Assembly: GCA_018222835.1 (NCBI GenBank)
Contig: JAAEZN010000008.1
Location: forward strand, 1 to 64,000
Source of the DNA: Algicola sp.
Lineage (GTDB): Bacteria > Bacteroidota > Bacteroidia > Flavobacteriales > Flavobacteriaceae
Length of the DNA stretch: 64,000 nucleotides
Direction of reading: 5' to 3'
Shown here: piece after piece, positions 1 through 64,000 of the stretch
Numbering within the stretch: the first letter of the stretch is position 1
Layout: every line of letters begins with the position of its first letter
Notes under the pieces: model-generated
Told to the model about the DNA's origin: nothing
Seen by the model: only the letters and a program-made list of their open reading frames with translations
Databases searched by the model: none
Made by a program: the position numbers and the translations under genes

Positions 1-385
1 CTTCATCCTCATCCACTCTGTTCATTTGCTCGTATTTGGCAACAGCTCTTTTTACAGAGGCCTCAAAACGTGCTAGAGTGATGGGTTTGTGAAGATAATC
101 TGTAACGTCGTAATCGAACGCTTTTAGTGCATAATCAGGTTTTCCGGTAATAAGGATAACCTGTGGTGGGTTCTCTAAGGCCTCTAAAAGGTCAAAACCA
201 CTTATGATCGGCATTTCAACATCTAGGAAGATGAGGTCGATATCATGGTTTTTTAGGCCATTTTTGGCTTCAATTGCGTTACTGTACTCGGCAACCAAGG
301 CTAGGTGTGGATGATTGTTGACCAATTTCGCTACGGCCATGCGCTGCATGGAAGAATCGTCTACAATTATACTTTTTAATTTCAT
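1..385 (-). CDS. LytTR-family response regulator, N-terminal receiver part (runs off the window)
   Basis: Partial gene; the start codon is at 385 and the 3' part lies before base 1. The visible 128 residues form a CheY-like receiver domain: an acidic pair at D9-D10, the phospho-acceptor in the stretch IFLDVEMP (D55), and the conserved lysine in LHKP (about K100). The sequence then enters a linker rich in charged residues. Receiver domains of this type in Bacteroidota usually precede a LytTR DNA-binding domain, which would lie outside the window, so the output domain is inferred. It is transcribed divergently from rpsF, with 236 bp between them. The partner sensor kinase is not visible. Confidence 0.85.
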   Translation of the reverse strand, partial: MKLKSIIVDDSSMQRMAVAKLVNNHPHLALVAEYSNAIEAKNGLKNHDIDLIFLDVEMPIISGFDLLEALENPPQVILITGKPDYALKAFDYDVTDYLHKPITLARFEASVKRAVAKYEQMNRVDEDE

Positions 386-567
386 GAATGGGGTGATTTG
401 TAGGGTTTTAAATCATCGGCAAATTACATAAAAAAGACGTTTAACAGCAACAAAAGATGTAAACATGGTCTATTTTGTTGTGTAGATTGCCATATGCGTT
501 ATTTAGGTTTAATTGGGTTCATCAATGTTGATAACTCTTGTACTTTAACGAAGTTTTTTCACTTTTC

Positions 568-598
568 TTGCAGGAGGAAAGAATTATTGTTAATTTTG
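568..598 (+). promoter_or_regulatory. Bacteroidota-type promoter of rpsF operon
   Basis: TTG at 568-570, a 20 bp spacer, then TAATTTTG at 591-598 match the -33/-7 promoter pattern of this phylum. The predicted transcript would begin near 604 and leave a leader of about 18 nt before the rpsF ATG at 622. The rest of the gap 386-567 shows no recognisable element. Confidence 0.65.
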
Positions 599-621
599 CG
601 CTCCTTTAAAAATATAGTATA

Positions 622-960
622 ATGAACCATTACGAAACTGTTTTCATTTTGAATCCCGTTCTGTCTGAAACGCAGATAGAGGAAACAGTCAAGAAGTTTG
701 AGGATTTCTTGATTAAGAATGGTGCCAAAATGGTCTCCAAAGAAGATTGGGGATTAAAAAAATTGGCCTATCCCATTCAGCACAAAAAAAGTGGATTTTA
801 CCACTTGTTCGAATTTCAAGCTCCGGGCGAGGCCATCGGACCTTACGAATTGGAATTTAGAAGAGATGAGCGCATTATGCGTTTTTTGACCGTTAGATTA
901 GACAAGCACGCAATTGCTTGGGCGGAAAAAAGAAGAACTAAATTAAAAGCAAAGGCATAA
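622..960 (+). CDS. rpsF: 30S ribosomal protein S6
   Basis: Component of the small ribosomal subunit that binds 16S rRNA together with S18 in the platform. The 112-residue product has the usual S6 length and fold signature: it opens with [11 protein letters not shown], has the central [18 protein letters not shown] strand region, and ends with a basic tail. It is first gene of rpsF-rpsR-rplI, with rpsR starting 4 bp after its stop, so the three are very likely co-transcribed from the promoter just upstream. Pairing of S6 and S18 in one operon fits their assembly as a heterodimer. Confidence 0.98.
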
Positions 961-964
961 GGGT

Positions 965-1261
965 ATGGCATCTATTGAGCAACAAGCAAAATCAAAAAAA
1001 GACGGGGAAATCAGATATTTGACCCCGCTTAATATTGAGACCAGCAAGCAAAAGAAGTATTGTAGGTTCAAAAAGTCAGGTATCAAATACATTGACTATA
1101 AAGATCCGGATTTCTTGATGAAGTTGGTAAATGAGCAAGGTAAATTGCTTCCAAGAAGACTTACAGGTACTTCATTGAAATATCAAAGAAAAGTGGCACA
1201 GGCCGTAAAACGTGCCCGTCACCTAGCGTTAATGCCGTATGTTGGCGATATGTTGAAATAA
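965..1261 (+). CDS. rpsR: 30S ribosomal protein S18
   Basis: Small-subunit protein that binds S6 and 16S rRNA. The 98-residue product carries the family core: [20 protein letters not shown], then [27 protein letters not shown]. It lies 4 bp behind rpsF and 13 bp before rplI in the same operon. The N-terminal extension rich in Lys and Gln is typical of Bacteroidota S18 and makes the protein slightly longer than the E. coli form. Confidence 0.98.
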
Positions 1262-1274
1262 AAAACACCAGAGA

Positions 1275-1727
1275 ATGGAACTTATTCTAAAAGAAGATGT
1301 ACAGGATTTGGGATTTAAGGATGATATCGTTACCGTAAAGAACGGTTACGGCAGAAACTACCTTATCCCTCAAGGTTTGGCCGATTTGGCTACACCTTCT
1401 GCCAAAAAAGTTTTGGCCGAAAACCTTAAGCAAAGAGCTCACAAGGAGAAAAAAGTAATAGACGAAGCAACTAAGGTTGCCAATGCGTTGAAGCAATTGG
1501 AAATTAAGATTGCTGCAAAGGTAGGTGCAGGCGACAAATTGTTCGGATCTGTAACAAACATAGACCTTGCTGCTGCTTTGGATAAAGAAGGACACCAAAT
1601 TGACAAAAAATTCATCAATATTAAAGGTGGAGCTGTCAAAAGAGTTGGTCCTTACGAAGCAATTATCAGATTACACAGGGAAGTTATCTTAGAATTTCCT
1701 TTTGAAGTGGTTGCAGAAGCAAAATAA
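1275..1727 (+). CDS. rplI: 50S ribosomal protein L9
   Basis: Large-subunit protein bound near the L1 stalk. The 150-residue product has the classic L9 N-domain (MELILKEDVQDLGFKDDIVTVKNGYGRNYLIP), a long helix connector around residues 40-75, and a C-domain containing GDKLFGSVTNIDLAAAL. It closes the rpsF-rpsR-rplI operon; a strong intrinsic terminator follows 26 bp after the stop codon. Confidence 0.98.
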   Translation: MELILKEDVQDLGFKDDIVTVKNGYGRNYLIPQGLADLATPSAKKVLAENLKQRAHKEKKVIDEATKVANALKQLEIKIAAKVGAGDKLFGSVTNIDLAAALDKEGHQIDKKFINIKGGAVKRVGPYEAIIRLHREVILEFPFEVVAEAK

Positions 1728-1752
1728 GCTTTAATAAGTATTTAATAATAAG

Positions 1753-1781
1753 AAGAGTTATGCATGCATAACTCTTTTTTT
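1753..1781 (+). terminator. Intrinsic terminator of the rpsF-rpsR-rplI operon
   Basis: A perfect 24-base palindrome (1753-1776, arms AAGAGTTATGCA and TGCATAACTCTT) is followed by a run of T. The perfect symmetry could also act as a binding site, but position and T-run favour termination. Confidence 0.85.
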
Positions 1782-1816
1782 GTTTATCCAATTACAAGTA
1801 TTTATACTTTTGAACC

Positions 1817-2290
1817 ATGAAATATAAGAGACTTTCAAAAGAGCAATTGGAAGAGTTACATCCTGAGTTTATCAACTTTTTGGCGACCCAATCCATTACA
1901 GCTGATGAGTGGAAGACCATAAAAGAAGAAAAACCTGATGTGGCCGAAGAAGAAATTGATGTTTTCAGCGATTTAATATGGGAAGGTGTGCTGAACAAGG
2001 TGGAGTATTTGGAGAATGTTTCCGAAAGGCACATGCATTTATTCCATTTAACGGATAAAGAGATGAAGCTGTTATCCGTTAAGATACTTAATCCGGAGAT
2101 CGACCTCAGGACCGAGGTAGGTTTTGGATGGTTTAAAAGGAATTACCAATCCGACTTTGTGGAATATTTATCTGCTTCCAAAGCTTATGGTGAGGATAAG
2201 AACGCTGATAAGTTCGAATTGATCAAACAAGGTGCGGTAATCACCAAAGGCGAACTATACCAGTGGTTCGATCAAATAATAGAGCACTAA
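1817..2290 (+). CDS. DUF6495 family protein
   Basis: A 157-residue acidic cytoplasmic protein without signal peptide or membrane segment. The N-terminal region MKYKRLSKEQLEELHPEF and the segment INFLATQSITADEW match my memory of the DUF6495 family, which is found in Flavobacteriia and has no assigned function. It starts 90 bp after rplI, beyond the operon terminator, so it probably has its own promoter, although no clear TAnnTTTG box is seen. Its place next to rplI appears conserved in relatives, which hints at a link with translation but does not prove one. Confidence 0.75.
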   Translation: MKYKRLSKEQLEELHPEFINFLATQSITADEWKTIKEEKPDVAEEEIDVFSDLIWEGVLNKVEYLENVSERHMHLFHLTDKEMKLLSVKILNPEIDLRTEVGFGWFKRNYQSDFVEYLSASKAYGEDKNADKFELIKQGAVITKGELYQWFDQIIEH

Positions 2291-2340
2291 TAGCCCAGAA
2301 TTAAAATACTAGGGCATAAACAGATAAATACATCCGAACT

Positions 2341-2412
2341 CTCAGTTCGAACGCAGTTGAGTACCTATTGGAACGTGCAGAGGTTTTTCCTCAGAACTAT
2401 TTTAAGGATGCT
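2341..2412. repeat. Degenerate dispersed palindromic repeat
   Basis: The gap 2291-2543 has no gene. It contains CTCAGTTCGAACGCAGTTGAG-like sequence (2341-2361, arms CTCA/TGAG) followed by a CTCAGAACTATTTTA-like tail. This resembles the TCGA-GCGCAGTCGA-type dispersed palindromes common between genes in Flavobacteriaceae, and other relatives occur in this window near 43.0, 53.7 and 55.1 kb. This copy looks decayed. Confidence 0.4.
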
Positions 2413-2476
2413 AAGTGATTAAAGAATCAATTGTAAAGATAAGTTTGAAGTGCTCAAATGGATATAGAATAAAAAA

Positions 2477-2512
2477 CAAAGGGTTGCCAATATTGGCAAC
2501 CCTTTGTTTTTA
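2477..2512 (-). terminator. Intrinsic terminator, probably bidirectional
   Basis: A perfect palindrome covers 2477-2506, with core GGGTTGCC/GGCAACCC. The minus strand has a long T-run after it, 33 bp past the stop of the collagen-like lipoprotein gene; the plus strand has a shorter one and may end DUF6495 transcripts. Confidence 0.85.
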
Positions 2513-2543
2513 GGTTTGTGTTGTAATTTAATGGGGTACAATC

Positions 2544-3146
2544 TTACTCTAATCCATAAAATTCCATTACTTCGTGGTAATTGGCAACATCTATTCCGGC
2601 ACTTTTTAAATCATTGGCAACGGAATTTTTGCCAGCCATCGAATCTGAGTTGATCTCAACCATGGTAATATGCAAGGTAGCGGATATACCTTCTGGTAAA
2701 ACGGGAAAGGCGCCCGGAGTACCGTCTGTATTGTAAACAATCAACCCAAATAATCCTTCGGTATATTGGAATTCCAACTTAATGCCAAGACCCATAATTG
2801 TACCAGGTAAATGATAGTAAGTACTTTTGTCCAATTCAGAGACTTCTAAATACACTATCAGTACGTGGTTTTGTAGAGCCTCGGCTGTAAATTCGGGAAC
2901 ATCTATAGTTAAAGCCCCTTCTCCAGCAGCTTGCGTAATGTCAAACTCTATTTTGTTTACATTGGCATTGCCATTTTCTCCTTGCTCTCCTTGGGGTCCT
3001 TGTTCCCCCTGAGGCCCTAGTTCGCCTTGGATTCCTTGTTTGCCCTGAATTCCTTGTTCGCCATCTTCGCCATCTTCGCCAGAGCAAGAAAAGAATAAAA
3101 TGCTGACAATTAAGCAGCTGAAAAATAAAATTTTTGAAGTTTTCAT
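2544..3146 (-). CDS. Lipoprotein with collagen-like Gly-X-Y repeats
   Basis: A 200-residue secreted lipoprotein of unknown function. Residues 1-20 form a signal peptide ending in the lipobox LFFS-C21. From about residue 23 a run of 12 uninterrupted Gly-X-Y triplets follows (GED, GEQ, GIQ, GKQ, GEL, GPQ, GEN types), rich in Glu and Gln with few prolines, then a globular C-domain of about 140 residues rich in beta-prone segments. Such short collagen-like stalks can trimerise and hold a domain away from the membrane. Surface exposure is inferred. It stands alone and ends at a strong terminator. Confidence 0.85.
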   Translation of the reverse strand: MKTSKILFFSCLIVSILFFSCSGEDGEDGEQGIQGKQGIQGELGPQGEQGPQGEQGENGNANVNKIEFDITQAAGEGALTIDVPEFTAEALQNHVLIVYLEVSELDKSTYYHLPGTIMGLGIKLEFQYTEGLFGLIVYNTDGTPGAFPVLPEGISATLHITMVEINSDSMAGKNSVANDLKSAGIDVANYHEVMEFYGLE

Positions 3147-3331
3147 GTTGTATGCTTTAACAGTTAAAGGTTCAAAGAGAAAACAAAATGTTTCATTCTT
3201 TATCTGCCGATTGATGGATGACCGGTTTGGTTTGATGGATGCTTATTTTCAATTCATATAGTTTTTGGAAAATGATTCTAAATTTGAAGTTTTGTCCAAT
3301 TCTCCAATGAAGAATAAATTTTTTAACACCG

Positions 3332-3339
3332 TATATTTG
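3332..3339 (+). promoter_or_regulatory. -7 box of hisS promoter
   Basis: TATATTTG matches TAnnTTTG and lies 19 bp before the hisS ATG. No good TTG is present at the expected -33 distance, so the promoter is only partly supported. Confidence 0.45.
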
Positions 3340-3358
3340 CACGAGAATTTAATACCAC

Positions 3359-4741
3359 ATGGCAAAAAAAACATCCATCCCAAAGGGAACCAGAGATTTT
3401 TCACCGGCTGAAGTAGCCAAACGGAACTATATCATCCAGACCATAAAAAAGCATTTCGAAACTTATGGTTTTCAGCCTATAGAGACGCCGTCCTTTGAAA
3501 ACTCGGAAACCTTGATGGGCAAATACGGAGATGAGGGAGACCGTTTGATTTTTAAAATCTTGAATTCTGGGGATTTTATCTCTAAGGTTGATGATATTAC
3601 CTACAGTTCCAAGAACTCGGCGACCTTGACCCCAAAAATCTCGGAAAAGGCTCTTCGCTACGATCTTACGGTACCTTTTGCCCGTTATGTGGTAATGCAC
3701 CAGAACGAAATTGATTTTCCGTTTAAAAGATACCAGATTCAGCCTGTATGGAGGGCAGACCGACCACAAAAAGGGCGTTTTCGTGAGTTTTACCAGTGCG
3801 ATGCCGATGTGGTTGGTGCCAATTCCCTGCTTCAGGAAGTGGAGTTTGTACAATTGTACGATGCCGTGTTCACAGACTTGGGATTACAGGGAACCACAAT
3901 CAAAATAAACAATAGAAAAATACTATCTGGGATTGCCGAAGTTATCGGGGCAAAAAATCTTTTAGTGGATTTTACCGTTGCTTTGGATAAATTGGACAAA
4001 ATAGGCGAGGAGAAGGTAAAAGCGGAGATGATGGAAAAGGGTATTTCGGAAACAGCAATTTCCAAAGCACAGCCATTGTTCCAAATGACCGGAACTGCTT
4101 CTGAACAATTGGAAAAACTATCAGCTATCTTATCTGGCTCAGAGGTAGGTATGCTCGGTGTTTCAGAATTGGAAGAAATTATTACAACTGTGGATATGTT
4201 GGGGCTGCAATCCGCTAAATTACAGTTGGATGTTACTTTGGCCAGAGGTCTCAATTATTATACAGGAGCCATTTTCGAGGTCGCAGCGCCGGAAGGTGTA
4301 AAAATGGGCTCCATCGGCGGTGGAGGCCGTTATGATGACCTAACTGGAATTTTTGGGTTAAAAGATGTAAGTGGTGTTGGCATTTCCTTTGGATTAGATC
4401 GTATTTATTTGGTGTTGGAAGAGCTGAACCTGTTCCCGGATAGTTTGGATTCATCTCTGGACGTACTTTGCCTCAACTTTGGCAAAAAAGAAGCTCAGGC
4501 TGCTCTAAAATTGGTGTCTGGATTACGTAAAAATGGTGTTCGAGCGGATCTATACCCTACAGATGCCAAAGTACAGAAGCAATTTAAATATGCAGACAAA
4601 AGAGGCGTTCCTTATGTAATTCTTTTAGGAGAGGAAGAATTGAACACAAATGCTTTTGTTGTAAAAGAAATGAAGAGCGGTGGCCATAAGGCTTATGCTA
4701 TTGATGCTGTGGCCAAGTTTGCCGAGGATATTTTAAGCTAG
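3359..4741 (+). CDS. hisS: Histidyl-tRNA synthetase
   Basis: Class II aminoacyl-tRNA synthetase that charges tRNA-His. The 460-residue protein has the N-terminal IPKGTRDFSP signature, motif 1 helix and RYDLTVPFARYV near residues 100-111, motif 2 with RADRPQKGRFREFYQCDAD (132-150), the histidine-specific LARGLNYYTGAIFEV, motif 3 GVGISFGLDRI, and a C-terminal anticodon-binding domain with LRKNGVRADLYP. Length fits the longer Bacteroidota form. Its last codons overlap the stop of the convergent NUDIX gene by 4 bp, with no terminator between them. Confidence 0.98.
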   Translation: MAKKTSIPKGTRDFSPAEVAKRNYIIQTIKKHFETYGFQPIETPSFENSETLMGKYGDEGDRLIFKILNSGDFISKVDDITYSSKNSATLTPKISEKALRYDLTVPFARYVVMHQNEIDFPFKRYQIQPVWRADRPQKGRFREFYQCDADVVGANSLLQEVEFVQLYDAVFTDLGLQGTTIKINNRKILSGIAEVIGAKNLLVDFTVALDKLDKIGEEKVKAEMMEKGISETAISKAQPLFQMTGTASEQLEKLSAILSGSEVGMLGVSELEEIITTVDMLGLQSAKLQLDVTLARGLNYYTGAIFEVAAPEGVKMGSIGGGGRYDDLTGIFGLKDVSGVGISFGLDRIYLVLEELNLFPDSLDSSLDVLCLNFGKKEAQAALKLVSGLRKNGVRADLYPTDAKVQKQFKYADKRGVPYVILLGEEELNTNAFVVKEMKSGGHKAYAIDAVAKFAEDILS

Positions 4742-5286
4742 ACTCTTTTTTTGATTTCTTTTACAATGGTTTTGTAGTAAGTTGGACCATGAGGCACATA
4801 CTTGCCAACACTGGCCAAACCCCAAGTTTCTTCAGCAAACTTAAACAGGGGGATCAGGGCTAAATCTTCAACTTCGCTCTTTTGTTTGGTAAGCTGGCTT
4901 AGGGGCAATTTGAGTTGACACAAATAAATGTGATGCAGTTCGGCATCAATAAAATCTTCGGAAATTTTATGCACCGCTTTAAAAGTGCCCAGGGATTCTA
5001 AGTCAGCTTCGGATATGGCCAAGCCTATTTCTTCGTTGACTTCCCTGATGGCTGCAGCAATAATGTTTTCACCAGCGGCAACATGCCCGGCTACCGAAAC
5101 ATCCCAAAGTAATGGGTGGGTTGCTTTGTTTTTGCCCCGTTGCTGTATCAGAATACGACCCTCGGGTGTGTATAACCAAACATGAATGGTTGGATGCAAC
5201 AGCCCTTTGCGGTGGGCTTCCGATTTTAAACAGGATTCCCCTGTTGGTCTTCCTTGTTCGTCCAAAATGTCAACACGCTCATCCAT
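4738..5286 (-). CDS. NUDIX hydrolase
   Basis: A 182-residue cytoplasmic hydrolase expected to cleave a nucleoside-diphosphate-linked substrate in a metal-dependent way. The complete Nudix box Gx5Ex7REUxEExGU is present at residues 67-89 (GHVAAGE, then REVNEEIGL). The opening MDERVDILDEQGRPTG resembles the YfcD/isopentenyl-diphosphate isomerase-like subgroup, but the isomerase active-site cysteine context is not evident, so the substrate is unknown. It is convergent with hisS (shared CTAG at the stops) and follows the M42 peptidase gene on the same strand across a terminator. Confidence 0.9.
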   Translation of the reverse strand: MDERVDILDEQGRPTGESCLKSEAHRKGLLHPTIHVWLYTPEGRILIQQRGKNKATHPLLWDVSVAGHVAAGENIIAAAIREVNEEIGLAISEADLESLGTFKAVHKISEDFIDAELHHIYLCQLKLPLSQLTKQKSEVEDLALIPLFKFAEETWGLASVGKYVPHGPTYYKTIVKEIKKRV

Positions 5287-5300
5287 ATTATATAAAGATA

Positions 5301-5334
5301 AAAAAAAGTCACCCTGAAGAGGTTTCAGGGTGAC
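5301..5334 (-). terminator. Intrinsic terminator after the M42 peptidase gene
   Basis: Arms GTCACCCTGAA (5308-5318) and TTCAGGGTGAC (5324-5334) form an 11 bp stem with a 5-base loop; on the minus strand a run of T follows. The GTCACCCTGA sequence and a nearby GGATGACAG recall the dispersed repeat family of this genome, so a repeat may have been co-opted. Confidence 0.8.
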
Positions 5335-5370
5335 ATAATTTTAAGATCTGAAAGGATGACAGACGCTCAG

Positions 5371-6459
5371 TTAATCAAAATAGCTAAAGGTTTCTCCTTC
5401 TTTGATGTTCAATAGAGTTTCATAAATTAAACGGATCACATTCTCCACATCTTCTTTATGAACCGTTTCCACTGTAGTGTGCATATAGCGCAACGGAAGT
5501 GAGATCAAAGCAGAGGCCACGCCACCATTACTGTAGGCAAAAGCGTCCGTATCCGTTCCTGTAAAACGAGAAGATGCATTGCGCTGGAAAGGTATTTTAT
5601 GGGCTTCGGCAGTGTCTAAAATGCGCTCACGGAGTTTATTTTGCACCGCTGGAGCATAGGAAATTACTGGTCCATCACCGATTTTGGTCTCTCCCTCGGT
5701 CTTTTTGTTGATCATTGGGGTAGTAGTGTCGTGGCAAACATCCGTAACGATCGCAACATTGGGTTTTATGGTGTGCGTTATCATTTCCGCGCCACGCAAT
5801 CCAATTTCTTCCTGTACCGAATTGGTAATATAAAGCCCAAAAGGAAGCTCTTTTTTGTTCTCTTTTAGTAAACGGGCCACTTCTGCAATCATAAATCCAC
5901 CCATACGGTTATCCAAGGCTCTGCATACAAATTTATCCTTGTTCAAAATATGGAATTGGTCCGGGTAAGTAATCACACAGCCTACGTGAACGCCCATTTT
6001 CTCCACTTCTTCCTTGTCCTTGGCACCTATATCAATAAAAATATTGTCCAATTTAGGCGGTTCTTCCTTTGCTTTGTTCCTTGTGTGGATGGCCGGCCAT
6101 CCGAACACACCTTTTACAATACCGTTTTTAGTGTGGATGTCCACCCATTTGGAGGGTGCAATTTGATGGTCGCTTCCACCATTGCGGATTACATAGAGCA
6201 AACCCTCTTCTGTAATATAGTTTACGTACCAAGAAATTTCATCGGAGTGCCCTTCTATGACCACTCTATATTTGGCATCCGGATTTATAACCCCAACGGC
6301 AGTACCGTAGGTGTCCGTTATAAATTCGTCCACATAAGGTTTTAAATAGTCCATCCAGATTTTTTGGCCTTCCCACTCATAACCGGTCGGAGAGGCGTTG
6401 TTCAAATATTTTTCTAGAAATTCGAGGGATTTTTTGTTGATGATATTCTTCTTTGCCAT
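5371..6459 (-). CDS. M42 family metallopeptidase (aminopeptidase/endoglucanase type)
   Basis: A 362-residue cytoplasmic di-zinc aminopeptidase that trims short peptides, usually as a dodecameric shell. Metal and catalytic residues are visible in order: H71 and D73 in EGHSDEISW, D183 in RALDNR, catalytic E217 and E218 in QEEIG, D240 in IVTDVCHD, and H327 in RYMHTTVE. Length is normal for M42. A TATTTTTG box on the minus strand (complement of 6477-6484) lies 18 bp upstream and may be its promoter. It is divergent from the DUF4294 gene. Confidence 0.93.
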   Translation of the reverse strand: MAKKNIINKKSLEFLEKYLNNASPTGYEWEGQKIWMDYLKPYVDEFITDTYGTAVGVINPDAKYRVVIEGHSDEISWYVNYITEEGLLYVIRNGGSDHQIAPSKWVDIHTKNGIVKGVFGWPAIHTRNKAKEEPPKLDNIFIDIGAKDKEEVEKMGVHVGCVITYPDQFHILNKDKFVCRALDNRMGGFMIAEVARLLKENKKELPFGLYITNSVQEEIGLRGAEMITHTIKPNVAIVTDVCHDTTTPMINKKTEGETKIGDGPVISYAPAVQNKLRERILDTAEAHKIPFQRNASSRFTGTDTDAFAYSNGGVASALISLPLRYMHTTVETVHKEDVENVIRLIYETLLNIKEGETFSYFD

Positions 6460-6528
6460 GTATCTGATTTAGTGTACAAAAATAAGAATATTCACTTTTA
6501 TTTAATAACCATATCATACCTTTATCCT

Positions 6529-6536
6529 TACTTTTG
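6529..6536 (+). promoter_or_regulatory. -7 box upstream of DUF4294 gene
   Basis: TACTTTTG fits TAnnTTTG and is 25 bp before the ATG at 6562. The -33 element is not clear. Confidence 0.45.
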
Positions 6537-6561
6537 GCAAGACTATTGAGGAACAAATCTT

Positions 6562-7281
6562 ATGCTGCGTAACTGCTTTCTTTTTGTTTTTATGGCAATT
6601 ATGTCTCTTGGGTTTGCTCAAGAGTCCGCAAAGGATTCCGTTATTGCCCCTTTGAATCCCATAGCCAATGATTCTATAGAGGACTATTATGTTCGATTTG
6701 AAGGGGACTCCATTTTGATGAGCTCCATTGCTCTGGATGAAGTCTATATTTTTGGTAAACTTGAGTTTGCCAACCAAAAGGACAAATTACGATATTACAT
6801 TCTACGTCGAAAAACCTTGAAGGTGTATCCGTATGCTAAATTGGCTGCCGAGCGGTTGGTACAACTCAACGATAGTTTGCAGCACATCAAAAAAAAGCGG
6901 CACCAAAAGCGCTACACCCGAAAGGTTCAAAAATATATCGAAGGAGAGTTTTCTGAGGAGTTGAAAAAGTTGACCCGAACAGAAGGACAGATTCTGGTAA
7001 AGCTGATACACCGCCAAACCGGAATCACGGCCTTTGATCTTGTAAAGGAACTTCGGAGTGGATGGAGGGCCTTTTGGTACAACACCACGGCAAGCATGTT
7101 CAAAATAAGTTTAAAGGAAGAGTTTAGGCCCGAAGTTGTTCACGAGGATTATTTGATCGAGGATATATTGCAGCGGGCTTTTGCAGCCAGTCGATTGGAA
7201 CGTCAAAAATCGGTTTTGGATTACGATTACGCACAACTTACCAATAAGTGGAAAAATAGACCACCAGATACGGAGAATTAG
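6562..7281 (+). CDS. DUF4294 domain-containing exported protein
   Basis: A 239-residue protein with a signal peptide of about 19 residues (hydrophobic core, then GFAQ) and no later membrane segment. The body contains the DUF4294-type stretches YYILRRKTLKVYPYAKLAAERL and LVKLIHRQTGITAFDLVKELRSGWRAFWYN. The family is restricted to Bacteroidota and has no known function. The mature region is strongly basic and helical in the middle. It is divergent from the M42 peptidase and convergent with DUF6095, overlapping it by 4 bp (TTAG). Confidence 0.85.
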   Translation: MLRNCFLFVFMAIMSLGFAQESAKDSVIAPLNPIANDSIEDYYVRFEGDSILMSSIALDEVYIFGKLEFANQKDKLRYYILRRKTLKVYPYAKLAAERLVQLNDSLQHIKKKRHQKRYTRKVQKYIEGEFSEELKKLTRTEGQILVKLIHRQTGITAFDLVKELRSGWRAFWYNTTASMFKISLKEEFRPEVVHEDYLIEDILQRAFAASRLERQKSVLDYDYAQLTNKWKNRPPDTEN

Positions 7282-7514
7282 CTTTTGGATTTTTTCCCGA
7301 ATATAGCTTCCATTACAATCCCTACCGATCTAAATCCCAAATAGATGGCCAAAATGGCAAAGATGATACCCAAGATCAGAACGGGCCAATAAAACGGATG
7401 CCCATCATTTTTAAAGGCTTGATATATTAAAAGTGGACCCATAAACATGGCAAGCACCGTGAAACCAAACGATTTTATCCCTTTTACCAGTAGTTCTTTG
7501 TTAGTTCGCCTCAT
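7278..7514 (-). CDS. DUF6095 family small membrane protein
   Basis: A 78-residue protein with two predicted transmembrane helices (about residues 15-35 and 42-62) and a basic C-terminus ending in GKKSKS. The opening MRRTNKELLVKGIKSFGF and the segment KNDGHPFYWPVLILGIIF match the DUF6095 family of Flavobacteriaceae, which is uncharacterised. It lies between two plus-strand genes and shares four bases with the end of the DUF4294 gene. Confidence 0.8.
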   Translation of the reverse strand: MRRTNKELLVKGIKSFGFTVLAMFMGPLLIYQAFKNDGHPFYWPVLILGIIFAILAIYLGFRSVGIVMEAIFGKKSKS

Positions 7515-7571
7515 GGGACCAAAGTAGGAATATTAGCTTATATTTAGTGGATATCGCACTAAAAATTAAGT

Positions 7572-8891
7572 ATGGAGCTACTAATTCTTGGGGTTGTTGT
7601 TCTTTTTATAGTAATTGCGACCGTAAAATTTAAAATGCATCCGATTTTCTCATTGACCATTGCTGCTATAGCCTCTGGTTTTTTGTTGGGACTTGCACCG
7701 CAAGAGATAATGTCCACCATGGCAGATGGTTTTGGAAAAACCCTTTCGGGCATTGGTTTGGTCATTGCATTCGGAACAGTGATCGGGATTTACTTGGAGA
7801 AAACTGGAAGCACACAGGTTTTGGCCAATAGTATTTTAAAGGTGATTGGTCTTAAACGATCACCTTTGGCCATTAATGTGGCGGGTTTTGTTATCTCCAT
7901 TCCCGTTTATTGTGATTCAGGATACATCATACTTTCATCTTTGAACAAAGCGATAAGTAAAAAAACAGGCATTCCTGCTTTGGTATTTGCCATATCATTG
8001 GCAACGGGATTGTATTCGGCCCACGTTTTTGTACCGCCTACACCGGGCCCATTGGCTGCTGCTGCCATTCTTGATGCCGATTTGGGCACAGTATTGATCT
8101 TAGGTATTTTGGTGGCGGTCCCTGTTTCCGTTTCGGGCTACTTTTGGGCTCGATTTATTGGTAAGTCTTTGATAGAGAAGAATAATCAAGAGGAAATAGT
8201 TGAAAAAATAGAAGTTCAACCCACTATTAAACCATATCGGGCCTTTTTGCCTTTATTGGTACCAATTGTATTGATTGCCATGAGTTCCATTGCTGGTTAT
8301 CCCACCAGACCGTTGGGAGAGGGATGGGTGTTTGCCGCTTTTGATTTTTTAGGGAGTCCCGTAATAGCATTGTTGGTCGGGGTGTTCTTTGCTTTTGCAC
8401 TGGGAGGTCGGTTTTCGGCCGAAGAAAAGAAGAGTTGGGTTCCCGAAGCATTCAGGCAAGCAGGTGCAATTGTTTTGATTACAGGTGCTGGAGGGGCCTT
8501 TGGAGCTATTCTAAGAACCATGGATATCGCCTCGATCATGGATTTGGAGTCCAGCAGTGGTATGGGCGGTTTGTTGATTGCTTTTTTAATCGCTGCCGTA
8601 CTCAAAACTGCTCAAGGATCATCTACCGTGGCCATAATAACGACTTCAGCAATTATTGCGCCTTTGCTGGAAACCTTTGGATTGATCTCCATTACGGACA
8701 AAGCACTTGCGGTATTGGCCATTGGGGCAGGGGCCATGACGGTTTCACACATTAATGACAGTTATTTTTGGGTGGTTTCGCAATTCTCCAATATGAACGT
8801 AAAAACAGCTCTAAGAGGGCATACTTTGGGAACCCTGATTCAAGGTGTGATTGGTATTTTAATGATTTTGGTGCTTTATGCGCTAGTCTAG
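7572..8891 (+). CDS. GntP family permease (orphan copy)
   Basis: A 439-residue inner-membrane transporter of the gluconate:H+ symporter family with about 12 hydrophobic segments. Family landmarks include the early GFGKTLSGIGLVIAFGTVIGIYLEKTGS, the VNVAGF/IPVYCDSGYIIL segment, VPPTPGPLAAA, and the late AQGSSTVAIITT and HINDSYFWVVSQF motifs. It shares all these with the second GntP at 48.1-49.4 kb but is clearly a different paralogue. No sugar kinase is adjacent, so the substrate (gluconate or another hydroxy acid) cannot be assigned. Confidence 0.9.
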   Translation: MELLILGVVVLFIVIATVKFKMHPIFSLTIAAIASGFLLGLAPQEIMSTMADGFGKTLSGIGLVIAFGTVIGIYLEKTGSTQVLANSILKVIGLKRSPLAINVAGFVISIPVYCDSGYIILSSLNKAISKKTGIPALVFAISLATGLYSAHVFVPPTPGPLAAAAILDADLGTVLILGILVAVPVSVSGYFWARFIGKSLIEKNNQEEIVEKIEVQPTIKPYRAFLPLLVPIVLIAMSSIAGYPTRPLGEGWVFAAFDFLGSPVIALLVGVFFAFALGGRFSAEEKKSWVPEAFRQAGAIVLITGAGGAFGAILRTMDIASIMDLESSSGMGGLLIAFLIAAVLKTAQGSSTVAIITTSAIIAPLLETFGLISITDKALAVLAIGAGAMTVSHINDSYFWVVSQFSNMNVKTALRGHTLGTLIQGVIGILMILVLYALV

Positions 8892-8896
8892 AGCAA

Positions 8897-9790
8897 CTAC
8901 TGTATAACTATACTCGAAGTATATTCCTGCGCTACAGCAAAGAAACCTAGGGCATAATCGTTGGGGCGTTCCACATTGTCCAAAATAGTGATATTGTCCA
9001 GTCCGGTAATATCGAACACATTGCCACGAACCGTTGCTACCGGAGTTTGGAAAATACCGCCATCGTTTTGGGTCTGTTCCAGAACCAAATCCATATAGTT
9101 GTAGAACTCCTCTGTGGAGCCAAGAATACTCACAGTGACCTCATCGCCCGCAGAAATCTCATCGTTGTAGAAATAAGAGAATTCAAATTGCTGTCCTTGG
9201 AAGAATTCATCTTCGATTACCAGAAATTCATTGTTCATAAAGTCGAAAGCATAGTAATTGTCACTGGTGCCATCATCGGTAAATGTAACTTTGACCTCGG
9301 TTTCATCTTCATCGATAAAGGTGTCCATGCCCTGTTCCAGATTATCAATTGGTGCTGTAGGGGCATACTCGGTCTGGGCAAAATATTTTTTGCCGTTGTG
9401 GGTAAGTTGTAGAATAAACACCACACCGGGTTCTGCCGAAGCTGTTCGTATGCGCTGATCGGTGGTAAAATTAGGGTCGGGCACATATATGCCCGTTCCA
9501 GTGGATTCCTCTATTAAATTGCAAAAAGATAGCGTTTCAAACAATCCTTCATCTGTTAGAACGCCATAGCTTATAACTGCATTTTCCACTTGGGTGGTTT
9601 GGTTCTCATCAAAAAACCGACTTGTTTCCCGCATGGTAATCCTAACATCTACAAATTCTTCGCTTTTGTTCACGCGTAAAAGTCCATCTACTACCAATCT
9701 TGCTTCCACTTCTGGCAAATCCACATCGATAGGGTCTTCGCAAGACACAATAAATAAAGTGATAAAAATATATGTTAGAGTTTTTTTCAT
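8897..9790 (-). CDS. DUF4249 family lipoprotein paired with TonB receptor
   Basis: A 297-residue exported lipoprotein; the signal peptide ends in the lipobox IVS-C18 and is followed by EDPIDVDLPE, typical of DUF4249. The family is Bacteroidota-specific, beta-rich, and is almost always encoded next to a TonB-dependent receptor, here 4 bp upstream on the same strand. By analogy with SusD-like partners it may sit on the outer membrane and help substrate capture, but this is inference. It is convergent with the GntP gene (5 bp gap). Confidence 0.88.
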   Translation of the reverse strand: MKKTLTYIFITLFIVSCEDPIDVDLPEVEARLVVDGLLRVNKSEEFVDVRITMRETSRFFDENQTTQVENAVISYGVLTDEGLFETLSFCNLIEESTGTGIYVPDPNFTTDQRIRTASAEPGVVFILQLTHNGKKYFAQTEYAPTAPIDNLEQGMDTFIDEDETEVKVTFTDDGTSDNYYAFDFMNNEFLVIEDEFFQGQQFEFSYFYNDEISAGDEVTVSILGSTEEFYNYMDLVLEQTQNDGGIFQTPVATVRGNVFDITGLDNITILDNVERPNDYALGFFAVAQEYTSSIVIQ

Positions 9791-9794
9791 ACCA

Positions 9795-12221
9795 CTAGAA
9801 TTTAAAATTATAGGTTACGGATGGGACTATGCCAAAAATAGCCGTACGAACCGCCTCGTTACGCCCGGTATCCTCATTTTCCCTAAAATTGATGGATGCA
9901 GCATTTTTACGGCTATAAGCATTGTAAATACTGAACACCCATTCGGATTGTATTTTTTTATGGCTGTTCCGTTTTGGTGTTAAGGTGGCCGATAGATCCA
10001 ATCGATGATAATCTGGCAAACGTTCTTTATTTCTTAAGCCATAATAGGGAACGTTTACACCTTCAAACTCGAACTGACCAATAGGGTAGTTGGTAGGTTG
10101 CCCGGTTTGATACACGAAATTGGCATTTATGTTCCATTTTTCGTTGAGGTCAAAGCTTCCGTAAATGGACAGGTCATGAGGTTTATCGTAAGGGGTGTTG
10201 TACCAATCCCCAAAATTGATGCCCGTTTCCAAATTGGAGCGTCCAGAATCGAACCCTAATTTTCTGCTAGGAGTTCTTTGCTCCGACTTGGAGAGTGTAT
10301 ATGCCAACCAACCCTTGAGCCGGCCTTCGTTCTTGCGAAACAAGATTTCCAACCCGTAGGCTCGTGCCTCACCGTTCAATATAACTTGTTCTATGGCTTT
10401 GTTGGCAATAAGATTGGCTCCATCTATATAATCGATCCTGTTTTGGATATCCTTATAAAAAACTTCGGTTTCCAAGCTGTATTCCCCATTTTTTATATTT
10501 CTGAAATACCCTACGGCATATTGATCTAACAACTGTGGTTTTACAAAAGGTCCACTTGGTGTCCAAACATCTAAAGGGGTAGGGGAGTTGGTATTGGATA
10601 GTAAATGCAGATACTGGGCCAATCGCGTGTAACTTGCTTTAATAGAGTTTTTTTCTTTGAACGAATAGGACATGGAAACTCTGGGCTCCAGATTAAAAAA
10701 GGTTTTAAGGGTTTGCCCTTTACCAGAACTAATGGTATCTATTGCTTTGCCTTCGCGATAGGTTAATGTAAAAGGATCAAATTCTACAGGGTTATTGTTT
10801 TGGTACACATAAAACTTGTCTTGTCCAAAGCGGTTAAATTGACTCGCCCTAAGACCATATTGAATACTTAGGCTATTACTAATTTGATGCTCAATATCGA
10901 TATATGCCGCGTTTTCGTTGGCGTATTTTTTTGTCAATTGCTCTTCAAGAATACCTGAATCGGGACTATTGGGAACAATTTTTCCGGGATTGAACACATA
11001 GTAAATACCGTTTACGCCATAGTTTAGTTGAAGCTTATCGTTCAGGTAATGTTTTAGGTCGTACTTAACGTTAAAGTTGCGAATACCCGAATTCCATTCA
11101 AACCCTACAAAATCAAGTTCTAAACCATAATAATAATCTGAATAGATCAAGGATAGGTTGGAGAACAGTTTATCGGAAAACAAATGGTTCCAGCGTAAAT
11201 TTCCAACAGCATTTCCGTAAACATTTACAAAGCGTTCATTTACATTAAAGAGATCTCGACCAAAGTATCCGGATAGGAATATATTGTTGTTCTCGTTTAT
11301 CTTGTGGTTGATCTTAGCGTTCAAATCATAAAAATAGGCCTTACTGTTAACGTCGAACAAGGGTAAGAACAAGTGTGCGTAGGAAGCTCTTCCGCCAATC
11401 AAAAATGCTGCCCTATCTTTTTGAATGGGGCCTTCCAAGAGCAATCGACTGGCTACCGCGCCTATACCGCCATTTACTTTAAAGTCTTTGCTATTTCCTT
11501 CTTTCTGAAAAATATCGAGTACGGATGAGACCCTCCCGCCGTATCTGGCGGGAATCCCCCCTTTAAAAAGTTTGACATCCTTGATGGCATCTGGGTTAAA
11601 GACGGAAAAGAAGCCAAATAAGTGGGAGGAATTAAAAATGGTAGCTTCATCTAACAGAATTAGGTTTTGATCGGCTGCGCCACCACGCACATTAAATCCG
11701 GATGAAGCTTCTCCGGCATTCGTGACCCCGGGCAACAATACCAAGGACTTTATAACATCTGCCTCGCCAAGTACCACGGGGACTTGTTTTATGGTCTTTG
11801 CCGCAAGGGTGGTAACGCTCATTTGAGGTTTACGGATATCCAACCGTTCAACATCTTCCGTTACTACCACTTCTTGTAGTTGCTCAGCTTTTTCGGCAAG
11901 GTTAAAATCCTGTTTCCTATTTTGGTTCAGGTTTATTGTCCTAACTACTTCTTGAAAGCCTAGATAACTCACGATTACCTGGTATTGTCCTTCTGGAAGG
12001 GTTATGGAATAGAAACCGTATTCGTTTGTGGTTGTACCGGTTTTTAGCTCCGAAATGGCTACTGTTACGCCTATTAGGGTTTCGTTACTGGTGGCTTCGG
12101 AAATTGTACCGCTCAGAGTGTATCGCTGTTGAGCCTGGAGCACGAAAAAATGCCCAAACAGGGCAAGCAATAGTGCAAGTAAATGTCTGGGCATTCGATT
12201 GGTTTTTTTAAAAATAAGCAT
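9795..12221 (-). CDS. TonB-dependent receptor with carboxypeptidase-like regulatory domain
   Basis: An 808-residue outer-membrane receptor for energy-dependent import. Domains in order: signal peptide (start could also be Met10, MPRHLLALLLALF, cut after LQAQ), a CarboxypepD_reg-like beta-sandwich at about 32-120 (LSGTISEATSNETLIGVTV), a plug domain at about 130-230 (VVLGEADVIKSLVLLPGV, GFNVRGGAADQNLILLDE), and a beta-barrel to a C-terminal aromatic residue (TYNFKF). It forms an operon with the DUF4249 lipoprotein downstream. No regulator, sigma factor or enzyme is nearby to reveal the ligand. Confidence 0.93.
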   Translation of the reverse strand: MLIFKKTNRMPRHLLALLLALFGHFFVLQAQQRYTLSGTISEATSNETLIGVTVAISELKTGTTTNEYGFYSITLPEGQYQVIVSYLGFQEVVRTINLNQNRKQDFNLAEKAEQLQEVVVTEDVERLDIRKPQMSVTTLAAKTIKQVPVVLGEADVIKSLVLLPGVTNAGEASSGFNVRGGAADQNLILLDEATIFNSSHLFGFFSVFNPDAIKDVKLFKGGIPARYGGRVSSVLDIFQKEGNSKDFKVNGGIGAVASRLLLEGPIQKDRAAFLIGGRASYAHLFLPLFDVNSKAYFYDLNAKINHKINENNNIFLSGYFGRDLFNVNERFVNVYGNAVGNLRWNHLFSDKLFSNLSLIYSDYYYGLELDFVGFEWNSGIRNFNVKYDLKHYLNDKLQLNYGVNGIYYVFNPGKIVPNSPDSGILEEQLTKKYANENAAYIDIEHQISNSLSIQYGLRASQFNRFGQDKFYVYQNNNPVEFDPFTLTYREGKAIDTISSGKGQTLKTFFNLEPRVSMSYSFKEKNSIKASYTRLAQYLHLLSNTNSPTPLDVWTPSGPFVKPQLLDQYAVGYFRNIKNGEYSLETEVFYKDIQNRIDYIDGANLIANKAIEQVILNGEARAYGLEILFRKNEGRLKGWLAYTLSKSEQRTPSRKLGFDSGRSNLETGINFGDWYNTPYDKPHDLSIYGSFDLNEKWNINANFVYQTGQPTNYPIGQFEFEGVNVPYYGLRNKERLPDYHRLDLSATLTPKRNSHKKIQSEWVFSIYNAYSRKNAASINFRENEDTGRNEAVRTAIFGIVPSVTYNFKF

Positions 12222-12280
12222 TTTCCATAAAAGGATAAAAATGAAAACTGGTTCTGGGGGCTTTTAGCATATCCTGCATC

Positions 12281-12318
12281 AAAAATAAAAGGGCGGCCCT
12301 TTTTAGGGTCGCCCTTTT
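12281..12318 (-). terminator. Intrinsic terminator of the isocitrate dehydrogenase gene
   Basis: Arms AAAGGGCGGCCCT and AGGGTCGCCCTTT (one mismatch) pair across a TTTT loop; the minus strand continues with a T-rich run. It lies 24 bp past the icd stop. Confidence 0.85.
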
Positions 12319-12341
12319 GTCTTATTTAGTTCCGATTTTGA

Positions 12342-14561
<2,220 letters not shown>

Positions 14562-14586
14562 TTATCTGTATTTGTTTGAGCGGTTG

Positions 14587-14594
14587 CAAATATA
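14587..14594 (-). promoter_or_regulatory. -7 box upstream of icd
   Basis: The complement reads TATATTTG, 25 bp before the icd start codon at 14561. The -33 TTG is not evident. Confidence 0.45.
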
Positions 14595-14660
14595 CGATTT
14601 ATGGACGGTGAAGTACGAATGGAAAAGAGTAAAAAGTAGGTGGTTTTGTTGTGAATTTAT

Positions 14661-14705
14661 TAAAAACAAAAGCCATATCCTCTTTTTAAAGAAGGATATG
14701 GCTTT
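14661..14705 (-). terminator. Orphan intrinsic terminator in the 14.6-15.1 kb gap
   Basis: Arms AAAGCCATATCC and GGATATGGCTTT enclose a short AT-rich loop; the minus strand continues with TTTTGTTTTTA. No intact minus-strand gene lies immediately upstream (the rplS operon already ends at its own terminator near 15150), so it may mark the end of the decayed gene at 14890-15099 or of an unrecognised RNA. Confidence 0.65.
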
Positions 14706-14889
14706 CAGATAGGACTAAAACTTGTTTTGTTGCCAAAACCATAATCTATTAGATTACATTTTAAGTCCCCTCGACGTTTACTCTGCTATGTTTCTAATTT
14801 TTCAACTAAACTACATTTTGCAAAGTGATACTGTTGCATTCCTAAATTTTATCAAAAAAAAAAATTGCTCTTTTATTCGCACATAAAAT

Positions 14890-15099
14890 TTATTCTTTCT
14901 CCTGTAGAATTGCCTGAGCGCCTCCCCAATCGAAAATCCTTTTGTGATCAGTAGTGTTACCAATTAAAAGGGAATACAAAGTTTTAAAGAACGTCAACTT
15001 TAAATCGATATCATTGTGATGGTATCCCAATCATATCTTTGTCTAAAGTAGATGGAATATTTAAATCCAACAACTTTTTAAGTGTTTAAAAATCAACAT
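14890..15099 (-). pseudogene. Possible frameshifted remnant of a small gene
   Basis: The gene-free stretch 14595-15133 is AT-rich. On the minus strand three short open segments line up as one product if two single-base changes are assumed: ATG at 15099 opening MLIFKHLK, a shift in an A-run near 15078 into KKLLDLNIPSTLDKDMIG, and a shift in GGG near 15026 into the 44-codon stretch starting YHHNDIDL and ending DWGGAQAILQEKE plus stop at 14890. The last segment has coding-like composition. I do not recognise the family. With two assumed shifts this could be chance, so confidence is low. Confidence 0.3.
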
Positions 15100-15131
15100 G
15101 ATATAAACCGGTGTTATTAACAATTGTTCAT

Positions 15132-15162
15132 AAAAAAAGCACCCATTATGGGTGCTTTTTCA
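15132..15162 (-). terminator. Intrinsic terminator of the trmD-rplS region
   Basis: Arms AGCACCCAT and ATGGGTGCT with a one-base centre and T-runs on both sides, 20 bp past the rplS stop. Confidence 0.88.
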
Positions 15163-15180
15163 TGTTGTACAGGATATAGA

Positions 15181-15531
15181 TTATCCTTTGATCTCTTTGA
15201 TACGGGCCTTTTTACCGGTAAGACCTCTAAAGTAGAAGATTCTAGATCTGCGTACTTTACCTTTTTTGTTTACCTCAACTCTTTGCAAAGCAGGCATGTT
15301 TACCGGGAAAATTCTTTCCACACCAACAGTACCGGACATTTTGCGAATGGTAAAGGTTTCTGTAGCACCACTTCCTCTACGTTGTATCACTACACCTTTA
15401 AAGAACTGGGTACGTGTTTTTTCACCTTCCTTGATTTCGTAATAAACAGTGATGGTGTCACCAGCTGAAAATTTTGGAAATTCTTTTTTTGGAACAAATT
15501 CGTCTTCAACAAATTTTACTAAGGATTCCAT
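15181..15531 (-). CDS. rplS: 50S ribosomal protein L19
   Basis: Large-subunit protein at the 30S-50S interface. I place the start at the ATG at 15531 (MESLVKFVEDEFV), giving 116 residues, because an in-frame ATG 33 bp upstream would add a basic extension absent from the family. Family core is visible: FSAGDTITVYYEIKEG, RTQFFKGVVIQRRGSG, TFTIRKMSGTVGVERIFP, and the C-terminal KGKVRRSRIFYFRGLTGKKARIKE. It follows trmD and a small membrane-protein gene but also has a well-formed promoter of its own just upstream. Confidence 0.97.
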   Translation of the reverse strand: MESLVKFVEDEFVPKKEFPKFSAGDTITVYYEIKEGEKTRTQFFKGVVIQRRGSGATETFTIRKMSGTVGVERIFPVNMPALQRVEVNKKGKVRRSRIFYFRGLTGKKARIKEIKG

Positions 15532-15601
15532 TTTTGTCTTTTTAATTGTTTTGGACAAGACCAACTTTCACGGATTTCGTCAGAGGTTGATTTTGAGATT
15601 G

Positions 15602-15631
15602 CAAAAGTAATGCAATATTTAGAAATAGCAA
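15602..15631 (-). promoter_or_regulatory. Promoter of rplS
   Basis: Reading the minus strand, TTG (complement of 15629-15631), a 19 bp spacer and TACTTTTG (complement of 15602-15609) give a near-ideal Bacteroidota promoter. Transcription would begin near 15596, about 65 nt before the rplS ATG. Confidence 0.7.
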
Positions 15632-15655
15632 GTGGTTTTTTGCTTTTTGAATCAA

Positions 15656-15979
15656 TTATCCATTTCCGGGATGTTTTTTCACCTGTTTTATGACAAACAA
15701 CAACAATCCGATAGCAAACAGAATGTAGGGGAGGGGCGTCAACAAACTACCCAACGCATTGGCTTTGATGACAGATTCTTGGCCTGCTTGGGCCGAGAAT
15801 GTGGTAAGGAGAAGCGTGCCGAGCGAAAATACAATGGAAAGCACGCTGCCCAAAAACATAAGTGTAGTGCCTAGGTTTCTTTGCTTGGTAAAAAGAATGC
15901 CGCTCGCCAACACAAGAATTAGTTTCCCCAAAGCGGTCAGAACGCCTCCAACCATAAAGTATGCTTCGTAGTTTGCCAT
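15656..15979 (-). CDS. Small integral membrane protein of unknown function between trmD and rplS
   Basis: A 107-residue protein with three predicted transmembrane helices (about residues 5-28, 38-63 and 78-97) separated by short loops, and a basic tail KKHPGNG. I do not recognise a family. It starts 6 bp after the trmD stop, so it is probably translated from the trmD transcript, while rplS downstream has its own promoter. The hydrophobic protein between a tRNA methylase and a ribosomal protein gene is not part of the common trmD-rplS arrangement. Confidence 0.75.
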   Translation of the reverse strand: MANYEAYFMVGGVLTALGKLILVLASGILFTKQRNLGTTLMFLGSVLSIVFSLGTLLLTTFSAQAGQESVIKANALGSLLTPLPYILFAIGLLLFVIKQVKKHPGNG

Positions 15980-15985
15980 AGTGTC

Positions 15986-16666
15986 TTATTTTAGGAGATC
16001 GGGTCTTCTTTTTTTTGTTCGTTCCAAAGCTTGGTCTTCCCGCCATTTTTCAATCTCAGGAAAGTTACCGCTCAACAAAATTTTTGGTACTTCCATGCCT
16101 TTATATTCTGCTGGCCTAGTATATACTGGAGGTGCCAGTAAATTATCCTGAAAAGTATCGGTAAGGGCAGAAGTTTCATCGTTTAGGACTCCAGGGAGTA
16201 GTCGTATTACGGCATCGCATAAAATGGCGGCGCCCAGTTCACCTCCGGAAAGTACGTAGTCGCCCACCGAGATTTCCTTGGTCACAAACATATCCCTTAC
16301 CCGTTGGTCCACTCCTTTATAATGTCCGCAGAGTATGATCAAGTTTTTTTTAAGGGATATTTGGTTGGCCATTCCCTGGTTCAATGTTTGACCATCGGGT
16401 GTCATATAAATAATCTCATCGTACTCTCTTTCAGATTTGAGTTTTGAGATGCATTTATCAATAGGTTCTACCATCATCACCATGCCTGCGCCACCACCAA
16501 ACTGATAATCGTCCACTTGTTTATAGTTGCCAGAGGTATAGTCCCTTAAATTATGTAGGTGCACTTCTACCAATCCTTTTTCGATGGCCCTTTTTAAAAT
16601 AGAAGCTTCAAAAGGGCTTTTTAAAAGTTCGGGAAGTACTGTAATAATGTCAATACGCATGGACAT
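15986..16666 (-). CDS. trmD: tRNA (guanine-37-N1)-methyltransferase
   Basis: SPOUT-class methylase that makes m1G37 in tRNAs reading CNN codons and so prevents +1 frameshifting. The 226-residue product has the canonical start [13 protein letters not shown] (Met1 or Met3), [14 protein letters not shown], and the trefoil-knot motifs [16 protein letters not shown] and [16 protein letters not shown] that bind AdoMet. A C-terminal helical domain with [13 protein letters not shown] follows. It begins the trmD-membrane protein unit; a TACTTTTG box (complement of 16690-16697) lies upstream. Confidence 0.98.
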
Positions 16667-16721
16667 TTTGTATGGATATTAATTTGCGTCAAAAGTAATG
16701 AAAGCTATTCTAACAGTTATG

Positions 16722-16753
16722 AAAAAGAAAGGCTCCCGTTTTTAGGGAGCCTT
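16722..16753 (-). terminator. Intrinsic terminator after coiled-coil membrane protein gene
   Basis: Arms AAGGCTCCC and GGGAGCCTT close a short loop and are followed by TTTCTTTTTC on the minus strand, 6 bp past the stop at 16759. Confidence 0.85.
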
Positions 16754-16758
16754 GTTTC

Positions 16759-17373
16759 TTATTTTTTCTGCTTGTTGAGCTCATCCTGCAGTTGTCGGCT
16801 AATTTTTTGCTCACGCTCCAGTGAGCGGCGCCTGTGGTTTTGATATTCTTCTTCCAGATCGGCGAGTGCAGATTTGGCCTGCTGCGTCAAGAAATTACTA
16901 TTTCTGAATCGATAGATAAAAAATAATAACAACAATAAAAGTCCAAAAATGATGGACCACAGTATAAAATTATAGGAGCCTTTACTGATCAATGCGCCAA
17001 AAAAGGAAATACTGTCCTTTTCTTCGGTAACATTGTTCAATTTATTGGTGGTATCCTGTAATTTCTCATTGAGGTCTTCAATTTCGGATTTGTTCGCATC
17101 AATAGTAGCGGACAGGTCCTTTATGGTTTTATTGGCCGTATCTATAGAATCAAAAATGTTGTTTTTTGTTTCGTACAGCTCGGATAACTTGATTACTTCA
17201 TAGCGGATGCCATTGGCCCGATAATTTCCAGACTTTTTTTCCAGCTCTTCGAATTGACCTCTTAAGGTGTTGTCCGTTTCTTGGGCAGGGGATTCCGCAT
17301 CCTGCGCGTGGATAAAAAATGTTGGAATAAGTAAGATTAGGCCGAATAAATTGCGTAATTGCTTCATGTTCAA
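16759..17373 (-). CDS. Exported coiled-coil protein with one C-terminal-half membrane helix
   Basis: A 204-residue protein: signal peptide to about residue 24 (FFIHAQ), an extracytoplasmic coiled coil at about 40-120 rich in Asn, Asp, Lys and Leu (IKDLSATIDANKSEIEDLNEKL), one transmembrane helix at about 136-158 (WSIIFGLLLLLLFFIYRF), and a charged cytoplasmic coiled coil to the end. I know no function. Databases sometimes carry the trmD product name over to this neighbour, but it has no SPOUT motif and is not a methylase. Confidence 0.8.
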   Translation of the reverse strand: MNMKQLRNLFGLILLIPTFFIHAQDAESPAQETDNTLRGQFEELEKKSGNYRANGIRYEVIKLSELYETKNNIFDSIDTANKTIKDLSATIDANKSEIEDLNEKLQDTTNKLNNVTEEKDSISFFGALISKGSYNFILWSIIFGLLLLLLFFIYRFRNSNFLTQQAKSALADLEEEYQNHRRRSLEREQKISRQLQDELNKQKK

Positions 17374-17474
17374 TAATGTTCTCGTATTAAATTTAGATTA
17401 AGGGCGGGACGAAATTACACCAATATACCTAATTTTGAAAAAGAAAACTGGTTCTTTGAACAATTCGTCATCCA

Positions 17475-18923
17475 TTAATAGTACGTATAACGCCTAACTT
17501 TTGCGATATATTTTGCCAATCGTACAACTTGATGGGAGTATCCATACTCATTATCGTACCAAATATAAAGAACCACATTTTTGCCATCTGCAGAAACAAT
17601 TGTGGCTTTACTATCATAAATAGATGGTGCAGTGGTTCCAATTATATCCGAAGAAACGAGTTCGTTGCTCAGGGCATATTTTATCTGCTCCACCAAATCA
17701 CCTTCCAAAGCATACTTTTTTATAATGGTGTCGATTCCTTCTTTGGAAGTTTTGTTTTTTACCTCCAAATTCAGAATCGCCAAGGATCCATTGGGCACAG
17801 GAACTCTAATGGCGTTCGATGTAAGTTTGCCTTGTAGTGAGGGTAGGGCCTTGGCAACTGCGGAGCCGGCGCCAGTTTCTGTAATCACCATATTTAGGGC
17901 AGCAGCTCGGCCACGGCGATATTTTTTATGCATATTGTCCACCAAGTTTTGGTCGTTGGTGTAGGCATGTATGGTTTCCAGATGCCCTTTTTTAATGCCC
18001 AAAGAATCTTCCACAACTTTTAAAATAGGGGTAATGGCATTGGTTGTACAAGATGCGGCGGAATAAATATCGGTTTTATCCGGATTAAAATCCTTATGGT
18101 TTACGCCATGCACAATATTGGGAACTTCCTTACCGGGAGCGGTCAGCAATACTTTGCTGGCCCCTTTGGATTTTAAATGTCTGGAAAGTGCAACATTGTC
18201 CCTAAAGGCTCCAGTGTTATCAATAATCAAGGCATTGTTGATGCCGTATTTGGTATAATCGATGTCTTCTGGTTGATTGGCACTTATAATCTTTACTGTT
18301 GTGCCATTGATCACTAGGGCTTGTTTTTTCTCATCGATATCCACAGTTCCGGTAAAAGGACCGTGTACGGAATCCGTTTTTAAAAGGGCTGCTCTTTTTT
18401 CTAGAATTTCCTTGTTCAATTCTCCGCGAACCACAATGGCACGCAAGCGCAATTGACTGCCACGCCCTGTTTTGGCCATAAGTTCCCTAGCTACCAATCG
18501 GCCAATACGACCAAACCCATAGAGTACAACATCCTTTGGTTTTATGGCCTTGGAGGATTGGGCATCGTTTAGTTTGTCTATTACGAATGCTTTTACGTTA
18601 AGATGGGCATTTTGGCTGTTGTTGTATTCGTACGTCAATTTTCCAATGTCCAGTTTGGCAGGTGGTAGCTTAAGGTCGTTTATCGCCCTAAGTATCTCAA
18701 CGGAATCAAAGATCGACATCGGTTTTTGGACAAATTCACCAGCATACTCGTGCAAGTTGATGATGTCGCTCACATTTTTGTCGATTATTTGATTCTTAAA
18801 GAGTACGACTTCAATGGCCTTATCGTACCATAAATCGCTAATAATCTTGATAAATTCCGTGGTTGCTTTTCGTCTATCCGCTTGGAACGCAAGCTCTTTT
18901 TCGTAAGAATTGTTGTTGCTCAT
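17475..18923 (-). CDS. gap: Glyceraldehyde-3-phosphate dehydrogenase, long form
   Basis: Oxidises glyceraldehyde-3-phosphate with NAD(P) in central carbon metabolism, or runs in reverse. The 482-residue protein is about 140 residues longer than the usual enzyme: the Rossmann signature VVLYGFGRIGR starts only near residue 132, after a helical N-terminal extension. The active-site cysteine is in SAASCTTNAITP and the C-terminal WYDNEYGYSHQVVRL is conserved. Such extended enzymes occur in many Bacteroidota next to a standard copy. A TAATTTTG box (complement of 18960-18967) lies 36 bp upstream. Confidence 0.93.
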   Translation of the reverse strand: MSNNNSYEKELAFQADRRKATTEFIKIISDLWYDKAIEVVLFKNQIIDKNVSDIINLHEYAGEFVQKPMSIFDSVEILRAINDLKLPPAKLDIGKLTYEYNNSQNAHLNVKAFVIDKLNDAQSSKAIKPKDVVLYGFGRIGRLVARELMAKTGRGSQLRLRAIVVRGELNKEILEKRAALLKTDSVHGPFTGTVDIDEKKQALVINGTTVKIISANQPEDIDYTKYGINNALIIDNTGAFRDNVALSRHLKSKGASKVLLTAPGKEVPNIVHGVNHKDFNPDKTDIYSAASCTTNAITPILKVVEDSLGIKKGHLETIHAYTNDQNLVDNMHKKYRRGRAAALNMVITETGAGSAVAKALPSLQGKLTSNAIRVPVPNGSLAILNLEVKNKTSKEGIDTIIKKYALEGDLVEQIKYALSNELVSSDIIGTTAPSIYDSKATIVSADGKNVVLYIWYDNEYGYSHQVVRLAKYIAKVRRYTYY

Positions 18924-19001
18924 GGATGATGGTTACAGTTGTGTTGTTTAATTTTTCGGCAAAATTAGATATTTCAAACGTTTTCGTAAAACTTATTGGG
19001 C

Positions 19002-19031
19002 ATAAAAAAAGCGTCTTTTAAAAGACGCTTT
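19002..19031 (-). terminator. Intrinsic terminator of degQ-type gene
   Basis: A perfect palindrome at 19008-19031 with arms AAAGCGTCTTTT and AAAAGACGCTTT is followed on the minus strand by TTTTATG, 19 bp past the protease stop. Confidence 0.85.
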
Positions 19032-19049
19032 GAATGTTTGTGAATCAGT

Positions 19050-20447
19050 TTACTGCAATATCATGTGCTCTTTTTCGCCATTTGCATTGATCATGGTAAA
19101 ACTGGTTCTGCCATATCTTGATATTTGACCGAACCGTTCCTTGGCATCATCAATGTTGCTGATGGGTTCGCCATCCAGTTCAATAATAACTTTGTTGGTG
19201 AGATCATACCTTGCATATCCTTGGGGAACATCTATAATTTTTACGCCTTTGGACACGCCAAATTTCTTTTTGTCCTCTTTGGTCAAATTCATTACCTTAA
19301 AGGAAGTGGCGGGAAGGATAACGCTATTCTGTTTTTTCAGGGTTACATTTTTTACGAGATTTTCGCCATCACGCTCCAAAGTTACCCGTACTACATCTCC
19401 GGGCCTTTTAGCTGAGAGATACCCTGTAAGTTCCGAGAATTTTTGAATATCTATGTTGTCCACTTTTTTAATAATGTCGCCTTCCAACAAGCCTGCATCG
19501 TCGGCACCGGATTCTTCTTCGACCCCGGCAACATATACTCCTTCCAATTGATCCAGTCCCATTTCGATCGCGGCCTTGGATTTGGTATTGGCTGCCGAAA
19601 TCCCCAACAAGCCCTTCTGTACGTTACCAAACTCCATAATATCCTCCACTACCTTTTTGGCGATATTGCTCGGTACCGCAAAAGCGTATCCCACGTAGGA
19701 CCCTGTTTGTGAAGTAATCGCCGTATTGATGCCGATAAGGTCCCCATTGGTGTTGACCAAGGCACCACCACTGTTTCCAGGGTTTACGGCAGCATCGGTC
19801 TGGATAAAGGATTGTGTTCTTGTTGGCGATAAAGACCTGGCTTTTGCACTAACAATACCTGCTGTTACGGTAGAGGTAAGGTTAAACGGGTTACCCACGG
19901 CCAGTACCCATTCACCAATTTTGGCATTGTCGGAATCGCCAAATGCCAAATAGGGAAGCGCCTCATCAGCTTCAATTTTTACAAGTGCAATATCCGAATC
20001 CGCATCGGTCCCGATTACTTCCGCTTTGTATGTTTTGTTGTTGTTCAAGGTAACTTCCAATTGGCTGGAATTGGCGATAACGTGATTGTTGGTCACAATA
20101 TAACCATCGGGAGAGATGATTACCCCAGACCCTGTTCCTACTTGTGGAGTTTGTTGACGTTCGTAACCATAAAAGAACTCTGCTATGCTGGATGGCCCTC
20201 TACTAATGGTCATGTTTTTAACGTGTACCACGGAGTGTACCGTTTTTTCGGCAGCAGAGGTGAAATCCACCTCATTGATTCCGGCACCCTTCGTCGAAGT
20301 ATCTAGGCTGCTGGTGGATAAAAATGGTGTCTCTTGTTCGGAGGTGACCCATTTATAGCTTTCTTTCTCAAAAAATAATTTGTAGGCTCCTAGGGTAATT
20401 GCACCTGCAAACACGGAAACTAGGAATAAACTCGCTATTTTCTTCAT
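19050..20447 (-). CDS. HtrA/DegQ-family periplasmic serine protease
   Basis: Envelope quality-control protease and chaperone. The 465-residue product has an N-terminal signal or anchor (residues 1-24), a trypsin-like domain with the triad H122 (VTNNHVI), D152 (DADSDIALVKI) and S226 (VNPGNSGGAL), a first PDZ domain at about 285-375 (GVYVAGVEEESGADDAGLLEGDIIKKVD) and a shorter second PDZ-like region at about 385-465. The promoter at 20479-20508 is divergent from the dapF promoter; the gene has its own terminator and is probably monocistronic. Confidence 0.95.
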   Translation of the reverse strand: MKKIASLFLVSVFAGAITLGAYKLFFEKESYKWVTSEQETPFLSTSSLDTSTKGAGINEVDFTSAAEKTVHSVVHVKNMTISRGPSSIAEFFYGYERQQTPQVGTGSGVIISPDGYIVTNNHVIANSSQLEVTLNNNKTYKAEVIGTDADSDIALVKIEADEALPYLAFGDSDNAKIGEWVLAVGNPFNLTSTVTAGIVSAKARSLSPTRTQSFIQTDAAVNPGNSGGALVNTNGDLIGINTAITSQTGSYVGYAFAVPSNIAKKVVEDIMEFGNVQKGLLGISAANTKSKAAIEMGLDQLEGVYVAGVEEESGADDAGLLEGDIIKKVDNIDIQKFSELTGYLSAKRPGDVVRVTLERDGENLVKNVTLKKQNSVILPATSFKVMNLTKEDKKKFGVSKGVKIIDVPQGYARYDLTNKVIIELDGEPISNIDDAKERFGQISRYGRTSFTMINANGEKEHMILQ

Positions 20448-20478
20448 AATTCAATAATTATTTAACATTTAGCTTTGT

Positions 20479-20508
20479 CAAAATTAAAATAATTCAATTT
20501 TTGATCAA
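20479..20508 (-). promoter_or_regulatory. Promoter of the DegQ-type protease gene
   Basis: On the minus strand TTG (complement of 20506-20508), a 19 bp spacer and TAATTTTG (complement of 20479-20486) match the phylum consensus exactly. Start of transcription would be near 20473, leaving about 25 nt of leader. Confidence 0.7.
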
Positions 20509-20556
20509 GTTGGTTTAACGCTGTTTTAACTACAAAAAAAACCTTAAATAATCCCA

Positions 20557-20564
20557 TATATTTG
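20557..20564 (+). promoter_or_regulatory. -7 box of dapF operon
   Basis: TATATTTG lies 18 bp before the dapF ATG at 20582. The -33 TTG is weak. It is arranged back to back with the protease promoter. Confidence 0.5.
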
Positions 20565-20581
20565 TTCCTTTGTAGATAATC

Positions 20582-21364
20582 ATGGAACTACAGTTTTTTA
20601 AATACCAAGGAACGGGAAACGATTTTGTAATTATCGATAATCGTCAACTTATTTTCCCCAAAAACAATACCAAGCTTATTTCAAAACTTTGTGATAGAAG
20701 ATTTGGCATAGGGGCCGATGGCTTGATGCTCCTTGAGAATGACAACATGTCGGACTTTAAGATGATCTACTACAACGCCAATGGGGAAGAGGGAAGCATG
20801 TGCGGCAATGGAGGCCGTTGTTTGGTTGCCTTTGCCCATTATTTGGGGATTTTTAAAAAAGAAACCACATTTAATGCTGTAGATGGACTCCATTATGCAA
20901 CCATAAATGGTAGTCAGGTAAAGTTAAAAATGATCGATGTGGACAAAATCCATCAAAAGCCAAATCACAGCTTTTTAGATACGGGTTCCCCGCACCACGT
21001 GCAACTCGTTGACCAATTGGAAAGTTTCGATGTACATAAAGAGGGAAAAAAACTTCGATATGGCATTTACGGTGAGTCTGGGAGCAATATCAACTTTGTA
21101 GAGCAAAAAGGGGAAGATGTTTTCCATGTGAGAACTTATGAGCGAGGCGTAGAGGATGAAACATATTCCTGTGGTACTGGAGTTACCGCAGTGGCCCTTA
21201 CCATGTTCGAACTAGGAAAGACCGCTGCAAGCGAAGTCCAAATTGAGACCATTGGCGGCAACCTGACCATTTACTTTAAAAAGAACAACGAAAAGTACAC
21301 CAATATCTTCTTAAAAGGACCCGCAGAACAGGTATTTAAAGGAACAATAGAATGCTCAATATAA
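20582..21364 (+). CDS. dapF: Diaminopimelate epimerase
   Basis: Converts LL- to meso-diaminopimelate for peptidoglycan cross-links and lysine. The 260-residue protein carries both catalytic cysteines: C74 in GSMCGNGGRC and C197 in ETYSCGTGVTAVAL, plus the N-terminal FFKYQGTGNDFVIID. It overlaps the following acetyltransferase gene by 13 bp, which in turn overlaps mltG by 4 bp, so the three form a tight operon whose outer members act on cell-wall precursors and glycan strands. Confidence 0.97.
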   Translation: MELQFFKYQGTGNDFVIIDNRQLIFPKNNTKLISKLCDRRFGIGADGLMLLENDNMSDFKMIYYNANGEEGSMCGNGGRCLVAFAHYLGIFKKETTFNAVDGLHYATINGSQVKLKMIDVDKIHQKPNHSFLDTGSPHHVQLVDQLESFDVHKEGKKLRYGIYGESGSNINFVEQKGEDVFHVRTYERGVEDETYSCGTGVTAVALTMFELGKTAASEVQIETIGGNLTIYFKKNNEKYTNIFLKGPAEQVFKGTIECSI

Positions 21365-21879
21365 AAGGAGAAAAGGTTTATTTGCGCGCCCTTGAGCCCA
21401 CCGACTTGGACTTTCTGTACAAATTGGAAAATGATACATCGGTCTGGGAGGTCAGCGGTACGTTAAAACCATACTCAAAAAAGGTGCTCCAGTTGTATTT
21501 GGACAATGCCCACAGGGATATTTACGATGTTAAACAGCTGCGGCTTTGTATTAGCGATCAAAATGATCAATGTATCGGATTGATAGATCTTTTTGATTTT
21601 GACCCCAAACATCGAAGGGCCGGTATCGGAATTGTGATTGCTGAACCTGGGGATAGGAACAAAGGAGCTGGTGCCGAAGCATTATCACTTTTGTGCGATT
21701 ATGCTTTTGCCACTTTGGATATGCATCAATTGTACGCTAATATTTTGGAAGATAATGAAGCCAGCATTTACGTGTTCAAGAAATTGGGGTTTGAAGAGAT
21801 TGGTATCAAAAAAGAATGGATACGAACCAATAAAGGGTTCAAAAACGAAATAATGTTTCAAAAGATCAACACCAAATGA
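21352..21879 (+). CDS. GNAT family N-acetyltransferase (RimJ/RimL-like)
   Basis: A 175-residue acetyl-CoA-dependent transferase. It opens with NIKGEKVYLRALEPTDLDFLYKLEND, typical of the RimJ/RimL/SpeG-like branch. The acetyl-CoA loop region is RAGIGIVIAEPGDRNKGAGAEAL (about 87-109), followed by the C-terminal NEASIYVFKKLGFEEIG. Substrate is unknown. Its position between dapF and mltG, with overlaps at both ends, suggests co-translation with cell-wall enzymes; whether it acts on an envelope substrate is only inference. Confidence 0.9.
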   Translation: MLNIKGEKVYLRALEPTDLDFLYKLENDTSVWEVSGTLKPYSKKVLQLYLDNAHRDIYDVKQLRLCISDQNDQCIGLIDLFDFDPKHRRAGIGIVIAEPGDRNKGAGAEALSLLCDYAFATLDMHQLYANILEDNEASIYVFKKLGFEEIGIKKEWIRTNKGFKNEIMFQKINTK

Positions 21880-22919
21880 ATCTTAAAAAAGTACTTTGGG
21901 CTACCGCTATACTCGGATTAATAATTTGTGGTTTTATTGCCTACCAGATTTATAATGCCATTTTTAGTCCCAATACACAGTTTAATAATGATGAAGCTTA
22001 TGTTTACATTGCTTCTGATGCTACATTTTCCGATGTAACCACTTCTTTGGAGCCATTATTAAAGGATTTGTCCACTTTTGAAGCCGTGGCCAACCGTAAG
22101 GGGTACACCAATAATATTAAGGCAGGAAAATATGCGCTCAAAAAAGGGATGAACAATAACGAGATCATCAATACATTGCGCAGTGCCAATATACCTGTTC
22201 AAGTTTCCTTTAATAATCAAGAATCGCTGGCATTGCTGGCCGGGAGAATCTCCGAGCAAATAGAAGCTGATAGTCTGTCCTTGTTGGGAACATTCAACGA
22301 TTCCAGTTTTCTGCAAGAACATAATTTTGATGAAGATACCAAGTTGGCCATGTATATTCCCAATACCTATGAGTTTTTCTGGAATACAGATGCAGAGAGC
22401 TTTAGGGATAGAATGAAAAAGGAATATGATCGTTTTTGGAACGATACCCGTTTGCAAAAAGCCAAAAGCATGGGCCTAGCGCCCAACGAAGTCATTTCTT
22501 TGGCGGCCATTGTTCAAAAAGAAACGGCCAAAGTTGATGAGCGACCACGTGTTGCAGGAGTTTACCTCAATAGAATCCGAAGAGGGATGTTGCTTCAGGC
22601 CGACCCAACAGTAATTTATGCCATTAAAAAAGAGACAGGTAATTACGACACCATTATTAAAAGAGTTCTCTTCCGCGATTTGGAAATGGACTCACCCTAC
22701 AACACCTATAAATATGCAGGTGTTCCACCAGGGCCGATTACTATGCCGGACATTACATCAATAGATGCTGTTTTAAACCCCGAAAAGCACGATTATCTTT
22801 ATTTTGTGGCCGATGTTTCTAACTTCGGATACCACATGTTTGCCAAAACTTTGGCGCAACACAACCAAAATAAAGTGCAGTACACCCGTTGGCTGAATCA
22901 ACAAAAAGTGCTTAGGTAG
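21876..22919 (+). CDS. mltG: Endolytic murein transglycosylase MltG
   Basis: Membrane-anchored enzyme that cleaves nascent glycan strands and limits their length. The 347-residue protein has an N-terminal transmembrane helix (about 7-27), a LysM-like region, and the YceG domain with catalytic glutamate E216 in IVQKETAKVDERPRVAGVYLNR and the conserved LQADPTVIYA, SPYNTYKYAGVPPGPI and YLYFVA motifs. It is the last gene of dapF-GNAT-mltG. Length is normal. Confidence 0.96.
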   Translation: MNLKKVLWATAILGLIICGFIAYQIYNAIFSPNTQFNNDEAYVYIASDATFSDVTTSLEPLLKDLSTFEAVANRKGYTNNIKAGKYALKKGMNNNEIINTLRSANIPVQVSFNNQESLALLAGRISEQIEADSLSLLGTFNDSSFLQEHNFDEDTKLAMYIPNTYEFFWNTDAESFRDRMKKEYDRFWNDTRLQKAKSMGLAPNEVISLAAIVQKETAKVDERPRVAGVYLNRIRRGMLLQADPTVIYAIKKETGNYDTIIKRVLFRDLEMDSPYNTYKYAGVPPGPITMPDITSIDAVLNPEKHDYLYFVADVSNFGYHMFAKTLAQHNQNKVQYTRWLNQQKVLR

Positions 22920-23015
22920 TACTCTTTACCGTTGATATTCATCACTTTAACGGATTTTAGGTCTCATTTAAGAAATCTTTAAGAGCTTTAGGGTACCCAT
23001 TTTGTGAACTCCCCC

Positions 23016-23023
23016 TATATTTG
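23016..23023 (+). promoter_or_regulatory. -7 box upstream of the transglycosylase-like gene
   Basis: TATATTTG, with transcription expected near 23029. The distance supports the ATG at 23070 as start rather than the in-frame TTG at 23040, which would lie only about 11 nt into the transcript. Confidence 0.45.
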
Positions 23024-23069
23024 CCGGCCAAATTGATTTTTGATACGTATATGTATTGAGATCACAAAT

Positions 23070-23723
23070 ATGAACATTATGAAAAGATGGATAGGTTTTG
23101 TACTACATCTTGCCATGATTGTAGTTTTGACAAGTTTTGGTTCCTATACCGTAATGAAAAAGGAAATAGTAGAGATTCCTGATTCACTGAAGGTTACGGC
23201 CGATTCGGAGATTTTTGCACCGCAAAGCTCCATTGAACTTCTTGACGAGGACGAGGTTAACCCTCCTTTTCTGGGAAAAGCATTTTATGGCTTTAAAGAA
23301 GCGCTCGCTTTTAAAGAATCCCAAGGCAAATATCATAGAGTAAACACATTGGGTTATTTAGGGAAATATCAATTTGGTAGTAGTACCTTAAATTTGATGG
23401 GCGTTTACGATATGGATGATTTTCTGGTGAATCCAGAACTTCAGGAAAAGGCTTTTGAGGCCAATATTGCCCGTAACAAATGGATTTTGCGAAGGGATAT
23501 CAAGCGCTTTACCGGAAAAACCATTGGTGGGATAAAGGTTACTGAGTCCGGAATTTTGGCGGCGGCACATTTGGCCGGAGCAGGAAATGTTAAGAAGTAT
23601 CTACGATCATATGGGCAAAACGATGTAACTGATGCGTACGGAAGTAGTATTTCGCACTATATGAAAAGATTTGCGGGTTACGATATTTCCAATATCAAAC
23701 AACAAAAAAATGCCAAAGTCTAG
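23070..23723 (+). CDS. Exported lytic-transglycosylase-like protein
   Basis: A 217-residue protein with an N-terminal signal or anchor (MNIMKRWIGFVLHLAMIVVL) and a C-terminal lysozyme/SLT-like domain at about 75-200. The segment FKESQGKYHRVNTLGYLGKYQFG, with a glutamate before S-x-G-x-Y, resembles the catalytic start of transglycosylases, and AAHLAGAGNVKKYL resembles their C-terminal part. Relatives in Flavobacteria are often labelled peptidoglycan-binding LysM proteins, although I see no LysM motif. I start at the ATG at 23070; an ATG 9 bp later is also possible. Confidence 0.75.
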   Translation: MNIMKRWIGFVLHLAMIVVLTSFGSYTVMKKEIVEIPDSLKVTADSEIFAPQSSIELLDEDEVNPPFLGKAFYGFKEALAFKESQGKYHRVNTLGYLGKYQFGSSTLNLMGVYDMDDFLVNPELQEKAFEANIARNKWILRRDIKRFTGKTIGGIKVTESGILAAAHLAGAGNVKKYLRSYGQNDVTDAYGSSISHYMKRFAGYDISNIKQQKNAKV

Positions 23724-23741
23724 TAGGTAGAAGATTGTAAT

Positions 23742-23775
23742 AAAAAAAAGCCCCGAAGTTCGGGGCTTTTTTTAT
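23742..23775. terminator. Bidirectional intrinsic terminator
   Basis: Arms AAAGCCCCGAA and TTCGGGGCTTT with a one-base centre are flanked by A and T runs on both sides, ending the transglycosylase-like gene (plus) and the methylase gene (minus). Its edge overlaps the last bases of the methylase gene. Confidence 0.9.
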
Positions 23776-24500
23776 GCTTGAATAATATAAATGGTCGGTC
23801 TTTTGTCTAAATCAATCTCTATCTCTCCCCATTCATGTGCAGTTTTGGTAGCGATAAATTCTGTGGGTAGGGTAATATCGCAGGCAATGCACAAGCGTGT
23901 TGTTTTTTGAAGTGTTTTCAATAGCTCTTTGAGCATTTTATTATTGCGATAAGGGGTTTCCATAAATATTTGGGATTGGCCTTTGTCCCTTGAAAGCCGT
24001 TCTAAATCTTTTAGCATTTTTTTACGTTCCGCATTATCGATGGGCAAGTATCCGTTAAAGGCAAAATTTTGCCCGTTCATACCGCTGCTCATCATGGCCA
24101 TTAGGATAGAGGAGGGGCCAACTAAAGGAACTACTTGGATTCTTTTTTCGTGTGCCACGCGTACCACATCGGCACCCGGGTCGGCAATGCCCGGACAACC
24201 GGCTTCCGATAAAACACCAACATCGAATCCATGTATGCAGGGATCTAAAAAGGACGGTATCTCCTCTGGGTTAGTGTATTTGTTCAGTAAATGTAGTTTT
24301 AGTTCGGGCTGTGGTTTGTTGGGGCTCACTCTTTTTATAAACCGCCGGGCCGTTTTCTCATTTTCAACAATATAGTGATCGATCCTTTCTATGGTTCCCT
24401 TTACGGAAATAGGCAATACTTCCAAGGGAGCATTGTCTCCAAGTGTAGTTGGAATCAAGTAGATTTTACCAACGACCAAACCGGGTTTTTCATCTTCCAT
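23772..24500 (-). CDS. Tetrapyrrole-methylase-fold SAM methyltransferase (RsmI-like)
   Basis: A 242-residue member of the family that includes RsmI, the 16S rRNA C1402 2'-O-methylase. Visible features: an N-terminal VGKIYLIPTTLGD loop, DVGVLSEAGCPGIADPGADVVRVAH (AdoMet-binding GxPxxDPG-like loop), VVPLVGPSSILMAMMSSGM, and FMETPYRNNKML. It lacks the C-terminal part of classical RsmI (about 280 residues), so it may be the shorter Bacteroidota paralogue with a different target. It lies in a minus-strand run dnaA, tyrosine phosphatase, methylase. Confidence 0.9.
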   Translation of the reverse strand: MEDEKPGLVVGKIYLIPTTLGDNAPLEVLPISVKGTIERIDHYIVENEKTARRFIKRVSPNKPQPELKLHLLNKYTNPEEIPSFLDPCIHGFDVGVLSEAGCPGIADPGADVVRVAHEKRIQVVPLVGPSSILMAMMSSGMNGQNFAFNGYLPIDNAERKKMLKDLERLSRDKGQSQIFMETPYRNNKMLKELLKTLQKTTRLCIACDITLPTEFIATKTAHEWGEIEIDLDKRPTIYIIQA

Positions 24501-24504
24501 GGGT

Positions 24505-24957
24505 TTAATTTAGCTTTTTCGCAATTGCCTCACAAGCGGTATCTATCATTTGATACACATTTTCAAAACCATCATTGCCACCATAATAGGGGTCGGGCAC
24601 CTCAAGAAACCCCAACTCTACTTCGCTTAAGAGTAACTTTATCTTGCTTACTTCGGTTTTATTATTCGCTAGACTGGCCACATCCGAGTAATTGCTGCGG
24701 TCCATCACATAAATGTGGTCAAATTTTATAAAATCCTCTCTCGAGAACCTTCTGCATTTTTGGTTTTGTATGTTTATACCATATTTGCTGGCCACGGCAA
24801 TAGAGCGTTTATCGGGAGGGTTGCCCACATGGTATCCTGCCGTGCCTGCCGAATCCACAAAGACCTTTTCGGGGTCAAACTTGGATTGCAGTACGCCTTC
24901 GGCCAAAGGTGATCTGCATATATTTCCCAGGCAGACCATCAAAACTTTGGTTTTCAT
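24505..24957 (-). CDS. Low-molecular-weight protein tyrosine phosphatase
   Basis: A 150-residue phosphatase. The catalytic P-loop C-x5-R-S is at C9-R15 (MVCLGNICRSPLAEG) and the general-acid aspartate is in VPDPYYGGNDGFE near residue 122. In some bacteria such enzymes control capsule export with a tyrosine kinase; no such kinase is nearby here, so the target is unknown. It starts 20 bp after the dnaA stop and is probably co-transcribed with it. Confidence 0.95.
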   Translation of the reverse strand: MKTKVLMVCLGNICRSPLAEGVLQSKFDPEKVFVDSAGTAGYHVGNPPDKRSIAVASKYGINIQNQKCRRFSREDFIKFDHIYVMDRSNYSDVASLANNKTEVSKIKLLLSEVELGFLEVPDPYYGGNDGFENVYQMIDTACEAIAKKLN

Positions 24958-24977
24958 AAGAAAAAAGTGAAGTGATT

Positions 24978-26402
24978 TTAGGTGAACTTCTTGTTCAGGT
25001 CCTCAATATATTTTCTGAATTGTTTGTCTGTTTCCGCAAGGTTGTCCACTGTTTTACAGGCGTGGAGTACAGTTGCATGATCACGCTTTCCGATTTGTGA
25101 CCCAATGCTCGCCAAAGATGCCTTTGTGAATTTTTTCGCAAAGAACATGGCTAACTGTCTCGCCTGAACAATGTGTCGCTTTCTTGTTTTGGACTGAAGA
25201 GTGGCTACATCCATCTCAAAATAATCCGAAACCACTTTTTGAATATAGTCTATGGATACTTCCCGTTTGGTGTTCTTCACAAATTTATCTACCACCTGCT
25301 GTGCCAATTCCAAGGTTACCTCTCGTTTGTTGAAAGAAGATTGTGCTATCAATGAAATAATGGCACCTTCCAATTCACGGATATTGGTTTTGATGTTTTT
25401 GGCGACATGGTCTATAATGTCCTCGGGCATTTCAACGCCGTCGCGGTACAACTTGTTCTTTAATATGGATACACGGGTCTCGTAATCAGGGCTTTGCAGT
25501 TCTGCTGACAACCCCCATTTAAAACGGGACAACAAACGCTGTTCGATATCCTGCATATCCACCGGAGCTTTGTCCGAAGTCAATATCACCTGCTTGCCAT
25601 TTTGATGCAAATGGTTGAATATGTGGAAAAATACATCCTGGGTTCCAGATTTACCTGATAGAAATTGTACATCATCAATAATCAATACATCTATTAATTG
25701 GTAAAAATGGATAAAGTCGTTTCGAGTGTTCTTTTTTACCGATTCAATATATTGTTGCGTGAATTTTTCAGCAGAAATATAGAGAACGGTCTTTTCTGGA
25801 TACTTATCTTTTATTTCAACACCAATGGCATGGGCCAAGTGTGTTTTCCCCAAGCCAACGCCTCCAAAAACCAATAGTGGGTTAAAGGATGTTCCTCCGG
25901 GCTTGTTGGCTACTGCCATACCGGCCGATCTTGCCAATCGGTTGGAGTCCCCTTCCAGGAAATTTTCGAAATTATAGTTGGGATTTAATTGTGATTCGAT
26001 CTTGATATTTCGAATACCGGGAATCACAAATGGATTTTTTAATTCGGGACTTTTGGAAGTGATCGGCACGTCCAGTTCCTGAGGTCCAACTGCAGTACGG
26101 TTAGAACTTGGAATTTGCTCAGTGAAAGGTTCCTTGTTACCGTACTTGTTCTCCATTTTTATAACATATATCAGCTTTGCGTTATTGCCCAGTTCACGGG
26201 TCAGTGCAACTTTTAAAAGCTTAACATAATGTTCTTCGAGCCATTCGTAGAAAAACTTACTGGGAACCTGAATGCTCAAAGCCTTATCTGTCAATTTGAT
26301 AGGCTTTATAGGTTCAAACCAAGTTTTGAATGCCTGCGGTTGGATGTTATCTTGGATAAAAGCCAAACAGTTGTTCCATACGGAATTAGCAGTAGCACTC
26401 AT
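24978..26402 (-). CDS. dnaA: Chromosomal replication initiator protein DnaA
   Basis: AAA+ ATPase that opens the replication origin. The 474-residue protein shows domain I (about 1-80, FIQDNIQPQAFKTWFEPIKP), a variable linker, the AAA+ core with Walker A GGVGLGKTHLAHA near 175 and Walker B VLIIDDVQFL near 236, sensor region LLSRFKWGLSAEL, and the C-terminal DNA-binding domain with signature IGKRDHATVLHACKTV. The 202 bp upstream (26403-26604) are AT-rich with A and T runs but contain no DnaA-box cluster. Confidence 0.98.
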   Translation of the reverse strand: MSATANSVWNNCLAFIQDNIQPQAFKTWFEPIKPIKLTDKALSIQVPSKFFYEWLEEHYVKLLKVALTRELGNNAKLIYVIKMENKYGNKEPFTEQIPSSNRTAVGPQELDVPITSKSPELKNPFVIPGIRNIKIESQLNPNYNFENFLEGDSNRLARSAGMAVANKPGGTSFNPLLVFGGVGLGKTHLAHAIGVEIKDKYPEKTVLYISAEKFTQQYIESVKKNTRNDFIHFYQLIDVLIIDDVQFLSGKSGTQDVFFHIFNHLHQNGKQVILTSDKAPVDMQDIEQRLLSRFKWGLSAELQSPDYETRVSILKNKLYRDGVEMPEDIIDHVAKNIKTNIRELEGAIISLIAQSSFNKREVTLELAQQVVDKFVKNTKREVSIDYIQKVVSDYFEMDVATLQSKTRKRHIVQARQLAMFFAKKFTKASLASIGSQIGKRDHATVLHACKTVDNLAETDKQFRKYIEDLNKKFT

Positions 26403-26604
26403 AGAAGTTTTTCCTTGTTTTAATGGTTAGCTTTACAATTTAAGAGTAAGCATCTACAGGGTTATTAAATGCTTATTGGATGCGACAAATATGTGAACAA
26501 TTCTTTTAAAAAAAAAATCAAATAGTCATTGAAAGTTCTGTTTTTTTTTCGCATGTTACTCTCAAAATCAACAAGCCTCTAAATATATAATTTTTAAGTT
26601 AAAA

Positions 26605-27003
26605 ATGGGTCTAAATTCACATTCTTTTCGAGTCCGCTACGCAGAAACCGACCAAATGGGAGTCGTTTATCATGGCAATTACGCGCAGTATTTTGAGATG
26701 GGCCGCGTAGAGTGGTTAAGGGCTTTGGGAATTACCTACAAGAGCATGGAAGATAATGGGGTTATGTTGCCCGTAATTTCCTTACATATTGACTATAAGA
26801 AATCTGCGCTTTACGATGACTTGATCACAGTTAAAACGCAATTAAAATCCAGACCCATGGTTAAAATAGAATTTGATTACGAACTGGTGAACGAATCTGG
26901 AGAATTATTGGCCACGGCCAACACTGTTTTGGCCTTTATGGACAAAAAAACAGGAAGGCCTATTAAATGTCCGGATTATATTTTGGAAAAATTGGATGAT
27001 TAA
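26605..27003 (+). CDS. Acyl-CoA thioesterase, YbgC/4HBT hot-dog family
   Basis: A 132-residue hot-dog-fold hydrolase of acyl-CoA esters. The family signature RYAETDQMGVVYHGNYAQYFEMGRVEWLR is complete, with the catalytic aspartate at D16 and the YHGNY helix entry. In many Gram-negatives YbgC sits with tol-pal; here it is divergent from dnaA instead, as is common in Flavobacteriaceae. Its last codon overlaps the stop of convergent yigZ by 4 bp (TTAA). Confidence 0.93.
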   Translation: MGLNSHSFRVRYAETDQMGVVYHGNYAQYFEMGRVEWLRALGITYKSMEDNGVMLPVISLHIDYKKSALYDDLITVKTQLKSRPMVKIEFDYELVNESGELLATANTVLAFMDKKTGRPIKCPDYILEKLDD

Positions 27004-27611
27004 TTTAGTTTGGAAATTTTAATGTGTTGCATTTCATCGAATATTTGAAACACGTCTTCGGACTCGCTTAACCGAACAGAAACGACAAAATCACAATCCA
27101 ATTCCATTTTTTGGGAAACAATATCCAGGTTTTTCTGTTTGATGATGCGCATAACCTTGTCCATTTCCGCATAGCTAAATTGCAATCTGTAATGTGCCTT
27201 AATGATTTTCTCCACTATCTTGGAGTTTTCCAAGGCCATTTGTGCCGCAGTCTTATAGGCTTGAATCAATCCGCCCACCCCGAGCTTGGTGCCGCCAAAG
27301 ATTCGTGTAACGGTTATGAGTATGTTGGTTACATCAAAAGATTGTATTTGGCCATAGATGGGCATACCGGCAGAGTTGTTGGGTTCACCATCATCATTGG
27401 CCCTGTAAATTGGATTTTCCGTTCCCAATTGCCATGCAAAGCAAACATGGTTGGCTGTATGATATTTTTTTCGGAGGTCTTCAACGATAGGTTTAACATC
27501 ATCTTCGGAATCAATGGGAAATACCTGAGCAAAGAATTTACTTTTTCTATCCTTATAAAGTATTTCCGGTGAAGGTTGGTTCAATGTTTTGTAGGTATCC
27601 GATTGCTTCAT
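27000..27611 (-). CDS. YigZ/IMPACT family protein
   Basis: A 203-residue protein of the IMPACT family, linked in eukaryotes to control of GCN2 and in bacteria of uncertain role. I start at the ATG at 27611 (MKQSDTYKTLNQPS), which forms TAATG with the stop of the upstream EamA gene; a longer in-frame opening would overlap that gene. The core motifs SKFFAQVFPI, TANHVCFAWQLG, NDDGEPNNSAGMPIYGQI and RIFGGTKLGVGGLIQAY are all present, with a C-terminal ferredoxin-like domain. Confidence 0.93.
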   Translation of the reverse strand: MKQSDTYKTLNQPSPEILYKDRKSKFFAQVFPIDSEDDVKPIVEDLRKKYHTANHVCFAWQLGTENPIYRANDDGEPNNSAGMPIYGQIQSFDVTNILITVTRIFGGTKLGVGGLIQAYKTAAQMALENSKIVEKIIKAHYRLQFSYAEMDKVMRIIKQKNLDIVSQKMELDCDFVVSVRLSESEDVFQIFDEMQHIKISKLN

Positions 27612-28474
27612 TAAAACAAAGCTACCAATATTATACTCAAAATGGCCAAAGCGACCCCGGCCCAATTTTTTGGGGCCAGTTTTTCCTTGAACATTATAAT
27701 CCCGATCAGGGTCGATAACATAACAATTGCAACATTATTAATGGTAAATATGGTAGCATGGCCACAAAGGTCGGAACAGAGAGCCCGGATGACGTAAAAA
27801 ATGGAAAAGAAATTGGGGACACCTAAGGCGATTCCGCCCAGTACGTTTTTCATATTCAATGTCATTTCCTTTGTATTGGGTTTAAGTGAAATAAAGATGA
27901 GGCCGGAAAGAGCGGCAAATCCAAAAATCATGGAAGAGAAAATCGGAATTTCCGCATCTGTCAAGTGTTCTTCCTCGAAATACTTGATACTGGAATCGAT
28001 TACCCCGGAACCCAAGAAGACCAATATGGGCAAAATCAAATGTTTACGGTCCACATGGATTCCCTTTCCTTTTCCGGATACCAAATAAACTGCGGCCAAG
28101 GCCAATACAATTCCAATAACCTCAAAAAAGGTAAGATGTTCTTGGTAGAGTATAACGCCGAGCAGCACCGGTATTACAAGCGACATTTTGGTGGCGACCG
28201 AGGCTACGGATACGCCGGCAACTTGCGATGTTTTGGCCATTAAATTAAAGATGGTGATAAATAGGGCACCCATGAAAATTGGCCCCCAGGCCCAAGATGC
28301 GCCCAAAATTTGTTGCACTTTCAAAGGTTGGTCGTATAAAATCAATCCCACCAAGCAAGCTGTAATGTAGTTTACAATAATGGCCACCAAGGTCTGTACT
28401 TTGTAGATATCGTATAATTTAAAGACCACAAAAATCCAGGTGGAGCTCAAGACGCTCAGTGCAAGGTAGATCAT
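27611..28474 (-). CDS. EamA/DMT-family transporter
   Basis: A 287-residue inner-membrane protein with about 10 hydrophobic helices in two repeated halves, typical of drug/metabolite exporters. The second half has the ALCSDLCGHATIFTINNVAIVMLSTLIGIIMFKEKL region, the family hallmark near helix 9. Substrate is unknown. It directly abuts the HAD phosphatase gene upstream (ends at 28475) and overlaps the yigZ start by one base, so it belongs to a minus-strand operon ribD-HAD-EamA-yigZ. Confidence 0.9.
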   Translation of the reverse strand: MIYLALSVLSSTWIFVVFKLYDIYKVQTLVAIIVNYITACLVGLILYDQPLKVQQILGASWAWGPIFMGALFITIFNLMAKTSQVAGVSVASVATKMSLVIPVLLGVILYQEHLTFFEVIGIVLALAAVYLVSGKGKGIHVDRKHLILPILVFLGSGVIDSSIKYFEEEHLTDAEIPIFSSMIFGFAALSGLIFISLKPNTKEMTLNMKNVLGGIALGVPNFFSIFYVIRALCSDLCGHATIFTINNVAIVMLSTLIGIIMFKEKLAPKNWAGVALAILSIILVALF

Positions 28475-29077
28475 TTACAATTTTGATTTTAATTGAGTGA
28501 TATCCTCTTTCCCTACATGCAGGTTCCAAACATGGATTCCCAGTGCCGAAGCAGCATTGGTATTTTCGCTTACATCATCCACAAAGAAAGTTTCTTGCGG
28601 AGTTAGGTTGTTTTCCTGCAATACAAAGTTGAATATTTCGCTATCCGGCTTACGCATCCCGATTTCGTAGCTCAGATAAAACATGTCGAATGCATTTTTG
28701 AACCTATTATAGCGTTCCATTCCCATTTGTTGCTTTACACATTCTATATGTAGGTCGTTCGTATTGCTCAACAATATCATTTTATATTCATTTTCCGCGG
28801 CCAATTGCTCAATAAAGCGTAGTCGGCTTTCTGGAAAATCCAATAAGATAGAGTTCCAGGCTTTGACCAAATAGTCCTCTCCTGCTTTTGGAAAATGTGT
28901 GGAAACTATCTCCAAAAATTCCGAAGAACCCAATTGCCCTTTCTCGTAGTTTTGAAACAAATGTTCCAAATCCGCCGTTACGCCACTAAAGCCATGTTGT
29001 ACCATAGCTTTTGCCGTTGCCGGTTTATCCAGATTAATGAGTACATCGCCAAAATCGAGGATTATGTTCTTAATCAT
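28475..29077 (-). CDS. HAD family hydrolase (YihX-like phosphatase)
   Basis: A 200-residue haloacid-dehalogenase-type phosphatase. Motif I is ILDFGDVLINLDKPAT (nucleophile D8), motif II MILLSNTNDLH near residue 100, motif III GMRKPDSEIF with K near 144, and motif IV FFVDDVSENTNAA. The GDV form of motif I and the length place it with YihX/epoxide hydrolase-N-like phosphatases acting on sugar phosphates or FMN-like compounds. Since ribD lies immediately upstream (8 bp overlap), a part in flavin metabolism is possible but unproven. Confidence 0.9.
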   Translation of the reverse strand: MIKNIILDFGDVLINLDKPATAKAMVQHGFSGVTADLEHLFQNYEKGQLGSSEFLEIVSTHFPKAGEDYLVKAWNSILLDFPESRLRFIEQLAAENEYKMILLSNTNDLHIECVKQQMGMERYNRFKNAFDMFYLSYEIGMRKPDSEIFNFVLQENNLTPQETFFVDDVSENTNAASALGIHVWNLHVGKEDITQLKSKL

Positions 29078-30122
29078 TTATATATAAGGATAAGGTATCG
29101 GTTAAAATCTGTTGACGTTCCCGTAGGGTTCCCTGTGGCTTTGGAGCGGGCAATCCACTTTTAAAACAAGTGGAACCTTTAAACACACGGGCTTCGTCCC
29201 ATAGATTTTCATCAATAAAGGTTTGAAGTGTTTGTGCACCGCCTTCAACAATTATACTAGTGATGTTGTGTTGATATAAAGCATCGCAAATTTGGTTGGC
29301 CAAAGGTTTTGAAAAATCAACCAAGGTGTAGTCCACTCCTTTAATATAGTTTGATGCGTTGATGACCTCTGTTAAAACAATCGTTTTTACGGAGGCATCC
29401 AAAACCTGAAAACTTTGGTCTATTTTCAATTCACGGTCCAATAGCACACGAATCGGGTTCTTGCCCGCCCAATCGCGAGTGGTCAAACCTGGATTGTCCT
29501 CCATAACGGTTTTGGTGCCGACTAAAATGGCTTGTTCCTGACTTCGCCATTGGTGAACCAATTGTTTGGATTGGGGATTGGTAATCCAAAACGGTTCAGG
29601 GTTATCGTTTCGTAAGGAGGAATCGGGAGCTAAAAATCCATCATTGGACTCGGCCCATTTTAAAATAATGTAAGGTCTTTTTTTCTCTTGATATGTCAAA
29701 AAGCGTTTGTGGTGTTCCTTACATTCATCCTCAAGAATACCTACGGTGACCTTACATCCCGCCTCCTTCAATTTTTTGATGCCTTTGCCCGCGACCTTTT
29801 CATGTGGGTCCTCAAGTCCAATAAACACTTCTTTAAGTTGATGTTCGGCAATCAAATTGGCACAAGGGGGTGTTTTACCATAGTGCGAACATGGTTCCAG
29901 GGTAACATATAGGGAGGCCTCTCCCAACAAAGTTTTGTCCTTTACCGAGTTTATGGCATTCACTTCGGCATGTGGCCCGCCATAAGGATCAGTAAAGCCC
30001 TCTCCAATAATTTTGTTGTTGTGCACTATCACACATCCCACCATGGGGTTTGGAGCAGTGGTGCCCAGACCTTTTTTGGCCAGTTCCATGCAGCGAAGGA
30101 TGTATTTTTGATGTATCTTCAC
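29070..30122 (-). CDS. ribD: Bifunctional riboflavin deaminase/reductase RibD
   Basis: Carries out two successive steps of riboflavin synthesis. I start at GTG (30122), giving 350 residues beginning (M)KIHQKYILRCMELAKKG, the normal family N-terminus; an ATG 87 bp upstream would add a hydrophobic stretch foreign to the family and run into the divergent gene. The deaminase domain shows TAPNPMVGCVIV, zinc ligands in GGPHAEVNAI and EPCSHYGKTPPCANLI; the reductase domain starts near residue 150 with RPYIILKWAESNDGFLA. It heads the ribD-HAD-EamA-yigZ run. Confidence 0.95.
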   Translation of the reverse strand: MKIHQKYILRCMELAKKGLGTTAPNPMVGCVIVHNNKIIGEGFTDPYGGPHAEVNAINSVKDKTLLGEASLYVTLEPCSHYGKTPPCANLIAEHQLKEVFIGLEDPHEKVAGKGIKKLKEAGCKVTVGILEDECKEHHKRFLTYQEKKRPYIILKWAESNDGFLAPDSSLRNDNPEPFWITNPQSKQLVHQWRSQEQAILVGTKTVMEDNPGLTTRDWAGKNPIRVLLDRELKIDQSFQVLDASVKTIVLTEVINASNYIKGVDYTLVDFSKPLANQICDALYQHNITSIIVEGGAQTLQTFIDENLWDEARVFKGSTCFKSGLPAPKPQGTLRERQQILTDTLSLYIND

Positions 30123-30152
30123 CCAACAAAAATAGAACAATAAAAACACAAA

Positions 30153-30637
30153 ATGGGAGATACGGTGATTCGCGAAATAACCCCCGAAGACAATGCACAG
30201 GTGGCCCAAGTTATACGCAAAGTTTTTGTGGACATGGGTATTCCCAAAGTCGGTACCGCTTATGCGGATTCATCTTTGGATGATATGTATGCCAATTATA
30301 ATAGACCAAAGGCAGCTTATTTTGTAGTAGAGTACGAGGAAAAGATTATAGGTTGTGCCGGCGTGGCCCAATTGGATAATTATGAAGGAAATGTGTGTGA
30401 GCTGCAGAAAATGTACTTTTTGGAAGAGGCTAGGGGCAAAGGTCTAGGGGCGAAGATGATAGACGTATGTTTGAAAAAAGCCAAGGAGTTTGGTTTTGAG
30501 GCTTGTTATTTAGAAACTATGCCCTACATGGAAGCTGCTCAAAAATTATATAAGAAAAATGGTTTTGATTATATAGATGCCCCAATGGGTGACACAGGGC
30601 ATTATTCTTGCCCAGTTTGGATGCTTAAAAAGTTGTG

Positions 30638-30638
<1 letters not shown>
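30153..30638 (+). CDS. GNAT family N-acetyltransferase
   Basis: A 161-residue acetyltransferase with the acetyl-CoA-binding motif MYFLEEARGKGLGAKMIDVCLKKA (about 89-112) and a C-terminal ETMPYMEAAQKLYKKNGF. Substrate unknown. The stop codon and the ATG of prmC overlap by one base (TGATG), so it is translated with the PrmC glutamine methylase; the arrangement GNAT-prmC is reminiscent of other gene pairs that modify translation components, but this is only context. Confidence 0.9.
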
Positions 30639-33809
<3,171 letters not shown>

Positions 33810-33828
33810 ACCATTCCTCTTGTTGGTA

Positions 33829-34740
33829 CTAAACCGTTATGCTAACCCCTTTGGCCGAAGCATTTTTATTGGTGTCAAAATAAAAATCGATTCTACCCAA
33901 GTTGATCCCGTAGCACCCCACTTGATTCACTAATACCGAGTTTCCATTCTGGTTGGTGCGAACATCGGGTTTGTCCAAAAAGGTATGGGTGTGCCCTCCA
34001 ATAATTAAATCGGTGTAATAGGTCTGTTGTGCCAAGCGGGTGTCCGAAGGTTTGTCGGGATATTTATAGTCGTAACCCAGATGGGAAAGGCAAATAATCA
34101 AATCACATTTTTCTTCTTCTTTAAGTTTTCTCTCCATATCCAGAGCAATCTCAAAAGGATTTAAATATTGGGTCTCCTTGTATAGTTTCTTGGCAACCAA
34201 TCCGTCCAATTCGATTCCTAGTCCATAAACCCCGATTTTTACTCCATCAATAGTATAAATTTTGTAAGGTTTTACATAACCATCCATCACGGTGTTGGAA
34301 AAATCGTAGTTGGCGGATATCATTTCGAATGTGGCATTGGGCATTTGGGCCAATAGACCATCTATTCCGTTGTCAAAATCATGATTGCCCACTGTGGCGG
34401 CATCATATTTTAAGGTGCTCATCAGTTTAAACTCCAGCTCCCCACCATAAAAATTAAAATATGGGGTTCCTTGAAAAATATCTCCGGCATCAAACAGCAG
34501 TGTGTTCGGATTTTCATTGCGTATTTGTTCAACCAAGGTGGCTCTACGTGCCACTCCGCCCAGATTAGGGTATCTGGAATGCGAAACGGGAAAGGAATCG
34601 ATATGGCTGTGCACATCGTTGGTGTGTAGTATGGTAATATGTTTTTTGTCCAGATTGGTGCAAGAGGCCAAACTAAGCCCGCCTAGACCTACCAATGTGG
34701 AGGCTGCCGTAGTATTGGCGATAAAATCCCTTCTTTTCAT
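33829..34740 (-). CDS. Exported metallophosphoesterase, catalytic half of a split 5'-nucleotidase
   Basis: A 303-residue calcineurin-like phosphoesterase with di-metal site motifs in order: ILHTNDVHSH (about 36-45), FDAGDIFQGTPYF, TVGNHDFDNG, LSHLGYDYKYPD and GGHTHTFLD. The N-terminus MKRRDFIANTTAASTLVGLGGLSLASC combines an RR-type start with a lipobox cysteine, suggesting Tat export and lipidation. It lacks the C-terminal substrate-binding domain of UshA-type nucleotidases; that domain is encoded by the gene immediately upstream, whose stop is adjacent to this ATG. Confidence 0.92.
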   Translation of the reverse strand: MKRRDFIANTTAASTLVGLGGLSLASCTNLDKKHITILHTNDVHSHIDSFPVSHSRYPNLGGVARRATLVEQIRNENPNTLLFDAGDIFQGTPYFNFYGGELEFKLMSTLKYDAATVGNHDFDNGIDGLLAQMPNATFEMISANYDFSNTVMDGYVKPYKIYTIDGVKIGVYGLGIELDGLVAKKLYKETQYLNPFEIALDMERKLKEEEKCDLIICLSHLGYDYKYPDKPSDTRLAQQTYYTDLIIGGHTHTFLDKPDVRTNQNGNSVLVNQVGCYGINLGRIDFYFDTNKNASAKGVSITV

Positions 34741-35508
34741 TTAATCCAGTTGTTTTATGCGATCATCCACTTCGGCTTTTAGCGTATCCACCTTTCTAAA
34801 GTGGTCTATAATGGCATTGCGTAAAAGATAATCGATTTCGGTTGTTGAAATAATCTCATTAAAAAAACCAACACTTGGGCCGCCATTTACCAGGTAATCG
34901 GAGGAGGCCACGTAGTAATTTCGGCTTTCATCAAAAGGTTGCCCCTGAATGTTCACGGATTCCAGAGAACGATTTTTATCCGTAACGATTTGTAAATGGG
35001 AAACAGGATGGGGTCTTGATGCTTTGGTGACAAAGTTGATTAGTTCCCGAGTTGCAGAGCCGCTCAGCTCCACTACAACAATGTAATTTTCAAAAGGCAT
35101 CACCTCGTAGGCATTTCTTGCACTTACATTCCCCTGAGAAATTATGGAGCGCACGCCACCCGCATTGAGAACTACAAAATCCAGTTCCTTTCCAGTTCTG
35201 GATTTAAAAATTGGGGCTGTTTCTTCAAAAACAATATCCGCCATAAGGTTGCCCATGGAGGTGTTCCGTTCGCCATCGTTAAGTAGTAGGGGGTTTGGGG
35301 CATAGGCCAGGGTGCTGTCCAAAACTTCATTGATCCTGTCTCGGTAAGGGACTACAAATTGTTCTATGGAGTCTATGGCTATTAGTGTAGAGTCAATTGG
35401 GATTTGTTTTCCCTTTATTTCCGCAAGCCTGCTCGGGTCGTTTTTACAGGAGGCCAAAAAACATAAAGTTATAAATATAACAAAATGTTTAAATTTTAAA
35501 ATGTTCAC
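34741..35508 (-). CDS. Lipoprotein 5'-nucleotidase C-terminal domain, substrate-binding half
   Basis: A 255-residue lipoprotein starting at GTG 35508 (NILKFKHFVIFITLCFLAS-C), chosen because the signal peptide and lipobox begin here and because the promoter box lies upstream of it. The body is a 5_nucleotid_C domain: NDGERNTSMGNLMAD, LDFVVLNAGGVRS, EVMPFENYIVVVELSG and YYVASSDYLVNGG. On its own it has no metal site. The catalytic half is the next gene, with no bases between them, so the two products probably act together in the periplasm. Confidence 0.92.
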   Translation of the reverse strand: MNILKFKHFVIFITLCFLASCKNDPSRLAEIKGKQIPIDSTLIAIDSIEQFVVPYRDRINEVLDSTLAYAPNPLLLNDGERNTSMGNLMADIVFEETAPIFKSRTGKELDFVVLNAGGVRSIISQGNVSARNAYEVMPFENYIVVVELSGSATRELINFVTKASRPHPVSHLQIVTDKNRSLESVNIQGQPFDESRNYYVASSDYLVNGGPSVGFFNEIISTTEIDYLLRNAIIDHFRKVDTLKAEVDDRIKQLD

Positions 35509-35544
35509 AGATGTATCTTTGTTAAGTCGTCTTGGTATAATATT

Positions 35545-35552
35545 TACCTTTG
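35545..35552 (+). promoter_or_regulatory. -7 box of DUF6913-dapA transcript
   Basis: TACCTTTG, 17 bp before the ATG at 35570, with TTTG at 35518-35521 (23 bp spacer). It lies inside the divergent promoter region of the nucleotidase gene. Confidence 0.45.
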
Positions 35553-35562
35553 TAAAAATCAT

Positions 35563-35590
35563 CAAAAATATGTTTTTGAAAGGACTCCAA
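35563..35590 (-). promoter_or_regulatory. Promoter of the split 5'-nucleotidase operon
   Basis: On the minus strand TTG (complement of 35588-35590), a 17 bp spacer and TATTTTTG (complement of 35563-35570). It overlaps the start codon of the divergent DUF6913 gene, so the two transcripts may interfere. Confidence 0.5.
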
Positions 35591-36103
35591 GACAAATTTA
35601 AAGTTAAATCCGGGCTTAAATATTTAAAGGAGGTAATGGAAAAGCCTCCAAAGTCCGTGACCAGGGAGAAAGGAATTACCAGTGTTGGCTGTATTGTGGA
35701 CGTTGATAGTTTTTCTAAAGCGGAGGTCTTTTATGAGCTGATAGAAGAGTTTTCGTTAAGGCCTAATGCCATAAAGATCATTGGTTACAAAAGTGAGTAC
35801 GATAAAAACTCACCGTATGCCATCCAAATGTTCTCCGATAAGGACCTTGGATGGAAAGGTAACATAGAAAATGGTTATGTTCTTGAGTTTTTGGGCAGGG
35901 AGTACGATATGCTGATCAATTACTACGAAAGAGATAGTTTAATGATGAAGCTATTGTCCGTTAAAACACCCGCTCGACTCAAGGTCGGTTTGGCCGCCCA
36001 AGACCCGAAGGTCAATGATTTGATTTTAAATACGCCTTTGAATGATTTTAAATTGTTCAAGGGTGAATTGAAAAAGTATTTAAAGGTCTTAAAAGAAATT
36101 TAA
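35570..36103 (+). CDS. DUF6913 domain-containing protein
   Basis: A 177-residue cytoplasmic protein beginning [19 protein letters not shown]; a longer in-frame opening would extend through the promoter and into the divergent gene, so I start at 35570. Visible segments: [50 protein letters not shown] and [18 protein letters not shown]. The family occurs in Flavobacteriia and has no established function. It lies 4 bp before dapA, implying joint transcription. Confidence 0.8.
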
Positions 36104-36107
36104 TCAA

Positions 36108-36998
36108 ATGGAGCAATTTATCGGAACAGGAGTGGCTTTGGTCACTCCGTTCAGGGATGATTTATCGGTGGATGTAGAAGCGTTGGCAAGAATTGTTGAA
36201 CTCAATATTCAAGATGGTACGGATTATTTGGTGGTGATGGGCACAACGGGCGAAACCGCAACACTTTCCCAAGCCGACAAACAATTGGTAGTGGATGTTG
36301 TAGTGCGCACCAATGCAGGTAGGTTGCCTTTGGTCTTAGGTGTTGGAGGTAACAATACCATGGCAGTGGTTAACGAGTTGCAAACCTTGGACCTTTCCGA
36401 TTTCGATGCTGTTCTATCCGTTTCACCATATTACAATAAGCCAACGCAAGAGGGTATTTATCAGCATTTCAAACATATTTCCGAGGTGTCTCCCAAGCCG
36501 ATAATCGTGTACAACGTCCCCTCAAGGACAGGAAGTAATATGTTGCCCGAAACAATAGTAAGGTTAGCTAGTGATTTTCCCAACATTATAGGTGTAAAAG
36601 AAGCATCGGGCGACATATGTCAAATAGATAGGATTATCCAGAACAAGCCAAAGGACTTTTTGGTGATTTCCGGAGATGATATGACCGCTTTGCCAACCGT
36701 TTTGGCAGGTGGTGCCGGAGTTATTTCCGTTTTGGGGCAAGGTTTGCCATCGTTCTTTTCCGAAATGATACAATTAGGATTGCAAGGTAATGCTCGGAAA
36801 GCGTACGAAATCCACCACACATTATCTCCACTTATGGGTCAAATTTTTGAAGAAGGGAACCCTGCCGGTATCAAAAGTGTTTTTGAGAACATGGGAGTTT
36901 GCAAGGCTGCCGTTAGATTGCCATTGGTCGAAGCCTCCCCAGATCTTAAGGAAAAAATCAGCATTTCATTAAAAGAACTGAACAAGGCCGCTGTTTAA
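36108..36998 (+). CDS. dapA: 4-hydroxy-tetrahydrodipicolinate synthase
   Basis: Condenses pyruvate with aspartate semialdehyde in the first committed step of lysine and diaminopimelate synthesis. The 296-residue TIM-barrel protein has [23 protein letters not shown], the catalytic tyrosine in [29 protein letters not shown] and the Schiff-base lysine in [11 protein letters not shown]. It follows the DUF6913 gene; dapF is 15 kb away in this window, so the pathway genes are scattered. Confidence 0.98.
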
Positions 36999-37093
36999 AA
37001 ATAGTTAAATCTTGCACAATTTCTTGTGTGTTGGCCAATGTACCCGTTACATTTGAGAGGTAAAATTCATTTTTTATATCCATTCAATATCAC

Positions 37094-37101
37094 TAATTTT
37101 G
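37094..37101 (+). promoter_or_regulatory. -7 box of bamD operon
   Basis: TAATTTTG. The transcript would begin near 37107, just after the first in-frame ATG (37106), which favours the second ATG at 37118 as the true start of bamD. Confidence 0.5.
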
Positions 37102-37117
37102 CAAAATGTTTTTGAAA

Positions 37118-37942
37118 ATGAGGTCAATACTTCTCTTTTGTTTTGTAGCAGTTTTTCTCGTGTCCTGTAGCGAGTACCAAAAAGTACTTAAGGAAACCGA
37201 TGTGAAAGCCAAATATGATATGGCCGAAAAACTCTATAATGAAGGTGATTATAGAAGGGCAGTTCGTCTGTTCGAACAAATAGCTCCAAAATATGTAGGT
37301 AAGCCACAAGGGGAGAGGGTAATGTTCTTCTTTGCGGACTGCTACTTTAAGAACGAGGATTATTATTTGGCGGGATATCAATTTGAACGTTTTGTGAAAT
37401 CCTACCCAAGGAGCGATAAAATTCAGGAGGCTAGTTTTTTAGGGGCGAAAAGCTATTACATGCTTTCTCCTAAGCACTCGTTGGATCAGTCGGAAACGGA
37501 TAAAGCATTGGCAAAGCTCCAGACCTTTATCAACAATTATTCTGAATCTGAATATTTTGAAGAGGCCAATGCAATGGCCAAGGAGCTTACCGCCAAAAAA
37601 GAGAGGAAACAAATTGAGATAGCCAAGCAGTTCAATAAATTGGGGGAGTTTAACTTGCCAATATTGATTTCTGCCATTACGGCCTTCGATAATTTCATTA
37701 CCGATAATCCAGGTTCTATTTATAGGGAAGAAGCCCTTTATTACCGAATCGAAGCTGCCACGCGATTGGCATTGAACAGTACAGAGGATAAAAGAAAAGA
37801 GCGTCTGGAAGATGCCCTTAATTCCTATAAGAATTTAATGCGTTATTTTCCAGAAACGCAGTTTAAGAAAGAAGCTGATAAGCTGGCAGAAACAGTTCAA
37901 GAAGAATTGAGCACTTATCAAAACACTACATTGTCCAAATAA
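37118..37942 (+). CDS. bamD: Outer membrane assembly lipoprotein BamD
   Basis: Essential lipoprotein partner of BamA in folding outer-membrane beta-barrels. The 274-residue product starts MRSILLFCFVAVFLVS-C with a clear lipobox; an ATG 12 bp upstream is possible but lies at the predicted transcription start. Five tetratricopeptide-like repeats follow (AEKLYNEGDYRRAVRLFEQIA, FADCYFKNEDYYLAGYQFERFVKSYP and others), and the family SYYMLSP motif is present. It heads the run bamD-rpoZ-coaBC-DUF4835-recN. Confidence 0.94.
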   Translation: MRSILLFCFVAVFLVSCSEYQKVLKETDVKAKYDMAEKLYNEGDYRRAVRLFEQIAPKYVGKPQGERVMFFFADCYFKNEDYYLAGYQFERFVKSYPRSDKIQEASFLGAKSYYMLSPKHSLDQSETDKALAKLQTFINNYSESEYFEEANAMAKELTAKKERKQIEIAKQFNKLGEFNLPILISAITAFDNFITDNPGSIYREEALYYRIEAATRLALNSTEDKRKERLEDALNSYKNLMRYFPETQFKKEADKLAETVQEELSTYQNTTLSK

Positions 37943-37966
37943 AAATTAGTTTTTAAACTACTGCAT

Positions 37967-38293
37967 ATGCAAGATTTGAAAAACACCAAGGCACCGGTTT
38001 CCACCGTAACTCTAAACAAAAATGAGTTCGATACAAAGACCGAAAATGTTTACGAAGCCATTTCCATTGTGGCCAAAAGAGCAGTTCAGATCAATTCCGA
38101 TATCAAAAAGGAGTTGTTGGAAAAGCTAGAGGAATTTGCTACGTACAGTGATAGCTTGGAAGAAGTATTCGAAAACAAGGAGCAGATAGAAGTCTCCAAG
38201 TTCTACGAAAAATTGCCAAAGCCACATGCACTTGCTGTGCAAGAGTGGTTAGAGGATAAAATCTATTCCAGAAACACAGAGAAAGAATCCTAA
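37967..38293 (+). CDS. rpoZ: DNA-directed RNA polymerase omega subunit (Bacteroidota type)
   Basis: Small subunit that stabilises the beta' subunit. The 108-residue protein carries the helix NVYEAISIVAKRAVQINSDIKKEL, corresponding to the conserved omega core, followed by an acidic C-terminal part that differs from proteobacterial omega. Position between bamD and coaBC is the usual one in this phylum and supports the assignment, since sequence similarity to the E. coli protein is low. Confidence 0.85.
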   Translation: MQDLKNTKAPVSTVTLNKNEFDTKTENVYEAISIVAKRAVQINSDIKKELLEKLEEFATYSDSLEEVFENKEQIEVSKFYEKLPKPHALAVQEWLEDKIYSRNTEKES

Positions 38294-38296
38294 GAA

Positions 38297-39502
38297 ATGC
38301 TTGGCGGTAAAAATATCCTTTTGGGAGTTTCCGGGGGAATTGCCGCGTATAAGACCACATTTCTTGTTAGGTTACTCATCAAGGCTGGTGCCCAGGTCAA
38401 AGTTATTATGACCCAGAGTGCCAGCTCTTTTGTTTCCCCCCTTACATTGTCCACACTTTCCAAAAACCCTGTCTTGCTCGATTTTATCAACGAGGAAGAT
38501 GGTAGCCTCTCTTGGAACAACCATGTGGAACTTGGACTTTGGGCGGATGTTATGATTATTGCCCCGGCCACGGCCAATACCCTTTCCAAAATGGCAAATG
38601 GAACCTGCGATAATCTTCTTTTGGCCACTTATTTATCCGCCAAATGCCCGGTTTATTTTGCCCCGGCCATGGATTTGGATATGTATAAACACCCTTCTAC
38701 CTTGACCTCGATTGAAAAGTTGGAATCCTATGGAAATAGTATGATTCCTGCCGAGTCCGGTGAATTGGCGAGTGGTTTGCATGGAGAGGGTCGCATGGCG
38801 GAACCCGAAAACATCCTTGCTTTTATTCAGAATGATTTGAACAAGGGGTTGCCTTTGTCCGGCAAACAAGTATTGATTACTGCTGGGCCTACACACGAGG
38901 CAATCGACCCTGTCCGTTTTTTGGGAAACCGATCCACGGGTACCATGGGTTTCGAATTGGCTAAAAAAGCAGCAGATTTAGGAGCAAAAGTTATTTTAGT
39001 TTCCGGCCCGTCACATTTAAATGTAAATCACAATAATATTGAACTGATTCGTGTGACCTCCGCGCAAGAGATGTTCGAAACCTGCCATAAACACTACGCG
39101 GAAACGACTATTGCGATTTGTGCCGCTGCAGTCGCCGATTATCGCCCCAAGACGATTGCTTCGGAAAAGTTGAAGAAGAAAGACGACGATTTGAATATTG
39201 AATTAGAGCGAACGCCAGATATTCTAATGTCGCTCGGCGAGGCCAAAACAGATCAGTTTCTGGTAGGTTTTGCCTTGGAGACCCAGAGCGAGCTCGAAAA
39301 TGCCAAAGGAAAACTCAAAAGAAAGAATTTGGACGGCATTGTTCTAAACTCTTTAAAAGACGACGGTGCGGGATTTGGCAGTAGTACGAATAAAATTACC
39401 TTTATAGATAAGAATTCGGAGATAAAAACGTTTGACTTGAAAGCGAAGTCCGAAGTGGCTTCTGATATTTGGGAAGAAATCATCTCCAGAGTACATGCGT
39501 AA
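38297..39502 (+). CDS. coaBC: Bifunctional phosphopantothenoylcysteine decarboxylase/synthetase
   Basis: Makes 4'-phosphopantetheine in two steps of coenzyme A synthesis. The 401-residue protein has the flavin-binding CoaC half (LLGVSGGIAAYKTTFLVRLL, catalytic His in NHVELGLWADVMIIAPATANTL, PVYFAPAMDLDMY) and the CoaB half from about residue 195 (VLITAGPTHEAIDPVRFLGNRSTGTMGFELA, AAAVADYRPK). It starts 3 bp after rpoZ and overlaps the next gene by 8 bp. coaE, the last enzyme of the pathway, lies about 6.7 kb downstream. Confidence 0.97.
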   Translation: MLGGKNILLGVSGGIAAYKTTFLVRLLIKAGAQVKVIMTQSASSFVSPLTLSTLSKNPVLLDFINEEDGSLSWNNHVELGLWADVMIIAPATANTLSKMANGTCDNLLLATYLSAKCPVYFAPAMDLDMYKHPSTLTSIEKLESYGNSMIPAESGELASGLHGEGRMAEPENILAFIQNDLNKGLPLSGKQVLITAGPTHEAIDPVRFLGNRSTGTMGFELAKKAADLGAKVILVSGPSHLNVNHNNIELIRVTSAQEMFETCHKHYAETTIAICAAAVADYRPKTIASEKLKKKDDDLNIELERTPDILMSLGEAKTDQFLVGFALETQSELENAKGKLKRKNLDGIVLNSLKDDGAGFGSSTNKITFIDKNSEIKTFDLKAKSEVASDIWEEIISRVHA

Positions 39503-40385
39503 CTTATTTGTATCCGTTTTTGTTTTGTTGTTGGCAATTGGTGCCCGCGCTCAGGAATTAAACTGTTCCGTAACGGTCAACTCCGACCAAGTTGGACAGA
39601 CCAATCAACAAATATTCAGGACTTTGGAGCGTTCGCTCAACGATTTTGTGAACAAGACCAAATGGACCAATCGGGTTTATCGGGAAAATGAACGGGTCAA
39701 TGCCCGAATGTTTATCACTGTTACTCAATACGAATCAGACCGTTTTGAGGCGAATATCCAAATTCAATCCACAAGGCCTGTATTTAACACCTCTTACGAA
39801 AGCCCTGCTTTTAACTATAAGGACAATGCTTTCAATTTCCAATATCAGGAGTTTCAACCTTTGGTTTATAACCCGAACTCATTCGATTCCAATTTGGTTG
39901 CGGTAATCTCGTATTACGTTTATGTTATGTTGGGACTGGATGCGGACACTTTTTCTCTGGAGGGAGGGAACGATTTTTATCGCAGGGCGCAGAATATAGT
40001 AACTCAAGCACAAAGCTCTAGTTACAGCGGATGGAGTCAGGAAACTGGGGATAGGAGCCGTTTTGAGCTTGTGGACAATCTTTTGAGCAATTCCTTTAGG
40101 GAATATCGAATCGCCATGTACAACTATCACAGAAAAGGGCTCGATATTTTAGCGGACAACAATAGTACGGGAAAACAAATCATTATGGGGAGCCTTCGCC
40201 TGTTCGAAACATTGATAAGCCGAAGACCGAATGCGTTTTTGATCCAGACCTTTTTTGATGCCAAATCAGAAGAAATTCAAAATGTTTTTTCCGATGGCCC
40301 CAAAGTAGATGTTGTAAAACTCAAGGAAACCTTGAATAAAGTAGCTCCTTTTTACTCGAGTACCTGGAATGAAATAAAATACTAG
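39495..40385 (+). CDS. DUF4835 family protein (PorD-like)
   Basis: A 296-residue exported protein with a signal peptide to about residue 19 (LLAIGARAQ). Its sequence ELNCSVTVNSDQVGQTNQQIFRTLERSLNDFVNKTKWT and later GLDADTFSLEGGNDFYRRAQNIV are typical of DUF4835. Some annotation sources call this family PorD and link it to type IX secretion; I recall this rather than can prove it. The order coaBC-DUF4835-recN is widely kept in Bacteroidota. Confidence 0.85.
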   Translation: MRNLFVSVFVLLLAIGARAQELNCSVTVNSDQVGQTNQQIFRTLERSLNDFVNKTKWTNRVYRENERVNARMFITVTQYESDRFEANIQIQSTRPVFNTSYESPAFNYKDNAFNFQYQEFQPLVYNPNSFDSNLVAVISYYVYVMLGLDADTFSLEGGNDFYRRAQNIVTQAQSSSYSGWSQETGDRSRFELVDNLLSNSFREYRIAMYNYHRKGLDILADNNSTGKQIIMGSLRLFETLISRRPNAFLIQTFFDAKSEEIQNVFSDGPKVDVVKLKETLNKVAPFYSSTWNEIKY

Positions 40386-40431
40386 GGCAGTTTTCTAAAG
40401 AGGATTATCTTTACGGATAAATTCTTCAATA

Positions 40432-42084
40432 TTGCTAGCAAATCTATCCATTCAAAATTATGCGCTCATCGATGATGTAAGTGTGTCATTTTTTGACGGT
40501 TTTACTACAATTACCGGGGAGACAGGGGCAGGAAAATCCATACTTTTGGGTGGTTTATCCTTGGTTTTGGGTAAACGTGCCGACTTGTCCTCTCTTAAAA
40601 ATAAGGACCAAAAATGTGTAATCGAAGCTGAATTCGATGTTTCCAAATACCAACTCCGGCCTTTTTTTGAGGAAAACGACCTTGATTATGAGGAGACCAC
40701 CATCCTCCGAAGGGAAATATTGCCGAGTGGAAAATCTAGAGCGTTCGTTAACGACTCTCCAGTTACCCTTGATGTAATGCGTTCGCTGGGCGACCAGTTA
40801 GTAGATGTACATTCCCAGCACCAGACCATGCAGCTTGCCGATAATGATTTCCAAATGAAGGTACTCGATGCCTTGGCGGGCAACGCAGAGAATCTTTCGC
40901 GATATACCGAGGAGTTGGATAAATTGAAGGCAGCATCCAAAGAACTTCAAAAATTGGTGGATTTTCAGTCAGAAGCGGATAAAGAGCACGATTACAATAG
41001 TTTTTTGCTGAAAGAGCTGGAGGATGCCAAGCTCAAAGAGGGTATGCAAGAGGAGTTGGAGGAAGAGTATGAGCAGTTGAATAATGTAGAGCAGATCATG
41101 GAACAATTATCCGCGAGTCATCAGTTGTTGAACGACGAGCAATTGGGTATTGTGGGTAGGCTGACAGATTTAAAACGAGCTTTACAAGGACTAACGGATT
41201 TTGGATCAGAATACAAGTCCTTATACGAAAGAATTCAATCCGTTTTGATCGAAACGGATGATGTAGCTTCCGAATTGGAGCAGTTGGAGGAAGGTGTTGA
41301 AGCAAACCCCGAACGATTGGAGGTGGTAAACGGCCAATTGCAGCAATTGTACGATCTTCAGAAAAAACATCATACCGATTCTGTAAAGGAATTGATCGAT
41401 TTTCGAGAAGATTTATCACAAAAAGTTGACGAAGTAGCTAATATCGAGTCCAAAATCAAGGAAAAACAAGAAGAGGTCGGTGCCATCACTAAAAAAGTAG
41501 ATGCATGGGCCAAAAAAATCAGCGAGGGCAGAAAAGCTGTTATCCCTAAATTAAGAGATAGGCTTCAAAAGAACTTGACATCGCTCGGCATGCCGTCAGC
41601 TACTTTTAAAATTGAGGTAAGCCTGGCCAAATCATTCAAAACCAATGGGAAAGATGATTTGGTGTTCTTGTTTTCTGCGAACAAAGGTTCCAGTTATGGC
41701 GAGCTGAAAAAAGTAGCTTCGGGAGGGGAGCTATCCCGTATTATGCTGACAATCAAATCCATTTTGGCCGAGTATGAGAACTTACCGACCATGATGTTCG
41801 ATGAGATCGATACCGGCGTTTCCGGAGAAATATCCAACCGAATGGGAGAAATTATGCAGCAAATGAGCAGCACCATGCAGGTGTTCTCTATTACCCACTT
41901 GCCGCAGGTTGCATCTAAAGGAAGCTATCAATTTAAAGTTTACAAACAAGAAGGTGCGGAAGGTACGAGTACGCACATTAAACAATTGAGCAAGGATGAA
42001 CGGGTTCGGGAATTGGCAGAAATGTTAGGTGGCAAGTCCTTGTCCGAGTCAGCTTTGGCCCATGCCAGGGAGTTGTTGCAATAA
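40432..42084 (+). CDS. recN: DNA repair protein RecN
   Basis: SMC-like ATPase that acts early in double-strand break repair. The 550-residue protein begins with a TTG start codon (LANLSIQNYALIDDVSV aligns with the normal family start and no ATG is available nearby). Walker A is FTTITGETGAGKSILLGGLSLVLG (about 24-47), followed by a long coiled coil at about 150-370, signature SGGELSRIMLTIKSIL and Walker B TMMFDEIDTGVSG. It is the last gene of the bamD run; 46 bp separate it from DUF4835. Confidence 0.96.
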   Translation: MLANLSIQNYALIDDVSVSFFDGFTTITGETGAGKSILLGGLSLVLGKRADLSSLKNKDQKCVIEAEFDVSKYQLRPFFEENDLDYEETTILRREILPSGKSRAFVNDSPVTLDVMRSLGDQLVDVHSQHQTMQLADNDFQMKVLDALAGNAENLSRYTEELDKLKAASKELQKLVDFQSEADKEHDYNSFLLKELEDAKLKEGMQEELEEEYEQLNNVEQIMEQLSASHQLLNDEQLGIVGRLTDLKRALQGLTDFGSEYKSLYERIQSVLIETDDVASELEQLEEGVEANPERLEVVNGQLQQLYDLQKKHHTDSVKELIDFREDLSQKVDEVANIESKIKEKQEEVGAITKKVDAWAKKISEGRKAVIPKLRDRLQKNLTSLGMPSATFKIEVSLAKSFKTNGKDDLVFLFSANKGSSYGELKKVASGGELSRIMLTIKSILAEYENLPTMMFDEIDTGVSGEISNRMGEIMQQMSSTMQVFSITHLPQVASKGSYQFKVYKQEGAEGTSTHIKQLSKDERVRELAEMLGGKSLSESALAHARELLQ

Positions 42085-42122
42085 AACAGCAAAACGGAAT
42101 CACAAACTTCAATTAGTTTAAA

Positions 42123-42130
42123 TATCTTTG
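42123..42130 (+). promoter_or_regulatory. -7 box of fabI
   Basis: TATCTTTG lies 27 bp before the ATG at 42158. It shows that an upstream in-frame TTG at 42128 cannot be the start. Confidence 0.5.
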
Positions 42131-42157
42131 TCTTACAATAAACAATTGCAAAAAATT

Positions 42158-42970
42158 ATGGCATACAATCTTTTAAAAGGTAAAAAAGGAATCATTTTTG
42201 GCGCTTTGGATGCGAATTCAATTGCTTGGAAAACTGCTGAACGCGTTCATGAAGAAGGTGGTGAGTTTGTGCTTACCAATGCTCCCATTGCCATGCGAAT
42301 GGGGCAAATCAATGAACTGGCGGAAAAGACCAACTCACAAATTATTCCTGCTGATGCCACTAACGAAGAGGATTTGAAAAACCTAGTGGAGCAGTCCATG
42401 GAGATTTTGGGCGGAAAACTGGATTTTGTACTTCATTCCATAGGAATGTCCGTTAATGTTAGAAAAGGAAGGCAGTACACGGACGAGAACTACAGCTTTA
42501 CCGAAAAAGGTTGGGATGTATCCGCATTGTCTTTTCATAAAGTAATGCAATCACTTTACAAAGCAGAGGCCATGAACGAGTGGGGGAGTATTGTTGCTTT
42601 GACATATATGGCAGCACAAAGAACATTCCCTGATTATAACGATATGGCCGATAATAAGGCATATTTGGAGTCTGTTGCCAGAAGTTTTGGATACTTTTTC
42701 GGAAAAGAGCATAAAGTAAGAGTCAATACCATTTCGCAATCACCAACACCTACTACTGCAGGTCAAGGGGTTAAAGGATTTGATGGATTTATCAATTACG
42801 CCGAAAAAATGTCACCACTGGGCAATGCATCAGCGGACGATTGCGCGAACTATACGGTTTCACTTTTCTCTGACCTTACCAAAAAAGTGACTATGCAGAA
42901 CCTCTTTCACGACGGAGGATTCTCCAACACCGGGGTTAGCCAGGAGGTGATCGATGAATTTTCAAAGTAA
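42158..42970 (+). CDS. fabI: Enoyl-[acyl-carrier-protein] reductase (NADH), FabI type
   Basis: Last reduction of each fatty-acid elongation cycle. The 270-residue short-chain-dehydrogenase-fold protein starts MAYNLLKGKKGIIFGALDANSIAWKTAE, with the FabI-type NAD loop. VLHSIGMS is near residue 95, and the catalytic region has Tyr and Lys in YMAAQRTFPDYNDMADNKA. SQSPTPTTAGQGVKGFDGFI lies in the substrate loop. The sequence is the common Flavobacterial FabI with SPTPT in place of the AAGPIRTLA-type loop. Confidence 0.95.
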   Translation: MAYNLLKGKKGIIFGALDANSIAWKTAERVHEEGGEFVLTNAPIAMRMGQINELAEKTNSQIIPADATNEEDLKNLVEQSMEILGGKLDFVLHSIGMSVNVRKGRQYTDENYSFTEKGWDVSALSFHKVMQSLYKAEAMNEWGSIVALTYMAAQRTFPDYNDMADNKAYLESVARSFGYFFGKEHKVRVNTISQSPTPTTAGQGVKGFDGFINYAEKMSPLGNASADDCANYTVSLFSDLTKKVTMQNLFHDGGFSNTGVSQEVIDEFSK

Positions 42971-42990
42971 GCCCATTCCAATAAAATAAA

Positions 42991-43075
42991 GTCAAGTCGA
43001 GCATAGTCGGGATAGTTGTCTCACATGGCAATCCAAATTCTTGATTATGCTCGGATTGATGATTTTGCCTCATAG
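42991..43075. repeat. Dispersed palindromic repeat between fabI and glycosyltransferase gene
   Basis: GAGCATAGTC (42999-43008) and GATTATGCTC (43043-43052) are inverted with one mismatch, within 117 bp of non-coding sequence. GTCGAGCATAGTCG reappears in opposite orientation at 53.73 kb (CTTCGACTATGCTC). It may also act as the fabI transcript end. Confidence 0.5.
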
Positions 43076-43087
43076 AACTTCATTTTA

Positions 43088-44095
43088 ATGAGCATACTCT
43101 TTTCCATAATAGTTCCGGTGTACAATAGGCCCGAAGAAGTTCGTGAGCTATTGGAAAGCTTGCAAGCGCAGAATTTTACCGAGGATTTTGAAGTGGTTAT
43201 TGTAGAGGATGGCTCTACTGAAAGTTCGGAGGAGATTGTGAATTCTTTTCGGGAAAACCTTCAGATTTCGTACTATTTTAAAGAAAACTCTGGCCCGGGC
43301 GATTCCAGAAACTATGGAATGCAGCAGGCGAAAGGAAATTATTTTATTGTTCTGGATTCAGATTGTATTCTTCCCAAACAATATTTATCCGAGGTCGATA
43401 AAGAACTTAAAAAGGAATTTGTCCATTGTTTTGGAGGGCCAGATGCCGCTGATGCGTCCTTTACTACGATTCAAAAAGCAATCAATTATGTAATGACCTC
43501 TTTTTTGACTACGGGCGGTATCCGTGGAGGCAAAAAAGCCGTGGGGAAGTTTCAGCCCCGTAGTTTTAACATGGGAATTTCCCGGGAGGCTTTCGAAAAA
43601 GCAGGAGGTTTTGGTAGAATTCATCCAGGTGAGGACCCAGATCTTACTTTCCGAATCTGGAAAGCAGGTTTTGATACCAGATTATTTCCTGCGGCCTTTG
43701 TTTATCATAAAAGGCGTATCGATTGGAATAAATTCTATATCCAAGTCAATAAGTTTGGTAGCGTACGTCCAATTTTGAACAAATGGCATCCCGGAACGGC
43801 AAAACCTACTTATTGGTTTCCAACGTTGTTTATATTGGGTCTTATGATCTCCGTTCTAGTGTCCGTTTTTGGACTTTGGTTGCCGCTGTTGCTTTATGGG
43901 CTCTACTTTGTGCTATTGTTTTTGGATTCACTGGTGAAAAGTAAGAACCTTGTTGTGGCCGTTTTATCCATTTTTGCCGCCTTGATTCAGTTTACGGGAT
44001 ATGGGATTGGTTTTCTTAAGTCCACAATGTTGCTTAACTTTAGTAGTAAGGAGCCAGAAGAACTGTTTCCCAAATTGTTTTTCAAGAAAAAGTAA
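43088..44095 (+). CDS. Family 2 glycosyltransferase, membrane-anchored
   Basis: A 335-residue glycosyltransferase with a GT-A fold: ILFSIIVPVYNRPEEVRELLESL (start), nucleotide-binding VIVEDGSTESSE, the DxD-like metal motif VLDSDCILP near residue 94, and acceptor-site HPGEDPDLTFRIWKAGF. Two or three transmembrane helices follow at about 245-310, so it works at the inner membrane. Acceptor is unknown; it precedes YbbR and coaE genes by only 2 bp, an arrangement seen in other Flavobacteriaceae. Confidence 0.92.
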   Translation: MSILFSIIVPVYNRPEEVRELLESLQAQNFTEDFEVVIVEDGSTESSEEIVNSFRENLQISYYFKENSGPGDSRNYGMQQAKGNYFIVLDSDCILPKQYLSEVDKELKKEFVHCFGGPDAADASFTTIQKAINYVMTSFLTTGGIRGGKKAVGKFQPRSFNMGISREAFEKAGGFGRIHPGEDPDLTFRIWKAGFDTRLFPAAFVYHKRRIDWNKFYIQVNKFGSVRPILNKWHPGTAKPTYWFPTLFILGLMISVLVSVFGLWLPLLLYGLYFVLLFLDSLVKSKNLVVAVLSIFAALIQFTGYGIGFLKSTMLLNFSSKEPEELFPKLFFKKK

Positions 44096-44097
44096 AA

Positions 44098-45054
44098 GTG
44101 TTTAAAAAGGTATTGCACGGCCTCAATAAAAAGAAAGTGAAGGTATTTTCACTTTTCTTGTTATGCTCGTTTTCGGCATGGTTTATCAGCAACCTATCGG
44201 AAACCTACGAGTCCCGGGCATATTTTACCTTAAACTATCGTAACCTGCCGGATTCTTTATTGTTGGGTAAAAATGCCAATAATCAGATTGAGGCCAAGCT
44301 TAGGACCAGTGGTTTCCAGTTTTTGTATTATAAGATCTTTAAACGGCGCATAGATGTAGATCTATCACAGGTAGATTATAGGGACGGAGGCTATGTAATG
44401 AGTGAAGATGCGCTCAAAAGACAGATGGATCAACAACTATCGCAGAATATTTCACTTTTGGAATTGGATAGGGACCCATTGGAGGTAGATCTTTATCAGG
44501 TTAACTCTAAAAAAATTGCCATACGCCCCATGTTGGACCTAAAACTTAGACAGAACTATATTTTGGACGGAAAAATTATGATGTCTCCAGATTCTGTAGC
44601 GGTAAAGGGCCCAAGAAATGAAATAGATACCATCCGGTATATAAAAACAGCGGTTATTCAACTAAGCGATGTTAGCAACGATTTTTCAAGGGATGTTGCA
44701 TTGATGTTTCCAAAAGGTCTGGACAATAGCATTTTTTCGGTTTCAAGTACTACGGTGAGGGGCAAGGTATCCAAGTTTTCGGAAAAAGTCTTTGAGGTAC
44801 CTATCCAAGTTATTAATGTTCCCGAGGGTTATCAGATAAAAACCTTCCCGAACGTAGTTACTTTGTTGTGCAAGGCCACTATAGATAGGCTAAAGCAAAT
44901 AGCTGCCTCAGATTTTGAGGTGATTGCCGATTACGGTCAATTGATAGGTTCCGATAGCAGTACACTGTTTTTGGAGGTGGTACAAAGCCCACAAAAGGTG
45001 TATGATGTAAAATTGGAAGAGAACAGTGTAAATTTTGTTTTGGAACAGCAATGA
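44098..45054 (+). CDS. YbbR-like domain protein
   Basis: A 318-residue membrane-anchored protein with a GTG start, one N-terminal transmembrane helix (about residues 14-31, KVFSLFLLCSFSAWFISNL) and an extracytoplasmic region built from YbbR-type beta repeats (for example MMSPDSVAVKGPRNEIDTIRYIKTAVIQLSDVSNDF). In Firmicutes YbbR proteins control the cyclic-di-AMP synthase CdaA; no cdaA gene is next to it here, so that role is only an analogy. It overlaps coaE by 4 bp. Confidence 0.85.
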   Translation: MFKKVLHGLNKKKVKVFSLFLLCSFSAWFISNLSETYESRAYFTLNYRNLPDSLLLGKNANNQIEAKLRTSGFQFLYYKIFKRRIDVDLSQVDYRDGGYVMSEDALKRQMDQQLSQNISLLELDRDPLEVDLYQVNSKKIAIRPMLDLKLRQNYILDGKIMMSPDSVAVKGPRNEIDTIRYIKTAVIQLSDVSNDFSRDVALMFPKGLDNSIFSVSSTTVRGKVSKFSEKVFEVPIQVINVPEGYQIKTFPNVVTLLCKATIDRLKQIAASDFEVIADYGQLIGSDSSTLFLEVVQSPQKVYDVKLEENSVNFVLEQQ

Positions 45055-45644
45055 TGATAGTTGGGCTTACAGGGGGAATTGGTAGCGGCAAGAGTACAGT
45101 GGCCAAAATGTTCGAGGAACTTGGTGTGCCTGTGTACGATTCCGATAAAGAGGCCAAAAAATTGATGATGGCCTCTGCGGAAGTAAAGTCCAAAATTCAG
45201 GATTTACTTGGAAAAAGCGCTTACATAGATGGGAGTTTAAACAGGTCGTATATTGCGGGTAGGGTGTTTAAAAGCCCAGAGCTGCTCGAAAAATTGAACG
45301 GTATCGTGCATCCGGCTGTTAGAATACATTTTTTGGAATGGGCAGAAAAACAGAAAGCCCCTTATGTGATTCAAGAAACGGCATTGATTTTTGAGAACGG
45401 GGCACAGGATAAATACGACCGCACTATCTTGGTTACGGCCCCGGCCAAAACCCGTATCCAAAGGGTGGTAGATAGGGACAATGTTGGCGAGCAAGCTGTT
45501 GTTGACCGGATTAAAAACCAATTAAATGATGAGAAAAAGCAAAATTTAGCTCATTATTTAATTGAAAACCTGAACTTGGACAGAACCAAGGAAAGGGTTA
45601 ACGAACTACACCTCAAACTTTTAGCATTAGCCACTAAATTTTAA
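45051..45644 (+). CDS. coaE: Dephospho-CoA kinase
   Basis: Final step of coenzyme A synthesis: ATP-dependent phosphorylation of dephospho-CoA. The 197-residue protein has the P-loop VGLTGGIGSGKSTVA (4-18), VYDSDKEAKKLM, LNGIVHPAVR and the lid RIQRVVDRDN. It is the last gene of the glycosyltransferase-YbbR-coaE operon; 64 bp separate it from the sensor kinase gene. Confidence 0.97.
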   Translation: MMIVGLTGGIGSGKSTVAKMFEELGVPVYDSDKEAKKLMMASAEVKSKIQDLLGKSAYIDGSLNRSYIAGRVFKSPELLEKLNGIVHPAVRIHFLEWAEKQKAPYVIQETALIFENGAQDKYDRTILVTAPAKTRIQRVVDRDNVGEQAVVDRIKNQLNDEKKQNLAHYLIENLNLDRTKERVNELHLKLLALATKF

Positions 45645-45708
45645 CATTTATGTTAAGTTTTGGTTAAACGCTAAAATTACTAAATGTTAAATTTTTAATT
45701 TTACGCCA

Positions 45709-47292
45709 ATGAACAAGAAGCTATTCGTTCTTCTGGTTGTTCTTATGAGTTTATCCCTTTTAGGGATAATTTTTGTACAAGTTTATTGGATCAGAACTTC
45801 AATAAACGACAAAGAAGAACAATTTTCAAGAACAGTTACGGACATACTGGACAAAGTAGCGAGTAGGGTGGAGAAACGGGAGATGAAGGAATACTCGGAT
45901 CGTTTGGCTTCTCTTGCAGATAGTGTTGGTGAGCCAAAAAGCGCCCATTACAAGAATTTTATGTTTGTAGAGAGGGACCTCAATTCAGATGAGATTCTTT
46001 TCTACTCCCACGGTATTCTGGAAGAAGATTATACAATAACCTCGGCGTTCTTTGATAATAGATTGGGTGGAGATGATACCACAACGTTTAGAAACTTTAC
46101 CAGCCGAAGAACCAAAAGTGTTTTTAAAGAAGAGTTTGGTATTGATGGTAAAAGTTATAGCTTAACTCCAATCGAAAAAGTGACCAATATTGGCAAGCTT
46201 GACAAAATTGAGCTAGCTGCTTGGGAAGATGTGTTTATGGAGTACTCTAAAACGCAACCGATCCACAAGCGGGTTTCCAATCAGGAATTGGAGCTGCTCC
46301 TTAGTCAAGAATTGAGTAACAGGAATATTGATATTGACTATGAATATGGTGTTTACAGTCAAGGTTATCCCACAAAAGTAAGATCCAGAAAATTTAAGTT
46401 TTCCGGTTCAAAGATGTACAAGGCACCCATTTTTAAGGATAGCGAAGGGGTGTCCAACTTCTCATTATTGTTGACCTTTCCGAGTATGAAAAAGTACATA
46501 TTCAGTTCGGTAATGGGTATGGCCTTACTGTCCTTGGTGTTTACATTGGTAATTTTATTGGCGTATTCCAGTGCTATTTACCAATTGATAAAGCAAAAGC
46601 GTATATCGGAAATCAAATCAGATTTCATCAATAATATGACGCACGAGTTTAAAACACCTATAGCTACCATTAATTTGGCGGTAGAGGCAATAAGAAACCC
46701 AAAGTCTATCGAGGATAAGGAAAAAGTATTGCGGTATTTGGGAATGATTCGTGATGAGAATAAACGTATGCACGCCCAAGTGGAGAATGTATTGCGAATA
46801 TCCAAGTTGGAGAAAAACCAGTTGGACATTAGTAAGGATAGGGTCAATATGCACGATATTATTACCGATGCCATTGCCCATATAGAACTGATTGTTCAAG
46901 ACAGGGGGGGGTATGTAAACGCACATTTAGATGCAGAACGGTCAGAGGTTTTGGCCAATGATATGCATTTGACCAATGTGGTGGTCAATATTTTGGACAA
47001 TGCAGTAAAGTATTCACCAGAATCACCCAAAATAGATGTATTTACCGAAGTGGTAAAAAATAGCATCATTATAAAAGTACAGGACCAAGGAGCTGGAATG
47101 GGCAAGGCAGTACTTAAAAAAGTATTTGAAAAATTTTACCGGGAACATACCGGAGACATACATAACGTTAAAGGCCATGGATTAGGACTGGCCTACGTAA
47201 AGCAAATAATAGACGATCATCAGGGCGAGGTTTATGCCGAGAGTGAAAAAGGAAAAGGAAGCACTTTCTTTATAAAACTCCCTTTAATTTAA
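45709..47292 (+). CDS. Membrane sensor histidine kinase
   Basis: A 527-residue two-component sensor: transmembrane helix 1 at about 6-27, an extracytoplasmic sensor region to about 260, transmembrane helix 2 at about 266-292 (VMGMALLSLVFTLVILLAYSSAIYQL), HisKA with phospho-acceptor H312 (MTHEFKTPIATINL), and an ATPase domain with N box VVNILDNAVKYSPES, G1 VQDQGAGMG, F box VFEKFYREHTGD and G2 KGHGLGLAYV. The codons for residues 399-401 contain a run of eight G (46904-46911). It is followed 10 bp later by its response regulator, a pair resembling RprX/RprY of Bacteroides. Confidence 0.94.
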   Translation: MNKKLFVLLVVLMSLSLLGIIFVQVYWIRTSINDKEEQFSRTVTDILDKVASRVEKREMKEYSDRLASLADSVGEPKSAHYKNFMFVERDLNSDEILFYSHGILEEDYTITSAFFDNRLGGDDTTTFRNFTSRRTKSVFKEEFGIDGKSYSLTPIEKVTNIGKLDKIELAAWEDVFMEYSKTQPIHKRVSNQELELLLSQELSNRNIDIDYEYGVYSQGYPTKVRSRKFKFSGSKMYKAPIFKDSEGVSNFSLLLTFPSMKKYIFSSVMGMALLSLVFTLVILLAYSSAIYQLIKQKRISEIKSDFINNMTHEFKTPIATINLAVEAIRNPKSIEDKEKVLRYLGMIRDENKRMHAQVENVLRISKLEKNQLDISKDRVNMHDIITDAIAHIELIVQDRGGYVNAHLDAERSEVLANDMHLTNVVVNILDNAVKYSPESPKIDVFTEVVKNSIIIKVQDQGAGMGKAVLKKVFEKFYREHTGDIHNVKGHGLGLAYVKQIIDDHQGEVYAESEKGKGSTFFIKLPLI

Positions 47293-47302
47293 AAAGCGAA
47301 CT

Positions 47303-48019
47303 ATGGATACAGAGAAAAAGAAGATATTATTAGTTGAGGACGACCCCAACTTTGGGATTGTCCTAAAAGATTACTTAAACATGAACGACTTTGATGTTGT
47401 TCTGGCCAAAAACGGAATGGAAGGTTTCGAAAAATTCAAAAAGGACAACTTTGATGTCTGTATTTTGGATGTTATGATGCCTTATAAGGACGGGTTTACC
47501 CTTGCAAGGGAAATCCGTGAAAAGAACGAAAATGTTCCGATTATCTTTTTGACCGCTAAGACCATGAAGGAAGATGTGCTTAAAGGGTACAAAGCCGGAG
47601 CGGATGATTATTTGAACAAACCTTTCGATTCAGAAGTTTTGCTTATGAAGTTAAAGGCGATTCTTCAAAGAAAAGCTTCTAGCTCTTTGGCCGATAGCAA
47701 GCAGTTCGAGTTCGAAATTGGAAATTTCCATTTAAACTCCAAACTACGCTTCCTTAAATATAAAGAAGAGGAGCCTATTAAACTATCGCCAAAGGAGAAC
47801 GAACTTTTGCGTTTGTTGGCCCTTCACGAAAATGATCTAATGCCCAGAGAACTGGCGTTGACAAAAATTTGGAGAGACGACAACTACTTTACTTCCAGAA
47901 GTATGGATGTTTATATTGCGAAGCTTAGAAAGTACCTCAAAAAGGATGACTTGGTTGAAATTCTCAATATCCATGGAGAAGGATTTAGACTTGTTGTAAA
48001 AGCCGAAAACGAGCAATAA
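47303..48019 (+). CDS. OmpR/PhoB-family response regulator
   Basis: A 238-residue DNA-binding regulator: receiver domain with acidic pocket E12-D14 region (LLVEDDPNF), phospho-acceptor D56 in VCILDVMMP, T near IIFLTAK and K in YLNKPF; then a winged-helix domain at about 135-230 with LSPKENELLRLL and YFTSRSMDVYIAKLRKYL. It is co-transcribed with the histidine kinase upstream, resembling RprY. Target genes are not visible. A terminator follows 19 bp after the stop. Confidence 0.95.
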   Translation: MDTEKKKILLVEDDPNFGIVLKDYLNMNDFDVVLAKNGMEGFEKFKKDNFDVCILDVMMPYKDGFTLAREIREKNENVPIIFLTAKTMKEDVLKGYKAGADDYLNKPFDSEVLLMKLKAILQRKASSSLADSKQFEFEIGNFHLNSKLRFLKYKEEEPIKLSPKENELLRLLALHENDLMPRELALTKIWRDDNYFTSRSMDVYIAKLRKYLKKDDLVEILNIHGEGFRLVVKAENEQ

Positions 48020-48037
48020 CAAAGTTTTATATCATAG

Positions 48038-48065
48038 AAAGCCACCCTTTAGGTGGCTTTTTTTA
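48038..48065 (+). terminator. Intrinsic terminator of the two-component operon
   Basis: Arms AAAGCCACC and GGTGGCTTT with a 5-base loop and a T-run. It overlaps the last codon of the convergent GntP gene and may serve it too. Confidence 0.88.
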
Positions 48066-49397
48066 TGCAAAGGCATAAATTACAGAAACGGTCAGTACCC
48101 CTACAAATGCCAATATGGTAGTCATTGCCGTCCACGACCGAAAGGTTTGTTTTTCCGTAATGCCCAAATATTGACCAACCAGCCAGAAGCCACTATCGTT
48201 CACATGCGAAAATATACTGGCCCCAGAAGCAATTGCGATTACCATACAGGCCAGTTCAATAGAATTTAAGCCGCCACTGGCCAATAAAGGAGAAACTAAG
48301 CCTGCTGCGGTTATCATGGCCACTGTGGAGGAACCTTGAACAATTCGAACAATAGCGGCACTAATAAAAGCAAAAGCTAAAATTGGAATCCCTGCATTGC
48401 TCAATGAGGATGCTAAAAGTTCACCGGCCCCAGTATCGGTCAGTACCTGCTTAAAAACGCCTCCAGCACCCGTTAAAAGTATAATGGTGCCAGCAGGAGC
48501 CAATGATTTGTTGGATATCTTAAGCAGTTGTTCTTTGGTAAACCCTTTTCGCAGTCCAAAAAAATACCAGGCCAATAAATTGGCAATGATCAATGCAGAA
48601 AATGGATGACCGATCAGCGCAATGGTGTTCAATACGCTAGGGTTTACGACGCCAAAAGTTCCAGCAGAGACAATCGTGTTCAACAAGATCAGGACAATCG
48701 GTAAACCTATAATTAAAAGGGTTTGTGTTATTGGCGGAAGTTCAGGGTGGTTCTCCTCCTCAATTTCCTCAGGTGCAGCCACAAAGATCTTTTTAGAAAT
48801 GTGCTTTCCAAACCAAAGTCCGGCAATCAGTGCTGTTGGTATTCCGGCTGCAAACCCCATTAATATAACCCAACCCAAATCTACCCCGATAATGTCCGCC
48901 ACGGCAATGGGCCCAGGTGTTGGCGGGATAAAGGCGTGGGTAATCGCTAACCCTGCCAATAAGGGTATGGCATATAACAACAGGGATTTTCCGGTTTTTC
49001 GTTGAAGGGCATAGATCATGGGAACCAATATGATAAACGCAACATCAAAAAAAACGGGAATGGCAATAAGGAAGCCCGAAATTACCATTGCCGAAGGAGC
49101 TCTTTTCAATCCGAATTTGGAGACCATAAAATCAGCAATGGCCTTGGCGCCGCCCGAAGCCTCCAAAATGCCCCCGAAAATTGCGCCAAGTCCCACCACA
49201 GTGGCAACAAATCCCAAGGTTCCGCCCATTCCTTTTTGTACGGTATCTATAATTTGGGTAGCATCCAACCCTGCAATCAGACCCACGGCAATGCTACCGA
49301 TCAATAGGGCAATAAACGCATGGATGCGAAGCTTGAGAATCAAAAATAATAGGATGGCAATGCCTATTAGAACAGCCAAAAAAAGATTGACTTCCAT
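48063..49397 (-). CDS. gntP: Gluconate:H+ symporter, GntP family
   Basis: A 444-residue inner-membrane permease with about 12 hydrophobic helices and GntP landmarks GMGGTLGFVATVVGLGAIFGGILEASGG, IPVFFDVAFIILVPM, FIPPTPGPIAVADIIG and VQGSSTVAMITAAG, SHVNDSGFWLVGQYLG. It directly follows the gluconokinase gene (2 bp gap), which makes gluconate the likely substrate. A second, less similar GntP lies at 7.6-8.9 kb. Confidence 0.93.
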   Translation of the reverse strand: MEVNLFLAVLIGIAILLFLILKLRIHAFIALLIGSIAVGLIAGLDATQIIDTVQKGMGGTLGFVATVVGLGAIFGGILEASGGAKAIADFMVSKFGLKRAPSAMVISGFLIAIPVFFDVAFIILVPMIYALQRKTGKSLLLYAIPLLAGLAITHAFIPPTPGPIAVADIIGVDLGWVILMGFAAGIPTALIAGLWFGKHISKKIFVAAPEEIEEENHPELPPITQTLLIIGLPIVLILLNTIVSAGTFGVVNPSVLNTIALIGHPFSALIIANLLAWYFFGLRKGFTKEQLLKISNKSLAPAGTIILLTGAGGVFKQVLTDTGAGELLASSLSNAGIPILAFAFISAAIVRIVQGSSTVAMITAAGLVSPLLASGGLNSIELACMVIAIASGASIFSHVNDSGFWLVGQYLGITEKQTFRSWTAMTTILAFVGVLTVSVIYAFA

Positions 49398-49399
49398 GG

Positions 49400-49891
49400 T
49401 TAAAATTGTTTTATAATGTCCTTGACGATGTCCTCGGGTGATTTTTCAATGGAAACCGTAATCTCGTTCGAGGGCGGTTCCAATATGTCAAATTGTGACC
49501 TTAGGAGGTCCAATGGCATAAAATGCCCTTTCCTCTTTTCCAATCGAGATCGTATCAATTCAAAAGAGCCTTCCAAGTAAATGTAGGCCATATAATTTGC
49601 CATTCCGGCCCGCAATATGTCTCTGTAGCTTTTTTTTAGGGCGGAACAAGCTATAATTGCGCCTGTATGTTTATTTTTTATGGCCAATCTATTGAGTTCC
49701 ATGAGCCATTCTTTACGATCTTGGTCGTTCAACGGGTTACCGGAGCTCATTTTCTTGATGTTGGCCTCTGGATGAAAGTCATCACCATCATAAAAAGGAC
49801 GGGATAGATGCTCTGAAAGTAATTTTCCGATCTTGCTTTTCCCGGAACCACTCACTCCCATAACCACTAATACAGTTTTACCGTGGGGCAT
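49400..49891 (-). CDS. gntK: Gluconokinase
   Basis: Phosphorylates gluconate to 6-phosphogluconate for the pentose-phosphate or Entner-Doudoroff route. The 163-residue P-loop kinase has VVMGVSGSGKSKIG (8-21), FYDGDDFHPEANIKKMSSGNPLNDQDR (substrate region), IIACSALKKSYRDILR and GHFMPLDLLRSQFDILE. It is between miaA (14 bp overlap) and gntP, so the gluconate unit is attached to the end of a tRNA-modification transcript. Confidence 0.95.
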   Translation of the reverse strand: MPHGKTVLVVMGVSGSGKSKIGKLLSEHLSRPFYDGDDFHPEANIKKMSSGNPLNDQDRKEWLMELNRLAIKNKHTGAIIACSALKKSYRDILRAGMANYMAYIYLEGSFELIRSRLEKRKGHFMPLDLLRSQFDILEPPSNEITVSIEKSPEDIVKDIIKQF

Positions 49892-50807
49892 GTAGGTTGG
49901 TATTTATTTGGTCTTCAATCATTTGGAGTGTTTTTTCGGGTTTTCCGTTAAAAGGAACCCATAAAATAGAGTCATTTTTTCGTAGCCACGTCAGTTGCCG
50001 CTTGGCAAACCTCCTTGTATTCTTTTTGATTTCGGAAACAGCAAATTCCAAAGTGCAATTGCCGTCAAGATATTCAAAAAGTTCTTTGTAACCAACTGTT
50101 TGTAGGGCGTTCAATGTTCTATGCGGATAAAGATTTTCAGCTTCGTTCAGTAACCCGGCTTCCATCATCAAATCAACTCGCATATTTATTCTTTGATAGA
50201 TGATTTCCCTTGGCGCATCGATTCCTATATAAAGTGTTTTAAAGGCTCTTTTGGCCTTAGGCCTGTTCAAGAACGAGGAATAGGGTTTGTTGGCGGCTCG
50301 ACACACTTCTAGAGCTCTAATTAATCGATGTGGATTCTCTAGATCGACTTTTTCCGCGTATTCCGGATCTCTTTTTTTAAGCTCATTCTGGAGGTTTTCC
50401 AAACCATCTTCCTCTAAAGCTTGATTTAGCTGTTGTCGAATTTTTGGGTCAACCTCTGGAAACTCGTCCAAGCCCTTAACAACTGCATCCACATAAAGTC
50501 CACTTCCGCCGACCATTACGGCTATATGCTTTGTTTTAAATATATTGGTAAGGAGTGTAATGGCATCTTTCTCAAAATCACCAACCGAGTACGGTTCAAA
50601 AATGCTTTTGTGCTGAATAAAATGATGGGTGGCCGCTTTCAATTCCTCGGGGGAGGGAACAGCGGTACCAATATGCATTTCCTTAAAGAATTGACGTGAA
50701 TCGGCCGATAGGATTTCAGCATCAAAATGGTTGGCCAAAGTAATGCCCAATGCTGTTTTCCCAATGGCCGTAGGTCCAACAACGGCAAGTAAGACTTTAG
50801 TGCTCAT
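49878..50807 (-). CDS. miaA: tRNA dimethylallyltransferase
   Basis: Adds the dimethylallyl group to A37 of tRNAs reading UNN codons. The 309-residue protein has the P-loop VVGPTAIGKTALGI (9-22), LSADSRQFFKEMHIGTAVPS, VGGSGLYVDAVVKGLDEFP, PHRLIRALEV and RRFAKRQLTWLRKNDSILW. The start overlaps the ion-channel gene stop by 4 bp. Length and motifs are normal. Confidence 0.97.
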   Translation of the reverse strand: MSTKVLLAVVGPTAIGKTALGITLANHFDAEILSADSRQFFKEMHIGTAVPSPEELKAATHHFIQHKSIFEPYSVGDFEKDAITLLTNIFKTKHIAVMVGGSGLYVDAVVKGLDEFPEVDPKIRQQLNQALEEDGLENLQNELKKRDPEYAEKVDLENPHRLIRALEVCRAANKPYSSFLNRPKAKRAFKTLYIGIDAPREIIYQRINMRVDLMMEAGLLNEAENLYPHRTLNALQTVGYKELFEYLDGNCTLEFAVSEIKKNTRRFAKRQLTWLRKNDSILWVPFNGKPEKTLQMIEDQINTNLHAPR

Positions 50808-51652
50808 AAAAGATGTCCGCAGTTATAGCAGTGAGAGGCGTCGTCCCTATGTCCTCCAATGCTACAACATGGGCAGGCTTGTGTGTTAACGTGGACGACA
50901 GGTTCGTTGTCAGCGTCCTTTTTTTCGTCTTTATTGCTTTTTGCAATTTCTGCGGTAACAATTCCAGTTGGAACTGCAATAATGCCATATCCCAGAATCA
51001 TAATAACTGCGGCTAGAAACTGTCCTAGGCCGGTTATCGGGGTAATGTCGCCATAACCTACTGTGGTAAGGGTAACAACGGTCCAATAAATACTTCTAGG
51101 GATACTTGTAAAACCGGCTTCGTTTCCTTCTACAATGTACATCATTGTACCTAGGATAACAGACAAGATCAATACTACATAAATAAATACCGCGATTTTT
51201 GTTCTGCTGGCTTTTAGAGCCTTTTTTAGCTGAGATGCCTCCCCAATGAACTTGACCAATTTTAAAATTCTGAAAATCCGTAGCAATCGGAAGGCCCTTA
51301 CGGCCAATAATACTTGTGAGCCGGCCAAAATATACGAAAGGTATAAAGGAATAGTCGATAAAAAATCTATAATGCCATAAAAACTAAAGATATACTTCCA
51401 TGGTTTTTTTATGCTGATCACCCTTGCAATATATTCGATGGAAAAGAATATGGTAACTATCCACTCCATTGTAAGAAGGCTCATGTGGTATTTTTGATCA
51501 ATCTCCTCAATACTTTCCAACATTACCAGGATTACACTGATAATGATCAGTACAAAAAGCATTAGATCAAAAGATTTACCTGCAGGGGTATCCGCTTCAT
51601 AAATTATTTCATGAAGTTTATTTCGCCATTTGGGAAGTGGTTTATTGTCCAT
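50804..51652 (-). CDS. Voltage-gated-type potassium channel with C-terminal zinc ribbon
   Basis: A 282-residue inner-membrane protein with six transmembrane helices: S1-S3 at about 28-105, an S4-like helix with arginine at every third position (RAFRLLRIFRILKLVKF, about 119-135), S5, a pore loop with the K+ selectivity filter TVGYGD at 197-202, and S6. The tail ends with CPCCSIGGHRDDASHCYNCGHLL, a Cys4-like zinc-ribbon after a charged linker. The tail may sense metal or redox state or help assembly; this is inference. It overlaps miaA by 4 bp. Confidence 0.92.
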   Translation of the reverse strand: MDNKPLPKWRNKLHEIIYEADTPAGKSFDLMLFVLIIISVILVMLESIEEIDQKYHMSLLTMEWIVTIFFSIEYIARVISIKKPWKYIFSFYGIIDFLSTIPLYLSYILAGSQVLLAVRAFRLLRIFRILKLVKFIGEASQLKKALKASRTKIAVFIYVVLILSVILGTMMYIVEGNEAGFTSIPRSIYWTVVTLTTVGYGDITPITGLGQFLAAVIMILGYGIIAVPTGIVTAEIAKSNKDEKKDADNEPVVHVNTQACPCCSIGGHRDDASHCYNCGHLL

Positions 51653-51658
51653 ATAAGG

Positions 51659-52990
51659 TTAAGAGGTTAACGGGATGGCTTTTAGCCGATTGTTTTTTCT
51701 CAAATATGTTTCAACAATAAAAGTAGTGTTCTCATCGCTCCGCATTGGAGTCATAATCGATTCTAAGATATGAATATTATTGATTTGATGATTGAGTTCC
51801 ACATACCCAAATCCTTGAAGCTTACCATTTTTCACTAAAATAAAACTCCGTTCCCCAGTTTCCCGTCCACGGTCGGTCAATGCCATGTCCTTGTTCTGGA
51901 TACTGTACTTTTCAAAAACGGATAATACTTTTTCGTTGCAGTGAACCGCGCTTAATTGATCTTTTCTTTGTTGATTCTCCATTTCCAATCCCAGCGAAGC
52001 AGCACATAGCTCAAACTCATCTGCAATTTTTTTCAGGAAACTCTTGGCGGCCTCTGTTCCGTTGAAAGCCATTTTTTTGTATTCCAATGATTTACTTTTT
52101 TCCACTTCCAGAATAATGTGCTCCGTTCCATTCTGATTAAAATCAATGGTATGTGTAAAAAGCTTTTTTTTGGAAACATGGTTATATCGGGGCCTGGTCC
52201 TTTTTTGCTCTAGATAGGCTTTTAAAATGGCAATAAGCTCACTTCCTGTGGCTTCGTATGTAACCTTTTTGGTTTCTTTTTGAAGTTTTCGAGCCAATTT
52301 ACCCACATTGGTAAAATGCTGATTTACACGCTTTTTAATATCCTTGGTCTTGCCTAAATATATAATTTCCCCATCCTTATCGTGCATATAGTACACGCCG
52401 GTTTCCGATGGCAGGTTAAAAACCATATCCAACTGGTTGGGTGAAAGTTCTCCGTGGGTTTCTTCCCGGATAACATTAGTGATGATTTTTTTGTCGGAAT
52501 CTTTGGCCAAAAGCAGTTTAAAAAGCTTTAATGTGGCCAATGCATCACCATTGGCGCGATGCCTATCGCTCATGGGAATACCCAGTGACCGGGCCAATTT
52601 GCCCAAGCTGTGGGATTCCGCTTCGGGGATAAGCTGTTTGGAAAGGTCAACCGTGCACAGTGTTTTGCGTTGAAAATCGTAGCCTAATCGCCTAAACTCC
52701 GTTCTAAGGATACGATAATCGAACTGGGCGTTATGTGCCACAAGAACAGCTCCTTCGGTAATCTCTACAATACGCTTGGCCACCTCGTGAAATTTTGGGG
52801 CGGAACGCAACATTTTATTGTTGATGCCCGTAAGTTTGGCCACAAAAGGCTGTATTTCCCGTTCGGGGTTTATCAAACAGATAAACTTATCGACTACCTT
52901 GTGCCCATCGAACCTGTGGATGGCAATCTCCATTATGCCTTCCTCATTGTATTTTCCTCCCGTGCTTTCAATGTCGAGTATCGCGTACAT
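51659..52990 (-). CDS. DEDD exonuclease joined to a GIY-YIG nuclease domain
   Basis: A 443-residue protein with an N-terminal DnaQ-like 3'-5' exonuclease (about 1-170): ExoI YAILDIESTGG (D6, E8), ExoII HNAQFDYRIL, ExoIII HRANGDALATLKL. A UvrC-like GIY-YIG domain follows at about 195-275 (GVYYMHDKDGEIIYLGKTKDIKKRVNQHF), then a C-terminal region of about 165 residues without a recognised domain. The architecture suggests a repair or structure-specific nuclease, as in other proteins combining proofreading and UvrC-type parts. It starts the minus-strand run exonuclease-channel-miaA-gntK-gntP. Confidence 0.92.
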   Translation of the reverse strand: MYAILDIESTGGKYNEEGIMEIAIHRFDGHKVVDKFICLINPEREIQPFVAKLTGINNKMLRSAPKFHEVAKRIVEITEGAVLVAHNAQFDYRILRTEFRRLGYDFQRKTLCTVDLSKQLIPEAESHSLGKLARSLGIPMSDRHRANGDALATLKLFKLLLAKDSDKKIITNVIREETHGELSPNQLDMVFNLPSETGVYYMHDKDGEIIYLGKTKDIKKRVNQHFTNVGKLARKLQKETKKVTYEATGSELIAILKAYLEQKRTRPRYNHVSKKKLFTHTIDFNQNGTEHIILEVEKSKSLEYKKMAFNGTEAAKSFLKKIADEFELCAASLGLEMENQQRKDQLSAVHCNEKVLSVFEKYSIQNKDMALTDRGRETGERSFILVKNGKLQGFGYVELNHQINNIHILESIMTPMRSDENTTFIVETYLRKNNRLKAIPLTS

Positions 52991-53004
52991 GGAAAAATTA
53001 ATGG

Positions 53005-53664
53005 TTATGAATAGTTTCTAGCTCCAAATATACTGCTTCCTACCCTTACCATATTGCTCCCCTCTTCGATAGCAATACCATAATCACCGCTCATGCCCAT
53101 GGAAAGGGTTGTGATACCGGTCAATTTGGTTGTAAGGTCATCAAACATGGATTTAAGGTGGGCAAACTCTTTGCGGACTTGATTTTTGTTGTCGATGAAC
53201 GTAGCCATGCCCATTAAACCAACTATTTTAATGTTTTCCATGGCCTTGAATGCCTCAGAATTGATAAGCTCGTCCAGCTCTGTTTTGTCCAGACCAAATT
53301 TGGTGTCTTCTTCAGCAATATGGATCTGAAGCAAACAGGGAATAATACGGTCGTGCTTTTTCGCTTGTTTGTTGATTTCCTTCAACAAACGGGGACTGTC
53401 CACACCATGAATCAAGGAAACAAACTCGGCCATATATTTGACTTTGTTCCGCTGTAAGTGGCCAATCATGTGCCATTCGATGTCCTTGGGCAGATCTTCC
53501 CACTTTTGGACCATTTCCTGCACTTTGTTTTCCCCAAATATGCGTTGGCCGGCCTCGTAGGCCTCCAAAATATCCTCATTGGGCTTGGTTTTGGAAACTG
53601 CGACCAAAGTAACCCCCTCAGGGAGTTCTGATTTTATTGTATTGAGATTATCTTTTACGGACAT
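53005..53664 (-). CDS. YggS family pyridoxal-phosphate homeostasis protein
   Basis: A 219-residue PLP-binding TIM-barrel protein that buffers vitamin B6 and affects amino-acid levels, with no racemase activity known. The PLP lysine is in LVAVSKTKP (about K26). GENKVQEMVQKWEDLP, WHMIGHLQRNKVKYM, GLMGMATF and LSMGMSGDYGIAIEEGSNMVRVGSSIFG are all present. It lies 14 bp upstream of the exonuclease gene. Confidence 0.95.
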   Translation of the reverse strand: MSVKDNLNTIKSELPEGVTLVAVSKTKPNEDILEAYEAGQRIFGENKVQEMVQKWEDLPKDIEWHMIGHLQRNKVKYMAEFVSLIHGVDSPRLLKEINKQAKKHDRIIPCLLQIHIAEEDTKFGLDKTELDELINSEAFKAMENIKIVGLMGMATFIDNKNQVRKEFAHLKSMFDDLTTKLTGITTLSMGMSGDYGIAIEEGSNMVRVGSSIFGARNYS

Positions 53665-53675
53665 AGTTTAATTGA

Positions 53676-53761
53676 TGTCATTCCGCACCTAATGCGGAAT
53701 CTTTTAAATTTATGGATTATTGCTTCCCTTCGACTATGCTCTGGGACCAGCAGGAGTGACA
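53676..53761. repeat. Dispersed palindromic repeat with TGTCATTCC ends
   Basis: TGTCATTCC (53676-53684) and GGAGTGACA (53753-53761) are inverted terminal sequences with one mismatch. An internal hairpin ATTCCGCA/TGCGGAAT lies at 53680-53700, and CTTCGACTATGCTC near 53729-53742. It fills nearly the whole gap between DUF1015 and yggS. Confidence 0.65.
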
Positions 53762-53765
53762 TTTG

Positions 53766-55001
53766 TTACAATTCATAAATAGCCAGTCCGCTACGGAGCT
53801 TAGGCTCAATATACGTGCTTTTTGGGGGCATTACCAAACCGGCATCGGCAATTGCCTTGATTTCTTCAACTGTTGTGGGGACCAGACTGAAACCTACCGA
53901 AAAATCGCCCGAATCCACCAAATCTTTCATTTGGATCAGGTTGTTTTTGCCATAGCCGTAGCAGATCCGTTTATCGTTTCTCAGATCTGTGATTCCCAAA
54001 ATAGGTTCTAAAATGGTTTTATATAGGATTTGGGTGTCCAACCTGCTCAAGGCGTCGGTAAACTCATGATTGGTTTTCCTGAAATGAAGTGTATAGAACT
54101 CTCCTCCCAAATACATGCTGAACTCATGTTTTTTAGATGGTTTGCAGAGTCCGTCCGCCCTTTTTTCTATTCTGAAATGTTCGTCCAACTGAATCAAAAA
54201 TTCCTTTTTCGAATAGCCGTTCAAATCTTTGATCATGCGGTTGAATTCAGAAATCCTCATTTGGGATTCAGGAATCAAGTAAGCCATAAAATAATTGTAG
54301 GCTTCTTCCCCTGTGTGATTCTCGTTTTCGGACATTTTTAGGTCTGCCAATAAGCTGGACGATGCACTGCGGTGGTGTCCATCCGCAATATAGAGTGCAT
54401 TAAGGTCTCCAAAGGCCTTTTCCAGTTTCTCGATCCCTTCAGGATATGAAATCTTCCAAAGTTTATGGTTTACTTTGTCTGTCGTAGTGAAATCGTATTC
54501 GGGATCCCGTTGTATTTTCTGTTGAAAGATTTCATCTACTAGATCACTATCCTCATAGGTCATTAAAACAGGCTCTGCATTAAAGCCAACGGTGTGCAGG
54601 TAATCGGCAAAAAGCTCTTCGCGGTCTTGGATGGTATCCTCATGTTTTTTGATGACATTGTTCCTGTAATCATCTACACTGCAGGCGCAGAAAAAACCTA
54701 GGCTTTTAAAATTGTCCTTTTCAATTTGATATAGATAAAAACTGGGGTCATCATCTTTTTGAAAGATGTTTTCCTCCAAAAACTCCAAATACCGATTGTG
54801 AACCAGCCCAAATCGCTCTTTGCCCTTTATGTTCTTATCGAACTTGAATCCTGGGTTGATAATGTGCAAAAACGAAAATGGGTTGTACTGCAGTACAGCC
54901 TTTAGTTCCTCTTTGGAATACTCTTCATAGGAGCGAGAAGCAACAAAAAAAGCTTTGTCCTTTGTGGGGCGTATGGCCTTAAAAGGCTTTACAATGGCCA
55001 T
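53766..55001 (-). CDS. DUF1015 family protein
   Basis: A 411-residue cytoplasmic protein of the widely distributed DUF1015 family. Characteristic segments are KPFKAIRPTKDKAFFVASRSYEEYSKEEL, FGLVHNRYLEFLEENIF, LYIADGHHRSASSSLL and, near the end, GYGKNNLIQMKDLVDSGDFSVGFSLVPT followed by MPPKSTYIEPKLRSGLAIYEL. GHHR-like and MPPKST motifs suggest an enzyme related to ParB-like or serine-kinase folds, but no activity is known to me. It lies downstream of the 3-hydroxyacyl-CoA dehydrogenase gene across a repeat. Confidence 0.9.
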   Translation of the reverse strand: MAIVKPFKAIRPTKDKAFFVASRSYEEYSKEELKAVLQYNPFSFLHIINPGFKFDKNIKGKERFGLVHNRYLEFLEENIFQKDDDPSFYLYQIEKDNFKSLGFFCACSVDDYRNNVIKKHEDTIQDREELFADYLHTVGFNAEPVLMTYEDSDLVDEIFQQKIQRDPEYDFTTTDKVNHKLWKISYPEGIEKLEKAFGDLNALYIADGHHRSASSSLLADLKMSENENHTGEEAYNYFMAYLIPESQMRISEFNRMIKDLNGYSKKEFLIQLDEHFRIEKRADGLCKPSKKHEFSMYLGGEFYTLHFRKTNHEFTDALSRLDTQILYKTILEPILGITDLRNDKRICYGYGKNNLIQMKDLVDSGDFSVGFSLVPTTVEEIKAIADAGLVMPPKSTYIEPKLRSGLAIYEL

Positions 55002-55081
55002 GAAATTTGTTATCTAGTTAGTAGGGATGCTTCCCCTAATTATTTATTGTCGATATTTTATTCGAAATACTTATTTGTCTA

Positions 55082-55178
55082 TGTCATTTCGAAAGTCCCG
55101 ATAATTATCGGGATGAGAAATCTCCGAATAGGCTTAAAGTTATGGGATTCCTCGTTGCATTGCTCTGCCGGAATGACA
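55082..55178. repeat. Dispersed palindromic repeat with TGTCATTTC/GGAATGACA ends
   Basis: TGTCATTTC (55082-55090) and GGAATGACA (55170-55178) are inverted ends with one mismatch. Inside lies a perfect 18-base palindrome at 55096-55113 and GAGAAATCTCCGAA. A diverged partial copy of its right part (GGGATT-CC-GTTGC-TTG-TCT-GGAATG-CAA) occurs at 61263-61298. Confidence 0.7.
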
Positions 55179-55195
55179 ATCAAATTCTTTTAATC

Positions 55196-56083
55196 CTATT
55201 TGAATTGTGCCGAAACGTTTTCTGCTTTTCTAGATTCGTAATAATCGTAAAAGCCTTCGCCCGATTTTACACCTAATTTACCGGCCATCACCATGTTTAC
55301 AAGTAGAGGGCAAGGAGCATACTTTGGATTTTTAAAACCATCGTACATCACGTTTAAAATGGAAAGGCAAACATCCAATCCAATAAAGTCGGCCAGTTGC
55401 AGAGGTCCCATCGGGTGGGCCATTCCCAATTTCATTACTGTATCGATTTCTTTAACGCCGGCTACGCCGTTGTATAAAGTTTCGATGGATTCGTTGATCA
55501 TGGGCATTAAAATACGGTTGGCCACAAACCCGGGATAATCGTTTACCTCGGTCGGAATTTTGCCCAATTTCTTGGATAGCTCCATAATGGTTTCCGTTAC
55601 CTCGTTGGATGTGCTGTAGCCGCGAATGATTTCAACCAATTTCATGATTGGTACAGGGTTCATAAAATGCATTCCGATTACCTTTTCGGGGCGCTTGGTA
55701 GCTGCTCCTATTTGTGTAATGGAAATAGAAGAGGTGTTGGTGGCCAAAATGGTCTCGGGCTTGCATATCTCATCCAAATCCCTGAAAATCTTTAGTTTGA
55801 TATTCAAGTTCTCAGTAGCTGCCTCTACGACCAGATCGGTATCGGTTACACCACCTTTTACGTTGGTATAAGTGGTGATGTTGGCCAATGTAGCCTCCTT
55901 TTTGGCTTCATCTACCACCTCTTTGGCGATCATACGGTCCAAATTTTTGGTTATGGTGGCTATTCCTTTGTCCAAAGATGCTTGGGAAATGTCCACAAGA
56001 TTTACGTTGTATCCGTTTTGGGCAAAGACGTGGGCAATTCCATTCCCCATAGTTCCGGCACCGATTACAGCTATTTTTTCCAT
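55196..56083 (-). CDS. 3-hydroxybutyryl-CoA dehydrogenase
   Basis: A 295-residue NAD(P)-dependent dehydrogenase of 3-hydroxyacyl-CoA. Rossmann motif IAVIGAGTMGNGIAHVFAQNGY (4-25), catalytic histidine in VIGMHFMNPVPIMKLVEII, partner glutamate in that segment, and the C-domain NDYPGFVANRILMPMINE and HPMGPLQLADFIGLDVCL. Length fits the stand-alone short enzyme and not the FadB fusion. It may serve butanoate or fatty-acid breakdown; no thiolase or enoyl hydratase is adjacent. Confidence 0.95.
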   Translation of the reverse strand: MEKIAVIGAGTMGNGIAHVFAQNGYNVNLVDISQASLDKGIATITKNLDRMIAKEVVDEAKKEATLANITTYTNVKGGVTDTDLVVEAATENLNIKLKIFRDLDEICKPETILATNTSSISITQIGAATKRPEKVIGMHFMNPVPIMKLVEIIRGYSTSNEVTETIMELSKKLGKIPTEVNDYPGFVANRILMPMINESIETLYNGVAGVKEIDTVMKLGMAHPMGPLQLADFIGLDVCLSILNVMYDGFKNPKYAPCPLLVNMVMAGKLGVKSGEGFYDYYESRKAENVSAQFK

Positions 56084-56131
56084 TGTATTTTGTTTATCTT
56101 ATGTTGTTCTAGAAAGAGGAACAACAATACG

Positions 56132-57097
56132 TTAATTTTTAAAGGATTCGATTATTTGAAGGGCCACTCTGAGGGCATTGGTGCCTTGCTCCAAGCTCAC
56201 GATAGGGGCTGTATCGTTATTAATGGCATCGGCAAAGGTTTCCAATTCGTCCAAAATGGCATTATTTATCTCTATTTCAGGATTTTCAAAATAGATTTGT
56301 TTTTTTTCGCCCTCGGCATTCTGAAGGATCATATCAAAATCACCTGGATTTTCTGGTGCATCCTTCATTTTTACCACTTCTACTTTTTTCTCCAGAAAGT
56401 CAACGGAGATGTAGGCATCGCGCTGAAAGAATCGTGATTTGCGCATATTTTTTAAGGAAATCCGGCTCGAAGTAAGATTGGCTACGCAACCGTTCTTGAA
56501 CTGGATACGGGCGTTTGCAATATCCGGAGATTGACTGATTACTGAAACACCGCTGGCATTAATCTTTTCAACCTCCGAAGGAACTACGCTCAGTATGGCA
56601 TCGATATCATGGATCATAAGGTCCAATACCACTGGAACATCGGTACCTCTTGGATTAAACTCTGCCAAGCGATGCGTTTCTATGAACATGGGATTGTCAA
56701 TTTTGTCCTTTACGGCCAAAAACGCGGGATTGAATCGCTCTACATGGCCTACTTGACCTTTTACACCATGTTTTTTGGTAAGCCCCAATAATTCTTCCGC
56801 TTCTTTCAAAGTATTGGTGATAGGCTTTTCTATAAAAATGTGCTTGCCTTTTTCAATGGCCTTTTTTGCGCAATCGAAATGGGATAGGGTCGGGGTAACA
56901 ATATCGACCACATCCACAGCATCAATCAATTTATTGATATTCTCAAAATAAACGTAACCAAATTCCGCTGCGACTTTTTTGGCGTTGATCTCATCGGGGT
57001 CGTAAAACCCGACCAATTCGTATTTGTCAGATTGGTTTAAGAGCCTCAGGTGTATTTTTCCTAAATGTCCAGCTCCAAGGACACCAACTTTTAGCAT
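56132..57097 (-). CDS. Gfo/Idh/MocA family oxidoreductase
   Basis: A 321-residue NAD(P)-dependent sugar or inositol-type oxidoreductase. I start at ATG 57097 because MLKVGVLGAGHLGKIHLRLL is the normal Rossmann beginning; a longer opening would add 15 unrelated residues. The EKPITNTLKEAEELLGL signature (catalytic K) and VVLDLMIHDIDAILSVV with its histidine are present. Substrate unknown. A TATTTTTG box (complement of 57113-57120) lies upstream. It is 48 bp from the hydroxyacyl-CoA dehydrogenase gene. Confidence 0.93.
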   Translation of the reverse strand: MLKVGVLGAGHLGKIHLRLLNQSDKYELVGFYDPDEINAKKVAAEFGYVYFENINKLIDAVDVVDIVTPTLSHFDCAKKAIEKGKHIFIEKPITNTLKEAEELLGLTKKHGVKGQVGHVERFNPAFLAVKDKIDNPMFIETHRLAEFNPRGTDVPVVLDLMIHDIDAILSVVPSEVEKINASGVSVISQSPDIANARIQFKNGCVANLTSSRISLKNMRKSRFFQRDAYISVDFLEKKVEVVKMKDAPENPGDFDMILQNAEGEKKQIYFENPEIEINNAILDELETFADAINNDTAPIVSLEQGTNALRVALQIIESFKN

Positions 57098-57212
57098 ATT
57101 TCCTGTTTTCGTCAAAAATAAGGATATGATGTCAGTTTCCATAAATTTTTGAGCGGAACTAGGGGGATATTTTTAGGGAACTTTTTAAATTCGTGCCACC
57201 ATACCACAGACC

Positions 57213-57854
57213 ATGAAGGATACGCTTAAGCATAGGGGAATGCGCAAGAACTTGGCAGAAGTTGTAGCGGCCAAGGGGATTACCGATCAGAAAGTTTTAG
57301 ATGCCATTAAAACCATACCAAGACACCTGTTTTTAGATAGCAGTTTTGAAGATCACGCCTATCAGGACAAGGCTTTTCCTATTGGTGCGGACCAAACCAT
57401 CTCCCAGCCATATACCGTAGCGTTCCAAACTGAGTTGTTAAAGGTGGGCCCAAATGCCAAAATATTGGAGATAGGAACGGGAAGCGGATATCAAACCGCT
57501 GTTTTGTTACATCTAAGGGCCAAGGTGTACACGATAGAACGCCAGTCAGAACTATTTAAAACCACCCGCTTATTTTTTAATAAAATGCATTATCGCCCCA
57601 AGAAAGTAATTTTTGGTGATGGTTACAAAGGGTTGCCACAAGAAGCACCTTTTGATGGTATTATTGTTACTGCGGGCGCCCCAGAAGTTCCAAGAGCGCT
57701 ATTGTCCCAATTAAAAATAGGGGGCAGGTTGGTGATTCCTGTTGGGGTAGATGAGCAGATTATGACACTTTTTGTACGCAAGTCCGAAAAGGAATTCGAG
57801 AAAAAAGAATTTGGGTCGTTTCGTTTTGTTCCTTTGTTGGAGGATAAGAACTAG
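57213..57854 (+). CDS. pcm: Protein-L-isoaspartate O-methyltransferase
   Basis: Repairs isoaspartyl damage in proteins with AdoMet. The 213-residue product has VPRHLF-like [41 protein letters not shown], AdoMet motif [15 protein letters not shown] (about 82-96), [25 protein letters not shown] and the C-terminal GGRLVIPVG. It is convergent with smpB and shares four bases (CTAG) at the stops. Confidence 0.95.
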
Positions 57855-58312
57855 TTGTTGAAACTCTTTTTTACACGGGATAGGTTACGCTTATTGTCGC
57901 GATCTTTGATTGTTTCCCTTTTATCGTAAAGTTTTTTACCCTTGGCCAAGCCTATGTTCATTTTGGCAAGACCTCTATCGTTGATAAAAACATTTAAGGG
58001 AACAATGGTCAAACCTGTTGTGGCAACTTCTTTTTGGAGCTTTTTCAACTCTCTTTTGTTAAGCAACAATTTACGCTCTGCTTTTGGCCTGTGGTTATAA
58101 TGTCCACCATGGCTATATTCATCGATCTGCATATTAATCACAAAAAGCTCACCTTTGTGATTAAATTCGCAGAAGCTTTGAGAAATGGAGGCTTTGCCCA
58201 AACGGAGTGATTTAATTTCGGTGCCACCTAAAACTATACCCGCTGTATAGGTGTCCAAAATTTCGTAATCGAACCGGGCCCTTCTGTTTTTTATGTTGAC
58301 ATTTTTCTGCAT
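57851..58312 (-). CDS. smpB: SsrA-binding protein SmpB
   Basis: Partner of tmRNA in rescuing stalled ribosomes. I start at ATG 58312 ([19 protein letters not shown]), giving 153 residues; the in-frame TTG 9 bp earlier is not needed. Family motifs: [92 protein letters not shown]. No tmRNA gene is found in this window. Confidence 0.97.
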
Positions 58313-58392
58313 CGGGGACAAAAATATAAACTCTTTAGAAAGAAATTTGTAATGTTATGATAGATTTTACGAATAAGTATCAAAACCAATCT

Positions 58393-59142
58393 ATGAAAAG
58401 AATTTTATTTCTACTCACTTTAGTATTTGCCATTAGCTGTAAACAAGAACCAAAAAAAGAGTTGACTGCCCAAGAAATTATAAATCGATCCATTGAGGAT
58501 AGCGGAGGAAAGTTATTTGGGGCCAATAAGGTGGTGTTTGATTTTAGAGATCTAAAATATATTTCGGAACATATTGAAGGGGATCGTGTTTATACCAGGA
58601 TAAGGGATTTGGATTCTGTTGTTATAAAGGATGTTATGCATAGCGATAGCTTTGAGAGATACATAAATGACTCTTTGGTGAAAGTGAAGGATTCAATGGC
58701 TCAACTTTACACCAATTCCATTAATTCGGTTCACTATTTTGTTAGGTTGCCGTTTGGACTTAACGATGCCGCGGTAAACAAAGAGCTGATGGGCAAGGAG
58801 ACCATTAAGAATAAAGAATATTACAAAGTAAAGGTGACCTTTGATCAGCAAGGAGGAGGCGTGGATTTTGAAGACACTTATGTGTATTGGTTTGATGTAG
58901 AGTCGTTTAAACCTGATTACTTGGCCTATAGCTTTTATGTGAATGGTGGTGGTCAGCGATTTAGGAGAGCATATAACGAGCGCTACATTGAAGGTATTCG
59001 CTTTGTGGATTATGAAAACTATAAACCCAAACAAGAAGGAAGCGATATTTTGGAAATTGGCCAGTTGTTCGACAAGGATGGTCTGGAGCTTTTATCCAAA
59101 ATAGAAACTAAAAATATTAGCGTAGCCCGCGAGACCGAGTAA
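58393..59142 (+). CDS. DUF6503 family lipoprotein
   Basis: A 249-residue exported lipoprotein; I start at ATG 58393 so that the signal peptide MKRILFLLTLVFAIS-C16 begins the protein. The body, with TAQEIINRSIEDSGGKLFGANKVVFDFRDLKY and YWFDVESFKPDYLAYSFYVNGGGQRFRRAYNERYIEGIRFVDYENYKP, matches DUF6503 as I recall it, a family of Bacteroidota with a likely LolA/LolB-like beta fold. Function unknown. A short GAGACC/GGTCTC hairpin covers its stop codon (59131-59150). Confidence 0.75.
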   Translation: MKRILFLLTLVFAISCKQEPKKELTAQEIINRSIEDSGGKLFGANKVVFDFRDLKYISEHIEGDRVYTRIRDLDSVVIKDVMHSDSFERYINDSLVKVKDSMAQLYTNSINSVHYFVRLPFGLNDAAVNKELMGKETIKNKEYYKVKVTFDQQGGGVDFEDTYVYWFDVESFKPDYLAYSFYVNGGGQRFRRAYNERYIEGIRFVDYENYKPKQEGSDILEIGQLFDKDGLELLSKIETKNISVARETE

Positions 59143-59184
59143 AAGGTCTCTGAAGTGCTTTTTGTCTTGTAGTGCGGAAAACTG

Positions 59185-59709
59185 CTAATCCATCCGAAGC
59201 CGGATGTCTGTAGGCACACCATCGATAATACGAACAATAAAAAGACTGCTGTTGTCCGAATCGTCCATTTGATCGTATTTTTCCAAGCCTAAAACTTTAT
59301 TTACTAGCATGGGGGTGGTATTGCTGTGGCCTACTACTAAAACATTTTTACCTTCGTTTTGCAGTTTAAACTCTTCAACATCAAAAGCTTGTGGGTCATA
59401 ATATTCAATATCAATATCCTTCTTAATTGATGTCGGCGCTGCCGTCATGGACGTGCGTTCATAATTGGTGGAATATACCTTGTCCAAAGGTATTGGGTCA
59501 AAAACTTCGGCCCAGCGAATGGCCCTGTCCAGACCATCTTGGTTAAGCTCCGGATCTGGGTTATCGGAATCGGTTCTGTCCTTTTCGGCATGACGGATAA
59601 AATAAAAGGTGGAGATAACAGGGTCTTCCACAATTTTCGTATCTTTTTTGCAGGCGATACTTCCAACGAGTATAATTGCAAGGACAATTAGAGGTTTGAT
59701 GGTTCGCAT
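59185..59709 (-). CDS. Histidine phosphatase superfamily lipoprotein
   Basis: A 174-residue exported phosphatase. I start at ATG 59709 (MRTIKPLIVLAIILVGSIA-C20 lipobox); a TTG 12 bp upstream is less likely. The RHG-type catalytic motif is FYFIRHAEKDRTD, followed by LNQDGLDRAIRWAEVF, the general region YSTNYERTSMTAAPT, and the second histidine in VLVVGHSNTTPMLVNKVLG. It resembles SixA/phosphoglycerate-mutase-like phosphatases placed in the periplasm. Substrate unknown. Confidence 0.9.
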   Translation of the reverse strand: MRTIKPLIVLAIILVGSIACKKDTKIVEDPVISTFYFIRHAEKDRTDSDNPDPELNQDGLDRAIRWAEVFDPIPLDKVYSTNYERTSMTAAPTSIKKDIDIEYYDPQAFDVEEFKLQNEGKNVLVVGHSNTTPMLVNKVLGLEKYDQMDDSDNSSLFIVRIIDGVPTDIRLRMD

Positions 59710-59781
59710 AGTTCTATTCAAAGTTTCCGAGTATTTATTGTTTATCCGTTTAAAAGTAACGTTTAATTTTTATTTTCTTGT

Positions 59782-61200
59782 ATGCGCAAGTTTGTGGTTT
59801 GTATTTTGGTTATGGTAAATTGCTCGTTAAGTTGGGGGCAAGAGCTTGTTTTGCCATCAGATTTTAGGCAACATTCGCTCACTCAGTTCAATGCTAGTTT
59901 ATGGAACCCGACTTATGCCTTGGATTGGAACAAACCCAACTCATTGTCCATTTGGACACGTTGGCAATGGCAGAGTATTGATGGTGACCCAACGTCTATC
60001 TTTGCCAATTATACACATCAACTTACACCGAATACAGTTGCTTCAGCTGGCTTTTTGCAGCACAATACAGGGGTGTTTTTATACACTGGGGGAAACTTGA
60101 ATTTTGCCCAAACCTTTCAGCTTGGCGAGGGAATCAGCTTAATGGCCGGACTAAACACGTTTGCTTTTCAACAAACTGTGGCTGATGGGCAATTTGGTAT
60201 AGAAGATGAGCTTACTCCTGAGGAATTGGAAGGCCTTGAAGGTATTAAAGACCAATTTTCACCAGGACTTCGGCTATTGGTAAACCGATTTAGTGTTGGT
60301 TTGGCTTTTGAAAATGCTATTGGCTTCAACGTTTCCGGTAACCAAGAAAATATGGATAGTTTTCAAGTTATAACAGGGACTCTTGGCAATGATTTCCCGA
60401 TCATGATATCGGAGAGTTTTGGAGATAGTTTTATAAGACCGGTTGTTTATGTAAAATCCGTGCCGGAGGGAGATACCCAGTATGGCATCAACGGTTTGAT
60501 GTCCACATCCAAGTTTTGGGTACAAGGCGGCTATAACAGTTTTTATGGTGTTTCTGGCGGATTAGGGGTTACTATATCCAATGCCTTTTCAATTGGTGGG
60601 CTTATGGAATTTGGAACAGATGATTTATTGACAGATGAAGACCCGACCATAGAAATTGTGGCATCATATCACTTTGGAAAGACAAAATTCAAGAAAAAAG
60701 AGCCAAGACTCGAAGACGAAGAGGAAAAATCAAGACAGCTTGAAGAAGAAATCGAACAACAGCGAAGAGAAGAGGAACAAAGGGAGCTTGAAGCAAGAAG
60801 GCAAATGCAGCGCGAGAAAGATTCTTTAGCAGAAATTCGACGAAATAAGCAGCAGTTGGAGCTACAACGCAAAAAAGATAGTATTGCACGTTTACAAAAT
60901 CAGAAAGTAGAGGTAAAACCCAATGAAAGATATGAAGAGGTTGAAAATGAGGATGGGCTGCAACCAGGGTTTTATTTGATCGCTAACGTGTACGGCACAA
61001 AAAAGTATTTCGAAAACTTTATGCAAACGACCAGGGGGATGGGGTTGGAGCCTAAATCCTTTTATAGGAAAGCGAATAAATACAATTATGTGTACTTAGA
61101 ACGATATAACACCATGGAAGAAGCCAGAAAAGCCCGGGATAGTAAGTTTTTTGGAAGGTATGGGGATAAAACTTGGATTTTCCGTGTAAAGGGGAATTAA
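59782..61200 (+). CDS. PorP/SprF-type outer-membrane protein with coiled coil and SPOR-like C-terminus
   Basis: A 472-residue protein. Signal peptide about 1-19 (NCSLSWGQ). Residues about 20-300 look like a PorP/SprF beta-barrel (QHSLTQFNASLWNPTYALDWNKPNSLSIWTRWQW start; FWVQGGYNSFYGVSGGLGV near the end), a family that serves type IX secretion and gliding. Then a charged helical coiled coil at about 303-385 (EEEIEQQRREEEQRELEARRQ), and a C-terminal domain 393-472 (PGFYLIANVYGTKKYFENFMQ...YNYVYLERYNTMEEARKARDSK) resembling a SPOR fold. Usual PorP/SprF proteins are about 300-340 residues and end at the barrel. Confidence 0.82.
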   Translation: MRKFVVCILVMVNCSLSWGQELVLPSDFRQHSLTQFNASLWNPTYALDWNKPNSLSIWTRWQWQSIDGDPTSIFANYTHQLTPNTVASAGFLQHNTGVFLYTGGNLNFAQTFQLGEGISLMAGLNTFAFQQTVADGQFGIEDELTPEELEGLEGIKDQFSPGLRLLVNRFSVGLAFENAIGFNVSGNQENMDSFQVITGTLGNDFPIMISESFGDSFIRPVVYVKSVPEGDTQYGINGLMSTSKFWVQGGYNSFYGVSGGLGVTISNAFSIGGLMEFGTDDLLTDEDPTIEIVASYHFGKTKFKKKEPRLEDEEEKSRQLEEEIEQQRREEEQRELEARRQMQREKDSLAEIRRNKQQLELQRKKDSIARLQNQKVEVKPNERYEEVENEDGLQPGFYLIANVYGTKKYFENFMQTTRGMGLEPKSFYRKANKYNYVYLERYNTMEEARKARDSKFFGRYGDKTWIFRVKGN

Positions 61201-61330
61201 TTTTTTTAGGGCATTATGTTGTTTTAAACATAGGGAGCAATCTCTTCCCAATTCAATAATTTGGGATTTCCAGTTGCTTTGTTCTATTGGAATGCCAACT
61301 TGTTCTAATTCTAAAAGCGTATAGGTCGCG

Positions 61331-61927
61331 TTACTTTTTAAGCTCTTGTTTTATCAAATATTCCAGATACGTAATGGTATTGGTCAAATATTTGCGATCT
61401 TGTGTCATTGTGCTCATGGCTACGGCACCTTGGATCATGGTAAAAAACTGCTTCGCAAATTGAAGCGGAGGGACTGGGAGCCTTATCTCATTCTCTTTGG
61501 CCCCGTTTTCTAGGACAAGCGCAATCTTTCCTTCAACCTCTTTAATGGTCTCTTTTACTGCCGCGGCCAATAGCTTATTGTTTCCTTGCGCATCAACTCC
61601 AACATTTAGCAGGGGGCATCCGCCCATGGGAAGGGAAAAAGCATCGTATTGTTTGTAAAAACTTAATAAGGAATATAGTTTATCCAATGCAGTTACCCCA
61701 AACTCAAGTTTATGGTCTATTGCGGTAAGCAATAGGTTTCGATTGTATTCGAAAGAAGAAAGTGCTAAAGCCTCCTTATTTTCGAAATTACCGTAAATAG
61801 CACCTTTGGTAAGACCGGTAGCTTCGGTTAAATCGCTCATGCTAGTGCCTATGTAGCCATGTTTGTTGAATATGGGAGCCACGGTCTCAATGATATAAGC
61901 TGTGGTTCTTTCGGCTTTCTTGGTCAT
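61331..61927 (-). CDS. TetR/AcrR family transcriptional regulator
   Basis: A 198-residue repressor with an N-terminal helix-turn-helix: IIETVAPIFNKHGYIGTSMSDLTEATGLTKGAIYGNFENKEALAL (about 11-55). The ligand-binding C-domain resembles the TetR_C_6/16 groups with MGGCPLLNVGVDAQGNN. No transporter or enzyme is divergent from it, so its target is not visible; autoregulation in the 121 bp before clpB's end is possible. The gap 61201-61330 contains a decayed repeat copy only. Confidence 0.92.
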   Translation of the reverse strand: MTKKAERTTAYIIETVAPIFNKHGYIGTSMSDLTEATGLTKGAIYGNFENKEALALSSFEYNRNLLLTAIDHKLEFGVTALDKLYSLLSFYKQYDAFSLPMGGCPLLNVGVDAQGNNKLLAAAVKETIKEVEGKIALVLENGAKENEIRLPVPPLQFAKQFFTMIQGAVAMSTMTQDRKYLTNTITYLEYLIKQELKK

Positions 61928-61993
61928 TGTAATAAAGGTTGGTTTTGGCGGAAACTAAGATATAAAAAATCAGATACTGTCTGGTATTTTCTA

Positions 61994-62034
61994 AAATAAA
62001 AGCCCCCACTTTAACACAGTAGGGGCTTATTTTT
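61994..62034 (-). terminator. Intrinsic terminator of clpB
   Basis: Arms AAGCCCCCACT and AGTAGGGGCTT (one mismatch) with a 7-base loop; T-rich sequence on both strands. It is 21 bp past the clpB stop. Confidence 0.82.
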
Positions 62035-62048
62035 AGTGTGATTTGATG

Positions 62049-64000
62049 TTAATCCACCAATTCGTTCTGATTTCTGAACACCAATTGATCATCAAAAGAA
62101 TCCAGAAGTACTATACTGTCAGAGCTTATTTTGCCCGAGAGCAGTTCTTTGGATAAATTGTTCAATACCTCTTTTTGGATCAATCGTTTTACCGGTCTGG
62201 CACCATATTGGGGGTCGTACCCTTTTTCTGCCAAATAGGCGATGGCCTCTTCGGTGGCATCCAGAGTAATATTTTGTTTGGACAACATTTTCTTCAAATT
62301 TTCCAGTTGCAGTCCAACAATATCCTTGATGTCCGATTTGCTCAAAGGTGCGAACATGATAATATCATCAATTCGATTTAAAAATTCCGGTCTTATGGTC
62401 TTGCGCAACAATCCAAGGACTTCGACCCTAGCAGCTTCTGAAGCACTTTCCACGTCAGTAGCATCTTCAAACTTTTCTTGTATAATATGGCTTCCCATGT
62501 TGCTGGTCATAATAATAATGGAGTTTTTAAAATCCGCTACACGACCCTTGTTGTCCGTTAATCTACCTTCGTCCAATACTTGCAATAGAATATTAAAGGT
62601 ATCGGGATGCGCTTTTTCAATCTCATCCAACAAGATTACCGAATAAGGTTTGTGTCTCACAGCTTCCGTTAATTGCCCGCCTTCATCATAGCCTACATAT
62701 CCAGGAGGTGCGCCCACCAATCTACTTACGGAATGACGTTCTTGATACTCGCTCATGTCAATCCTTGTGATGGCATTTTCATCATCGAACAGATAAGAGG
62801 CCAATGTTTTCGCCAACTCGGTTTTACCTACCCCGGTGGTTCCTAGAAAGAGGAAGGATCCAATAGGTTTTTTGGCATCTTGCAATCCGGCCCTACTTCT
62901 TCGGATGGCATCGGAAACGGCAATAATGGCCTCATCTTGACCTACAACCCGTTTGTGGAGTACATCCTCTAGCTTTAGGAGTTTTTCCCTTTCGCTCTGC
63001 ATCATCTTGTTCACAGGAATACCGGTCCACTTGGCTACTACTTCGGCAATATCCTCATAGGTTACTTCTTCCTTGATCAAAGTCCCGGCGGTCTGTTGCG
63101 CTGCAAGCTCTTCCTGCAACTTGTCCAACCTTTCCTGTGCTTCTTTGATTTTGCCGTATCGTAGTTCCGCTACTTTGCCATAGTCCCCGTTTCGCTCTGC
63201 TCGTTCTGCATCGAGTTTAAAATTTTCTATATCCTCTTTTGTTTTTTGGATATTGTCCACTACGGTTTTTTCACTTTCCCATTTGGCGAATATTTCGTTG
63301 CGCTCTTCTTTGAGGTTTGCCAGCTCCAAGTTCAACGACTTTAGTTTGGTCGTATCATTTTCGCGTTTAATGGCTTCTACCTCAATTTCCAACTGCATGA
63401 TCTTTCTGTCCAACACATCCAGTTCTTCTGGCTTGGAATTGATTTCCATTCGAAGTTTGGATGCGGCCTCGTCCATAAGGTCGATTGCCTTGTCCGGTAA
63501 AAAACGATTGGTAATGTACCGTTGTGATAGTTCTACGGCACCGATTACAGCTTCATCCTTAATACGAACTTTGTGGTGCGCTTCGTATTTTTCTTTTATA
63601 CCTCTTAGTATGGAGATGGCACTTTCTGTATCGGGTTCGTCCACCAATACTTTTTGAAACCTACGCTCAAGTGCTTTGTCCTTCTCAAAATATTTTTGGT
63701 ATTCGTCCAAGGTGGTGGCGCCTATGGCTCTAAGCTCACCACGGGCCAGAGCAGGTTTAAGGATGTTGGCGGCATCCATGGCGCCCTGTCCGCCGCCTGC
63801 GCCTACCAAAGTATGGATCTCATCGATAAAGAGTACAATGTTCCCATCTGATGAGGTAACCTCCTTGATTACTGCCTTGAGACGTTCCTCGAACTCACCT
63901 TTATATTTTGCTCCCGCGATAAGAGCACCCATGTCTAGAGAGTAAATTACTTTGTCTTTTAGGTTCTCAGGTACATCTCCTTGAATAATTCGGTGCGCCA
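62049..64000 (-). CDS. clpB: ATP-dependent disaggregase ClpB, partial (5' end beyond window)
   Basis: Hexameric AAA+ chaperone that, with DnaK, pulls proteins out of aggregates. About 650 C-terminal residues are visible; the reading frame stays open to base 64000 ([35 protein letters not shown]), so an internal ATG at 63932 is not the start. Visible parts: NBD1 Walker [16 protein letters not shown], the coiled-coil middle domain (about 63.1-63.5 kb), NBD2 with [50 protein letters not shown] and arginine-finger region, and the ARRPVKR-like [10 protein letters not shown] near the end. A terminator follows. Confidence 0.97.

Follow-up and report, generated by a model that had tools for sequence, protein, structure and literature searches.

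The window, by which we mean the whole stretch of 64,000 nucleotides of Algicola sp. DNA that was analysed, encodes a PorP/SprF-type barrel with an additional C-terminal tail, and this raises the question of what such a barrel does with such a tail. An earlier note on the sequence had read the tail as a coiled coil followed by a SPOR-like domain, and had proposed that the protein ties an outer-membrane component to the cell wall, doing alone what separate PorP and PorE/OmpA-like proteins do together. The open reading frame at 59782-61200 on the forward strand is real. It starts with ATG and encodes 472 amino acids, and the reading frame, the profile matches and a structural model together describe an orphan gene whose product is SprD-like: a PorP/SprF barrel, then a charged helix and a tail of SPOR fold.

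The barrel assignment was borne out. The PorP_SprF profile (PF11751) matches residues 34-296 (59881-60669, forward strand) with 125.4 bits against a cut-off of 22.3, and TIGR03519 gives 118.2 bits against 90.55. The AlphaFold2 model of the whole protein, built on 34 alignment rows with a mean pLDDT of 82.8, contains 14 barrel strands at residues 54-297 (59941..60672, forward strand), a helix at residues 313-372 and a C-terminal domain at residues 396-469. The modelled barrel resembles channels of the FadL family (Z about 22) as well as chain F in 8gl6 and 6h3i, two entries for type 9 secretion (Z 21.1 and 20.9), and the protein combines the PorP/SprF profile match with a 14-stranded FadL-like barrel, the latter taken from the predicted model. 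A probable signal peptide covers about residues 1-19 (59782..59838, forward strand), as judged by eye from the hydrophobic start before ...SWGQE and from a model helix at residues 2-17. Behind the barrel we counted 175 residues, in agreement with the extra 170 or so noticed earlier. No OmpA domain was found among the Pfam matches of the protein at E<=10, that is, it carries no PorE-type C-terminal domain, and when the whole protein was compared with the sequences of solved structures, the three matches at E<=1 included no SPOR entry. The nearest named relatives are Flagellimonas/Muricauda/Allomuricauda proteins with 72-77% identity, a comparison from which very near records may be missing, and this group is the probable origin of the window.

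The side of the membrane on which the tail lies follows from the orientation of the barrel. The usual orientation, we assume, puts both ends of the window protein in the periplasm, and the 14 strands, the probable signal peptide and the resemblance to FadL and to type 9 translocon barrels point to the periplasmic tail that had been supposed. A tail on the outer surface, adhesive or capsule-binding, is hardly credible: we found no support for it, and all of these features speak against it, as does the description of the C-terminal tail of SprF as periplasmic (PMC12635249).

The C-terminal domain (residues 396-469; 60967..61188, forward strand) was assigned from profiles, the model and fold matches. 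It is modelled in the order strand-helix-strand-strand-helix-strand with pLDDT of about 94, and when it was modelled by itself the pLDDT was 93.6; the SPOR-like fold of the earlier note was upheld. The profile search gave a divided answer. The domain of the window protein itself reached 13.4 bits with SPOR (PF05036), below the cut-off of 21, while four PorP-barrel proteins among ten scanned passed it with 36.7, 43.7, 36.3 and 21.4 bits. One of these four belongs to the same genome, in which a further paralogue on contig C56 stayed below the cut-off at 14.7 bits. SPOR was matched by 34 of the 40 members of the tail alignment, A1 (E<=10, best 5.8e-7), and the runner-up family, AP2, by six of the 40 (best 0.0084). 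When the window subfamily was compared by hhalign with 12 other SPOR domains of Flavobacteriales, the probability was 94.5 with an E value of 7.6e-8. Foldseek with the lone domain placed DedD first with E 0.0066, and no match fell below 0.001. In the VIA comparison, DedD (Z 6.9), RlpA (6.6 and 6.5), CwlC (6.4) and DamX (5.9) stood before a gap, the next row, of unrelated chains, being at Z 4.0; the top row was BPSS2145 (Z 8.9, its SPOR label unchecked), and FtsN, with Z 3.6, is a weak point of the assignment. A search of solved structures with A1 gave 11 matches at E<=10 and no SPOR entry among them, and the mixed alignment A3 found CwlC and FtsN. Since relatives pass the Pfam cut-off, the profile-profile comparison is positive and the fold matches are DedD, RlpA, CwlC and DamX, we conclude that the modelled domain is a divergent SPOR fold. 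Two members enter this class through A1 alone, namely the PorP protein L131, which had no SPOR match at E<=0.1, and the Flavobacterium SprD described below, whose tail has no Pfam match. The SPOR part is also the best-conserved segment of the protein, as its mean identity to the window protein over 33 relatives is 66.1%, compared with 46.5% for the barrel and 29.1% for the helix.

The likely ligand is less clear than the fold. The Arg preceding the conserved third-strand Val, which forms the basic patch in FtsN, is kept in 9 of the 12 other Flavobacteriales SPOR rows, and the same position is an invariant Tyr in all 40 A1 rows. SPOR folds are glycan binders, and in RlpA a Gln contacts the glycan (PMC6895207). 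By the CwlC alignment this Gln maps to an aliphatic profile position, where the window residue is Ile, and Gln was found at this position in none of the 12 other Flavobacteriales rows. Because of these Gln-to-Ile and Arg-to-Tyr replacements, the usual SPOR ligand, denuded peptidoglycan, is uncertain for the window domain.

Domains of this subfamily also occur outside PorP proteins. A1 matches the end of a secretin-domain protein (L122:1-1728; Secretin 102.3 bits, SPOR 14.6) and the end of a triple-LysM protein without a Pfam SPOR match (L127:1492-3225). Two PorE-like proteins with PD40, carboxypeptidase-regulatory and OmpA domains, L231:450-2951 (reverse strand) and L232:591-3149 (forward strand), carry an N-terminal SPOR domain of the window subfamily, for which the Pfam scores of 19.2 and 16.2 bits lie below the cut-off. 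A1 matches in PorE-like frames of 840-901 aa were seen in 7 of 10 genomes, two of these frames having been domain-scanned, and the one in G227 lies directly behind an unfused PorP. Moreover, an OstA/LptA-like protein (L233:3-2054, forward strand; OstA_2 139.7 bits, SPOR 14.4 bits) ends in a SPOR domain of the window kind (A1 118 bits), and G211, G212 and G182 contain similar long frames that may be of this kind.

Between barrel and SPOR-fold domain, the model and the composition define a helix at residues 313-372 (60718..60897, forward strand) with 16 K/R and 17 D/E among its 60 residues. It is as highly charged as had been noticed, and the proposed coiled coil found no support, the heptad periodicity showing no excess over shuffled sequence (p=0.585) and i,i+4 ion pairs being unenriched (p=0.213). 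Linkers in the fused rows span about 52 to about 1250 residues, and with such variation the helix is no fixed-length ruler between the outer membrane and the wall. The longest of them, of about 1250 residues from barrel to SPOR, is seen in the Flavobacterium SprD (L158:4870-9774); it is Ala/Lys-rich where seen and, if helical, would much exceed the width of the periplasm.

Which lineage of carriers the window protein belongs to can be read from its own genome. This genome has 14 PorP_SprF genes, and a tail of the window type is found in three of them. The window gene has one SPOR domain, a frame of 614 aa on C56 likewise has one, and two are present in a 691-aa frame on C115. The C115 carrier comes after a CHU_C/Ig protein and is itself followed, in the position of sprB, by a very long frame that is cut by the contig end. 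The same order recurs in a Flavobacterium-like genome (G579), where the fused carrier has 1635 aa. A primer published for the final 33 bp of sprD from F. johnsoniae (PMC9870892) matches L158:9745-9766 with one mismatch, 33 bp, stop included, from the end of this PorP-SPOR reading frame; sprC is reported directly before sprD (PMC9870892), and the SprC homologues of the C115 and G579 loci align with E values of 4e-26 and 3e-28 in the two directions. Based on the gene order and on the primer match at the end of the reading frame, we identify the G579 fused carrier as SprD. The SprC homologues at L158:3384-4865 and L168:6473-8731 were missed by TIGR04131 or scored below its cut-off, so that counts of type B substrates may omit SprC.

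In a barrel-only tree of 71 rows, all 39 fused rows, SprD included, lie beyond one branch with support of 98/87, in a tree that is unrooted and has three rows on long branches, for which the program warns of long-branch meeting. It omits G201:C1:842114, a weak PorP match counted among the 85 unfused carriers below, and two G628 frames whose barrels were unmatched by the PorP profile used. The distant fused rows L175 and L176 hang near the unfused side, and with an unrooted tree this makes a single loss of the tail as possible as a single gain. The window gene falls in a subgroup separate from SprD and does not occupy the position in the sprC-sprD-sprB-sprF operon. Since the sprD of this genome lies on C115 and the window gene elsewhere, we assign the window gene, by sequence relationship, as an orphan paralogue of SprD and not as SprD; the earlier note had overlooked that the protein has the architecture of SprD. 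Nine of 11 genomes have one copy with two SPOR domains, one of the window type and another with a single SPOR domain, where copies absent from the tree were typed by frame length, domain number and synteny; the exceptions are G150 and G077 with two and three window-type copies, respectively.

The fusion is not unique to this genome, a possibility ruled out by matches of the window protein at E<=1e-57 in 48 of 299 sampled genomes of the family. At E<=1e-10, with barrel-only matches included, the number is 145 of 299. There are three or four fused carriers per genome in 11 genomes, picked for such a match. Of 296 genomes sampled across the phylum, 22 contain the A1 domain at E<=1e-7, three of them beyond the family: a PorP-SPOR protein in G435, a contig-end piece in G405 (SPOR over the cut-off, PorP under) and a secretin in G445. 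A further PorP-SPOR protein, L109, comes from another family of the same order.

We then consider what the window protein might carry. Its locus is conserved, with flanking cluster 1 (histidine-phosphatase-like) and cluster 2 (TetR-like, both by eye) each present in 43 of 44 loci, the window included and at least one genome apparently present twice. No type B gene adjoins the window copy. At the syntenic locus of G077 and G288, a protein of 724/725 aa is encoded immediately upstream of a tandem row of fused carriers, three in G077 and four in G288. The G077 protein passes both TIGR04131 (38.7 bits) and CHU_C (57.8 bits) and is 30% identical over its length to the SprC of the window's own genome, and the G288 protein aligns with this SprC similarly. 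Among the stretches of the window's own genome that were examined, the closest relative of these partners is the C115 SprC homologue. The distant fused carriers L175 and L176 each follow directly after a type B gene. In 11 genomes, a TIGR04131 match (E<=0.001) lies directly upstream of 12 of the 34 fused and 69 of the 85 unfused carriers; the 12 comprise all 10 two-SPOR copies, a copy of 538 aa in G150 and, in G077, a single window-type copy, and six of the 12 upstream matches exceed the curated cut-off. The presence of type B genes beside fused relatives supports a carrier function of the family, and since none adjoins the window copy, its cargo would be encoded elsewhere in the genome. The lack of such a neighbour in the window and the lower share of fused than of unfused carriers with one count against this reading. 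Window-type PorP-SPOR genes stand in tandem rows of two to four in G077, G288 and G150 (L155, L156, L019).

Here, we need to consider that the protein may have left type IX secretion altogether and now be a plain tether between outer membrane and peptidoglycan, possibly acting at division sites, a role in line with that of other SPOR and OmpA-like proteins. The window copy has the weakest PorP score among the 14 of its genome (127 bits, the other 13 at 167.9-319.8) and could for this reason have lost carrier activity; moreover, it is an orphan kept at one core-genome site, and the SPOR part is its most conserved part. We nevertheless regard this as improbable, given that the syntenic locus holds a type B gene in G077 and the homologue of that gene in G288. 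An orphan carrier that works in trans, Fjoh_1677, is also known (PMC12618676), and candidate cargo is at hand: 16 type B matches were counted in the genome, SprC among them with a score under the cut-off, and five have no adjacent PorP, one on C141 at a contig end and four away from contig ends. On C56 the fused carrier begins 473 bases from the contig end, which cuts off its upstream side.

Whether the tail takes the place of PorE was examined in the same 11 genomes, which contain 119 PorP matches. A PorE-like gene, defined as a same-strand OmpA frame of >=550 aa that lies no more than 4 kb downstream, follows none of the 34 fused and 33 of the 85 unfused carriers (p=2.0e-6), a value that overstates the contrast, since the fused forms are one lineage and ten of the 11 genomes were picked for having a window-type gene; it is one evolutionary contrast and not 34. 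OmpA matches that were weak or secondary, eight in all, lay in frames of <=337 aa, below the 550-aa threshold, and were left out. Together with the relatives that follow a type B gene, this result favours the idea of one protein combining the roles of PorP and PorE. The expectation that fused and separate forms would exclude each other at the genome level failed, as both coexist in all 11 genomes.

The ends of the carriers differ with their neighbours in an uneven sample of 50 classed carriers (all 14 of the own genome, all 15 of G236, 8 of 9 of G032 and 13 selected from five other genomes): a PorE-like gene lies downstream for 14 of 19 carriers ending in PRFF or PRFY, 0 of 6 ending in Cys-x-Cys, 0 of 17 ending in SPOR and 0 of 8 others. 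The PRFF or PRFY end is common among unfused carriers (e.g. L002, L004, L006), and this motif may dock PorE. Known type B carriers are either track-bound, as is SprF, whose Cys-x-Cys end is bound to GldK (PMC12635249), or static through PorE (PMC9143113, PMC12618676), and the helix-SPOR tail is a third kind of carrier end beside these two. The window protein has no Cys after residue 14, and without a cysteine in the tail a disulfide of the SprF type is excluded for it.

We suggest that SprD-type proteins are carriers of surface proteins with a built-in periplasmic anchor. In the window protein, which we hold with somewhat better than an even chance to be a SprD-paralogue carrier, the 14-stranded barrel would collect a type B substrate of type IX secretion, either an Ig-domain protein resembling SprC or a different orphan type B protein encoded elsewhere in the genome, and would keep it at the cell surface. 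The charged helix would reach into the periplasm and end in the SPOR-fold domain, which would couple the carrier to a periplasmic structure, most likely peptidoglycan. In this way the tail would stand in for the separate PorE of other carriers and also for the Cys-x-Cys end that links SprF to GldK.

SprC, the presumed substrate of SprD, is reported to move on the gliding track (PMC12635249, citing a thesis), and this motion disfavours a purely static wall anchor. It also makes coupling to the track a serious rival, in which the SPOR-fold tail docks on the moving GldJ/K/N filament and not on peptidoglycan; SprD-type proteins would then be a second class of track-riders beside the Cys-x-Cys carriers, and the window paralogue a further track-bound carrier. 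SprD is encoded in the sprB operon, the canonical glycan residues are replaced in the window domain, and fused carriers lack the PorE gene that is present in the carrier operons called static (PMC12618676). We still consider track docking rather unlikely, because binding of glycan is what SPOR folds are known for (PMC6895207), and the same SPOR subfamily occurs on OmpA-containing PorE-like proteins and on an OstA-like protein, which give no hint of a track. The carriage of SprC by SprD is itself our inference, and the multirail structure is reported in each spr mutant (PMC9870892), so that SprD is dispensable for building it. The tie between outer membrane and wall in the earlier note is thus partly supported, a static tie not being the sole reading in view of the SprD architecture and of the motion of SprC.

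Returning to the carrier with periplasmic SPOR coupling, we further propose, tentatively and with somewhat less than even confidence, that the tail sets the fate of the cargo: Cys-x-Cys would lead to the GldK track, PRF[FY] to PorE, and helix-SPOR directly to the wall or the track, with SprD as the dedicated carrier of SprC. How type B adhesins come to be moved along the cell or kept in place is actively discussed in work on Bacteroidota gliding. If SprD-type proteins do act as carriers with SPOR coupling, SprD gains a testable job, deletion of a single domain would probe the wall or track attachment of a whole carrier lineage, and the last residues of a carrier could predict the fate of its surface protein. 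SprC and SprD have been called 'SprB supporting proteins' (PMC7440613), SprD is required for gliding (PMC11885536), and spr mutants show limited gliding on some surfaces with the multirail structure kept (PMC9870892). In the parts of the literature available to us we found no biochemical role of SprD stated and no pairing of a SPOR domain with SprF or SprD; as that search was incomplete, an earlier mention may exist.

Compared with known systems, the window protein is closest to SprD of Flavobacterium, with which it shares the PorP/SprF barrel, the charged linker, the SPOR-fold C-terminus and the barrel lineage. Unlike SprD, which adjoins sprC and sprB, the window copy stands as an orphan elsewhere. 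It has a single SPOR domain, where the SprD of its own genome has two, and the linker of the Flavobacterium SprD extends over about 1250 residues. SprF and the other Cys-x-Cys carriers have the same type of barrel and are type B carriers according to the papers, but their GldK-bound Cys-x-Cys end (PMC12635249) has no counterpart in the window protein. PorP with PorE in P. gingivalis and the PorE-linked carriers of F. johnsoniae are thought to have a periplasmic tie to the wall (PMC9143113, PMC12618676), as we propose here; in those systems the wall-binding part is a separate OmpA-domain protein, whereas the window protein has a SPOR-fold domain within the carrier. Finally, the SPOR domains of DedD, RlpA, CwlC and DamX share the fold of the window domain, which differs from them in its identity of 7-15%, in the replacement of the glycan-site Gln and Arg, and in its fusion to an outer-membrane barrel.
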